A stretch of DNA of 48,003 nt from Alphaproteobacteria bacterium (GTDB lineage: Bacteria; Pseudomonadota; Alphaproteobacteria; UBA828). Shown here in pieces: positions 1-48,003 of this stretch (the stretch's first letter is position 1; the number at the start of each line of letters is the position of its first letter). The notes beneath the pieces were generated by a model, which did no database searches, was not told the DNA's origin, and saw only the letters and a program-made list of their open reading frames with translations. The translations under genes and the position numbers were made by a program. The stretch spans positions 1 to 48,003 of the forward strand of contig WTGU01000053.1 of the NCBI GenBank assembly GCA_011523425.1. Direction: 5' to 3'.

Positions 1-28
1 CACGGGCTCGACCATTCTGACCCCCTGA
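1..28 (+). CDS. Possible 3' end of an upstream gene (partial)
   Basis: Reading from base 2, the frame gives TGSTILTP and stops with TGA at 26-28, 39 bases before the methyltransferase start. Eight codons are too few to name a family. It could equally be non-coding, because the other forward frame beginning at base 3 also stops early. Confidence 0.2.
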
Positions 29-67
29 GCGCCGGCCGGGCGGGGGCCTCGCCGGGGAGGCGGGCCG

Positions 68-1387
68 GTGACGGCGGCGGGCGCTGGGGCGGCCGACCGC
101 GGCGCCTTCCGCGACCCCGCGTTCACGGCCAACCGGGAGGCGCCGGTGCACCGCTGGGTGCCCTGGATCGCCGGTTTCTCGCGGCAGTTCGTCCAGGACG
201 CGCTGGCGCGCCACCTGCAGGCGCCGGGGGTGGTGCTGGACCCCTTCGCAGGCGTCGGCACGACGCTGCTCGAGGCCGACCTCGCCGGGCACGCGGCCAT
301 CGGCTTCGAGATCAACCCCTACGCCGCCTTCGCCGCGCGGGCGAAGCTCGCGGCCCATCGGCTGGAGCCCGCGCGGCTCCGCACCGCCGCTGCGGCCTTC
401 GAGGCGTTCATGGCGGAGAGCCGGCGCTCGGGCCGTGCGCCGAGCGCGTCCCCGCCCGCCGCCTTCCGCACCCGCGCGCCCTTCTATAGCCCGGCGGTCG
501 AGCGCAAGGTGCTGCTGGCTTTCGATTTCATGGAGACGCTGGAGGCGCCCGTCGCCGCTCTCTTCCGCCTCGCCTTCGCGGCGACCATGGTGGGCTACTC
601 CAACTACTCCTACGAGCCCAGTTTGGGGCGCAAGGCCTCGGTCGGGCGACCCGAGGTGGAGGACGACGACGTGGCCGGCGCCATCGCGGCGAAGGTCCGG
701 CAGATGGCGGACGATGTCGCGTGGTATCGCGAAGACCGCGCGAACCCCGAGCGGGACGACGGGCGCGTGCTCGAAGAGTCGTTCTTCGACGGCTACGCCG
801 CGCTCGACGAGGCGAGCGTGGACCTCCTGATCACCTCGCCGCCCTACCTCAACAACTACCACTACAACCGCAACACGCGGCCCCATCTCTACTGGCTCGG
901 GTTCTGCGCCACGCCCGGCGACACGAAGCACCTTGAGGAGCTCAACTTCGGCACCTACTGGCAGAACGCCCGCTACGAGGCGCGCATCGACCTCGATCCC
1001 GCCATAGACGACGCGGAGATCCGGGCCGCGCTCGACGAGGTGAGGCGGCGGAACCCGGACAAGGGCGTCTACGGCGGCAACGGCTGGGCCAACTACGCGG
1101 CGCGCTACTTCAACGACTGCGCCCGCTTCGCAGGCGGCGCGGCGCGGTGCCTCAGGCCGGGGGCGACGGCGCTGGTGGTAATTGGTAACTCCATCCTGCA
1201 GGGGGTGCCGATCCCGACCGACCGCTTCCTCGCTGCCATCGCGGCGCCGCGGGGCTTCGCCGTCGCCGGTATCCATGTTCCCCGTGAAACACGGGTCGGC
1301 AGCAGCATCGTCGAGTCCAGCGTCCGCGCCGGCAAGGCGGCGGGTGGCGCGCTCTACGAAGCCGTCGTGGAGCTCCGCCGCCTCTGA
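68..1387 (+). CDS. DNA methyltransferase, TSPPY type (probably N4-cytosine or N6-adenine)
   Basis: A 439-residue protein with both hallmarks of an amino-methylating DNA methyltransferase. The SAM-binding motif DPFAGVGTT is at residues 58-66, followed by the acidic GFEINPY strand (79-85). The catalytic motif TSPPY is at 256-260, followed by LNNYHYNRNT. Motif I precedes the catalytic motif by about 190 residues, so a target-recognition or insertion region lies between them (alpha-like order). TSPPY is commonest in N4-cytosine enzymes, but the modified base is not settled by the motif. The start is GTG at 68; there is no strong ribosome site. No restriction endonuclease is visible downstream, since the next gene is trpE(G); a partner could lie upstream of the window. 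An orphan regulatory methylase is the alternative. Confidence 0.85.
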   Translation: MTAAGAGAADRGAFRDPAFTANREAPVHRWVPWIAGFSRQFVQDALARHLQAPGVVLDPFAGVGTTLLEADLAGHAAIGFEINPYAAFAARAKLAAHRLEPARLRTAAAAFEAFMAESRRSGRAPSASPPAAFRTRAPFYSPAVERKVLLAFDFMETLEAPVAALFRLAFAATMVGYSNYSYEPSLGRKASVGRPEVEDDDVAGAIAAKVRQMADDVAWYREDRANPERDDGRVLEESFFDGYAALDEASVDLLITSPPYLNNYHYNRNTRPHLYWLGFCATPGDTKHLEELNFGTYWQNARYEARIDLDPAIDDAEIRAALDEVRRRNPDKGVYGGNGWANYAARYFNDCARFAGGAARCLRPGATALVVIGNSILQGVPIPTDRFLAAIAAPRGFAVAGIHVPRETRVGSSIVESSVRAGKAAGGALYEAVVELRRL

Positions 1388-1544
1388 GGCGCGCGCGGGA
1401 TGCGGCGCATGAGGAGGCCGCGGCGCGGGTGAAGCGACAGCAGCCCGCGCGGCTACGGCCGTGGCGCAGACTGCCCTGCCCCTATGCCGTTCCGGCCATG
1501 GCGGCCGGGCTTGTTGGCCCCGTGGGCAGGTGGGATAAGGGGCC

Positions 1545-3725
1545 ATGAGCGAGCCCGTGACCCTGCACCGGAGCTACCGCACCCGCGGCGGCATCACCGT
1601 CCACCGCCGCGACCGCGAGGCGGCGGTGGCGCCCGCCGCCCAGGCCCTGGTCGAGCGCCTGGACCGCTATCCCGGCGTCTTCATGTCGTCCTGCTTCGAG
1701 TTCCCGGGCCGCTACACCCGCTGGGACCTGGGCTTCGCCGCGCCGCCGCTCAGCGTCACCTGCCGCGGACGCGACTTCGAGGTCACGGCGCTGGAGCCGC
1801 GGGGGCAGGTGCTGCTGGAGCCGATCCGCGCCGCGCTCGCGCCGCTGGACGCCGTCGCCGCGCTGGAGGCGGACGGCACGCGGCTTGGGGGCCGCGTGCA
1901 TCGGCCGACCGAGACGGTGCCGGAGGAGCAGCGCAGCCGGCAGCCCTCGATCTTCAGCGTGCTGCGCGCGGTCATCGAGCTCTTCGGCAACGGCGAGGAC
2001 CAGCATTTCGGCCTCTACGGCGCCTTCGGCTACGACCTCGCCCACCAGTTCGAGCCGGTCGAGCTGCACCGGGCGCGTGCCGCCGACCAGCGCGACCTGG
2101 TGCTCTTCGTGCCGGACGAGATCCTGGTCGTCGACCACATGTCGGATCGCGCCGTGTGGCACAGCTACGACTTCGTCACCCCCGCCGGCGACACTCGCGA
2201 CATGGCGCGCGCGCCGCGCAAGGACGCCTACGTGCCGCAGCCGCCCGACAACCGCCCGCCCGAGAACGACCACCCGCCGGGCGCCTATCCGGCGGTGGTG
2301 GAGCGGGCCAGGCAGGCGTTCCTCCGGGGCGATCTCTTCGAGGCGGTGATGAGCCAGCTCTTCAGCGAGGCCTGCGCCGATGCGCCTTCCCTGGTGTTCG
2401 AGCGGCTCCGCACCGTCAACCCGGCGCCCTACTGCGCGCTGATGAACCTCGGCGCCGGCGAGTTCCTGGTCGCCGCCTCGCCGGAGATGTACGTGCGGGT
2501 GGAGGGCCGCCGCGTCGAGACCTGCCCGATCTCGGGCACCATCGCCCGCGGCAAGGACGCGCTCGGCGATGCCGCGCAGATCGCGAAGCTCCTCAACTCG
2601 GCCAAGGACGAGGCCGAGCTCACCATGTGCACCGACGTCGACCGCAACGACAAGTCGCGCATCTGCGAGCCCGGCTCGGTGCGCGTGATCGGCCGGCGCC
2701 AGGTGGAGCTCTACTCGCGCCTGATCCACACGGTGGATCACGTCGAGGGGATCCTCAGGCCCGAATTCGACGCTCTCGATGCCTTCCTCAGCCACACCTG
2801 GGCGGTGACGGTGACCGGCGCGCCCAAGCACTGGGCGATCCGCTTCATCGAGGAGAACGAGCGCTCGGCGCGGCGCTGGTACGGCGGCGCCATCGGCCGC
2901 ATCGGCTTCGACGGGGCGATGAACACCGGGCTCACGCTCAGGACCGTCCGCATGAAGGACGGCATCGCCGAGATCAGGGCGGGCGCCACGCTGCTCTACG
3001 ACAGCGAGCCCGAGGCCGAGGACGAGGAGTGCCGCCTCAAGGCCTCCGCCCTCTTCGCGGCCGTGCGGGCGGAGCCGGCGGCGGCGCCCGCGCGCGCGTC
3101 CGAGAACCCGCCCGGGGCGGCGTGCCGCGTGCTCCTGGTGGATCACGAGGATTCCTTCGTGCACACCCTCGCCAACTACCTGCGCCAGACGGGGGCTGCG
3201 GTCGAGACGCTCAGGCCCCCCCTCGCACGCCGCATGCTGCGAGATGATGCCCCCGATCTGGTGGTGCTCTCGCCCGGCCCCGGCAGGCCGGAGGACTTCG
3301 GCACCGCGGAGACCATCGCGCTCGCGCTGGAAAAGGAGCTTCCGCTCTTCGGCGTCTGCCTCGGGCTGCAGGCGGTCGCCGAGTATTTCGGCGGGCGGCT
3401 GGCGCAGCTCGAGGAGCCGGTGCACGGCAAGCCCTCCGAGGTGACGGTGCTGGGCGGCGCCCTCTTCCGCGGGCTGCCGGTGCGCTTCCGCGTGGGGCGC
3501 TATCACTCGCTCTATGCCGCGCGCGCGTCGCTGCCGGACGATCTCCTCGCCGTCACCGCCGAGACCGACGACGGCGTCGTCATGGCGCTCGAGCACCGGG
3601 AGCGGCCGATCGCCGCCGTGCAGTTCCACCCGGAATCGATCCTCTCGCTGGACGACAGCATCGGCCTGCGGCTGATCGACAACGTGATGGCGACGCTCAC
3701 CGCAGGTGGGTCGGGCGGGCGCTGA
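1545..3725 (+). CDS. trpE(G): Anthranilate synthase, fused components I and II
   Basis: Catalyses chorismate plus glutamine to anthranilate, the first committed step of tryptophan synthesis. The 726-residue protein joins a TrpE chorismate-binding part (about residues 1-510; the ETCPISGTIARGKD segment is typical) to a TrpG glutamine amidotransferase part from about 525. The amidotransferase shows LLVDHEDSFVHTLANY, the oxyanion segment SPGPGRPEDFG, the nucleophile Cys in FGVCLGLQ (about 605) and the His-Glu pair in QFHPES (about 695). This single-chain architecture is the one known from rhizobia and Azospirillum. ATG at 1545 follows an AAGGGG ribosome site. No Trp-rich leader peptide or attenuator of the rhizobial type is visible upstream. 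It converges on the SDR gene with 16 bases between them. Confidence 0.96.
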   Translation: MSEPVTLHRSYRTRGGITVHRRDREAAVAPAAQALVERLDRYPGVFMSSCFEFPGRYTRWDLGFAAPPLSVTCRGRDFEVTALEPRGQVLLEPIRAALAPLDAVAALEADGTRLGGRVHRPTETVPEEQRSRQPSIFSVLRAVIELFGNGEDQHFGLYGAFGYDLAHQFEPVELHRARAADQRDLVLFVPDEILVVDHMSDRAVWHSYDFVTPAGDTRDMARAPRKDAYVPQPPDNRPPENDHPPGAYPAVVERARQAFLRGDLFEAVMSQLFSEACADAPSLVFERLRTVNPAPYCALMNLGAGEFLVAASPEMYVRVEGRRVETCPISGTIARGKDALGDAAQIAKLLNSAKDEAELTMCTDVDRNDKSRICEPGSVRVIGRRQVELYSRLIHTVDHVEGILRPEFDALDAFLSHTWAVTVTGAPKHWAIRFIEENERSARRWYGGAIGRIGFDGAMNTGLTLRTVRMKDGIAEIRAGATLLYDSEPEAEDEECRLKASALFAAVRAEPAAAPARASENPPGAACRVLLVDHEDSFVHTLANYLRQTGAAVETLRPPLARRMLRDDAPDLVVLSPGPGRPEDFGTAETIALALEKELPLFGVCLGLQAVAEYFGGRLAQLEEPVHGKPSEVTVLGGALFRGLPVRFRVGRYHSLYAARASLPDDLLAVTAETDDGVVMALEHRERPIAAVQFHPESILSLDDSIGLRLIDNVMATLTAGGSGGR

Positions 3726-3741
3726 GCGGGACGCCGCCCTC

Positions 3742-4482
3742 TTACAGGCTCCAGCCGCCGTCGATCGCCAGCGCCTGGCCGGTGGTGAAGGCGGACTCGT
3801 CCGACGCGAGATGGACGCAGAGCGCTGCCACCTCCGCCGGCGCCCCCATGCGCCCCACCGGGTGCCGCGCCGCGAAGGCTGCGCGCGCGGCCTCAGGCTC
3901 GGGCCGGGCGGCGAAGCGCTCCTCGAGGGAAGGCGTCTCCACCGCGCCGGGACAGACCGCGTTGCAGCGTACGCCGTCAGCGGCATAGTCGAGGGCGACG
4001 GACTTCGTCAGCCCGATGACGGCGGCCTTGCTGGCGCCGTAGGCGCAGCGCTCGGGCGCGGCCTTCACCGACGAGACCACCGACGCCATGTTGATGATCG
4101 AGCCGCCGCCGGCCGCCAGCATGGCCGGCAGGAAGGCGCGGATCATCCGGTACATGGCGGTCACGTTGAACCGGAGCGTCTCCTCCCAGTCGGCAGGCTC
4201 GCAGTCGAGGAGCGCGCCGTGGGGCACGCGGCCGGCGCAGTTGAAGAGCACGTCGAGCGCGCCGATCTCGTCGGCCGCCGCCGCCACCGCGGCCGGGTCG
4301 CGGACGTCGAGCGCCCGGCAGGTGACGCCGTCCAGCGCGGCGAGGCCCGCGAGCTTGCCGTCGTCGATATCGGTCGCCCAGAGCCTGGCGCCCTCATTCT
4401 GGAAGGCGACGGCAGTCGCGTGGCCGATCCCCTGGCCTGCGGCCGTGATCAGGGCGGTCTTGCCTGCGAGCCGGCCGGACAT
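3742..4482 (-). CDS. SDR-family dehydrogenase, BDH2/DHRS6-like
   Basis: A 246-residue short-chain dehydrogenase. It has the NAD(P) motif in LITAAGQGIGHA, an NCAG version of the NNAG motif, and the catalytic Ser...Tyr-x-x-x-Lys (SVVSSVKA, then YGASK). The chain resembles the cytosolic 3-hydroxybutyrate dehydrogenase/DHRS6 subgroup: LDVLFN, IRAFLPAMLA, GLTKSVALD, CPGAVETPSLEER and a terminal DGGWSL are shared by recall. Bacterial relatives also include 2-keto-3-deoxy sugar-acid dehydrogenases, so the substrate is open. It starts 3 bases after the stop of the upstream enoyl-CoA hydratase gene and is certainly co-transcribed with it, which favours an acyl- or hydroxyacid substrate. Confidence 0.88.
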   Translation of the reverse strand: MSGRLAGKTALITAAGQGIGHATAVAFQNEGARLWATDIDDGKLAGLAALDGVTCRALDVRDPAAVAAAADEIGALDVLFNCAGRVPHGALLDCEPADWEETLRFNVTAMYRMIRAFLPAMLAAGGGSIINMASVVSSVKAAPERCAYGASKAAVIGLTKSVALDYAADGVRCNAVCPGAVETPSLEERFAARPEPEAARAAFAARHPVGRMGAPAEVAALCVHLASDESAFTTGQALAIDGGWSL

Positions 4483-4485
4483 CGC

Positions 4486-5283
4486 TCAGCGGCCGGTGAA
4501 GGCGGGCGCGCGCTTCTCGACGAAGGCCGTCACCCCTTCGGCGAAATCCTCGCTGGCCGCGCAATCCGAAAACATCTCCGCCTCCGCCTGAAGCTGATCC
4601 TCGAGCGAGGCGTGGCCGGAGTTGCCGAGCAGCCGCTTGGTGTTGGCGTAGGCGCGCGCAGGCCCTGCGGCGAGGCGGCGCGCCAGCGCCTCGGTCTCCT
4701 CGTCCAGCCGGCCCGGCGAGACGACGCGGTTGACGATGCCAAGGCGCTCCGCTTCCCGCGCGCCGAAGCGATCGCCCAGGAGCGCCAGCTCCATCGCCTT
4801 CTTCGCGCCCACCGTGCGCGGCAGGAACCAGGTGGACGAGCCGTCGGGGCTGGTGCCGATGCGGCAGTAGGCCATGGTGAAGATGGCGTCGGCAGCCGCC
4901 ACCGCGAGGTCGCAGGCGAGAACCAGGCTCAGCCCGAAGCCGCCGGCGGCGCCGTCGATCCTGGCGATGACCGGCTGCGGCATCCGCCGCATCATCCGGA
5001 TGATCGCGTGGACCCGGTCGATCATCGCCTCGAAGTGGCGCCGGCGCGCGTCCGGGCCGAGCCCCAGCAGGCCGTGGAAGGAGCGCAGGTCGCCGCCCGC
5101 CATGAAGAATCCGCCGGCGCCCCGCAGCACCACCACACGCGTCTCGCTCTCGCGCTCGAGGGCAGCCAGCGCGGCGACCAGCGCATCGCAGAGCTCGTCG
5201 TTGAGCGCGTTCAGCACCTCCGGCCGGTTGAGCGTCACCCGGGCGATGCCGTTCTCCCGCTCGATCAGCACGGTGTCACTCAT
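4486..5283 (-). CDS. Enoyl-CoA hydratase/isomerase family protein, PaaG-like
   Basis: A 265-residue crotonase-fold protein. NRPEVLNALN and FMAGGDLRSF form the CoA/oxyanion region, and GGFGLSLVLACDLAVA is the second oxyanion helix. In place of the two hydratase glutamates it has Phe-Gly-Leu in the first position and Asp in GTSPDGSSTW in the second. An Asp there is characteristic of PaaG-type isomerases, so isomerisation is more likely than hydration. A strong ribosome site (GAGGGAGACGAGAGAC) precedes ATG at 5283. It is the first gene of a two-gene operon with the SDR. Which acyl-CoA is used cannot be told. Confidence 0.87.
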   Translation of the reverse strand: MSDTVLIERENGIARVTLNRPEVLNALNDELCDALVAALAALERESETRVVVLRGAGGFFMAGGDLRSFHGLLGLGPDARRRHFEAMIDRVHAIIRMMRRMPQPVIARIDGAAGGFGLSLVLACDLAVAAADAIFTMAYCRIGTSPDGSSTWFLPRTVGAKKAMELALLGDRFGAREAERLGIVNRVVSPGRLDEETEALARRLAAGPARAYANTKRLLGNSGHASLEDQLQAEAEMFSDCAASEDFAEGVTAFVEKRAPAFTGR

Positions 5284-5391
5284 GTCTCTCGTCTCCCTCA
5301 GCTATGGCCGCCGCAGCGTGCGCGCGTCCTACCATCACGCGGCGCGCTGGGCGAGACTGGCGTGCCGCGGACCGAATGACGGAGGAGACCG

Positions 5392-5799
5392 ATGGCCGAG
5401 AACGCCGTTCGCATCAAGACCGATCCCGACCCCTACGAGCCCTTCAGGCTGGCGCAGGCCTACCGGGTCGGCGACCTGATCTTCGTCTCCGGCCAGACCG
5501 CGATCTCGCTCGACGGCGCCATCGTCGGCGCGGGCGATTTCGACGCGCAGGCCGCGCAGACCTTCGAGAACCTGGCGGCGGTGCTTCGCGCCGGCGGCTC
5601 CGATCTCTCGAAGGTCGTCAAGGTGACGATCTTCCTGAAGGACATGAGCAATTTCGGCAAGATCGTCGCCCTTCGCGAAAAGTACTTCACCCCGCCCTAT
5701 CCGGCCGACACGATCGTCGAGATCACCTCGCTGGCGTTGCCGGAGCTCGAGATCGAGATCGAGGCGATCGCCCTGGTCGAGGGCGAGATCGAAGGCTGA
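5392..5799 (+). CDS. RidA/YjgF/UK114-family protein lacking the catalytic arginine
   Basis: A 135-residue single-domain Rid protein. Classical RidA hydrolyses reactive 2-imino acids made by PLP enzymes. The fold signatures are present: LIFVSGQTAISLDGAIVG, VVKVTIFLKDMSNF and LEIEIEAIAL. However, the segment that reads PAR-x-x-V-E in deaminating RidA reads PADTIVEI here, placing Asp106 where the imine-binding arginine belongs. This points to a non-deaminase Rid subgroup of unknown activity. ATG at 5392 sits behind a perfect GGAGGAG. It is divergent from the enoyl-CoA hydratase gene across 108 bases. A separate Rid protein at 32076 keeps the arginine. Confidence 0.9.
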   Translation: MAENAVRIKTDPDPYEPFRLAQAYRVGDLIFVSGQTAISLDGAIVGAGDFDAQAAQTFENLAAVLRAGGSDLSKVVKVTIFLKDMSNFGKIVALREKYFTPPYPADTIVEITSLALPELEIEIEAIALVEGEIEG

Positions 5800-5810
5800 T
5801 CCCGTCCAGC

Positions 5811-5834
5811 GCCGGCGCGAGCGCCCGCGCCGGC
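5811..5834 (+). terminator. GC-rich hairpin after the RidA-like gene
   Basis: A perfect 9-bp stem (GCCGGCGCG pairing with CGCGCCGGC, 6-base loop) lies 12 bases past the stop codon. No T tract follows, so it is a terminator-like hairpin rather than a textbook intrinsic terminator. It may also protect the transcript's 3' end. Confidence 0.45.
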
Positions 5835-5905
5835 AAAGCGATCCGGCCTTGCCAAGGGCGCGCGATGCCGCAATCCTCCCGCCCGAGACAGGGAGGATTC
5901 GAGTC

Positions 5906-6346
5906 ATGTCGAGAAGCCTTGTCGAAACCTTTCTCGGTGCGGTGGTGCTTGCGGTGGCCATCGGCTTCATCGTCTTCGCCTACACGCGGAGCGGCGTCGC
6001 CACGGTGAGCGGCTACGAGGTGAGCGCGGCGTTCAACCGGGTCGACGGCATCGCCGCCGGCTCCGACGTGCGCATCGGCGGCATCAAGGTCGGCTCGGTG
6101 GTCGAGCGCTCGCTCGAGCCCGAGACCTATCGGGCCGTGCTCCGCATGAGCATCGACGAGACCGTCCCGCTGCCCACGGACACCACGGCGGCGGTGGTCA
6201 GCGACGGCCTGCTCGGCGGCAAGTTCATCGACATCCAGCCGGGCGCCGAGGAGGCTCTCATCGCCGACGGCGGGCGCATCGCCTACACCCAGTCCACGCT
6301 CCTGCTGGAGGAGCTGATCGGCCAGTTCGCGTTCGGCACGGAGTAG
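5906..6346 (+). CDS. mlaD: MCE-domain lipid-transport protein, MlaD-like
   Basis: A 146-residue membrane-anchored MCE protein. MlaD proteins form a hexameric periplasmic ring that hands phospholipids between membranes. One N-terminal transmembrane helix (TFLGAVVLAVAIGFIVFAY, about residues 8-26) is followed by the MCE core: FNRVDGIAAGSDVRIGGIKV and the VSDGLLGGKFIDIQPG motif. The ATG at 5906 is chosen over an in-frame ATG at 5849 because GGGAGG lies 9 bases upstream and this start gives a normal length. No mlaE or mlaF is adjacent. Instead it abuts the DUF2155 gene, an isolated placement typical of alphaproteobacteria. Confidence 0.92.
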   Translation: MSRSLVETFLGAVVLAVAIGFIVFAYTRSGVATVSGYEVSAAFNRVDGIAAGSDVRIGGIKVGSVVERSLEPETYRAVLRMSIDETVPLPTDTTAAVVSDGLLGGKFIDIQPGAEEALIADGGRIAYTQSTLLLEELIGQFAFGTE

Positions 6347-6766
6347 GTGAGGGCGCTCACTCTACCGGCCGCCGCTGCGGCGCTCGCTGCGGCGCTCTGC
6401 GCCGGGCCAAGTGCCGGTGCAGCCGAGCGCCCGCTCGCCCTGCTCCAGGCGCTGGACAAGGTGGTGGCGCGCACCTCCACGCTGGCAGCGCCGCTCGACG
6501 AGCCGGTCCGCTTCGGGACGCTCAGGATCGTCGTCCGCGTCTGCCACGAGGCGCCGCCCGAGGAGCCGCCGGAAAACGCCGCCTTCCTGGAGATCGACGA
6601 GGTCGACCACGAGGGGCGCGCGGTGCGCCTCTATACCGGCTGGATGTTCTCGTCGACGCCGGGGCTCGCGGCGCTGGAGCATCCGGTCTACGACATCGGC
6701 GTGCTCGCCTGCACCGACTCCGAGCCGGCGGCAGAGAGCGAGTCGTCCGAGAAGCCCGCCGGGTAG
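6347..6766 (+). CDS. DUF2155 secreted protein
   Basis: A 139-residue protein with a signal peptide (alanine-rich core, residues 5-24, cleavage near GAA). The DUF2155 core comprises [54 protein letters not shown] and LACTD; the two cysteines (in VRVC and LAC) may form a disulfide. The function of the family is unknown. The GTG start follows the mlaD stop with no gap, so translation is probably coupled. Its last 79 bases overlap the 3' end of aat on the opposite strand, and the overlapping acidic tail is outside the conserved domain. Confidence 0.85.
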
Positions 6767-7359
6767 AAGCTCGCCGGCCGCTCGAGCGCCTCGGCGAGCC
6801 GGGCGTGGTAGCGCGCGCGCGGTATCTCGACGGCGCCGAAGCGACTCAGGTGGGGGGTGACGAACTGGGTGTCGAGCAGCGTGAAGGCGCCGGCCCTGAG
6901 GCGGGCGACCAGATGCACCAGCGCGACCTTGCTCGCGTCCCGCTCGATGCTGAACATGCTCTCGCCGAAGAACGCCGCGCCCAGCGAGACGCCGTAGAGC
7001 CCGCCCACGAGCGCGTTGTCGCGCCAGGCCTCCACGCTGTGGGCGTGCCCCTGCCGGTGCAGCGCGCAATAGGCCTCGAAGATCGCGCCGTTGATCCAGG
7101 ATTCGGGGCGGCGCCCGGTGCGGCGCGCGCAGCCGCGCACGACGCGGGGGAAGTCGCGGTTCACGGTGATGCGGAAGTGCCCGGCGCGCACGGTGCGCGC
7201 GAGCCGGCGGGGCACGTGGAAGCGGTCGAGCGGAATGACGCCCCGGCTTTCCGGATCGACCCAGAAGACGTCCGGTTCCGCCTTGCCCTCCGCCATGGGG
7301 AAGAGCCCGCAGCCATAGGCCCTGAGGATCAGCGCCGGCGTGAGCTCGACGGTCGTCAC
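6688..7359 (-). CDS. aat: Leucyl/phenylalanyl-tRNA-protein transferase
   Basis: Transfers Leu or Phe from tRNA to the N-terminal Arg/Lys of proteins, marking them for ClpS/ClpAP (N-degron pathway). The 223-residue protein has the family signatures [63 protein letters not shown] and [16 protein letters not shown]. It starts at GTG 7359 without a clear ribosome site; a hairpin-bounded repeat ends 17 bases upstream. It is the last gene of the aroQ-accB-accC-aat run and overlaps the DUF2155 gene tail to tail. Confidence 0.95.
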
Positions 7360-7375
7360 GGCGTCCGGACTGGGC

Positions 7376-7569
7376 TAGAGCGTATCCGTCTTCGACGGAT
7401 ACGCGACAGGTCGCGACTGCGGCCCGCCGCTCATGCGGCGCGCCCGCATCGTTCGCTCCGCGCGCGTTGACGCGCGACGGCGCCGGCAGGCGCGCGGAAT
7501 CGCGGGACGGCCGGCTGCCGTGAGCGACAAGGAGGCTGGAGCGTTTCCGTGTAAAGCGGACACGCTCTA
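7376..7569. repeat. Dispersed hairpin-bounded repeat, copy A
   Basis: A 194-bp element between accC and aat, with about 93% identity over roughly 165 bp to the inverted copy B at 37509-37701. Its ends are imperfect inverted repeats (TAGAGCGTATCCG versus TAGAGCGTGTCCG) beginning with TA. The left end folds as an 11-bp stem (GCGTATCCGTC, 7380-7390, with 7394-7404). The right end folds as GAGCGTTTCCG (7539-7549) with 7557-7567, with one mismatch. The outermost TAG on the right is the stop codon of accC. No transposase is encoded. The structure recalls palindrome-bounded intergenic elements of rhizobia (RIME-like) or a MITE with TA target duplication. Confidence 0.82.
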
Positions 7570-8925
7570 TCCACCGGGCTCTGCGCCGGTTTCCGCCACG
7601 AAGCGCTCGAACCAGTGGATGTCGTAGTCGCTCGCGGCGAACGCCGGGCTTGCGAGCAGGCGCAGGTGCAGCGGTATCGTGGTCGAGACGCCCTGGATGA
7701 CGTATTCCTCCAGCGCCCGCCGGAGCCGCATCACGCAGGCCTCGCGGCTCGCGGCCTGGGCCACGACCTTGCTGATCAGGCTGTCGTAGTAGGGCGGGAT
7801 GCGGTAGCCGTCATAGAGCGCGGAATCGACGCGCACCCCGAGGCCGCCCGGCGTGTGGTAGCCGCTGACGGTGCCGGGCGACGGGCGGAAGGTCTCCGGA
7901 TCCTCGGCCGTGATGCGGCACTCGATGGCGTGGCCGGTGAAGCGCACGTCCTCCTGGCCGAAGCCGAGCGGTTGGCCGGCGGCGACGCGAAGCTGCTCCT
8001 GCACTAGGTCGATGCCGGTGACCATCTCGGTGACCGGATGCTCCACCTGGATGCGCGTGTTCATCTCCATGAAGTAGAAGGCGCCGTCCTCGTAGAGGAA
8101 CTCCAGCGTGCCGACCCCGCGGTAGCAGAGCTCGCGCATCGCGGCGCCGACCCGGCTGCCGATCTCCTCGCGCATGTGTGCGTCCAGCGCGGGCGACGGG
8201 GCCTCCTCCAGCACCTTCTGGTGGCGGCGTTGAAGGGAGCAGTCGCGCTCGCCGAGATGGACCGCGTTGCCGTGCTGGTCGGCGAGCACCTGGACCTCGA
8301 TATGGCGGGGTGCCGCGACCAGCTTCTCCAGATAGAGCGCATCGCTGGCGAAGGCCGCCTCGGCCTCGGCGCGCGCCATCGCCACCGCGCCGGCGAGCTC
8401 GTCCGGCCGGTCCACCCGCTGCATGCCGCGCCCGCCGCCGCCCGCCACGGCCTTGATCAGGACCGGATAGCCGATCTCGTCCGCGGCCTCGGCGAAGGAG
8501 CCGGCATCCTCCAGCGCGCCCGCCGAGCCCGGCACCACCGGCAGGCCGAGCGCGGCTGCGGTCTGCTTGGCGCGCACCTTGTCGCCCATGAGCGTGATGT
8601 GCGACGGGCTCGGGCCGATGAAGATGAAGCCGTGCTCCTCGACGATCGTGGCGAAGTCGGCGCTCTCGGAGAGGAAGCCGTAGCCCGGGTGGATGGCGTT
8701 TGCATTGGTGATCTCGCCGGCGGCGATGATCGCCGGGATGTTGAGATAGCTCTCCCTCGGCGCCGGCGGGCCGATGCAGACCGATTCGTCCGCGAGCCGG
8801 GCGTGCATCGCCTCCGCGTCCGCCGTTGAGTGCACGGCGACGGTCTTGATGCCGAACTCCCGGCAGGCGCGGATGATTCGAACCGCGATCTCCCCCCGGT
8901 TGGCGATCAGCACCTTGTCGAACAT
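7567..8925 (-). CDS. accC: Acetyl-CoA carboxylase, biotin carboxylase subunit
   Basis: Carboxylates biotin on AccB using ATP and bicarbonate, the first step of fatty-acid synthesis. The 452-residue protein has MFDKVLIANRGEIAVRIIRA, the ATP-grasp glycine loop AVAGGGGRGMQ, the metal/ATP residues around GVGTLEFLYEDG and FMEMNTRIQVEHPVTE, and GHAIECRI in the C-terminal domain. I prefer ATG 8925 over ATG 8934 because it gives the canonical N-terminus behind GAGTGAGGCG and leaves 5 bases after the accB stop. The TAG stop codon is the first three bases of repeat copy A, so the repeat follows without a base in between. Confidence 0.97.
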   Translation of the reverse strand: MFDKVLIANRGEIAVRIIRACREFGIKTVAVHSTADAEAMHARLADESVCIGPPAPRESYLNIPAIIAAGEITNANAIHPGYGFLSESADFATIVEEHGFIFIGPSPSHITLMGDKVRAKQTAAALGLPVVPGSAGALEDAGSFAEAADEIGYPVLIKAVAGGGGRGMQRVDRPDELAGAVAMARAEAEAAFASDALYLEKLVAAPRHIEVQVLADQHGNAVHLGERDCSLQRRHQKVLEEAPSPALDAHMREEIGSRVGAAMRELCYRGVGTLEFLYEDGAFYFMEMNTRIQVEHPVTEMVTGIDLVQEQLRVAAGQPLGFGQEDVRFTGHAIECRITAEDPETFRPSPGTVSGYHTPGGLGVRVDSALYDGYRIPPYYDSLISKVVAQAASREACVMRLRRALEEYVIQGVSTTIPLHLRLLASPAFAASDYDIHWFERFVAETGAEPGG

Positions 8926-8930
8926 TCGCC

Positions 8931-9410
8931 TCACTCGAGGATCAGCAGGACCTCGCCATACTCAACCCGGGCGCCGTTCTCGGCAAGAATCCGCGTCACG
9001 CGCCCGGCGCGCGGGGCGCGAACCGGGTTCATCGTCTTCATCGCCTCGACGATGAAGAGCGTCTCGCCCTCGGCGATGTCGTCGCCGACCGTGACGAAGG
9101 GGGGACCGCCCGGCTCCGGCGCCACGTAGACCACGCCGACGAGGGGGGAGATCACCGCGCCCGGATGCGACGCGTCGTCCGCGCCGGCGGCGGCCGGCGG
9201 CTCCGCCTCGCCCGCCGCCGGCGCCGAGTGCGGGGCGGCCTGGGCCGCGGGCATCGCCGCTGCGGCCGGCGCGGGCTTGCGGGCGATGCGGATGCGCCCC
9301 TCGCCCTCGCCGATCTCGATCTCGGTCAGCCCCGCCTCGTCGAGCACCGCCGCGAGAGCGCGGATCAGCTCGATGTCGGGCCGGGGGGCGGCGGGGGGGT
9401 TCTCTGCCAT
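8931..9410 (-). CDS. accB: Biotin carboxyl carrier protein of acetyl-CoA carboxylase
   Basis: A 159-residue carrier for the carboxybiotin intermediate. An N-terminal helical segment (IELIRALAAVLDEAGLTEIE) and a Pro/Ala-rich linker (about 46-82) precede the biotinyl domain, where the modified lysine is Lys125 in VEAMKTMNPV. ATG 9410 is chosen over longer in-frame starts because the longer versions run through aroQ in another frame. It begins 4 bases after the aroQ stop and ends 5 bases before the accC start, so the three genes form one operon. Confidence 0.96.
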   Translation of the reverse strand: MAENPPAAPRPDIELIRALAAVLDEAGLTEIEIGEGEGRIRIARKPAPAAAAMPAAQAAPHSAPAAGEAEPPAAAGADDASHPGAVISPLVGVVYVAPEPGGPPFVTVGDDIAEGETLFIVEAMKTMNPVRAPRAGRVTRILAENGARVEYGEVLLILE

Positions 9411-9414
9411 CGCC

Positions 9415-9858
9415 TCAGTCCCCGTCCAGCAGGGCGCGCATGCCGTCGAGCGCCAGCAGATAGCCGCGCGCGCCGAAGCCGCAGATCGAGCCCTGCACGG
9501 CCTGCGCGACGTAGGAGTGCTGGCGGAAGGGCTCGCGCCGGTGGATGTTGGAGAGATGCACCTCGATGGCCGGCAGCGTCTGGCCGCGCAGCGCATCCAT
9601 GAGGGCGACAGACGTGTGGGTGTAGCCGCCGGGGTTGAGGACGATGCCGGCGTGGTCGGCGTGGGCCTGCTGAATCCAGTCGATCAGCTCGCCCTCGTGG
9701 TTGCTCTGCCTGAAATCGACGGCGAGGCCCAGGCCCTGCGCATGGCTCTCGCAGAGCGCGCGGATGTCGTCCAGGGTCCGGCGCCCGTAGATCTCCGGCT
9801 CCCGCAACCCCAGCAGATTGAGGTTGGGGCCGTTCAGAATCAGGATATTGGCACTCAT
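9415..9858 (-). CDS. aroQ: 3-dehydroquinate dehydratase, type II
   Basis: Dehydrates 3-dehydroquinate to 3-dehydroshikimate in the shikimate pathway. The 147-residue length is normal for the dodecameric type II enzyme. Signatures are [19 protein letters not shown] (with the catalytic Tyr), [27 protein letters not shown] and [15 protein letters not shown] 9858 gives the canonical start; an in-frame GTG two codons upstream (9864) is possible. It heads the aroQ-accB-accC operon, an order common in proteobacteria. Confidence 0.96.
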
Positions 9859-10036
9859 GGCCACGGCAGCCCGCGATGCTCGCCCCGAGGCCGGTCTAGC
9901 ACGGCCGGGACTCGGGCATCAATCCGCGCGTCGCCCCCGCCGGCCGCAGTTGAAATCGCGAGGCTCCTCACCAATACTCAGATGAGGGCCGCGGCGCGAC
10001 CGCAGACCACGGCGCTCACGCCTACGGATTGTGGAA

Positions 10037-11029
10037 ATGCAGGTGCAGATCAACGGCGAGCTCCGCGAGTTCGAGGAGCCCCAGTCGGTCCACAGCATCG
10101 TGACGGTGCTCGGCCTCGATGCGCGCAAGATCGCCGTCGAGCACAATCTCGAGATCGTCCCCCGCAGCGCCTATGACCGCACCGCGGTGGCCGCCGGCGA
10201 CCGGCTCGAGATCGTGCACTTCATCGGCGGCGGTGCCGACCCGGCGCCGGCTGCGGCCGAGGACGACGGCTGGGAGGTCGCCGGCCGGCGCTTCCGCTCG
10301 CGGCTGATCGTCGGCACCGGCAAGTATCGGGACTTCGAGCAGACCGCCGCGGCGCTTGACGCCTCCGGCGCCGAGATCGTCACGGTCGCGGTGCGCCGGG
10401 TGAACGTCACCGACCCGAACGCGCCGATGCTGATCGATTACGTCGATCCCAAGCGCTACACCTATCTGCCCAACACCGCGGGCTGCTTCACCGGCGAGGA
10501 CGCCGTGCGCACGCTCCGGCTTGCGCGCGAGGCCGGCGGCTGGTCGCTGGTCAAGCTCGAGGTGCTGGGCGATCAGGAGACGCTCTATCCCAACATGCCG
10601 GAGACGCTGCGCGCCGCCGAGATACTCATCAAGGACGGCTTCGAGGTCATGGTCTACTGCAACGACGACCCGATCATGGCCAAGCGGCTGGAGGACATGG
10701 GGTGCGCTGCCATCATGCCGCTGGCGGCGCCGATCGGCTCCGGTCTCGGCGTGCAGAACCCGGTCGGTATCCGCATCATCGTCGAGCGCATCGCCGTGCC
10801 CGTGCTCGTCGACGCCGGCGTCGGCACGGCCTCCGATGCCGCCCAGGCGATGGAGCTGGGATGCGATGGCGTGCTCATGAACACGGCCATCGCCGGCGCC
10901 AGGGACCCGGTGCTGATGGCGCACGCCATGCGCCATGCCGTCGAGGCCGGCCGGCTCGCCTATCTCGCGGGCCGCATGGCGAAGAAACGCTACGCCGACC
11001 CGTCGTCGCCGCTCGGCGGGCTGATCTGA
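10037..11029 (+). CDS. thiSG: Fused sulfur carrier ThiS and thiazole synthase ThiG
   Basis: Makes the thiazole phosphate of thiamine from deoxyxylulose phosphate, dehydroglycine and sulfur carried as a thiocarboxylate. Residues 1-66 are a ThiS-like beta-grasp domain ending in IVHFIGGG (Gly64-66). A short linker then leads into ThiG (from about 77), with LIVGTGKY, the Schiff-base lysine in [30 protein letters not shown] and [13 protein letters not shown]. In free ThiS the terminal Gly-Gly is the sulfur acceptor, so the internal position here is peculiar. ATG 10037 is preferred over GTG 10031; there is no strong ribosome site. I see no THI-box in the 170 bases upstream. Confidence 0.94.
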
Positions 11030-11075
11030 ACGGGCCGGCCGCTGCCGGTCGCAGCTCTCGTCGCGCCCGCCGCGC

Positions 11076-12428
11076 TCACCGAGCCCTGCCCGTGGCCACC
11101 TCGGCCGCGTTGCGGATGTCTTCCGCCCTGAGCCAGGACGCGCTGCCGTGCGGCAGGCCCTCTGCGGCGACGCCGGCATGGTAGAGCGCCTTGTCGTAGT
11201 CGCCCCTGAGATAGGCAGACTCCGCGAACGCCAGCATGGAGGGCGCTCGCTCGCCCGCGCGGCCGCGCGCGATGCCCAGGTGATACCAGTACCCGGGCTC
11301 GGTCCGCTCCAGCCGGGTGGCGGTCTCCAGATGCCCGATCGCGTCGGCCAGCAGGGCCTCGTCGCCGGCCTCGATCTGGGCGCGGGCGAGGCCGAGCCGC
11401 AGCAGCGCCGCGTTCTCCCGCAACGCCACCGCGCGGCCGTAGGGCGCGATCGCCTCGCGCACGCGACCGTTCTCGAAGAGGACCTGCCCCTTGAGCTCGT
11501 GGAACCAGGGATCCTCGGGATGGAGCGCGAGCAGGGCGTCCAGCTCGGCCAGCGCGCGCGGCAGGTCGGGGATGCGGTAGTGGGCGATCGCGCGGGCGTA
11601 GCGGGCGACGGTCGATTCGTCGGCATAGGCGGCGAGCGTTCTCTCCGGCGGATCGAGAAACCCCCTGAGCTTCGCCACCATCCGGTCGTGGGCGGTGCGC
11701 AGCGCCTCCGGGGCTTCGTCCGCGATCCCGCTCTCCTCCTCCAGATGGTCGCGGATGAAGCGGACACGCTCCCGGGTCAGCGGGTGGGAGCGGAGATAGG
11801 CGTTACCCTGCATCGGCGAGAGCCGCTCGCGCTCCTCAAGCCGCTGGAACATGTGGAGCAGGCCGCTCGCGGACTGCCCGGTGCTGGCGAGGAGCCGCAC
11901 GGCCGCCTGGTCGGCCGCCTGCTCCTGCGCCCGGCTGTAGCGCAGGAAGGTCTGCTCCGCCACGGTCTGGCCGCCGACCACGATCGCGCTGCCGACCTCG
12001 CCCTGTCCGGCGATGATGGCGCCGGCGCCGAGGATGGTCGCCAGGATCATCTCGGCCGACGCGTCCTCCATCGCGCCGCGCGTGCGCGCGAGGTGGCCGC
12101 CGGCGATATGGCCGATCTCGTGGGCGAGCACGCCGATGATCTCGCCCGGCTCCTCGGCCGTGGCCAGCATGCCGCTCGTGAGGAAGAGATTGGGTCCGCC
12201 GGCGATGAAGGCGTTGATGCCGGGATCGTTGACGATGTGCAGCCGGACGGTGCCGTCGTCGAGGCCCGCGGCCTCCAGCAGTGGCGCGGCATAGGTGCCG
12301 ATGGTAGTCTCGATCTCGGCGTCGCGGATGAGCGACATGCCCTGCGGTCTCGCCGGCGTCGCCGCCGCGAGGACCAAGGCGAGAGCTACGCAGGCGAGCG
12401 CCGCTGCGCGTGCAAGACGGATGACCAA
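11076..12428 (-). CDS. Periplasmic M48 metalloprotease with TPR tail, BepA-like
   Basis: A 450-residue secreted zinc protease of the BepA/YfgC type, which controls outer-membrane protein (LptD) assembly in relatives. A signal peptide (residues 1-29, ending PARPQG) precedes the peptidase domain. The zinc motif HEIGH is at 103-107, and the third ligand Glu is in SRAQEQAAD. The C-terminal part (from about 270) is made of TPR-like helices, such as LPRALAELDALLALHPEDPWFHELKGQVLFENG split over two repeats. It converges on thiSG (46-base gap) and is divergent from the aminotransferase gene. Confidence 0.9.
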   Translation of the reverse strand: MVIRLARAAALACVALALVLAAATPARPQGMSLIRDAEIETTIGTYAAPLLEAAGLDDGTVRLHIVNDPGINAFIAGGPNLFLTSGMLATAEEPGEIIGVLAHEIGHIAGGHLARTRGAMEDASAEMILATILGAGAIIAGQGEVGSAIVVGGQTVAEQTFLRYSRAQEQAADQAAVRLLASTGQSASGLLHMFQRLEERERLSPMQGNAYLRSHPLTRERVRFIRDHLEEESGIADEAPEALRTAHDRMVAKLRGFLDPPERTLAAYADESTVARYARAIAHYRIPDLPRALAELDALLALHPEDPWFHELKGQVLFENGRVREAIAPYGRAVALRENAALLRLGLARAQIEAGDEALLADAIGHLETATRLERTEPGYWYHLGIARGRAGERAPSMLAFAESAYLRGDYDKALYHAGVAAEGLPHGSASWLRAEDIRNAAEVATGRAR

Positions 12429-12552
12429 CGCTTACGTTCCAAGGGGTAGGGGCTTGGATATGCCGCTTGCGCGCCGCCGTCAATGGGCCGCTGCCGTCGC
12501 CCCGGCCTCCGGCGCCGCCCGCGCCGCCCAGAGCGCGCCCTAGGGGGCAGCT

Positions 12553-13731
12553 GTGGCGGCGTCACGGCGCGCATCGGTCGCGCCTTTCTTCGCGATGGAG
12601 ATTCTCAAGGCCGCCACCGAGCGCGCGGCCCAGGGCGCGCGCGTCTACCACATGGAGACCGGCGAGCCCGGCTCGGGCGCGCCCGAGGGCGTGCTGGCGG
12701 CCGCGCGGGCGGCCCTGGCGGAGACCAAGATCGGCTACACCGAGGCCCACGGCGTCACCGCGCTCCGCGAACGCATCGCCGGCTTCTACGGGGAGCGGTA
12801 CGGCTTCAGCCCTGCGCTCGAGCGTGTCGTGGTCACGACCGGGGGGTCCGCCGGGCTGATCCTCGCGTTCCTCGCCGCCTTCGACGTCGGCGACCGGGTG
12901 GCGCTGGCCAATCCCGGCTATCCCGCCTACCGCAACACGCTGCTTGCGCTCGGGCTGGAGCCGGTGCTGCTGCCGACCAGCGCGGAGACACGCTTCCAGC
13001 CGACGGTGGCGATGCTGGAGGCGCTGGAGCGCTCGGAGCGGCCGGTGCGCGGGCTGGTGGTCGCCAGCCCGTCAAACCCGACCGGGACCATGCTGCCCAG
13101 GCGCGAGCTCGAGGCGGTGGCGGCGTTCTGCGACGGCCGGGGGATCCGCGTGGTCTCGGACGAGATCTACCACGGCATCACCTATGGCGAGCCGGCGGCC
13201 AGCGTCGCCGGCTTCTCCGAGTCCGCGGTCGTGATCAACGGCTTCTCCAAGTATTTCGCGATGACGGGCTGGCGGCTGGGCTGGATGATCGTGCCGGATG
13301 ACCTGGCGCGGGCGGTGGAGCGCCTGGCGCAGAACCTCTTCATCTCGCCGCCGTCGCTCTCGCAGCGGGCCGCGCTCGCCGCGTTCGATTGCCGGGACGA
13401 GCTGGAGGCCAACGTGGCCCGCTACGCCCGCAACCGCGAGATCGTCCAGCGGGCACTGCCGGCGGCCGGCTTCGGTGCGCTCGCGCCCTGCGACGGCGCC
13501 TTCTACGCCTACGCCGACGTCTCGGGCCTCAGCGACGACAGCGAGGCCTTCTGCCGGCGCATGCTGGCCGAGTGCGGGGTGGCTGCGACCCCCGGCATCG
13601 ATTTCGACACCGAGCGGGGACGGGTCTTCGTCCGCTTCTCCTACGCGGGCGCGACCGATGAGGTGGAGGCCGCCTGCGCTGCCCTCGGCCGCTGGCTCGC
13701 GCCCGGCCGCCTCAGCGCGACGTCGAGCTGA
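12553..13731 (+). CDS. PLP-dependent aminotransferase, class I/II
   Basis: A 392-residue fold-type I aminotransferase. The PLP lysine lies in INGFSKYFAMTGWRLGW, the phosphate/ring contacts are in TTGGSAGL and SPSNPTG, and the Asp/Tyr pair is in VSDEIYHGITYG. The C-terminal arginine binding the substrate carboxylate is in VRFSYA. The group is near aspartate/alanine aminotransferases, but the acceptor is not defined by sequence. Start is GTG 12553. The 3' end overlaps the rne 3' end by 20 bases on the other strand. The neighbourhood (M48 protease, aminotransferase, aroQ-acc) is a common alphaproteobacterial order. Confidence 0.9.
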   Translation: MAASRRASVAPFFAMEILKAATERAAQGARVYHMETGEPGSGAPEGVLAAARAALAETKIGYTEAHGVTALRERIAGFYGERYGFSPALERVVVTTGGSAGLILAFLAAFDVGDRVALANPGYPAYRNTLLALGLEPVLLPTSAETRFQPTVAMLEALERSERPVRGLVVASPSNPTGTMLPRRELEAVAAFCDGRGIRVVSDEIYHGITYGEPAASVAGFSESAVVINGFSKYFAMTGWRLGWMIVPDDLARAVERLAQNLFISPPSLSQRAALAAFDCRDELEANVARYARNREIVQRALPAAGFGALAPCDGAFYAYADVSGLSDDSEAFCRRMLAECGVAATPGIDFDTERGRVFVRFSYAGATDEVEAACAALGRWLAPGRLSATSS

Positions 13732-16423
13732 GGCGCTGCCACCAGCCGCGACGCCGGGGCCGGTCGGCCGCGTCGTCGTCCAAAGCATCGCCCAGCCTGT
13801 CCGCCGGCGTCTCCTCCAGCGCGGGCAGCGGCGCGGTCTCGTCCGCGTCGGCGCCGTTGCTGCCGTCGCCGGTGGATGCCGCACGCACCTCAGGCGGATC
13901 GGCCAGCGCTACGACGGACACGGGCATCGCCTCGCCGCCGGGAGCGGCGGTCTGGTCGTCGTCCCGGGCGGCATCCGGCGCAGGAGCCCGCTCGGCGTCC
14001 TCGGCGGGGGGCTCGGGCGCAGGCGCGGGCTCCGCTGCGGGCGCAGCATCCTCGGCAGCCCCCTCGGCCGCAAGCGGTGCTGCGGCCTCTTCCTCCGCCG
14101 CAGAGTCTGCGGCGGGCACCTGCGGTGCCTCCTCCGAGACCTCCTGCGATACCTCCTCTGAGGCCCCCTGCGGGGTCTCCTGTGATGTCTCCGGGGCCGT
14201 CTCGCCGGCGCTCTCGCGCGGCTTCTCCTGCTTCTCTTGCTGCTTCGCCGTCCGGCTGCGCCCGCCGCGCCTGCCGCGGCGACGGCGCTTGGCGCGCGGG
14301 GCCTCGTCGGTCTTGCCGTCGGCCGCCTCGGCAGCCTCCTCCGACTCGGCTTCGGCCTCGGCGCGGCCGTCGGCGTCGGCCGGCTCGTCCGCAGCGTCCC
14401 TCGCGGCTGTTGCGACAGCGACGTCCTCGGCCGCCTCCGAGCGGGGCTTGCGCCGCCTCCGCCGCCTGCGCTTCGTCGGCTCGGCCGTATCGCCTGCCCC
14501 GTCGGCCTCGTCCCTAGCGGTCGCCGGGGCGGGCTCGTCCGGCTCCGCCCCGGCGGGCTCGGCCAAGGGCGTGGTCCGGGTGGCGACGCGCTCGATGGCG
14601 TAGCTCGGCGGCACCAGGCTGTCGTCCTGCTCGAAGCCCACAGCGAAGTCGTAGCGCTGCTCGATCTCCTCCAGCATGGGGCGCTTCCGGTTCAGGATGT
14701 AGAGCCCGACGGCGGCCGGCACGCGCAGGCGGATTTCGGCGCTCTTGCCCTGCAGCCCTTCCTCCTCGATGGCCCTGAGCGCATGCACCGCCGAGGATTC
14801 CACCGAGCGCCGGACGCCGGTGCCGCCGCAGCTGCCGCAGCGCTCCATGCTCGCCTCCACCAGGCTCGGGCGCAGCCGCTGGCGCGACAGCTCCATCAGG
14901 CCGAAGGGGCTGATCCGGCCGATGCGGATGCGGGCGCGGTCGTTGCGCATCGCCTCCTTGAGCCTGCGCTCCACCGCCCGCTGGTTGCGGTTCTCGTCCA
15001 TGTCGATGAAGTCGATGACGATCAGTCCGGCCAGGTCGCGCAGCCGAAGCTGGCGCGCGATCTCGTCGGCCGCCTCCAGGTTGGTCTTGAGCGCGGTCTC
15101 CTCGATCGAGCGTTCGCGCGTGGCCCGCCCCGAGTTCACGTCGATCGCCACCAGCGCCTCGGTGGGGTTGATGACCAGATAGCCCCCGGACTTGAGCTGC
15201 AGCTCCGGGCCGTACATGGAATCGAGCTGGCTCTCCACCTGATAGCGGACGAAGAGGGGGATGCGGTCGCGATAGGCTTTGACCCTCGAGGAGTGGCTCG
15301 GGATCATGGTCTTCATGAACGTCTTGGCGGTCTTGTAGCCCTCGTCGCCCTCGATCAGGATCTGCTCGATGTCGCGCGTGTAGAGGTCGCGGATCGAGCG
15401 GCGGATCAGATTGGCCTCCTCGTTGATGACGCAGGGCGCCATCGACTCCATGGTGAGATCGCGGATGTTCTGCCAGCGGCGCAGCAGGTACTCCAGATCG
15501 CGCCTGATCTCGGTCTTGGAGCGCGACAGGCCCGCGGTCCGCACGATGACCGCCATGCGCGCTGGGATGTCGAGATCGTTCATGATCTTCTTGAGGCGGC
15601 GGCGGTCTTCGGCGTTGACGATCTTGCGCGAGATGCCGCCGCCCCGGATCGCGTTGGGCATCAGGACGATGTAGCGGCCCGCGAGCGACAGGTAGGTGGT
15701 GAGCGCCGCGCCCTTGTTGCCGCGCTCCTCCTTGACCACCTGCACCAGGAGGATCTGGCGCTTCCTGATGACCTCCTGGATGCGGTAGCGGCGGCTGAGG
15801 AGCGAGCGGCTGGCCTGCAGGCGCCGGCGCTCCAGGTCGTCCATCTCGTCGCCGCCCATCACCTCGATGTCGGCATCGGCGGCGGCCCGGCCGTTGCCAT
15901 TGCCGTTGCCGTTGGTGTCGCTCTCGGCGATATCGTCGGCGCCGCCCTCGCCGTCCGTGCCGGCGGCGGCCCCCGGTTCGCCCGGCCCGCCTTCCTCGGC
16001 GGCGCTCTCGTCGACCGCCGCCGCGGCGGACTCCGGCGCGGCCTCGGCCTCCGGCGGCGCGTCGCCGTCCGTTTCGGCCTCGACCCCGTCCCCGGCCGCG
16101 TCCACCGGCGGGCCGTCGGCCGCATCGTCCGCGCCGACTGCCGCCTGCTCGGCGTAGAGCGCCTCCCGGTCCTCGACCGGGATCTGGTAGTAGTCGGGGT
16201 GAATCTCGTTGAAGGGAAGGAAGCCGTGGCGATTGCCGCCATAGTCAACGAACGCCGCCTGGAGCGAGGGCTCCACGCGCATGACCTTGGCTAGATAGAC
16301 ATTTCCCTTGAGCTGCTTGCGCGCAGCCGATTCGAAGTCGAACTCTTCTAGGCGCGTTCCGTCCGCCACGACCACGCGGGTCTCTTCCGCGTGGCTGGCA
16401 TCGATGAGCATACGTTTGGCCAT
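13712..16423 (-). CDS. rne: Ribonuclease E/G
   Basis: The endoribonuclease that starts mRNA decay and processes rRNA. Length is 903 residues with start ATG 16423 (MAKRMLIDASHAEETRV) behind GGAGAAAG; the longer upstream frame is leader. The S1 domain (about 35-90, then about 185-240) is split by an acidic, low-complexity insertion of nearly 100 residues, as known in alphaproteobacteria; it contains NGNGNGNG. The catalytic aspartates are in VAIDVNSG (about 427) and VIDFIDMDEN (about 469), and the Zn-link cysteines in CGSCGGTG (about 528). The C-terminal third is disordered, with Arg-rich RNA-binding stretches (KRRRRRRRKPR, AKRRRRGRRGGRSR) and acidic tracts, the usual degradosome scaffold composition. 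Confidence 0.95.
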   Translation of the reverse strand: MAKRMLIDASHAEETRVVVADGTRLEEFDFESAARKQLKGNVYLAKVMRVEPSLQAAFVDYGGNRHGFLPFNEIHPDYYQIPVEDREALYAEQAAVGADDAADGPPVDAAGDGVEAETDGDAPPEAEAAPESAAAAVDESAAEEGGPGEPGAAAGTDGEGGADDIAESDTNGNGNGNGRAAADADIEVMGGDEMDDLERRRLQASRSLLSRRYRIQEVIRKRQILLVQVVKEERGNKGAALTTYLSLAGRYIVLMPNAIRGGGISRKIVNAEDRRRLKKIMNDLDIPARMAVIVRTAGLSRSKTEIRRDLEYLLRRWQNIRDLTMESMAPCVINEEANLIRRSIRDLYTRDIEQILIEGDEGYKTAKTFMKTMIPSHSSRVKAYRDRIPLFVRYQVESQLDSMYGPELQLKSGGYLVINPTEALVAIDVNSGRATRERSIEETALKTNLEAADEIARQLRLRDLAGLIVIDFIDMDENRNQRAVERRLKEAMRNDRARIRIGRISPFGLMELSRQRLRPSLVEASMERCGSCGGTGVRRSVESSAVHALRAIEEEGLQGKSAEIRLRVPAAVGLYILNRKRPMLEEIEQRYDFAVGFEQDDSLVPPSYAIERVATRTTPLAEPAGAEPDEPAPATARDEADGAGDTAEPTKRRRRRRRKPRSEAAEDVAVATAARDAADEPADADGRAEAEAESEEAAEAADGKTDEAPRAKRRRRGRRGGRSRTAKQQEKQEKPRESAGETAPETSQETPQGASEEVSQEVSEEAPQVPAADSAAEEEAAAPLAAEGAAEDAAPAAEPAPAPEPPAEDAERAPAPDAARDDDQTAAPGGEAMPVSVVALADPPEVRAASTGDGSNGADADETAPLPALEETPADRLGDALDDDAADRPRRRGWWQRLSSTSR

Positions 16424-16837
16424 TCTTGTGCTTTCTCCGTCCGGGAGCGCGCGGGGGGCGTTGCCCCGTGTGAGCGCGTCCGCGGGAACGCGATGCAGCG
16501 CCGTGCCCGTTCGCCGCCGCCGGCCAGCGCATGCCGGTCTCGTCTCACGACGGTCCGCCTCACGGCGGGGACGGTCGGCTCGATTGTGGGCGGCTGCCGC
16601 ATCGAAAACGTTCCATGGTTTCGATGAGTAGGATCGTCGGACGCTCCCGCTGCCTCCCGGCATCGGTGCCGGGCGACCGCCGTTCTCGCGTTCGCCACGC
16701 GTGCGGCGCGGCGCGTCCGTCCGTAGTGTCGCGCTGTCAATATAGGGCCGCCGGCGCCCGGAGGCAATGCCGGCCTGCCGGCACCCGCCGCCGCGGCCCA
16801 CCTTCCCGGCCGCGACTCTACTCTCTCCGGGCCGGCG
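16424..16837. other. Intergenic region: rne 5' leader and promoter area
   Basis: These 414 bases lie between the divergent rne and hrcA genes. Reading toward rne, TTGACA occurs at 16734-16739, about 310 bases before the rne start, consistent with the long leaders typical of autoregulated rne mRNAs, but I see no good -10 hexamer at 16-18 bp. No gene is convincing here: the open frames lack ribosome sites and are continuations of rne or hrcA frames. Confidence 0.4.
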
Positions 16838-16866
16838 TTGACGCTCACCGGGGCGCTCACTACATT
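16838..16866 (+). promoter_or_regulatory. Sigma-70-type promoter of hrcA-grpE
   Basis: TTGACG (16838-16843), a 17-bp spacer, and TACATT (16861-16866), with the GTG start of hrcA 33 bases further on. Five of six -35 bases and four of six -10 bases match consensus. No CIRCE inverted repeat is present here, so hrcA does not look autoregulated by this route. Confidence 0.6.
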
Positions 16867-16899
16867 CAGGCCGCCTACGAAAAAGGACGGGATCGCACG

Positions 16900-17937
16900 G
16901 TGCTGCGCGAACTGACCGACCGCTCGCGGGAGGTGCTCCGCCGGCTGGTGGAGGAATTCATGGAGACCGGCCAGCCGGTCGGCTCGCGCACGCTGTCGCG
17001 CCGCCTGTCCACGCCCGTGTCGCCGGCCACGGTGCGCAACGTCATGGCGGACCTGGAGGATGCGGGCCTGCTCTATGCGCCCCACGTCTCGGCGGGGAGG
17101 CTACCGACCCAGCTCGGCCTCAGGATCTACGTCGACGGGCTGCTCGAGCTCGGCCACCTCACCGAGGAGGAGCGCGCCAGCATCGAGGGCAGGTGCCACG
17201 CCGCCGGGCGCACCGTCGAGGAGATGCTGACCGAGACCACCGAGGCGCTGTCGGGCCTTTCCGGCTGCGCCGGACTGGTGCTGGCGCCCAAGGCCGACGT
17301 GCCCTGCCGCCAGGTGGAGTTCGTGAGCCTCAGCCAGGGCCGCGCCCTCGCGGTCATGGTGACGGAGAGCGGGCTGGTCGAGAACCGCGTCATCGACCTG
17401 CCCCAGGGCATGACCCAGTCACATCTGAGCCGCGCCACCAACTACCTGAACGCCAGGCTCGCCGGCCGCACCCTCGTCGAGCTCAGGGACGAGATTCTCG
17501 GCGAGATCGAGGAGCACCGGGCCCAGCTCGACGATCTCACGGCGCGCGTGGTCGAGGCCGGCATCGCCGAGTGGGCGAACGGCGCGCGGGACCACGGCAG
17601 CCTCATCGTGCGCGGCCGGGCCAATCTGATCGACGACGTGACCGCGCTGGCCGACCTCGAACGGATCCGGCACCTCTTCGATGCCCTCGACGAGCGCAAC
17701 GACTTCATAAAGCTGCTGGAGAGCACCGAAGGGGCGGAGGGGGTCCAGATCTTCATCGGGGCGGAGAGCACGCTCTTCGCCTCGACCGGATGCTCGATGA
17801 TCGTCGCCCCCTATCGCGATTCGGACGCGCGCTTCATCGGGGCCATCGGCGTGATCGGCCCGACCCGGATCAACTACGGCCGCATCATCCCGATGGTCGA
17901 TCACACCGCCGCGGTCATCGGCCGCGTGCTCGGCTGA
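16900..17937 (+). CDS. hrcA: Heat-inducible transcription repressor HrcA
   Basis: Represses chaperone operons by binding CIRCE operators. The 345-residue length is normal. It has an N-terminal winged helix (LTDRSREVLRRLVEEFMETG, SRTLSRRL, SPATVRNVMADLEDAGLL, SAGRLPTQLGLR) followed by the GAF-like dimerisation and inserted domains. The C-terminal signature is FIGAIGVIGPTRINYGRIIPMVD. GTG 16900 (VLRELTDRS) is chosen because no in-frame ATG lies nearby and AAAAGGACGG precedes it. It is followed after 62 bases by grpE. No CIRCE target was found anywhere I looked in this cluster; targets are presumably groESL elsewhere. Confidence 0.96.
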   Translation: MLRELTDRSREVLRRLVEEFMETGQPVGSRTLSRRLSTPVSPATVRNVMADLEDAGLLYAPHVSAGRLPTQLGLRIYVDGLLELGHLTEEERASIEGRCHAAGRTVEEMLTETTEALSGLSGCAGLVLAPKADVPCRQVEFVSLSQGRALAVMVTESGLVENRVIDLPQGMTQSHLSRATNYLNARLAGRTLVELRDEILGEIEEHRAQLDDLTARVVEAGIAEWANGARDHGSLIVRGRANLIDDVTALADLERIRHLFDALDERNDFIKLLESTEGAEGVQIFIGAESTLFASTGCSMIVAPYRDSDARFIGAIGVIGPTRINYGRIIPMVDHTAAVIGRVLG

Positions 17938-17999
17938 GCGGGCAGGATCCGGCGCCGCGGCGCAATCCCTGGCGGGCGCCAGGAGGGACGAAGGGAACC

Positions 18000-18719
18000 A
18001 TGCACGACGAGACGGAACGGGCCGGGCCGGAGAGCGAAGCCGCCGCGCCCGCGGCCGAGGCGGACGGTCCGGGCGATGCCGGCATGCAGGAGGCCGACGG
18101 CGGCGGCGAGGGGGAGGCCGCGGCCGCTGAGGATGAGCCGTGCGGGCCCGAGGCCGGCGAAGAGGACGCCGACGAAGGCGGGGACGACGCCCCGGGCGGC
18201 GAGGCGGCGCTCAAGGATCAGCTCCTGCGTGCCCTTGCCGATGCCGAGAACGCGCGGCGCCGGGCCAGGAAGGATGTCGAGGACGCGCGGACCTACGCCA
18301 TCTCGCGGTTCGCCCAGGACCTGCTCGGCGTCGCCGACAATCTCGCCCGCGCGCTGGACAGCATCCCCGCCGAGCGGCGCGACGGCGACGACGCGGTGAA
18401 GGCGATCGCCGACGGCGTCGAGATGACGGCGCGGGAGTTCGAGGCGGCCCTGGCCCGCCACGGCATCACCAGGATCGACCCGCTGGGCGAGAAGTTCGAC
18501 TACAACTTCCATCAGGCGCTGTTCGAGACCGCGGACACCGACCAGCCGGACGGCACCGTCGTCCAGGTGCTGCAGACCGGCTACAGGATCGGCGACCGGC
18601 TGCTGCGCGAGGCGATGGTGGGCGTGGCCAAGGGCGGCACCGCGCCGGCAGACGAGGGCGACGACGCGGATGCGGAGGACGCACCCGCAGCGGACGCGCC
18701 CGCCGATGAGCCCTCATGA
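18000..18719 (+). CDS. grpE: Nucleotide exchange factor GrpE
   Basis: Releases ADP from DnaK. Of 239 residues, the first 75 or so are very acidic and low-complexity (Glu/Ala/Gly-rich), longer than in most GrpE proteins. The core then shows the coiled-coil stalk (LKDQLLRALADAENARRRAR) and the head with LGEKFDYNFHQALFE and GYRIGDRLLREAMVGVAKG. The ATG at 18000 is preceded by GAGGGACGAAGGG. It is co-transcribed with hrcA, while dnaK downstream has its own promoter in the 217-base gap. Confidence 0.95.
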   Translation: MHDETERAGPESEAAAPAAEADGPGDAGMQEADGGGEGEAAAAEDEPCGPEAGEEDADEGGDDAPGGEAALKDQLLRALADAENARRRARKDVEDARTYAISRFAQDLLGVADNLARALDSIPAERRDGDDAVKAIADGVEMTAREFEAALARHGITRIDPLGEKFDYNFHQALFETADTDQPDGTVVQVLQTGYRIGDRLLREAMVGVAKGGTAPADEGDDADAEDAPAADAPADEPS

Positions 18720-18753
18720 GCCGCCAAGAGCGTCGTCTGCGCCGCCCTCGCGG

Positions 18754-18782
18754 CTTGCAGCACGCGATTCCGCACCCATATT
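18754..18782 (+). promoter_or_regulatory. RpoH (sigma-32)-type heat-shock promoter of dnaK
   Basis: CTTGCAG (18754-18760), a 14-bp spacer, and CCCATATT (18775-18782) match the sigma-32 pattern CTTGAAA-N11-16-CCCCATNT closely. Transcription would begin near 18789, leaving a leader of about 150 nt before the dnaK ATG. This separates dnaKJ heat induction from the hrcA-grpE promoter. Confidence 0.75.
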
Positions 18783-18840
18783 GAACGCTGGACCCGGCTG
18801 CCGCCCGTTGCGGCGAGCCCGACGGAACTCGGGCATGGGA

Positions 18841-18858
18841 CATGCGGCGCGCCGCATG
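18841..18858 (+). promoter_or_regulatory. Perfect 18-bp palindrome in the dnaK leader
   Basis: CATGCGGCG followed directly by its reverse complement CGCCGCATG lies about 50 nt into the predicted dnaK mRNA leader. It is followed by degenerate 7-base repeats (ACACGAA, ACACGAG, ACACGGG) at 18861-18883. It could be an RNA hairpin affecting dnaK translation or a protein-binding dyad; neither is shown. Confidence 0.4.
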
Positions 18859-18936
18859 CAACACGAAACACGAGACACGGGGCACGAGGCGATGCATGAC
18901 GTGGTCGCTCGGGCCTGCTGAAAATAGGGACGAGAC

Positions 18937-20892
<1,956 letters not shown>

Positions 20893-20975
20893 GCCGGAAG
20901 CGGGCGGCCTGCGCGGGTTTGGAGGCAGCGGGCGGGGGGCCGGCCATGCGCGACCTCCCAGCGGGCCGCTGAGCC

Positions 20976-22115
20976 ATGGCCAAGGCCGACTATTACGACC
21001 TGCTCGGCGCGGCGCGCGACGCCAGCGAGGACGACCTCAAGAAGGCCTACCGCAAGCTCGCCATGCAGTACCATCCGGACCGCAATCCGGACGACAAGCA
21101 GGCCGAGCAGAAGTTCAAGGAGATATCCGAGGCCTACCACGTGCTCTCCGACAAGGAGAAGCGCGCCGCCTACGACCGCTTCGGCCACGCTGCGTTCGAT
21201 GGCCCCGGCTCCGGCCCCGGTGCCGGCGGCTTCGACTTCGGCACCAGCTTCGCCGATGTGTTCGACGATCTCTTCGGCGAGTTCATGGGCGGCGGCGCCA
21301 GGCGCGGCGGCCGGCGCCAGCCGGCGCGGGGCGCGGATCTCCGCTACAACATGGAGATCACGCTGGAGGATGCCTTCGGCGGCAAGCAGGCGACGATCCG
21401 CGTTCCCGGCACCGTGGCCTGCGAGCCCTGCGACGGCTCGGGCGCCCGCGCCGGTACCCGGCCTTCCGCGTGCGGCACCTGCGGCGGCGCGGGCAAGGTG
21501 CGGGCCCAGCAGGGTTTCTTCACCATCGAGCGGACCTGCCCCACCTGCCAGGGCGCGGGCCAGGTCATCGCCGACCCCTGCCCGGAGTGCCGCGGCGCGG
21601 GCCGGGTGCAGAAGGAGAAGTCGCTCGCCGTCAACATCCCGCCCGGCGTCGAGGACGGCACCCGCATCAGGCTAGCCGGCGAGGGCGAGGCCGGCGCCCG
21701 CGGCGCACCGCCCGGCGATCTCTACATCTTCCTCTCGGTCGCGCCGCACCGCATCTTCCAGCGCGACGCCATGCACGTCCACTGCCGGGTGCCCATCCCG
21801 ATGACCACGGCGGCACTCGGCGGCGCGGTCGAGGTGCCCACCGTCAGCGGCAGCCGGGCGCGGGTCACGGTGCCGGCAGGTACCCAGTCGGGGCACCAGT
21901 TCCGCCTGCGCGGCAAGGGCATGCCGGCGCTGCGCGGCGCCGGCCACGGCGACATGTACATCGAGGTCGCGGTCGAGACGCCGGTCAACCTGAACAAGCG
22001 CCAGAAGGAGCTGCTCGCGCAGTTCGACGAGCAGGCGGGCTCGCGCTCGACCAGCCCCGAATCCGAGGGTTTTTTCGCCAAGGTGAAGGAGCTCTGGGAA
22101 GACCTGAAGGACTGA
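20976..22115 (+). CDS. dnaJ: Co-chaperone DnaJ (Hsp40)
   Basis: Stimulates DnaK ATPase and delivers substrates. The 379-residue type I DnaJ has the J domain (1-70, with the HPD motif in [10 protein letters not shown]) and a Gly/Phe-rich linker. Four zinc-binding CxxCxGxG-type repeats follow ([32 protein letters not shown], about 147-210), then the C-terminal substrate domains. It is part of the dnaK-dnaJ unit. Confidence 0.97.
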
Positions 22116-22160
22116 GCGGGGCCGCTTGCGCGGGCCGGGGTGCATCGCCACTATAATCCG

Positions 22161-22961
22161 ATGAAGATCGGCATCCCGGGCGGCGCCGGGCGCATGGGCC
22201 AGGCGCTGACCCGCCAGGTCGCGGGCACCGAGGGTTGTGCGCTGGTCGCCGCGACCGAAGTGCCGGATCACCCCGCCCTCGGGCGGGACTGCGGCGCGCT
22301 CGCCGGCATCGAGCCGCTCGGTGTCGCGCTCGGCGACGACGCGCAGGCGATGTTCCGTGCGGCCGATGCGGTGCTCGACTTCACCCTGCCGGGCGCCGCC
22401 GCCCGCCACGCCGAACTGGCGGCGGCCGAAGGCGCGATCCTGGTCGTCGGCACCACCGGCCTCGGCGACGCCGAGCAGGCGGCGCTGGAAGCGGCGGCGG
22501 CGCGGGTCGCCGTGGTGCAGGCGCCCAACATGAGCCTCGCGGTCAACCTTCTGCTCAGGCTCACCGAGCAGGTCGCCGGCCTGCTCGACGACGACTACGA
22601 CATCGAGATCGTCGAGATGCACCACCGGCACAAGATCGATGCGCCGTCCGGCACCGCGCTCGGCCTCGGCCGGGCGGCCGCGAGGGCGCGTGGCGTCTCG
22701 CTCGACGAGGTGGCCGCGCGGGGCCGCGACGGGGTCACCGGCGAGAGGCCGCGCGGCGCGATCGGCTTCGCCGCGCTCAGGGGCGGTGACGTCGTCGGCG
22801 AGCACAGCGTGATCTTCGCGGCGGACGGCGAGAGGCTGGAGCTGGCCTGCCGCTCGTCGAACCGCCAGACCTACGCGCGCGGTGCCCTCCAGGCGGCGCG
22901 CTGGGCGCGGGGGAAGCCGCCCGGCCTCTACACCATGGCGGACGTTCTCGGCCTCGGCTGA
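22161..22961 (+). CDS. dapB: 4-hydroxy-tetrahydrodipicolinate reductase
   Basis: Reduces hydroxytetrahydrodipicolinate in the lysine/diaminopimelate pathway. The 266-residue protein has MKIGIPGGAGRMGQAL (nucleotide-binding), VVGTTGL, APNMSLAVNLL, the catalytic/substrate motif EMHHRHKIDAPSGTAL and GEHSVIFA. ATG 22161 gives the canonical N-terminus; a longer frame from 22140 adds seven residues without support. It lies 45 bases after dnaJ, as in several alphaproteobacteria, and may be read through from the heat-shock genes. Confidence 0.96.
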   Translation: MKIGIPGGAGRMGQALTRQVAGTEGCALVAATEVPDHPALGRDCGALAGIEPLGVALGDDAQAMFRAADAVLDFTLPGAAARHAELAAAEGAILVVGTTGLGDAEQAALEAAAARVAVVQAPNMSLAVNLLLRLTEQVAGLLDDDYDIEIVEMHHRHKIDAPSGTALGLGRAAARARGVSLDEVAARGRDGVTGERPRGAIGFAALRGGDVVGEHSVIFAADGERLELACRSSNRQTYARGALQAARWARGKPPGLYTMADVLGLG

Positions 22962-22983
22962 GCCGCTGCCTGCAGCCGCCCGG

Positions 22984-23871
22984 TCAGACCTGCTTGGCCT
23001 CGATCACGCCGCGCCGGATGGCACGGGTGCGGGTGAAGAGCGATTCCAGATGGGCGCCGTCGCCGCGCCGGATGGCGCGCTGAAGCGCGCTGAGGTCCTC
23101 GCTGAAGCGGCCCAGCATCTCCAGCACCGCCCCCTGGTTGTTGAGGAAGATGTCGCGCCACATGATCGGGTCGGAGGCGGCGATGCGCGTGAAGTCGCGG
23201 AAGCCGGCGGCTGCGTACTTGAAGACCTCCTGCTTGGTCTCCTCCTCGAGGTCGGTGACCGTGCCGACGATGTTGTAGGCGATCAGGTGCGGCAGGTGGG
23301 AGGTGATGGCGAGCACCGCGTCGTGATGCTCGGCGCTCATCAACTCCACCGTCATGCCGGCCATGCGCCAGAGCGCGGCGACCCGCTCCACCGCCGCAGG
23401 GTCGGCCTCCTCCGGCGGGGTGAGGATGCACCAGCGGCCCTCGAACAGCTCGGCGAAGCCGGCCTCCGGCCCGGAGAACTCGGTGCCCGCCACCGGGTGG
23501 CCGGGGATCAGGTGAACCCCCGCCGGCACGTGCGGCGCGAGCGCGCCGATCACGGCGCTCTTGACCGAGCCCACGTCGGTCACGGTCGCGCCGGGGGCGA
23601 GGTGCGGCCCGATCTTCGCCGCGAGCGTCTCGAACGTGCCCACAGGCGTTCCCAGCACCACGAGGTCGCAGCCTGCGACAGCCTCGGCGGGGTCGAGCGT
23701 CACCCGGTCGACGAAGCCGAGCGCCACGGACGTGTCGAGCGTCGCCTGGCTGCGGGCGCAGCCCACGATCTCGGTCGCGGGCGCCTTCTGCCGCAGCACG
23801 CGCGCGAGCGAGGAGTTGATCAGCCCGAGCCCGATCAGCGCGGTGCGGGAGAAGGGTGCAGGCTCGCTCAT
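22984..23871 (-). CDS. tyrC: Prephenate/arogenate dehydrogenase
   Basis: Oxidative decarboxylation of prephenate or arogenate on the route to tyrosine. The 295-residue TyrA-type protein has LIGLGLINSSLARVLR, VVLGTPVGTFE, VTDVGSVKSAV and the substrate loop GHPVAGTEFSGPEAG (with the catalytic His). The helical dimerisation domain includes HHDAVLAITSHLPHLIAY. The Rossmann glycine motif normally reads GLGLIGSS; here the third glycine is Asn. It is the last gene of the operon and overlaps hisC by 4 bases (ATGA). Symbol follows usual alphaproteobacterial naming; cyclohexadienyl specificity is not settled. Confidence 0.92.
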   Translation of the reverse strand: MSEPAPFSRTALIGLGLINSSLARVLRQKAPATEIVGCARSQATLDTSVALGFVDRVTLDPAEAVAGCDLVVLGTPVGTFETLAAKIGPHLAPGATVTDVGSVKSAVIGALAPHVPAGVHLIPGHPVAGTEFSGPEAGFAELFEGRWCILTPPEEADPAAVERVAALWRMAGMTVELMSAEHHDAVLAITSHLPHLIAYNIVGTVTDLEEETKQEVFKYAAAGFRDFTRIAASDPIMWRDIFLNNQGAVLEMLGRFSEDLSALQRAIRRGDGAHLESLFTRTRAIRRGVIEAKQV

Positions 23872-24989
23872 GGCGCCGATCCCTCGTCCGCCGCAGGCGC
23901 CGCCATGAACGCCTCGAGCGCCCGGCCCACCTCGTCCGTCTCCGCCTCCAGGCCGATGGTGATCCTCAGGCAATCGCCCAGGTGGTAGGGCTCCATCCGC
24001 CGGGCGACGATCCCGCGCGCGCTGAGGAAGCGATCGGCCGCCGCCGCGTCGCGCCCCGCCTTTGCGGGGAAGCGCACCAGCAGGAAGTTGCAGACGCTGG
24101 GCACGACCGCGAGGCCGCACGCCGCGAGCCGGGCCGCGAGCGCGGCGCGGCAGGTCTCGTTGAGACTGCGGGCGCGGGCGACGTGCTCCTGGTCCTCGAG
24201 CGCGGCGTGTGCTGCGGCGAGCGCGGCGGCGTTGGCGTTGAAGGGGCCGCGAATGCGGTGCAGCACGTCGACGATGGCGGGCGCGGCGTAGGCCCAGCCG
24301 AGCCTGAGCGCGGCCAGCCCGTAGGCCTTCGAGAAGGTGCGGGTCATCACCACGTTGGGCGCCATGCCGGCGAGCTCCAGGCCCGGGTCGTAGTCGGTTT
24401 CGGTGACGAACTCGGCGTAGGCCGAATCGATCACCAGCACGACATGCTCCGGCAGCCCGCCCCACAGGCGGCGCAGCTCGCCCTGGGGGATGTACGTCCC
24501 GGTCGGGTTGTTGGGGTTGGCGAGGAAGACGATCCGGGTGCGCTCGGTGACCAGGCCCAGGATCGCGTCCACGTCGGCGGTGCAGTCGCGCTCGGGTGCC
24601 ACGACGGGGGTGGCGCCGGTGGCGAGCGTCGCCAGGGGATAGACCAGGAAGCCATGGCGGGTGTGGATGACCTCGTCGCCCGGCCCGGCATAGGCGTGGG
24701 CCAGGAGCTGGAGCAGCTCGTCCGAGCCGTTGCCGCAGACGATCCGCTCCGGCTCGATGTCGTGGAGCGTCCCCAGCGCCGTGCGCAGCGCCGTGGCGCC
24801 GCCGTCGGGATAGCGGTGCAGCTCGGCTGCGAGCGCGCGGTACGCGGCCTGCGCCTTCGGGCTCGGCCCCAGCGCCGATTCGTTGGAGGAGAGCTTGATG
24901 GTGTTGGCGTGGCCCTCCGCGGTCGAGCGGCCGCCGACATAGGGCGAGATCTCCATGATCCCGGGGCGGGGGGTGGGGTGGACCGGCAT
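23868..24989 (-). CDS. hisC: Histidinol-phosphate/aromatic aminotransferase HisC
   Basis: A 373-residue PLP aminotransferase with the HisC signatures KLSSNESALGPSP, GNGSDELLQLLAHAYAG, FLANPNNPTGTYIP and VLVIDSAYAEFV. The PLP lysine is in TRTFSKAYGLAALRLGW. It sits between a chorismate mutase gene and tyrC, so it likely transaminates prephenate or phenyl/hydroxyphenylpyruvate, as HisC2-type enzymes do, and may also serve histidine synthesis. ATG 24989 lies 18 bases after the chorismate mutase stop. Confidence 0.93.
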   Translation of the reverse strand: MPVHPTPRPGIMEISPYVGGRSTAEGHANTIKLSSNESALGPSPKAQAAYRALAAELHRYPDGGATALRTALGTLHDIEPERIVCGNGSDELLQLLAHAYAGPGDEVIHTRHGFLVYPLATLATGATPVVAPERDCTADVDAILGLVTERTRIVFLANPNNPTGTYIPQGELRRLWGGLPEHVVLVIDSAYAEFVTETDYDPGLELAGMAPNVVMTRTFSKAYGLAALRLGWAYAAPAIVDVLHRIRGPFNANAAALAAAHAALEDQEHVARARSLNETCRAALAARLAACGLAVVPSVCNFLLVRFPAKAGRDAAAADRFLSARGIVARRMEPYHLGDCLRITIGLEAETDEVGRALEAFMAAPAADEGSAP

Positions 24990-25007
24990 CGCAGGCTCCG
25001 CCGCGCG

Positions 25008-25922
25008 TCAGGGCTCGTCGTGGCGGGCGGGCGGTCTCGGGTAGCTGCCCAGCACCGCGATCCGCCCGATGTCGTCGCCCAGCTGCCTGGCGAAGCGCCC
25101 CAGCCGCGCGTCCTCCTCGTCCACGAAGCCGTCGGTCTCGATGAGCTGCCAGCGGCCCGGCGCGCCGTTCTCGTCGTGCCAGACCACCGAGCCGGTCATC
25201 TCGATGCCGGTGTTGGCGAGCGCCGTCCTGATGCGGTCGCGGCTGATGGTGTCCGAGGATTCGACCGCCACGTAGGAGACATCGTCGCCCGACGGCGCCG
25301 GCGGGGCCATGGTGACCACGAGAGCGCTGGTCGCGCCGGCCGGATGCCGCCCGCCCGCGAGCCAGGGCAGGCGCGAGACGATCATCGGCCGTCTCTCGTC
25401 GCTGGCGGCGAGCGTCAGCCACCAGGGCTCGGCGCTCACGCCCACGTCCCCGCTCATCGCATCCGCCGGCACCGGCAGCACGCCGACCGATGCCCTGCCG
25501 TCGCGCACGGCACGCAGCACGCCGCTTTCCGTCTGGGCCTGGAGCAGCAGGGTTTCGGCGCCGAAATGGGCCCGCGCCAGATCGGTGAAGCGCATCTCGT
25601 CGCCGGGCGCCTCCACCGTGAACACCGAGACGGCGAAGTTGCCCTCCGCGAAGAGCGTCGCCGACATGATCTCCGACCAGATCCGCACGACCACGGGGAA
25701 GGGAAAGGGGCCGTCGTGGCGCGCCATCAGCCGTCGCAGGATCGCGGCCTCACGCGCCGGCCGCAGCAGCGCGCCGGCGACGCCCGCGTCGCGCTTCGCC
25801 TTGCTGATGCGGTTGGCGAGTGTCACCCGGCGCTTCAGCAGGTCGTGGATGGTATCGTCGATCTCGTCGATCTCTCCGCGCAGGGCGTCGAGCGGCGGAT
25901 CCTTCGGCGAAGGCCTGTTCAT
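25008..25922 (-). CDS. Chorismate mutase with C-terminal extension
   Basis: Converts chorismate to prephenate. Residues 8-95 are an AroQ-class all-helical mutase (LRGEIDEIDDTIHDLLKRR, then LANRISKAKRD and REAAILRRL). The remaining 200 residues resemble the prephenate dehydratase/ACT layout of P-proteins only loosely, and I do not see a clear dehydratase TRF motif or ACT signature, so the C-terminal function is open. ATG 25922 is chosen because it gives MNRPSPKDPPLDALRGEID. It is the first gene of the operon with hisC and tyrC, divergent from metX. Confidence 0.85.
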   Translation of the reverse strand: MNRPSPKDPPLDALRGEIDEIDDTIHDLLKRRVTLANRISKAKRDAGVAGALLRPAREAAILRRLMARHDGPFPFPVVVRIWSEIMSATLFAEGNFAVSVFTVEAPGDEMRFTDLARAHFGAETLLLQAQTESGVLRAVRDGRASVGVLPVPADAMSGDVGVSAEPWWLTLAASDERRPMIVSRLPWLAGGRHPAGATSALVVTMAPPAPSGDDVSYVAVESSDTISRDRIRTALANTGIEMTGSVVWHDENGAPGRWQLIETDGFVDEEDARLGRFARQLGDDIGRIAVLGSYPRPPARHDEP

Positions 25923-26091
25923 GGCGGGGCTGATGCGGCTGAGGCGGCGCTGAGTCCTAGTCCATGAGCGTGCCAAAAGCAAAGTAAACATTGACTTTCG
26001 GGTGCAATTCGCAACTGTCTGACGCCCTTTCGGCGATCCTGTCGGCGCGCGCTCCGGTGGCCGGACGCGGCCTTGCGGGACTCGGAGAGCG

Positions 26092-27261
26092 ATGATCGCG
26101 ATGCCCGAGAGCACAGCCGCTGCGGTACATGAAGGCGCGGGCCTCAGCGTAGAGCTCGGCGGGGAGGCGCCGCTCGAGCTCGACTGCGGCGTCTCGCTCG
26201 GACCGTTCACGCTTGCCTACCAGACATACGGCACGCTGAACCGGGACCGCTCCAACGCGGTGCTGCTCTGCCATGCGCTCACCGGCGACCAGTTCGTGCG
26301 CGGGCCCCATCCGCTCACCGGGCGGGCCGGCTGGTGGGAGCTGATGGTCGGCCCCGGCAAGCCCTTCGACACGGACCGCTACTTCGTGATCTGCAGCAAC
26401 GCGCTCGGCGGCTGCATGGGCACCACCGGGCCGAAGGAGATCAACCCCGCCACCGGGCGACCGTGGGGCCTCGACTTCCCGGTCATCACCATCCGCGACA
26501 TGGTCAAGGCCCAGGCGATGCTGCTCGACCATCTGGGGATCGAGCAGCTCTTCTGCGTCTCCGGCGGCTCGATGGGCGGCATGCAGGCGCTGCAGTGGGT
26601 GGCGAGCTTCCCCGAGCGCTGCTACACGGCGCTGCCGATCGCCTGCGCGGCCAAGCACTCGGCCCAGAACATCGCGCTCAACGAGGTCGGCCGCCAGGCG
26701 ATCATGGCCGATCCCGACTGGCGCGCAGGGCGCTATCAGGAGCACGGAGTCAATCCGGTCGGTGGCCTCGCGGTCGCGCGCATGGCCGCCCACATCACCT
26801 ACCTCTCGGAATCCGCGCTGCAGCGGAAGTTCGGCCGCGCCCTGCAGGACAGGAGCAACGTCACCTACGGCTTCGATGCGGACTTCCAGGTGGAGAGCTA
26901 CCTGCGCCACCAGGGGCAGAGCTTCGTCGAGCGCTTCGACGCGAACTCCTACCTCTACATCACCCGGGCGATCGACTATTTCGACCTCGCGGCCGAGTAT
27001 GACGGCGTTCTGGCGAATGCGTTCCGCGGGGTGGACACCCGCTTCTGCGTCATCTCGTTCACCAGCGACTGGCTCTATCCCACGGCGGAGAACCGCGCCA
27101 TCGTGCGCGCGCTCGCCGCGGTCGCCGCCAATGTGAGCTTCGTCGAGGTGGTGAGCGACAAGGGACACGACGCCTTCCTCCTCGACGAGCCGGACATGTT
27201 CGAGACCCTGCGCGGCTTCCTGAGCGGCGCCGCCGCCCGCCGCGGGTTCGGCGGCCCGTGA
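26092..27261 (+). CDS. metX: Homoserine O-acyltransferase MetX
   Basis: Acylates homoserine in the first dedicated step of methionine synthesis. The 389-residue alpha/beta hydrolase has [20 protein letters not shown], the [13 protein letters not shown] loop, the nucleophile serine in [12 protein letters not shown], and the late Asp/His in FTSDWLYP and [19 protein letters not shown] lies just before ATG 26092; ATG 26101 is the alternative start. No SAM-II riboswitch could be recognised in the 169 bases upstream. The gene overlaps metW by 4 bases. Confidence 0.95.
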
Positions 27262-27920
27262 GCGAGCGCCAGCGGCAGGCCGGCGCCCGCCCCGATCACC
27301 GCCTGATCGCCGAGATGGTGGCGCCCGGCTCCCGGCTCCTCGATATCGGCTGCGGCGACGGCGCCCTGCTGGAGCTGCTGGCGCGCGAGAAGGAGGTCGA
27401 CGGCCGCGGCATCGAGATCAGCCAGGAGGGGGTGAACGCGTCGGTCAGGCGCGGGCTCTCGGTCATCCAGGGGGATGCGGAGACCGATCTCGCCCATTAC
27501 CCCGATGCCGCCTTCGACTACGTGGTGCTGAGTCAGACCCTGCCGGCGATCCGCGATCCCAGGGGCGTGCTGCTGGAGCTGCTCAGGATCGGCCGCAGCG
27601 CCATCGTCTCGATCCCCAACTTCGGGCACTGGCGCAACCGGCTGCATCTTCTCACGCGGGGCCGGATGCCGGCACCGCTCGGCTCCAGCGAGCTCTGGTA
27701 CGAGACGCCGCAGATCAGGCCCTGCACCATCAAGGACTTCGTCATGCTCTGCCGCGAGCTCGGGATCGCGATCGAGCGCCGCACCCAGCTCGATTCGCGC
27801 GGCCGCGTGCGCCGCTTCACCGGCACCGGCCGCTTCGCCAACCTCTTCGGCGAGCAGGCGGTGTTCCTGCTCTCCGCCAGCCGGGCCGGGCCGGGCGCCT
27901 CACGGCCCGATCGCCGCTGA
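27258..27920 (+). CDS. metW: Methionine biosynthesis protein MetW
   Basis: A 220-residue SAM-dependent methyltransferase-fold protein, known to work with MetX for full acyltransferase function. The motif I glycine loop is [15 protein letters not shown], with the acidic residue in GRGIEIS. GDAETDL and [16 protein letters not shown] follow, with [11 protein letters not shown] and [18 protein letters not shown] as family marks. Start GTG 27258 overlaps the metX stop (GTGA). Its last 21 bases overlap the convergent methyltransferase gene. Confidence 0.95.
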
Positions 27921-28667
27921 GCCCCCGCGCGCCGCCGTGCGCGCGCCCGCGGGCACCGGCTGCGGCAGCGGCACGATGACCCGGCGCCGGCGCCGCGCCG
28001 TGACCGCGCGCGCCTCGAACACGGTCTTGCCGGCCTCGACATAGACGATGCCGCCGAAGGGGCGGCCGAGATGCCGGCCCAGATGGTGCCAGGCCGCAGC
28101 CGTGCGCAGCACCGCGCGCGAGCCCGTGGGCGGCAGGAACAGCATGGCGCCGGACGCGACCGGGGCGAAGCGGTGCTCGCGCAGGAGCCGGGCGAGCTGC
28201 GAGGCGCTGAAGGGCGAGCCGTGGCCGAAGGGCGTGGCCTCCGCCCGCGCCCAGAGGCCGTGGCGGTTCGGCACCAGCGCCAGCATGCGCCCGTTCGGCC
28301 GCATCACCCGCCAGATCTCCTCCAGCATCGGCCGGCGCTGCTCGCTGAACTCCAGGCCGTGGACGACGAGGATGCGGTCGATGCAGCCGTCGGGCAGCGG
28401 CAGGGCGCCGTCGTCGGCGAGCGTCACGAGCCTGCCGCCGCTCTCCGGCCAGGCCATCACCCCCTGGCCCGCCGGCATGACCGCGAAGACGCGGTCCGCC
28501 TCCTCGCGAAAGAGGCCGAGATAGGGCACCGGGTAGCCGAGGCCGAGCACAACCTCCTCGCGCACGCTCGGCCAGGCGCGGCGGAGCTGCTGGCCGATCA
28601 TGCGCCGCGCCACCCGGCCGAGCCGGGTCAGATAGAAGGCGTTGAGGTCGACGACGTCCTGGTGCAT
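27900..28667 (-). CDS. Class I SAM-dependent methyltransferase
   Basis: A 255-residue protein. LGLGYPVPYLGLF is motif I, DDGALPLPDGCIDRILVVHGLEF covers motifs II-IV in two steps, and EIWRVMRPNGRMLALVPNRHGLWARAEATP resembles methyltransferase type 11 proteins. The ATG at 28667 (MHQDVVDLNAFYL) is chosen because the longer frame to 28790 runs through the inverted-repeat element. No clear ribosome site. Substrate unknown. It is downstream of the pha genes but separated from them by the 273-bp element. Confidence 0.8.
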   Translation of the reverse strand: MHQDVVDLNAFYLTRLGRVARRMIGQQLRRAWPSVREEVVLGLGYPVPYLGLFREEADRVFAVMPAGQGVMAWPESGGRLVTLADDGALPLPDGCIDRILVVHGLEFSEQRRPMLEEIWRVMRPNGRMLALVPNRHGLWARAEATPFGHGSPFSASQLARLLREHRFAPVASGAMLFLPPTGSRAVLRTAAAWHHLGRHLGRPFGGIVYVEAGKTVFEARAVTARRRRRVIVPLPQPVPAGARTAARGGSAAIGP

Positions 28668-28678
28668 GGGCGGGCATG

Positions 28679-28951
28679 TTAACCTGCACTTCTCACCAGG
28701 GTCATGGTCTGCGCGGCGCTGTCCGGCCGACAGGGCAGGAGAGGCGCGCAGCGCGATGCGGGGACATCGGGCAAGCGCCTCGACGCACACTGTCGGCCGG
28801 AGAGCGCCGCCCTTCGGGTCGCGCCCAGGCGCCCGCCCGCGGCGTCGCGGGCCTCAACCGTATTCCCCGATACGCTTTTCGGCCCGCTCCTGGCGGATCG
28901 AACGCCTGGTGCGCGACGCAGACCGTGACCATGGTGAGAAGTGCAGGTTAG
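28679..28951. mobile_element. Non-autonomous inverted-repeat element, 273 bp
   Basis: Perfect 16-bp terminal inverted repeats, CCTGCACTTCTCACCA at 28683-28698 and its complement at 28932-28947, are flanked by TTAA (left) and TTAG (right). The symmetry continues inward with few mismatches (GGTCATGGTCTGCG against GGTCACGGTCTGCG), giving about 38 bp of near-inverted repeat per end. No open frame inside resembles a transposase. The CC-starting ends and TTAA-like flank recall IS1380-type ends, but this is from memory and tentative. It lies between phaB and a methyltransferase gene and fills most of a 308-base gap. Confidence 0.75.
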
Positions 28952-28975
28952 CAGCCCGCGCGCGCCGGCACCGGC

Positions 28976-29698
28976 TCAGTACATGTGGGTGCCGCCGTTC
29001 ATGGTGATGGTGGAGCCGGTGGTCCATGCCGCCTTGTCGTCGACGAGGAAGAGCACCGCATGCGCCACCTCGTCCTCGTAGCCCATGCGGCGGACCGGCG
29101 ACTTGTCGATGATCTTCTTCACGATCTTCTCGGGCATGTTGCGCATCATGTAGGTGTCGACGTAGCCGGGCGCCACGGTGTTGACCGTGATCCCGTGCCT
29201 CGCACCCTCCTGCGCCAGCGCCTTGGTGAAGCCGTGCATGCCCGCCTTGGCGGCGACGTAGTTGACCTGGTTGAGCTGGCCGGCCTGGCCGTTCATCGAG
29301 CCGATCTGGATGATCCGGCCCCAGCCGCGTTCGATCATGCCGGGATAGACCGCCTTCGACATGTAGTAGACGGAATCGAGATTGACCCGCACCACCCGCT
29401 GCCACTGGTCGTCGGTCATGTTCTCGAATTTGTTGTCGGAGACCGTGCCTGCGTTGTTGACGAGGATCTCGACCGGGCCGTGCTCGGCCTCGATCGCCGC
29501 GACGCCCGCGCGGCAGGCCTCGCCGTCGCTCACGTCCCACTTGCGCGCCGGAATGCCGGACTCCGCGCTGAACGCGGCGGCGCAGGCCTCGTCGGCATGG
29601 TAGTTGACCACCACCGGGTGGCCGGCCTGCTTCAGGGCACGCGCGATCGCCGCGCCGATGCCGCGCGTGCCGCCGGTAATCAGCGCAAGCCGTTCCAT
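28976..29698 (-). CDS. phaB: Acetoacetyl-CoA reductase, copy 1
   Basis: Reduces acetoacetyl-CoA to (R)-3-hydroxybutyryl-CoA with NADPH for polyhydroxybutyrate. The 240-residue SDR has TGGTRGIGAA, LVNNAGTVSDNKF, the catalytic IGSMNGQAGQLNQVNYVAAKAG (Ser, Tyr, Lys; written here in one run of family-typical residues), VAPGYVDT and a terminal TMNGGTHMY. ATG 29698 follows GGGGAGGCGG. It is a tandem paralogue of the next gene, 35 bases apart, and last in the pha operon. Confidence 0.93.
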   Translation of the reverse strand: MERLALITGGTRGIGAAIARALKQAGHPVVVNYHADEACAAAFSAESGIPARKWDVSDGEACRAGVAAIEAEHGPVEILVNNAGTVSDNKFENMTDDQWQRVVRVNLDSVYYMSKAVYPGMIERGWGRIIQIGSMNGQAGQLNQVNYVAAKAGMHGFTKALAQEGARHGITVNTVAPGYVDTYMMRNMPEKIVKKIIDKSPVRRMGYEDEVAHAVLFLVDDKAAWTTGSTITMNGGTHMY

Positions 29699-29733
29699 CT
29701 TCCGCCTCCCCTCGCCCGCTTCCGTCGCTTCGT

Positions 29734-30456
29734 TCAGTACATGTGGTGGCCGCCGTTGACCGAGATCGTGGAGCCGGTGATGAAGTCGGCGTCGTCGGCG
29801 ATCAGGAAGAGCACCGCGCGGGCGATGTCCTCGGCCCGGCCGAGCCGGCCCACGGGGATCGAGGCGACGATCTTCTCCAGCACCGCCTCCGGCACCGCGC
29901 GCACCATCTCGGTATCGACGTAGCCGGGCGCCACGGCATTCACGGTGATGTTGTGGCGCGCGCCTTCCTGCGCCAGCGCCTTGGTGAAGCCGTGGATCCC
30001 CGACTTCGCCGCGGCATAGTTGACCTGGCCATACTGGCCGGCCTGGCCGTTGATCGAGCCGATGTTCACGACCCGCCCGAACTTGCGCGCGCGCATGCCG
30101 GGGAAGGTCGCGTGGCAGAGGTTGAAGCAGGAGCCGAGGTTGGTGTCGAGCACCGCCTGCCAGTTGTCCGGCGTCATCTTCTGCAGCGTGCCGTCGCGGG
30201 TGATCCCGGCGTTGTTCACCAGGATGTCGATGGGGCCGATCTCCTGCTCGATGCGCCCGACGCCCGCTTCGCAGGCGGCGAAGTCGCCCACGTCCCACTT
30301 GTGAACGGCGATGCCGGTGGCGCTGCGGAAGCGCTCGGCCGCCTCGTCGTTCGCGTTGTAGTTCGCGGCTACCTGGTAGCCGTCGTTCTTCAGCGCCAGC
30401 GAAATGGCGCCGCCGATACCGCGTGTTCCGCCCGTGACCAGTGCCACCCGAGTCAT
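29734..30456 (-). CDS. phaB: Acetoacetyl-CoA reductase, copy 2
   Basis: The same length (240 residues) and reaction as its neighbour. Signatures are TGGTRGIGGA, LVNNAGITRDGTLQKM, IGSINGQAGQYGQVNY followed by AAAKSGIHGF, and SVNGGHHMY. It is closer to the canonical PhaB than copy 1, since it retains ITRD in the NNAG region. It lies 88 bases downstream of phaC in the same direction. Two tandem copies suggest recent duplication or division between cofactors or chain lengths. Confidence 0.94.
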   Translation of the reverse strand: MTRVALVTGGTRGIGGAISLALKNDGYQVAANYNANDEAAERFRSATGIAVHKWDVGDFAACEAGVGRIEQEIGPIDILVNNAGITRDGTLQKMTPDNWQAVLDTNLGSCFNLCHATFPGMRARKFGRVVNIGSINGQAGQYGQVNYAAAKSGIHGFTKALAQEGARHNITVNAVAPGYVDTEMVRAVPEAVLEKIVASIPVGRLGRAEDIARAVLFLIADDADFITGSTISVNGGHHMY

Positions 30457-30544
30457 GCTTGCTTTCCCCGATCGTGCATCGCGCCGCCGGGGAAGGGCTC
30501 CTCGGCGACGCGCGCGCCTCATATGCGCCGGCGCCGGCGCATTT

Positions 30545-31783
30545 TCAAGGGCTGCCGCGGGCGGACGCGTCGGCGTGCGCGGCGATCCAGCCCGCGAGCC
30601 GGCGCCAGAGCAGGCGCTTGGCGCGCGGGCTGGCCATCATCCCGATATGGCCGAGCGGCGGCCGCCAGGTCTCGACCGCAGGCAGGGCCGCGCTCAGCGC
30701 CGCCGCGGACGCCGGCGGGACGATGCGGTCGCGCGCCGGCACGACGTTGAGCGCAGGCGTGGTTACACGCTCGGGCCGGACCGCCTCGCCCCCCACCCGC
30801 CAGAGGCCGCGCCCAGGCGCGTTCGCGCCGTACCAGTCCTCGAGGCAGGCCTCGGCAACGGGCGCGGTGAGCGGCACGGCGTCGTTGAGCCAGTCCTCCA
30901 GCGCGACGAAATTGCGCGCGGCTGCGGAGGCGGTCGCAAGCGCGGCGAAGGCCGAGAACTTGCGGGCTGCGAGCAGCGGATCGAGCCCGGCGAACATCGC
31001 CTGCAGGGCGTCGGCCGGAAGCTCGCCTGCGGCCTCGGTCAGCGCCAAGAGCCCCGGCGCGCAGGCGGCGACGAGGCGCGCCTGGTGGCCGCCGTCCGCG
31101 TGAAAGTCCCAGGGCGTCGCCAGCAGCACCAGCGCCGCCACCTCCGGGCGGGCGGCCAGCGGCAGCGCCATCGTTCCCCCCATGCAGTAGCCCGCCAGCG
31201 CGAGCGGCCGGCCCGCGTCCCGGTGCACGGCCTCCAGCGCCGGCGCGAGCCGGCCCGTGATGTAGTCGTCGAGCGTGAACGCCCGCTCGTCCGTGCCCGG
31301 CGCGCCCCAGTCGAGCAGGTAGGGGCGCAAGCCCCGCTCGCGCAGGTAGCGGGCGAAGCTGCGGCGTGCCGTGAGGTCGAGGATGTAGGCGCGGTTGATG
31401 AGCGAGGGCACGAGCAGCACCGGCGTGCCCGCGGGCTCCCCGCCGAAGGCCAGCACCCGCGTCGACCCCGCCTGCCACAGCACCGGCGGGGCGGCGAGGC
31501 GGCGCCGGTAGGGATGCGCCCGGTAGCCCTCGATGCCGTCGAGGAAGAGGCCGATGCGCCGGGCCGCGTGCGCGCCGAGCGCACGCGCGAGCGCCTCAGG
31601 ATCGGCGCGGGCGAGCGGCTGCCGCAGGGCCGCCGCCTCCGCTTCCGCCGCGTGCTTCCAGCGCAGCGATCCGCTCCGCGCAGGCGGCAAGGCGGCGAGC
31701 GAGCTCAGCCAGCCGCCGAGCGCCATCGCCAGATGAAGCTGCAGCGGCCTGGGGCCCGTGCGCGGCGGCGCCGGGTCCGGCAT
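30545..31783 (-). CDS. phaC: Short poly(3-hydroxyalkanoate) synthase-like protein
   Basis: Polymerises (R)-3-hydroxyacyl-CoA. At 412 residues it is much shorter than class I synthases (about 590) and nearer class III PhaC (about 355). It has the synthase lipase box GYCMGG with Cys200 as nucleophile, Asp352 in PARDRIVPP and His379 in GHIGMM, plus VPSLINRAYILDL and YLLDWGAPGTDERAFTLDDY. The complete triad and linkage to two phaB genes support synthase over a general hydrolase or depolymerase. The first 188 bases overlap a 123-codon ORF; Met20 (31726) is an alternative start. Confidence 0.85.
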   Translation of the reverse strand: MPDPAPPRTGPRPLQLHLAMALGGWLSSLAALPPARSGSLRWKHAAEAEAAALRQPLARADPEALARALGAHAARRIGLFLDGIEGYRAHPYRRRLAAPPVLWQAGSTRVLAFGGEPAGTPVLLVPSLINRAYILDLTARRSFARYLRERGLRPYLLDWGAPGTDERAFTLDDYITGRLAPALEAVHRDAGRPLALAGYCMGGTMALPLAARPEVAALVLLATPWDFHADGGHQARLVAACAPGLLALTEAAGELPADALQAMFAGLDPLLAARKFSAFAALATASAAARNFVALEDWLNDAVPLTAPVAEACLEDWYGANAPGRGLWRVGGEAVRPERVTTPALNVVPARDRIVPPASAAALSAALPAVETWRPPLGHIGMMASPRAKRLLWRRLAGWIAAHADASARGSP

Positions 31784-31967
31784 TCAGGCTGCCGCTCGCG
31801 TGCGCGCCGGCCATCGCTCCGAGGTGCAGGGCGGCGAGCCTGGAGGCGAGCGGGCCGGGGCCTTCGTCCCGCCCGGTGCCGGCGACCTCCTCCTGCCAGA
31901 GGTCGAGGAAGCGGCGGGCGAGCGTGGCCGGATCGTCGTCATCGCTCGCGCTCCCCGCCTCGCTCAT
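31596..31967 (-). CDS. Possible mini-PhaE-like synthase subunit overlapping phaC
   Basis: A 123-residue ORF (ATG 31967) whose last 188 bases overlap the phaC start in another frame. The N-terminus has PATLARRFLDLWQEEV, like the FL-x-LWQ helix of PHA synthase subunits. An Ala/Gly/Pro linker (about 55-82) leads to a helical ARRLAELARRLAACAERIAA segment resembling the C-terminal coiled coil of PhaE/PhaR. It ends in a basic tail. PhaE proteins are usually much larger, so this is an inference from position and pattern. There is no strong ribosome site, and TATACT sits 6 bases before the ATG. Confidence 0.5.
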   Translation of the reverse strand: MSEAGSASDDDDPATLARRFLDLWQEEVAGTGRDEGPGPLASRLAALHLGAMAGAHASGSLNAGPGAAAHGPQAAAASSGDGARRLAELARRLAACAERIAALEARGGSGGGGPAAAARPRRS

Positions 31968-32040
31968 GGCCGCAGTATAGCCGATGCGACAGGGCGCATG
32001 CGGCGCCGCGTCCTCCCGCCGCCGGGCGCTGGCTGCGTCG

Positions 32041-32069
32041 TTGACACCCCCGGCCGTGCGTCCCATGCT
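32041..32069 (+). promoter_or_regulatory. Promoter giving a probably leaderless ridA-type mRNA
   Basis: A perfect TTGACA (32041-32046), a 17-bp spacer, and CATGCT (32064-32069; four of six bases match). The ATG of the downstream gene is at 32076, seven bases past the -10, so transcription should start at or next to the start codon, and no ribosome site is present. Confidence 0.55.
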
Positions 32070-32075
32070 CGGGCC

Positions 32076-32600
32076 ATGACCATCGAGCAGAAGATCGAGG
32101 CCGCGGGCCTCACCCTGCCCCGGCTGGAGGACAGCTACAGCAACAACCCCGCGGGCGCGAAGTACGTCTCGCACCACGCGTTGGGGCGCGTGCTCTACCT
32201 CTCGGGCTGCACGCCGGCCAAGGACGGCAAGCCCTACATGACCGGCGTTCTCGGCGTCGACCGGACCATCGAGGAAGGCTACGAGGCCGCCCGCCAGTGC
32301 ATGCTCTGCTACCTCGGCATGATCAAGTACGCGCTGGGCGATCTCGACCGGATGCACCGCATGCTGCATCTGGTGGGCTACGTGAACTCGGGCCCCGACT
32401 TCACCGACCAGCCGCGCGTCATCAACGGCGCCGTCGACCTCCTGGTCGAGCTCTACGGCCGCCGCCTGATGCCCACGCGCGCCGCCATCGGCTGCCGCGG
32501 GCTCGCGGTCGACCACTCGGTCGAGCTGATCGCCACGGTGGAATTCGACGGCGGCAGCGTGGCGCCCGCGCTCGCCCGCGACGGGACGGTGCTGGACTGA
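32076..32600 (+). CDS. RidA/YjgF-family protein (larger, arginine-containing)
   Basis: A 174-residue Rid-family protein. VLYLSGCTPAKDGKPYMTGVLG and MHRMLHLVGYVNSGPDFTDQPRVINGA span the fold in two parts, and GLAVDHSVELIATVEF is the final strand. The position of the catalytic arginine is kept as Arg in MPTRAAIG, unlike in the Rid protein at 5392. Its extended N-terminus (about 35 residues) and the GC-x-GLA-x-DHSVE segment suggest a separate subgroup. It is followed after 37 bases by a quinone oxidoreductase gene, probably in one transcript. Confidence 0.88.
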   Translation: MTIEQKIEAAGLTLPRLEDSYSNNPAGAKYVSHHALGRVLYLSGCTPAKDGKPYMTGVLGVDRTIEEGYEAARQCMLCYLGMIKYALGDLDRMHRMLHLVGYVNSGPDFTDQPRVINGAVDLLVELYGRRLMPTRAAIGCRGLAVDHSVELIATVEFDGGSVAPALARDGTVLD

Positions 32601-32637
32601 GCGGCGCTCCCGCCGCCCCGACGAGAGACCCCGAGCC

Positions 32638-33627
32638 ATGAAAGCGGTGCTCTGCAGGGCCTTCGGCCCGCCGGAAACCCTTGCGGTCGAGACTGTGGAT
32701 CCGCCCGCGCCCGGCCCCGGCGAGGTGCGCATCGCGGTGGCGGCGGTGGGCGTGAACTTTCCCGATCTGCTGCTGATCGAGGGCAAGTACCAGATCAAGC
32801 CGCCGTTCCCCTTCAGCCCCGGCCTCGAATGCGCCGGCGTCGTCGCCGAGTGCGGCCCGGGGGTGGAGGGGCCCGCGCCCGGCACCCGCGTCATGGCGTT
32901 CCTCTCCCACGGCGGCATGGCCGAGCAGGTGGTGGTGCCGGCGACGTGCGTCTTCCCGATCCCCGATGCGATGCCGTTCGACGTCGCCGCCGCTTTCCCC
33001 GTGGTCTACGGCACCAGCTACCACGCGCTGGCGAGCCGGGGCGCGCTGGCCCGGGGCGAGACGCTGCTGGTGCTCGGCGCTTCCGGCGGCGTCGGGCTCT
33101 CTGCGGTGGAGATCGGCAAGCGCCTCGGGGCAACGGTCATCGCCGCCGCGGGCAGCGACGAGAAGCTCGCGCTCGCCGCCCGGCACGGCGCCGACCATCT
33201 CGTCAACTACCGCAGCGAGGACCTGCGGGAGCGGGTGAAGGCGCTGACGGAGGGCCGCGGCGCCGACGTGATCTACGACCCGGTCGGCGGCGACTTGTTC
33301 GATGCGTCGATGCGCTGCATCGCCTGGAACGGCCGGCTGCTGGTCGTCGGCTTCGCCTCCGGCCGCATCGCCGAGGCGAGGACCAACATCATCCTGCTCA
33401 AGGAGATCAGCGTCGTCGGTGTCGCCTGGGGGGCCTTCGCCCACCGGGATTCCGCCGCCAACCGCGCCAATTTCGCGGAACTCCTGGGCTGGCACGGGGC
33501 CGGCGCGCTGCAGCCGCTGATCTCCCGCCGCCTACCTCTGGCAGACGCGCCGGCGGCGCTGGAGGCGTTCCAGAGCCGCAGCGTGGTCGGCAAGCAAGTG
33601 CTGACGGTGGCGCAGCCCGGCGGCTAA
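32638..33627 (+). CDS. NADPH:quinone oxidoreductase, zinc-independent MDR family
   Basis: A 329-residue medium-chain reductase. The N-terminal GroES-like part has GPGEVRIAVAAVGVNFPDLL (catalytic zinc ligands absent), FSPGLECAGVVAECG and VVYGTSYHAL. The Rossmann domain has VLGASGGVGLSAVEIGKRLG and YDPVGGDLFDASMRC, and the C-terminus has RRLPLADAPAALEAFQSR. It is typical of QOR enzymes reducing quinones or activated alkenes with NADPH. The substrate is not defined. Probably co-transcribed with the RidA gene upstream. Confidence 0.9.
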   Translation: MKAVLCRAFGPPETLAVETVDPPAPGPGEVRIAVAAVGVNFPDLLLIEGKYQIKPPFPFSPGLECAGVVAECGPGVEGPAPGTRVMAFLSHGGMAEQVVVPATCVFPIPDAMPFDVAAAFPVVYGTSYHALASRGALARGETLLVLGASGGVGLSAVEIGKRLGATVIAAAGSDEKLALAARHGADHLVNYRSEDLRERVKALTEGRGADVIYDPVGGDLFDASMRCIAWNGRLLVVGFASGRIAEARTNIILLKEISVVGVAWGAFAHRDSAANRANFAELLGWHGAGALQPLISRRLPLADAPAALEAFQSRSVVGKQVLTVAQPGG

Positions 33628-33739
33628 GCGCCTCAGGCCGCGTGCCCGCGCGGCTCCTTTACCGCCGGCACGCGATTTTCTACCTTGGGTCAGCGCCGCG
33701 CTCGCGCTGCGGCGGGCGACAGGACGGCTGAGACGGGGC

Positions 33740-34810
33740 GTGGCAGAGAACAGGGTCCAAGGCAGCGAGGGGCCGCTCGTGGACGATCCCGTCGTCGGCC
33801 ACCCGGTCCGCGCCGGCGGCTGGGCGGACCACGCTGCCTCGTCCTATGCGCTCGCGGCCACGGCCATCGACGAGGGTCGCTTCGCCGACGCAGCGGCGCT
33901 GGCCCGCCACACGATCGAGGAAGCGCGCGAGGGCTACGAGCTCTATGCGCTCTGGGCTGACCAGATCAGGGAAACGCTGGCCGCTGAGGGCGTGGACGAG
34001 GCCGGGATCGCCGCTGGCGAGGCGCGGCTCGATGCGCTGCTCGCCGGCGAGGACGGCGCCCCCTTCGACATCCACGCGGGCTGGGCCGCCTATGTGGCCG
34101 CGATCGACGAGGTCGAGGCGGCCTGCGACGCCGGCGACGGGCGCGCGGCCCGCACCGGGCTGGAGCGCGCGCGCCTCCTCTGGCTCGAGACCCACGACCG
34201 GGGCTGCGACCGGGTCTACGGCATGCTCGACCTCGTCGTCCGCCATCTCGGCGAGCGCCGCATCGGCCCGCTCTGGGACGAGCTCATGGCGCCGATGTAC
34301 GAGACCTACGACGTCTACGACACCGCTACGCATCCCTGGCCGCGCTCGCTGCACCGGCTGATCGTCATCGCCGCGCTCTCGCTACGCGGCCATCTGAGCG
34401 GGCCTGGGCGCATGGGCGCGGTCGAGATCGCGGAGGAGGCCGATCGCTGGGTGCTGAGCTTCGATCCCTGCGGCTCCGGCGGGCGCACCTACCGCGAGGA
34501 CGACGCGCACGCGCCCCGCATGCTGCCGCCCTACGGCTTCGCCGTGACCACCGAGGCGCACGACTGGGCCTGGGGCAAGAAGGGTATCTGCGTCTACTGC
34601 GTGCACTGCTGCCAGCTCAACCAGCGCATGCCGATCCGCCGCTTCGGCTATCCGACGCGGGTGATCGACCCGCCGACCTGGCCGGCGGCGCGGGCGGGCG
34701 GCGTGTGCCGCTGGTCGATCTACAAGGACCCGTCGCTGGTGCCTGAGGAGGCCTATACCAGCGTCGGCCACGCGAAGCCGGCGGCGGCCGGCGCGGGGCT
34801 CAGCCCATGA
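33740..34810 (+). CDS. Uncharacterised protein with CxxCxxCC motif, coupled to a glutamine synthetase-like gene
   Basis: I do not recognise a characterised family. The 356-residue protein has a helical N-terminal half with Ala-rich repeats (AAALARHTIEEAREGYELYA, ARTGLERARLLWLE). A compact C-terminal part contains FDPCGSGGRTYR (Cys244), GKKGICVYCVHCCQLNQR (Cys284, 287, 290 and 291 with His289), GYPTRVIDPP and CRWSIYKDPS (Cys323). Such cysteine spacing suggests a metal or redox site. No signal peptide or membrane helix is seen. GTG 33740 follows only a weak GACGGGGC. The stop overlaps the next start by 4 bases (ATGA), so it is translationally coupled to the glutamine synthetase-like ligase and likely acts with it. 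Confidence 0.75.
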   Translation: MAENRVQGSEGPLVDDPVVGHPVRAGGWADHAASSYALAATAIDEGRFADAAALARHTIEEAREGYELYALWADQIRETLAAEGVDEAGIAAGEARLDALLAGEDGAPFDIHAGWAAYVAAIDEVEAACDAGDGRAARTGLERARLLWLETHDRGCDRVYGMLDLVVRHLGERRIGPLWDELMAPMYETYDVYDTATHPWPRSLHRLIVIAALSLRGHLSGPGRMGAVEIAEEADRWVLSFDPCGSGGRTYREDDAHAPRMLPPYGFAVTTEAHDWAWGKKGICVYCVHCCQLNQRMPIRRFGYPTRVIDPPTWPAARAGGVCRWSIYKDPSLVPEEAYTSVGHAKPAAAGAGLSP

Positions 34811-36165
34811 GCGGCGCCGGCGCGGACGGGCTCGCGGCGGTGCGCGAGCGGATGCGGGCGGACGGCGTGCGCTTCGTGCAGGTCGAGGTGCCCGAGCTCG
34901 ACGGCGGGCTGCGCGGCAAGCTGCTCGCGCTCGACAAGGGCCTTTCCGGCGAGGTCGGCTGGTCCAACATCCTCTACGGGCTGACCACGGCGGACGACGT
35001 CTATCTCTCGCCCTTCTCGTCCTACGAGAACGGGTTTGCGGACATCTACGGCCGCCCCGACCCGGATACGGTGCGCCGGCTGCCGTGGCGCAGGGATACC
35101 GCCGCGGCGATCCTCGACATGCACGATGCCGACGGCACCATGACGCCGGAATGCCCGCGCACGGCGCTCAGGCGCGCGGCCGACAAGGCGGCCGCCATGG
35201 GCTTCGAGCCGCGCTTCGCGCTCGAGTACGAGTGCTTCCTCTACCATGCGGACGAGGATGCCGGCGCGCCCTCGCCGGCCGCGCTCACGCCGGTCTCGCG
35301 CGGGCGCAACGCCTACAGCCTGGTCCGCCTGCCGGCGCTCCGCGCGGTCTTCGAAACGCTGATGCAGCGCATGGAGGACGCGGGCGCGCCGCTGGTCTCC
35401 GCCCATACCGAGCTCGGCCACGGCGCCATCGAGTTCGCGCTGGCGCATGCGCCCGCGCTCGCCGCCGCCGACGGCGCCATGCGCGCCAAGACCTACCTGA
35501 AGGAGCTCTGCGCCGAGCGCGGCATGATCGCGACCTTCATGGCGAAGCTCGATGCCGCCCAGCCGGGCTCCGGGGCGCATGTGCACCAGAGCCTCTGGCG
35601 GGACGGCGAGAATGTCTTCTGGGACGGCACCGGCGCGAGCGAGACGGCCAGGCAGTACGCCGCGGGCCAGCTCGAGCATCTGCCGGCGCTGGCGGCGCTC
35701 TGCATGCCCACCGTCAACGCCTACCGGCGCCGCGGCTGGGAGCACTGGGTGCCCGAGAACGCCTCCTGGGGCGAGGACAACCGCAGCGCGGCGCTCAGGC
35801 TCATCACCCGGCCGCGACCGGGGGGCGTGCGCTTCGAGAACCGGCTGCCGGGCGCCGATTCCAACGCCTATCTCACCATCGCCGGCATGCTGGCCGCCGG
35901 CCTCGACGGCATCGAGCGCCGCCTCGCGCCGCCGCCGCTCAGCACCGGCAACGCGGCGCTCGACGAGCGGTACACGCGGCTGCCCGCCTCGCTGGAAGAG
36001 GCGGTCGAGGTCTTCCAGGCCTCCGCCTTCCTGCGCGGCATCTTCGGCGATCGCTTCGTCGATCACTATGCGCTGTCGCGCCGGGCGGAGCTCGACCTCT
36101 GGCAGGGCTGGCTGCGCAGCCATGTCAGCGCCTGGGAGTACGAGCGCTATTTCGAGACCATCTGA
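34807..36165 (+). CDS. Glutamine synthetase-family ligase (gamma-glutamyl-amine type)
   Basis: A 452-residue glutamine synthetase-fold ligase. Metal-binding ALEYECFLY (about 138-146), HTELGHGAIEF (200-210), the ATP/substrate motif QPGSGAHVHQSLW (252-264), ENASWGEDNRSAALRL, and RFENRLPGADSNAY with its arginine and glutamate are all present. The closing WEYERYFETI resembles PuuA/GlnA-like polyamine or amine ligases rather than true GlnA, and there is no adenylylation-loop tyrosine that I can recognise. ATP-dependent gamma-glutamylation of an amine is the best inference. It is coupled to the Cys-rich gene upstream. No amine permease, oxidase or hydrolase gene sits nearby, so a complete Puu pathway is not encoded here. 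Confidence 0.85.
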   Translation: MSGAGADGLAAVRERMRADGVRFVQVEVPELDGGLRGKLLALDKGLSGEVGWSNILYGLTTADDVYLSPFSSYENGFADIYGRPDPDTVRRLPWRRDTAAAILDMHDADGTMTPECPRTALRRAADKAAAMGFEPRFALEYECFLYHADEDAGAPSPAALTPVSRGRNAYSLVRLPALRAVFETLMQRMEDAGAPLVSAHTELGHGAIEFALAHAPALAAADGAMRAKTYLKELCAERGMIATFMAKLDAAQPGSGAHVHQSLWRDGENVFWDGTGASETARQYAAGQLEHLPALAALCMPTVNAYRRRGWEHWVPENASWGEDNRSAALRLITRPRPGGVRFENRLPGADSNAYLTIAGMLAAGLDGIERRLAPPPLSTGNAALDERYTRLPASLEEAVEVFQASAFLRGIFGDRFVDHYALSRRAELDLWQGWLRSHVSAWEYERYFETI

Positions 36166-36273
36166 GCGGCGGGGCGGCGGGCGGCTTTCCTCGCGCGCCC
36201 TCCGCCCCCATATTGGCTGGAATTGGAGACTTGGCAGCCGGCGCGCCGGCTCCTGCGGGACGAAGGAGGACGA

Positions 36274-36462
36274 ATGACGGACCAGGACACGATCGCGCAG
36301 CGTCTGGAGGCGTTGCGCGCCGAACATCAGACTCTCGACGCGGAAATCGCCGCGCTGGCGGGGCGCGGCGACGCTCTCGAGATCCAGGGACTCAAGCGCC
36401 AGAAGCTCCGCCTCAAGGACGAGATCGCGCGGCTGGAGAGCGAGAGCGCGGCCGCCGGCTAG
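36274..36462 (+). CDS. DUF465/YdcH-family small coiled-coil protein
   Basis: A 62-residue protein of two helices: TIAQRLEALRAEHQTLDAEI and the signature IQGLKRQKLRLKDEIARLE. Its function is unknown; the family is widespread in proteobacteria. ATG 36274 is set by a perfect AAGGAGGA just upstream, rejecting the longer frame from 36223. A perfect 16-bp palindrome (AGCCGGCG then CGCCGGCT, 36236-36251) stands immediately before the ribosome site and could form a hairpin in its leader. Confidence 0.88.
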   Translation: MTDQDTIAQRLEALRAEHQTLDAEIAALAGRGDALEIQGLKRQKLRLKDEIARLESESAAAG

Positions 36463-36600
36463 CAGGGGTTTCCCGGCGGACGCATCGGGCGGGCGGCGAT
36501 AGCCGGAAAGAGCGAAGTCGGATCGCTCAGGCGCAACTCTTTATTATCTCACAATAAATCGGCGGTGCTCGCCGATTCAGCCGCCGCGCGTGGCCAAGCT

Positions 36601-37461
36601 TCAGCCCGCCGGCTTCACGCCTGTCCCGATCCGCACGTGGACGGCGAGCGGGACCTCGTCGCCGTCGCGCAGGCGCTCGAAGCCCGCCGCCACCGCCGCC
36701 TCCAGGGCACGGCGCTCGTCCTCCGTGGCGCCGTCGAGCGCGCGGCCGAAGGTCATCTCGAATTGGGCCTGCCAGAAGGGTGCTGCGGCCGGTACCCGGG
36801 GGGCGAAGCGCACCTCGCTCTCCTCCACCTGCGCGAGCCTGCCGCCGGCCAGCGCGGCGCCGAGCGCGCCGGGCGCCCCGAGCGAGAAGGGGCGCGCGAG
36901 GTCGATCGCCTCCACCCCATCGAGGGGGCCGAACACCGCTTCCGCGGCGGCGACGAAGACGGTGAACATGGTCGTCTCGTCGCGCGGACCCCAGACGAGA
37001 TAGGCCGCCCGCCCGCCGGGTTTCAGCACGCGCGCGGCCTCGGCGCAGGCGCGGTCCGGCGCCGGGCAGAACATCAGGCCGAAGCGGCAGATCACCCGGT
37101 CGAACGCGGCGTCCGCATCGGCGAGCGACAGCATGTCGGCGGTCCGGAAAGTGATGTTGCCGAGGCCCCGGGCGGCGGCGCGCCGGCGGGCGCCCAGCAT
37201 CATCTCCGGGCAGAGATCGGTGGCGAAGACGCGGCCCTCCGCCCCCACCAGCTCGGCGACCGTGAGCGCCGGCTCGCCGGCGCCGGTGGCGATGTCGCAG
37301 ACCCGCTGGCCCGGTCCGACCGCCGCCGCCTCGATGAGCGGCGCGTTCATGCGCGCCGCCTGCTCGGCGAGCTCGTCCGACCGCCGGTCCCAGTGGCGGC
37401 CGCGCGCGGCCCAGTCCGCCCGCACGAGCTCGATCTCCTGCCTGATGCTGTCCGCGTCCAT
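36601..37461 (-). CDS. Class I SAM-dependent methyltransferase, UbiE-like
   Basis: A 286-residue methyltransferase: VCDIATGAGEPALTVAEL (motif I), VFATDLCPEMML, ADMLSLADADAAFDRVICR and AARVLKPGGRAAYLVWGP. It resembles ubiquinone/menaquinone-type and small-molecule methyltransferases; the substrate is unknown. ATG 37461 (MDADSIRQEIEL) is chosen because the longer frame to 37626 reads through repeat copy B. It lies downstream of ubiE-ubiB, separated by the repeat. Confidence 0.85.
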   Translation of the reverse strand: MDADSIRQEIELVRADWAARGRHWDRRSDELAEQAARMNAPLIEAAAVGPGQRVCDIATGAGEPALTVAELVGAEGRVFATDLCPEMMLGARRRAAARGLGNITFRTADMLSLADADAAFDRVICRFGLMFCPAPDRACAEAARVLKPGGRAAYLVWGPRDETTMFTVFVAAAEAVFGPLDGVEAIDLARPFSLGAPGALGAALAGGRLAQVEESEVRFAPRVPAAAPFWQAQFEMTFGRALDGATEDERRALEAAVAAGFERLRDGDEVPLAVHVRIGTGVKPAG

Positions 37462-37508
37462 GGCCGCGCACTCTCCCACCCGCGGCGCGCCTGTCAAGGC
37501 CGTCAGGT

Positions 37509-37701
37509 TAGAGCGCTTCCCTCTCACGCGGATCCAGTCCACTTCTTTGTCGCTCACGGCAGCCGGCCGTCGCGCGATTCCGCGCGCCTGCCGGCGCCGT
37601 CGCGCGTCCACGCGCGCGGAGCGCACGATGCGGGCGCGCCGCAGGGGCGGCGGGCCGCGGTCGCAGCCTGTCGCGTATCCGTCAAAGACGGATACGCTCT
37701 A
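37509..37701. repeat. Dispersed hairpin-bounded repeat, copy B (inverted relative to copy A)
   Basis: A 193-bp copy of the element at 7376-7569, in opposite orientation. Its right end carries the same 11-bp stem (GCGTATCCGTC at 37673-37683 with 37687-37697, loop AAA), and its ends read TAGAGCG...CGCTCTA with TA outermost. The outer TAG on the right is the stop codon of ubiB. The left end (GAGCGCTTCCCTC) has diverged from copy A. It fills most of the gap between ubiB and the methyltransferase gene. Confidence 0.82.
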
Positions 37702-39237
37702 GAGAAACTGTACGGCCAGGAGGGCCGCGAGCAGGCCGGCGATGAGCGCCAGCAGCACCGGCAGCGCGCCGCCGCCCCGCCGGCGGCCGGCCATCGCCTC
37801 AAGGGTAGCGGGCGAAAGGGCGACTCCCTCCTCCAGCCCGTCCAGCACCCGCTCGGCGCGGGCGGCCAGCCGCGGCAGGCGGCCTGCGGCCTCGAAGAGC
37901 TCGGTCGCCGCATCCCTGAGCCGCGCCTCCACGCCGAGGTTCTCCCGCGCCCAGCGCTCGATCAGCGGCTGGGTGAAGACCCACATGTTCTGGTCGGGCG
38001 TGAGGCGGCGGGTCAGCCCCTCAGCCATGAGCATGGTCTTCTGCAGCAGCAGCAATTGCGGCTGGGTCTCCATCTCGAAGGCCTCGGTGATCTGGAAGAG
38101 CTGGCCGAGAAGCTGGGCGATCGATATCTCGTTGAGCGGGCGGCCCAGGATCGGCTCGCCGATGGAGCGGAGCGCTTGAACGAACGCTGCTTTCGAGGTC
38201 CGCCGCGGCACGTAGCCGGCTTCGAGGTGGACCTCGGCCACGCGCTCGTAGTCGCCGATCAGGAAGCCCAGCAGCATCTCGGCGAGATAGCGCCGGGTCT
38301 GGGTGTCGAGCCGGCCCATGATCCCGAAGTCGACCGCGACGACGTTGCCGTCCGCATTCACCAGCAGGTTGCCGGGATGCAGGTCGGCGTGGAAGAAGCC
38401 GTCGCGGAAGGCCTGGTTGAAGAAGGCCTCGGCCGCCTTGCCCAGCACCTCGTGGGGATCGTGGCCTGCGGCCACCAGGGCGTCGCGCTCGTCGATGGGG
38501 ATGCCCTCGACCCGCTCCAGCGTGAGCACGCGGCGGCTGGTGCGCCGCCAGTCGACCGCCGGCACCAGGAAGCCCGGGTCCTCGGCGAAGTTCTGCCGCA
38601 GCTCCGAGGCCGCAGCGGCCTCGAAGCGGAGATCCATCTCGATCATCACGCTCTGGGCAAAGGTGCGGATCACCTCCACCGGGCGCAGCCTGCGCCACGA
38701 GGGAAGCGTCCGCTCGGCAAGCTCCGCCAGCCAGTAGAAGAGCTCGAGATCGCGTTCCAGGGCGCGCTCCACGCCGGGCCGGAGGATCTTGACCGCGACT
38801 GGCTCGCCCGTTGCGGTGACGGCGAAGTGCACCTGGGCGATGGAGGCAGCGGCGACCGGCTCGTCGGTAAACTCCCGGAACAGGCTCTCCAGCGGCACGC
38901 CGAACTCGGATTCGACGATGGCCCGCGCGGCCTTGGCCTCGAACGGCGGCAGGCGGTCCTGCAGGGCCGACAGCGCGGCCGCGGTCTCCTCGCCCACCAG
39001 GTCCGGCCGGGTGGACAGCGCCTGGCCGAACTTGATGAAGCTCGGCCCCAGCACCTGCAGCGCGCCGGCGAGCCGCTGCCCCGGCGAGCCCAGCCTCCGC
39101 TTGCGCGGCGCCATGCCGGCGAGAAAGGTGACGGGCGGCACGAGGCCGTAGTCCCGCAGCAGGAAGAGCGCGTCCCAGCGCCCCAGAGTCCAGGCGATGC
39201 GGAGCAGCCGCCCGATGTTTCTGAGCGCCCGGCGCAT
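37699..39237 (-). CDS. ubiB: Ubiquinone biosynthesis kinase-like protein UbiB
   Basis: A membrane-bound ADCK/ABC1-family atypical kinase needed for coenzyme Q synthesis. The 512 residues contain the KxGQ motif (FIKFGQALSTRPDL), the Ala-rich nucleotide loop (PVAAASIAQVH), VAVKILRPGVE, and the catalytic/metal segment FHADLHPGNLLVN with VDFGIMG. It ends in a hydrophobic tail (LPVLLALIAGLLAALLAVQF) that anchors it. The TAG stop codon coincides with the end of repeat copy B, so the tail may have been trimmed or fixed by that element. It is 10 bases downstream of ubiE. Confidence 0.95.
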   Translation of the reverse strand: MRRALRNIGRLLRIAWTLGRWDALFLLRDYGLVPPVTFLAGMAPRKRRLGSPGQRLAGALQVLGPSFIKFGQALSTRPDLVGEETAAALSALQDRLPPFEAKAARAIVESEFGVPLESLFREFTDEPVAAASIAQVHFAVTATGEPVAVKILRPGVERALERDLELFYWLAELAERTLPSWRRLRPVEVIRTFAQSVMIEMDLRFEAAAASELRQNFAEDPGFLVPAVDWRRTSRRVLTLERVEGIPIDERDALVAAGHDPHEVLGKAAEAFFNQAFRDGFFHADLHPGNLLVNADGNVVAVDFGIMGRLDTQTRRYLAEMLLGFLIGDYERVAEVHLEAGYVPRRTSKAAFVQALRSIGEPILGRPLNEISIAQLLGQLFQITEAFEMETQPQLLLLQKTMLMAEGLTRRLTPDQNMWVFTQPLIERWARENLGVEARLRDAATELFEAAGRLPRLAARAERVLDGLEEGVALSPATLEAMAGRRRGGGALPVLLALIAGLLAALLAVQFL

Positions 39238-39247
39238 GGCGGAGGTG

Positions 39248-40018
39248 CTAGACGCGCCAGCCCGAGTGGAGTGTGGCGATGCCGGCGGAAAGCGGCCGCA
39301 CCCGTACCCCGCCGAACCCGGCGTCCTCCATCATGGCCGAGACCCGCTCGGGCGCAGGGAAGCGCCGGATGCTCTCCACGAGGTAGGCGTAGGCGTCGCG
39401 CTGGCCGGTCACCGCCGCGCCGAGCCACGGGATGACGGCGAAGGAGTAGACCTCGTAGAGGCGATCGAGGCCGGGCGGCGGGCGCGACGAGAACTCGAGG
39501 CAGAGGAAGCGCCCGCCGGGCCTGAGCACGCGCGCGGCCTCCGCCAGCGCCCGCTCGATGCGGGTCACGTTGCGGATGCCGAAGGCGATCGTGTAGGCGT
39601 CGACCGCGCGCGCCGGCAGCGGCAGCGCCTCGGCGTCGCCCACCAGCCAGTCTATGCCGCTCACGAGGCCGGCGTTCCAGGCGCGCTCGCGGCCCGCCTC
39701 CACCATGCCTGCGCTCGCATCGCAGACGATCACCCGGCCCCGGCCCTCCATCGCCCCCAGCACCCGCTGCGCGATGTCGCCGGTGCCGCCGGCGACATCG
39801 AGTACGTCCATGCCGGGGCGGGGGCTAAGCCAAGCCACCATCTCCCGCTTCCAGAGACGGTGGACGCCGCCGCTCATCAGGTCGTTCATGAGGTCGTAGC
39901 GGCCCGAGACGCGGTCGAAGAGGTCGCGGACCAGCCCCGGCTTCTCGTCCTCGCCGACGCGGCGGAAGCCGAAGTCGGTGCCGTCCGTGGCGTCGTGCTC
40001 ACCGCGCGCGGAGGCCAT
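39248..40018 (-). CDS. ubiE: Demethylmenaquinone/ubiquinone C-methyltransferase
   Basis: Adds the C-methyl group to the quinone ring using SAM. The 256-residue protein has VRDLFDRVSGRYDLMNDLMS, VLDVAGGTGDIAQRVL (motif I), GDAEALPLP, AFGIRNVTRIERAL and EAARVLRPGGRFLCLEFS, all typical of UbiE. ATG 40018 is preferred, and ATG 40030 adds four residues. It precedes ubiB in the same operon and is divergent from mutM, the classic mutM-ubiE-ubiB arrangement of alphaproteobacteria. Confidence 0.96.
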   Translation of the reverse strand: MASARGEHDATDGTDFGFRRVGEDEKPGLVRDLFDRVSGRYDLMNDLMSGGVHRLWKREMVAWLSPRPGMDVLDVAGGTGDIAQRVLGAMEGRGRVIVCDASAGMVEAGRERAWNAGLVSGIDWLVGDAEALPLPARAVDAYTIAFGIRNVTRIERALAEAARVLRPGGRFLCLEFSSRPPPGLDRLYEVYSFAVIPWLGAAVTGQRDAYAYLVESIRRFPAPERVSAMMEDAGFGGVRVRPLSAGIATLHSGWRV

Positions 40019-40067
40019 GCAGGCGACCATAGCCCAGCGGCAGAAGGCGCGCTACCGTGGCCACGGC

Positions 40068-40892
40068 ATGCCGGAATTGCCCGAGGTCGAAACCGTGCGC
40101 CGCGGGCTCGCCGCCCGCCTGACGGGCAGGCGCATCGCCGGCGTGACGGTCCGCCGCGCCGATCTCAGGCGTCCGCTGCCGCCCGATCTGGCAGAGGCAC
40201 TCTCGGGCCGGGCGATCCGGGGCTTCGGGCGGCGCGGCAAGTACCTGCTGGTGCATCTCGACGCGGACGCCACGCTCATCGTTCATCTCGGTATGTCGGG
40301 CCGGCTCGCGATCGCGGACGCGCCGAGCGGGAGCGCGCACGAGCACGTGGTCTTTCGCTTCGATGACGGCACGGTGCTGAGCTATGTCGACCACCGCCGC
40401 TTCGGCCTGATGGACCTGGCCCACGCCGGGCGCATCGAGGAGCATGCGCTGCTGCGCCACATGGGGCCGGAGCCCCTCGCGGCCGCCTTCGACGGGCCGG
40501 CGCTGGCGCGGCGGCTCGCCGGCAAGGACACGCCAATCAAGGCCGCGCTCCTCGACCAGCGCGTGGTCGCCGGCCTCGGCAACATCTACGTGTGCGAGGC
40601 GCTCTTCCACGCGGACCTCAGCCCTAGGCGCCGGGCCGGCTCAGTGCAGCGCGTGCGTGCGGCGCGCCTCGCCCGGGCGATCCAAGAGGTGCTCGAGGCG
40701 GCCATCGCCGCCGGCGGCTCGTCGCTCCGGGACTACGTGCAGGCGTCGGGCGAGCTCGGCTACTTTCAGCACCGCTTCGCGGTCTACGACCGGGCGGGAC
40801 TGCCGTGCCCCGGCTGCGACTGCGCCGCCGGCGTGCGGCGCATCGTGCAGGGCGGCCGCTCGACATTCTATTGCGCAAGGCGGCAGCGGTGA
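40068..40892 (+). CDS. mutM: Formamidopyrimidine-DNA glycosylase (Fpg)
   Basis: Excises 8-oxoguanine and formamidopyrimidines. The 274-residue protein starts PELPEVETVRRGL (Pro2 nucleophile and Glu3 after Met removal), has the beta-F lysine in GRRGKYLLVHLD, LIVHLGMSGRL, and the H2TH helices with LLDQRVVAGLGNIYVCEALF. The C-terminal zinc finger is odd: CPGCDC...FYCARRQR has Cys247, Cys250 and Cys269, but the fourth ligand expected near 272 is Arg, and an extra Cys252 is present. ATG 40068 gives the canonical N-terminus. Confidence 0.95.
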   Translation: MPELPEVETVRRGLAARLTGRRIAGVTVRRADLRRPLPPDLAEALSGRAIRGFGRRGKYLLVHLDADATLIVHLGMSGRLAIADAPSGSAHEHVVFRFDDGTVLSYVDHRRFGLMDLAHAGRIEEHALLRHMGPEPLAAAFDGPALARRLAGKDTPIKAALLDQRVVAGLGNIYVCEALFHADLSPRRRAGSVQRVRAARLARAIQEVLEAAIAAGGSSLRDYVQASGELGYFQHRFAVYDRAGLPCPGCDCAAGVRRIVQGGRSTFYCARRQR

Positions 40893-40984
40893 GTTATCAG
40901 GCGTGCCGGACGCCCGTTGCGGCGCCCGGCCGGTAGCGCCTGCCCGTCGAGAATGCAGGCCCCGGCCGCCTGAGGGAGAACGCA

Positions 40985-41758
40985 ATGGCCTATGAAACAA
41001 TTGCCGTCGACCGGCGCGGCCGGGTCGGCCTGATCACGCTGAACCGGCCCAAGGCGCTGAACGCGCTGAACGGCGCGCTGATCACCGAGCTCAACGACGT
41101 CCTCGACAGCTTCGAGACCGAGGAGGGTATCGGCGCCATCGTCATCACCGGGAACGAGAAGGCCTTCGCCGCCGGTGCCGACATCACCGAGATGCGCCGG
41201 CTGAGCTACGTCGACGCCCACGGCAGCGACTTCATCGCCAGGTGGCACCGCATCACCGCCTTCCGCAAGCCGATCGTCGCTGCGGTGGCGGGCTATGCGC
41301 TCGGCGGCGGCTGCGAGCTCGCCATGATGTGCGACATCGTCATCGCCGCCGACAATGCGAAGTTCGGCCAGCCCGAGATCAAGCTCGGCACGATCCCCGG
41401 CGCCGGCGGCACCCAGCGGCTCACCCGCGCCGTCGGCAAGTCAAAGGCGATGGAGATGATCCTGACCGGGCGCATGATGGGTGCCGAGGAGGCCGCGCAG
41501 AGCGGTCTCGCCAGCCGCGTCGTGCCGGTCGCCGACGTGGTGGACGAGGCGGTCGCCGTCGCCGAGCAGATCGCGCATTTCTCGGCGCCTACCGTTGCGC
41601 TGGCCAAGGAGAGCGTCAACCGCGCCTTCGAGACCACGCTCACGGAGGGCGTGCTGTTCGAGCGCGCGGTCTTCTACGCCTCCTTCGCGACCGAGGATCA
41701 GAAGGAGGGGATGGACGCCTTCATCGAGAAGCGCGAGCCGTCGTTCACCAACCGCTAG
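40985..41758 (+). CDS. Enoyl-CoA hydratase (crotonase)
   Basis: Hydrates trans-2-enoyl-CoA to 3-hydroxyacyl-CoA in fatty-acid degradation. The 257-residue protein retains both catalytic glutamates, in [11 protein letters not shown] and [19 protein letters not shown], and the oxyanion residues in [10 protein letters not shown]. It matches the mitochondrial ECHS1/short-chain crotonase type closely, unlike the isomerase-type paralogue at 4486. ATG 40985 follows GAGGGAGA. Its placement beside mutM and rpsT is common in alphaproteobacteria. Confidence 0.95.
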
Positions 41759-41802
41759 AAGGCGCAGGGGCGCCCCGCGGCCTGTCATCGCCGCCGGCGC
41801 CG

Positions 41803-41830
41803 TTGACGCCCGATCAAGGCGTGGTATAAG
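41803..41830 (+). promoter_or_regulatory. Sigma-70-type promoter of rpsT
   Basis: TTGACG (41803-41808), a 16-bp spacer, and TATAAG (41825-41830), 30 bases before the rpsT ATG. Five of six bases match consensus at each hexamer, fitting a strongly expressed ribosomal protein gene. Confidence 0.72.
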
Positions 41831-41860
41831 GCCGCGCCACCACGGGAGAGGCCTCCGCCC

Positions 41861-42130
41861 ATGGCCCATTCACGCCAAGCCCGCAAGCGGGTCCGGCAGA
41901 ACAAGCGCCGCGTCGCGGTCAACCGCAACCGGCTCTCGCGCATCCGCAGCTTCATCCGCCGGGTGGAGGAGGCGATCGCCAGCGGCGACAAGGGCCGGGC
42001 CGAGCAGGCGCTGCGCGAGGCGCAGCCCGAGATCATGCGGGGCGTCACCAAGACGGTGCTGCACCGCCGCACCGCCGCGCGCCGGGTCTCCGGTCTCGCG
42101 CGCCGGGTGGGCGCGCTCCCCGACGCCTAG
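41861..42130 (+). CDS. rpsT: 30S ribosomal protein S20
   Basis: An 89-residue basic protein binding 16S rRNA at the base of the small subunit. [20 protein letters not shown] at the N-terminus and a C-terminal [20 protein letters not shown] are the S20 signatures. The gene lies just upstream of dnaA, as in several alphaproteobacteria. The TAG stop codon coincides with the start of a divergent copy of the dispersed repeat. Confidence 0.96.
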
Positions 42131-42290
42131 GGCGCTTCCGTCCCCATAGGGTGGCGCTCCGCCACTCTGTCGCTCTCGGCAACCGGCCGCACAGCGCTTC
42201 CGCGCGCTGTTCGGCGTCCTCTTGCTCTGCGCGCCGTTCGGCGCGACGCGCGGGCGCGGGATGGTGTCCTGCACCGGTCACGATGGGGTG
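42128..42290. repeat. Divergent copy C of the hairpin-bounded repeat
   Basis: Beginning on the TAG stop codon of rpsT, TAGGGCGCTTCCGTCC matches the left end of copy B (TAGAGCGCTTCCCTCT). The segment from 42169 (TGTCGCTCTCGGCAACCGG) aligns with TGTCGCTCACGGCAGCCGG in copy B and continues for about 50 bases at roughly 70% identity. The far hairpin end is not recognisable, so the right boundary is approximate. Confidence 0.5.
42148..42168 (+). terminator. Hairpin after rpsT
   Basis: A 9-bp stem (AGGGTGGCG with CGCCACTCT, one G-T pair, loop CTC) 17 bases past the rpsT stop. No T tract follows, so termination is only a suggestion. It lies inside repeat copy C. Confidence 0.4.
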
Positions 42291-42830
42291 CGTTTCGGCT
42301 CGCCGGGCGGGGGCGTCGCTGCGGCGCAGCCTGTCAATTCGGCTATCCCGGCCGCCGCCATCGGCATGGAGCGGCGGCGTGGTTCCGTTCCCGGCACAGC
42401 GCCAACGATTTAAGGCATACCGTTCAACCGGGCAGCCAAGAGCGAGCCTTGGAAACGACGCTCAGATTTTTCGCCGGTTCCGCTTTCGGACCTGTTGTCA
42501 GCCGCGTCTTCGCCCTTTAGCCTAACCGCCACATATCGCCGGAGGTGTCGCCGGCGGTTTGAAAAGCAAGATATCACTGACGTTCGATACGGCGCGACAA
42601 GTACGGCTTGTCCGCAACAGGGGAGAGTTGCGCCGTCTGTTGAAGTCGCGTCGGTGCATAAGAACAAAAACGGGGATTAGGGGGGTGATATTAGCAACAT
42701 TTACGCCGTTGCGGCGCGCGCCGCGCCGTGATGGGAAGCGGCCCGTGAGCGCCCGCTCCGGTGCCGAACAGCATTCCCGCCGGTGGCGCATCCGTCCGGC
42801 CGGCCGCCGCCCGTGACCGAGAGGCCAGCG
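42291..42830 (+). promoter_or_regulatory. dnaA upstream region; candidate regulatory/origin-like segment
   Basis: These 540 bases before dnaA hold no convincing gene. From about 42410 to 42715 base composition is clearly richer in A+T than the surroundings. It contains a possible promoter (TTGTCA 42495-42500, 17 bp, TAGCCT 42518-42523). Two DnaA-box-like 9-mers are present: TTGTCCGCA at 42608-42616, and TTATGCACC on the minus strand at 42653-42661 (one mismatch to TTATNCACA). Two dyads, CGCAAC-N8-GTTGCG (42613-42632) and GCAAC-N9-GTTGC (42694-42712), lie 81 bp apart. This could control dnaA or be part of an origin; neither is proved. Confidence 0.45.
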
Positions 42831-44222
42831 GTGCGGGAGATGCGCGACGCCTGGGCGCGGGTTCGTGAGCGGCTCCGGGCCGAGGTCGGCGAGGCCACCT
42901 TCGCGAGCTGGCTCGCGCCGCTGATTCTGGTCGATGTCGACGACGACCAGGTCACTCTCGGCGTCGCGACACGCTTCCTCCGCGACTGGATCACCTCGCG
43001 CTATGCCCACCGCATCGCCGCGCTCTGGGCGCTGGAGCGGGAGGGCATCCGCAGCGCGAGCATCGTGATCCGTGCGCCCCGGCCCGAGGACGGCGAGAGC
43101 GCGGCGGCAACCGCCGACGCCGCGACGGCGCCGCCGCCGGGCGATGGCAGACCCGCGGCACGGGCGCGGGAGCCGGCATCGGCCGAGCTCGGCTCGCCGC
43201 TCAACGGGCGCTTCACCTTCCGCGACTTCGTGGTCGGCGAGAGCAACGAGTTCGCCCACGCCCTGGCGCAGCAGGTCGCGGGCGTCGACCGGCTGCCCTT
43301 CAACCCGCTCTATCTCTACGGTGGCGTCGGCCTCGGCAAGACCCATCTGCTGCACGCGATCGCCTGGTGCATCCGCGGCCGGGAGCCGGCGCGTCGTGTC
43401 CTCTACCTCTCTGCCGAGAAGTTCATGCTCCACTTCGTCCAGGCGGTCCGGCACAAGGACACGGTGGCGTTCAAGGAGCGGATCCGCTCGGTCGACGTGC
43501 TGTTGATCGACGACATCCAGTTCATCTGCGACAAGGGGCGCACGCAGGAGGAGTTTCTCCACACCCTCGACGCCCTGATCGACCACCGCTGCCAGGTGGT
43601 GGTCTCCAGCGACCGCTCGCCGGCCCATCTCGAGGGGATGGACGAGCGGCTGAGGTCCCGGCTCGCCGGCGGACTCGCCGCCGACGTCCGGCCCACCTCC
43701 TACGATCTTCGCCTCGGGATCCTGCGGGCCAAGGCGGGGCTTCTCGGGATCGCCGACGCCCCGCTCGAGGTGCTGGAGTTCCTGGCCCGGAAGATCACCT
43801 CCAACGTGCGCGAGCTGGAGATGGCGCTCAACCGTGTCGCCGCCCACGCCGCGCTCCTCGGCGATGCCATCACGCTGCCGACGACCCAGGCGGTACTGCG
43901 CGACGTGCTCGGCGCCAAGGAGCGGCCGATCACGATCGAGGACATCCAGCGCCGCGTCGCTCAGCACTACGACATCAAGGTGGCCGAGATGTCGTCCAGT
44001 CGCCGGGCGCAGGCGGTCGTGCGGCCCCGCCACGTGGCCATGTACCTCGCCAAGCAGCTCACCACGCGCTCGCTGCCCGAGATCGGCCGCCGCTTCGGCA
44101 AGCGCGACCACACCACGGTCATGTACGCCATCGGCCGGATCGAGAAGCTGCGCGCCGAGGACCCGGGACTCGACAAGGACCTGGAGGATCTCAGGCGGAG
44201 CCTCGAGGACCCCGGCCGCTGA
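42831..44222 (+). CDS. dnaA: Chromosomal replication initiator DnaA
   Basis: Opens the replication origin. Domain I is at the N-terminus ([20 protein letters not shown]), then a low-complexity Ala/Pro/Arg linker. Next comes the AAA+ domain with Walker [14 protein letters not shown], Walker [11 protein letters not shown] and the sensor/arginine-finger region [12 protein letters not shown]. The DNA-binding domain IV ends with the signature [14 protein letters not shown] 42831 is chosen because GAGAGG lies 6 bases upstream; the frame is open back to GTG 42783, and ATG 42840 is another option, so the start is uncertain by up to 19 residues. It is followed by dnaN, recF and gyrB. Confidence 0.96.
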
Positions 44223-44338
44223 GCGCACGCCCGGCGTCGGTCGGCACGCGCCGACGCATCCCCTTCGCGCGCGCCCGAGCGGCGCCCCTTCTTGCGCCGG
44301 GGGCGGCGATAGTAATGCGAAATCCGCCGCTTCTCCGC

Positions 44339-44374
44339 TATAATCGGGTGTGATTCGACGACGAATCAGGAATC
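44339..44374 (+). promoter_or_regulatory. dnaN promoter -10 and cluster of three GANTC sites
   Basis: A perfect TATAAT (44339-44344) has no good -35 at 16-18 bp. Downstream, in what would be the first part of the mRNA, three GANTC sites occur: GATTC 44352-44356, GAATC 44363-44367 and GAATC 44370-44374. The first two form a dyad (GATTCG-ACGA-CGAATC). GANTC is the target of the cell-cycle methylase CcrM in alphaproteobacteria. The dnaN ribosome site (AGGA, 44368-44371) overlaps the third site. Confidence 0.55.
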
Positions 44375-44383
44375 CACGCGACA

Positions 44384-45508
44384 ATGAAACTCACCATTGA
44401 GCGCTCCACGCTCCTGAGCTCCCTGGCGCATGTGCAAAGCGTCGTCGAGCGCCGCAACACGATCCCCATTCTGGCCAATGTGCGCATCGATGCGCAGGGC
44501 AGCGACCGCCTGCGGCTGACGGCGACCGACATGGACCTCGCCGTCGTCGACGAGGCCGCGGCCGTGGTCGAGCAGGAAGGCGCCGTGACCACGACCGCGC
44601 TCACGCTCTACGACATCGTCCGCAAGCTGCCGGACGGCGCCCAGGTCGCGATGCGCCTCGACGGTGGCGAGGGCGGGCAGCTCGATCTCGTGTCGGGGCG
44701 CTCCCGCTTTCGCCTCTCGTGCCTGCCGATCGCCGAATTCCCGGTCATGGGCGACGACGAGCTGCCGCATTCCTTCGCGCTGCCGCGGGATCATCTGCGG
44801 CGTCTGATCGACAAGACCCGCTTCGCCATCTCGACCGAGGAGACCCGCTACTATCTCAACGGCATCCACCTGCACAAGGCGGACCAGGAGGGGACCGAAC
44901 GGCTGCGAGCCGTCGCCACCGACGGCCACCGGCTCTCCTGTGCCGACGTGGCGCTCCCGGATGGCGCGGCCGATCTGCCGGGCGTGATCGTCCCGCGCAA
45001 GACCGTCATGGAGGTGCGTAAGCTGATCGACGACGGCGATGCGCCGGTTTCCATCGCGCTGTCGGAGACCAGGATCCGCTTCGAGGTCGACGACGCCCAG
45101 CTCACCTCCAAGCTGATCGACGGCTCCTTCCCGGACTACGAGCGGGTCATTCCGCGCGGCAACAACAACATCCTGACCGTGGCCAGCGACGCTTTCGCCG
45201 AGGCCGTGGACCGGGTTTCCTCGATCTCCACGGACCGTTCGCATGCGATCAAGCTCTCTCTCGGCGAGGGTCAGGTGACGCTCACCGCCAACAGCCCCGA
45301 CACGGGCACCGCGACCGAGGAGCTGGATGCCGACTACGGCGCAGGCCCTCTCGAGATCGGCCTCAACGCGCGCTACGTGCTGGATGTCGCCGGGCAGATC
45401 GAGAGTGAGTCCATCCGCTTCTTCTTCGCCGACGCCGGCTCGCCGTCGCTCGTGCGCGATACCGGCGATTCGGACGCGCTCCACGTCATCATGCCGCTCC
45501 GCGTCTAG
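44384..45508 (+). CDS. dnaN: DNA polymerase III subunit beta (sliding clamp)
   Basis: The ring-shaped processivity factor of DNA polymerase III. The 374-residue length is normal for three tandem clamp folds: residues 1-120 (MKLTIERSTLLSSLAHVQSV, VERRNTIPILANVRI), 130-250 and 255-374. The C-terminal LHVIMPLRV resembles the usual YVVMPMR(L/V) end that forms part of the clamp's partner-binding pocket. It sits between dnaA and recF; the recF start follows the stop immediately. Confidence 0.97.
   Translation: MKLTIERSTLLSSLAHVQSVVERRNTIPILANVRIDAQGSDRLRLTATDMDLAVVDEAAAVVEQEGAVTTTALTLYDIVRKLPDGAQVAMRLDGGEGGQLDLVSGRSRFRLSCLPIAEFPVMGDDELPHSFALPRDHLRRLIDKTRFAISTEETRYYLNGIHLHKADQEGTERLRAVATDGHRLSCADVALPDGAADLPGVIVPRKTVMEVRKLIDDGDAPVSIALSETRIRFEVDDAQLTSKLIDGSFPDYERVIPRGNNNILTVASDAFAEAVDRVSSISTDRSHAIKLSLGEGQVTLTANSPDTGTATEELDADYGAGPLEIGLNARYVLDVAGQIESESIRFFFADAGSPSLVRDTGDSDALHVIMPLRV

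Positions 45509-48003
<2,495 letters not shown>

Follow-up and report, generated by a model that had tools for sequence, protein, structure and literature searches.

A dispersed family of short inverted repeats on stop codons in an alphaproteobacterial genome, probably miniature elements of the IS630 type

The IS630 family of insertion sequences is marked by a duplicated TA target and short inverted-repeat ends, and a preference for TA in CTAG has been published, going by the title of Tenzen and Ohtsubo (1991) as cited in PMC2170065. ISY100, a member of the family, uses TA for nearly all of its insertions and duplicates it (PMC2170065). Bacterial MITEs such as the Correia elements, MITEPsy1 and the Coxiella QMITEs are small, non-coding and dispersed, with inverted-repeat ends, TA termini and stem-loops. 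MITEPsy1, which is related to ISPsy2 and duplicates 4 nt, inserts after CTAG or YTAA (PMC3189936), and in Coxiella a QMITE2 is located at the 3' end of the enhC gene (PMC5896051). REP/BIME palindromes are extragenic structured repeats found near the 3' ends of genes, and intrinsic terminators are stable hairpins right after genes.

The repeat described here, found in a probably sponge-associated alphaproteobacterium, shares with the IS630 family the duplicated TA, the short inverted-repeat ends and the leaning towards CTAG, but it carries no transposase and its ends differ from those of every IS630 element found. All the listed features of bacterial MITEs are present; however, it does not duplicate 4 nt as MITEPsy1 does, and it silently restores stop codons, whereas QMITE2 lengthened EnhC. 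In contrast to REP/BIME palindromes, which sit some distance downstream of genes, it has TA-flanked inverted-repeat ends and a junction exactly at the stop. Unlike intrinsic terminators it forms a dispersed family, shows no preferred orientation and, in the copy scanned, has no T-tract. We consider it very probable that the repeat is a MITE of the IS630 (Tc1/mariner) type with a YTAR/CTAG-like target and with TAR stops as its main safe niche. A stop-codon niche for IS630 is undescribed in the papers searched, and a search largely outside the subscription literature returned no paper on a MITE family concentrated in stop codons.

The window, that is the whole stretch of 48,003 nt that was analysed, holds two copies (Table 1). 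Copy B (37509-37702) is an inverted copy of copy A (7375-7569), and the identity of about 93% given in the first-pass annotation was recovered as 94% complementarity over 159 ungapped nt, or 88% over 194 nt when the full lengths are compared with gaps. The same annotation had copy B ending on the ubiB stop codon, and it does so exactly. The sites before insertion were deduced as CTC TA/A CCT for copy B, a TAA stop, and GGA TA/G CCC for copy A.

Table 1. Positions of the two copies, their parts and the adjoining genes in the window, with the loci of a second repeat family found elsewhere in the genome
Feature	Position	Strand	Remarks
Leucyl/phenylalanyl-tRNA-protein transferase gene (aat)	6688..7359	-	Start 18 nt from copy A
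Copy A, end-1 flanking TA	7376..7377		
Copy A, body	7378..7567	+	190 bp; end 1 at 7378, end 2 at 7567
Copy A, end-2 flanking TA	7568..7569		With G at 7567 (minus strand) gives the accC-like stop TAG (7569-7567)
Biotin carboxylase, accC-like	7567..8934	-	Stop codon in common with copy A
Gene next downstream of copy B	36601..37461	-	Methyltransferase-like by sequence in the window and in relatives
Copy B, end-2 flanking TA	37509..37510		Other half of the target duplication
Copy B, body	37511..37699	-	189 bp; read end 1 to end 2, GAGCG...CGCTC
Copy B, end-2 terminal palindrome	37511..37542	-	Degraded here; most copies, copy A among them, have it intact
Copy B, end-1 hairpin	37671..37699	-	GAGCGTATCCGTCTTTGACGGATACGC region
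Copy B, end-1 flanking TA	37700..37701		With the element's first G (37699) gives the ubiB stop TAG (37701-37699, minus strand)
ubiB-like gene, ABC1 kinase	37699..39237	-	PF03109, 5e-79; stop codon in common with copy B
Second family	L357-L386		Own contigs C11, C23, C24, C29, C33, C40, C59, C70, C71, C89, C97, C156, C159

End 1, which carries the GCGTATCCGTC-TTTG-GACGGATACGC hairpin, adjoins ubiB in copy B, and end 2 adjoins the accC-like gene in copy A. The contacts are thus those of the first-pass annotation, but its distinction between a hairpin-bearing end and an opposite end does not hold across the family: as a rule end 2 folds too, into a hairpin formed by a palindrome of about 33 bp. 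The folding energy of copy B lies beyond that of 200 shuffles (z = -5.1). No curated RNA family in Rfam matched the window at gathering thresholds, and a scan of 37400-37800 found no terminator-like or promoter-like site in copy B and no T-run. Downstream of copy B, the longer open reading frame at 36527-37471 had no match in Pfam.

The two loci could be thought to descend from one larger segmental duplication, with the stop context inherited along with the repeat, and the 94% identity fits such an origin. Its probability is nevertheless negligible, since similarity stops at the edges of the element and the flanking genes are unrelated, being ubiB and a methyltransferase-like gene at copy B but biotin carboxylase and leucyl-phenylalanyl-tRNA transferase at copy A. 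Moreover, about 40 dispersed copies were recovered by blast from the same genome, a fragmented metagenome assembly of 3.62 Mb in 159 contigs. Termini of the form TAGAGCGNNTCCG occur 77 times in this genome, compared with 12 for a reversed control pattern.

From the loci fetched, 52 copies of the family were read, each with at least one readable end. They measure 145-230 bp, carry terminal inverted repeats (GAGCG...CGCTC) with TA next to them, and form stable hairpins. A canonical copy starts as TA-GAGCGTATCCGTC-TTTG-GACGGATACGC-GACAGG..., continues through at least two internal hairpins and finishes as ...GAGCGACAAAGAGGC followed by a terminal palindrome ending in CGGACACGCTC-TA. Body lengths cluster at 145, 162, 172-176, 190 and 229 bp, as internal hairpins are either there in full or missing altogether. 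Aligned copies give the inverted-repeat ends GAGCGTATCCG and CGGACACGCTC, and the family is short (MITEs are taken here to measure less than about 500 bp), multi-copy and non-coding, as a frame of transposase size cannot fit in a body of 145-230 bp.

Among 21 copies of the 145-bp class, the 49 consensus pairs are in the paired state in 98.3% of cases, and two-sided compensatory changes affect 9 pairs, compared with 2.0 in shuffles. The outer palindrome differs from copy to copy while its arms stay matched, which a role of the structure in RNA or in DNA would explain, as would palindrome correction during replication. At end 2 of two copies (L025 and L004), the arms of the terminal palindrome are wholly changed and yet match each other (CAGGAACATA.../...TATGTTCCTG and TAAGGCGCATCTG.../...CAGATGCGCCTTA, respectively), which suggests palindrome correction or selection for the hairpin.

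Each of the other seven species in the genus has the family, and further out there were weak matches only. In these congeners 11 of the 19 parsed elements lie on a stop, and the copies are more decayed. The named records in which the core occurs are metagenome bins assigned either to Rhodospirillales or to unclassified Alphaproteobacteria, and a reading of the bin names points to sponges as their origin.

TA flanks both sides of 21 of the 52 copies, and most of the others lack one side or one end. For these 21 copies, target duplications and pre-insertion sites were deduced from the flanks in a fragmented metagenome assembly and from relatives, and the resulting consensus has C at -1 in 16 sites and a purine at +1 in 17. 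YTAR accounts for 16 of the sites and CTAG for six, in keeping with the TA insertion and CTAG-like preference of IS630. A 4-bp duplication of CTAG or YTAR was considered and rejected: the outermost G and C do not vary at either end, unlike the bases flanking them, so the duplication is TA.

The TA flanks also bear on an origin as REP/BIME-like or IS200/IS605-type (PATE) repeats, moved by a single-strand Y1/HUH transposase with no true target duplication. A hairpin at each end and the partial degradation of the ends in many copies would suit such elements, but the inverted-repeat ends, which TA flanks on each side in 21 copies, do not, nor do the full-length IS630 elements of congeners that have the same GAGC start and TA flanks, and this origin is accordingly very unlikely. 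These IS630 insertion sequences are about 1,055 bp long with TA-flanked GAGC ends, for example GAGCACGATCCGATC and GAGCGCGATCCTATC, and the transposase of one of them (L237) matches NF033545 at 6e-61. One end of the L237 element is a TAG stop, and three other IS630 elements (L238, L301 and L304) lie off any called stop. At a further locus (L236, on contig C73 of G002; about 1340-2456 in the locus), a copy of the repeat and an IS630 element meet on one common TA and the far IS630 end is a TAG stop; judged from this arrangement, the locus is apparently a case of successive insertions at one stop codon.

The best match of an insertion sequence end to the repeat, 10 of the first 12 bases, is that of L301 in a related genus, and no insertion sequence carrying exactly these repeat ends was found in the searched genomes. 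The domain DDE_3 (IS630) had no match in this genome's assembly, which may have dropped repeated elements at contig breaks. As the repeat has no DDE transposase of the IS630 type, it can be at most a derivative of that family. An IS5/IS427 origin (DUF4096, PF13340) was also considered and rejected, as none of four matches in congeners had convincing TA-flanked GAGC ends.

Placement on stop codons was counted with gene calls from a home-made codon-usage model that had been trained anew on the ubiB and accC-like genes. At least one terminus lies on the in-frame stop codon of an adjacent gene in 44 of the 52 copies (85%), in line with the suggestion of the first-pass annotation that insertion is targeted to TA at stops or that such insertions are strongly selected. 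The shared stop is TAG in nearly all cases, made of the flanking TA and the element's first G. Either end can take this position: 27 stop junctions are at end 1 and 24 at end 2, with seven copies using both, and the balance (p = 0.78) bears out the earlier argument against a simple directional terminator. A directional intrinsic terminator was rejected on this balance and on the lack of a T-run around copy B.

As background, TA outside coding interiors was counted over 448 kb of this genome. Of 742 such non-coding TA sites, 133 (18%) belong to stops, as do 61 of 167 YTAR sites (37%) and 49 of 93 CTAG sites (53%), and the share among copies far exceeds each of these (p = 2e-25, 1e-12 and 1e-6, respectively). 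When all YTAR and CTAG sites are considered, 27% and 40% of them, respectively, are stops; the genome is 72% GC and such sites are rare. TAR stops end 143 of 398 genes (36%). The excess over available sites depends on the arrangement of the genes. Between convergent genes the ratio of stop to non-stop positions is 22:6 against 14:5 for YTAR sites (p = 0.48), which is no excess, but in tandem intergenic regions it is 21:1 against 43:66 (p = 5e-7). The availability of YTAR and CTAG sites is therefore insufficient for the tandem regions and an extra force is needed there, which we read as probable selection against insertions ahead of downstream genes. Regions between convergent genes hold 28 of 51 placed copies, compared with 52 of 391 gene pairs in the background.

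Gene ends in relatives were used to establish whether the stop or the element came first. The last residue of UbiB is the same in each of the seven congeners, whether or not a repeat is present, and the stop is TAG or TAA, so the element, which the first-pass annotation had raised as a possible cause of shortening, did not shorten the protein. The locus lacks the repeat in G001, G003, G004, G006 and G007, has a copy 4 nt past the stop in G002 and has a copy exactly on the stop, in the opposite orientation, in G005. Similarly, the accC-like protein is equally long in four of four aligned relatives, all with TAG; no relative ended either gene on a stop without TA. Nine of 12 further genes have the same last residue in every relative and one in three of four, while L039L is 3-7 residues shorter here than in relatives and L038R is variable. 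Among the ends of convergent pairs, four of 10 are identical in all relatives. Overall, 24 gene ends were compared, 15 of which are the same in every aligned relative, and L039L, L038R, L011L, L015L and L060L differ by a few residues.

By our count, the stop is TAR in 47 of 74 cases in relatives without the element, compared with 36% of genes here. Together with the shared last residues, this indicates that the TAA or TAG stops came first and that the element was inserted later. The earlier claim that either end can supply the TAG thus stands in that both ends begin with G, but the TA was already part of an existing TAA or TAG. Nearly all relatives have TGA at L018R and L019L, so a change from TGA to TAR or a small deletion preceded insertion at these two ends.

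The converse order, in which insertion at TA in coding sequence near gene ends truncates proteins and so creates the stops, might be read from the element's first G, which is always part of the TAG, and from the short L039L. It is highly improbable, as UbiB, the accC-like protein and 13 further ends stop at the same residue in every aligned relative and the DNA gyrase-like and SDR-like proteins have their usual C-termini. For most genes, element-made stop codons are ruled out by the gene ends in relatives.

Independent insertions in opposite orientation have occurred at the same stop in ubiB and L019L of G005 and in L042L of G001, and also in L042L of G002 as read from the printed sequence. 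In addition, the stops of both convergent genes fall in one common TA at L015 (six of seven relatives) and at L028 (G001), and the copies here occupy this shared TA, giving TAG for each gene. The convergent ends in G005 that match L008 have a different family instead (TAGAGCACTTTCCGACC...).

These observations can also be explained by positive selection for a mobile 3'-end module whose hairpins, whichever way round they lie, would terminate transcription in both directions or stabilise mRNA. The stable hairpins with their two-sided compensated pairs, the share of copies between convergent genes, the tandem-region excess over YTAR sites and the fact that the same gene ends were hit independently more than once all fit this explanation. 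However, matched arms would also result from palindrome correction by template switching, and by a rough estimate the repeated hits at the same TAR stops among seven relatives are about what chance would give. Furthermore, copy B has no terminator-like or promoter-like site, there is no orientation bias, and a terminator need not overlap the stop codon itself. Copy A splits the accC-like gene from aat, genes that are about 10 nt apart in relatives, and a strong terminator there would be harmful. A positively selected terminator role is not needed to explain the pattern, and we regard it as improbable.

Under the preferred reading of a MITE of IS630 type, a transposase of that type would move the element in trans into YTAR-like TA sites. 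Insertion at the TA of an existing TAA or TAG stop would duplicate the TA and, with a G at the start of both ends, whichever end faces the gene would rebuild TAG, so that the protein is unchanged and the insertion silent. Purifying selection would act as a sieve, purging insertions in genes and in promoter or regulatory DNA before downstream genes, and silent re-creation of TAG would leave TAR stops as the main safe niche. The hairpins would serve transposition or act only passively on mRNA 3' ends.

As TA lies in two of the three stop codons and the element's first base completes the stop, a mobile element of this kind can spread through a compact genome without damage. For annotation, these elements fix what immediately follows many genes in the sequence and may influence mRNA 3' ends. 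Alternatively, machinery of the IS630 type could actively seek stops, for example if it were coupled to the termination of translation or to DNA features of gene ends, or the MITEs could be domesticated gene-end modules, mobile and indifferent to orientation. Although we consider this unlikely, it would make stop insertion a targeted strategy and not the residue of a TA/YTAR preference and purifying selection.

The stop niche extends beyond this family. In the same genome, minimal 33-bp palindromes occur on TAG stops in three cases, and two of these palindromes have a TAG stop at either side. A second family, whose ends are TAGAGCA...TCCGAYC (TAGAGCANNNTCCGAYC) and whose interior is unrelated, has eight of 13 termini as TAG stops (Table 1), and many of its members lie at contig ends. 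Short TAGAGC...GCTCTA palindromes are likewise placed on stops or close to them in bacteria of two other alphaproteobacterial families, with five of seven on a TAG in G081 (L337-L343) and five of 13 in G101 (L344-L356). For several other G101 palindromes the distance to a TAG is always 62 nt, and we take this TAG to mark the probable far end of a longer element. As such, the niche may be general for IS630-type elements in GC-rich bacteria.

Two further repeats were observed in the window. A 277-bp element at 28677-28953, with 43-nt inverted ends (TTAACCTGCACTTCTCACCAGGGTC...) and apparently TA-flanked, is intergenic beside a paralogous gene pair; it probably represents another MITE or IS family, and similar CTGCACTTCTCAC motifs occur in relatives (L209, L336) and near L074. 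The stretches 28976-29275 and 29734-30033 form a direct repeat of 73% identity over 300 nt in tandem paralogous genes on the minus strand.
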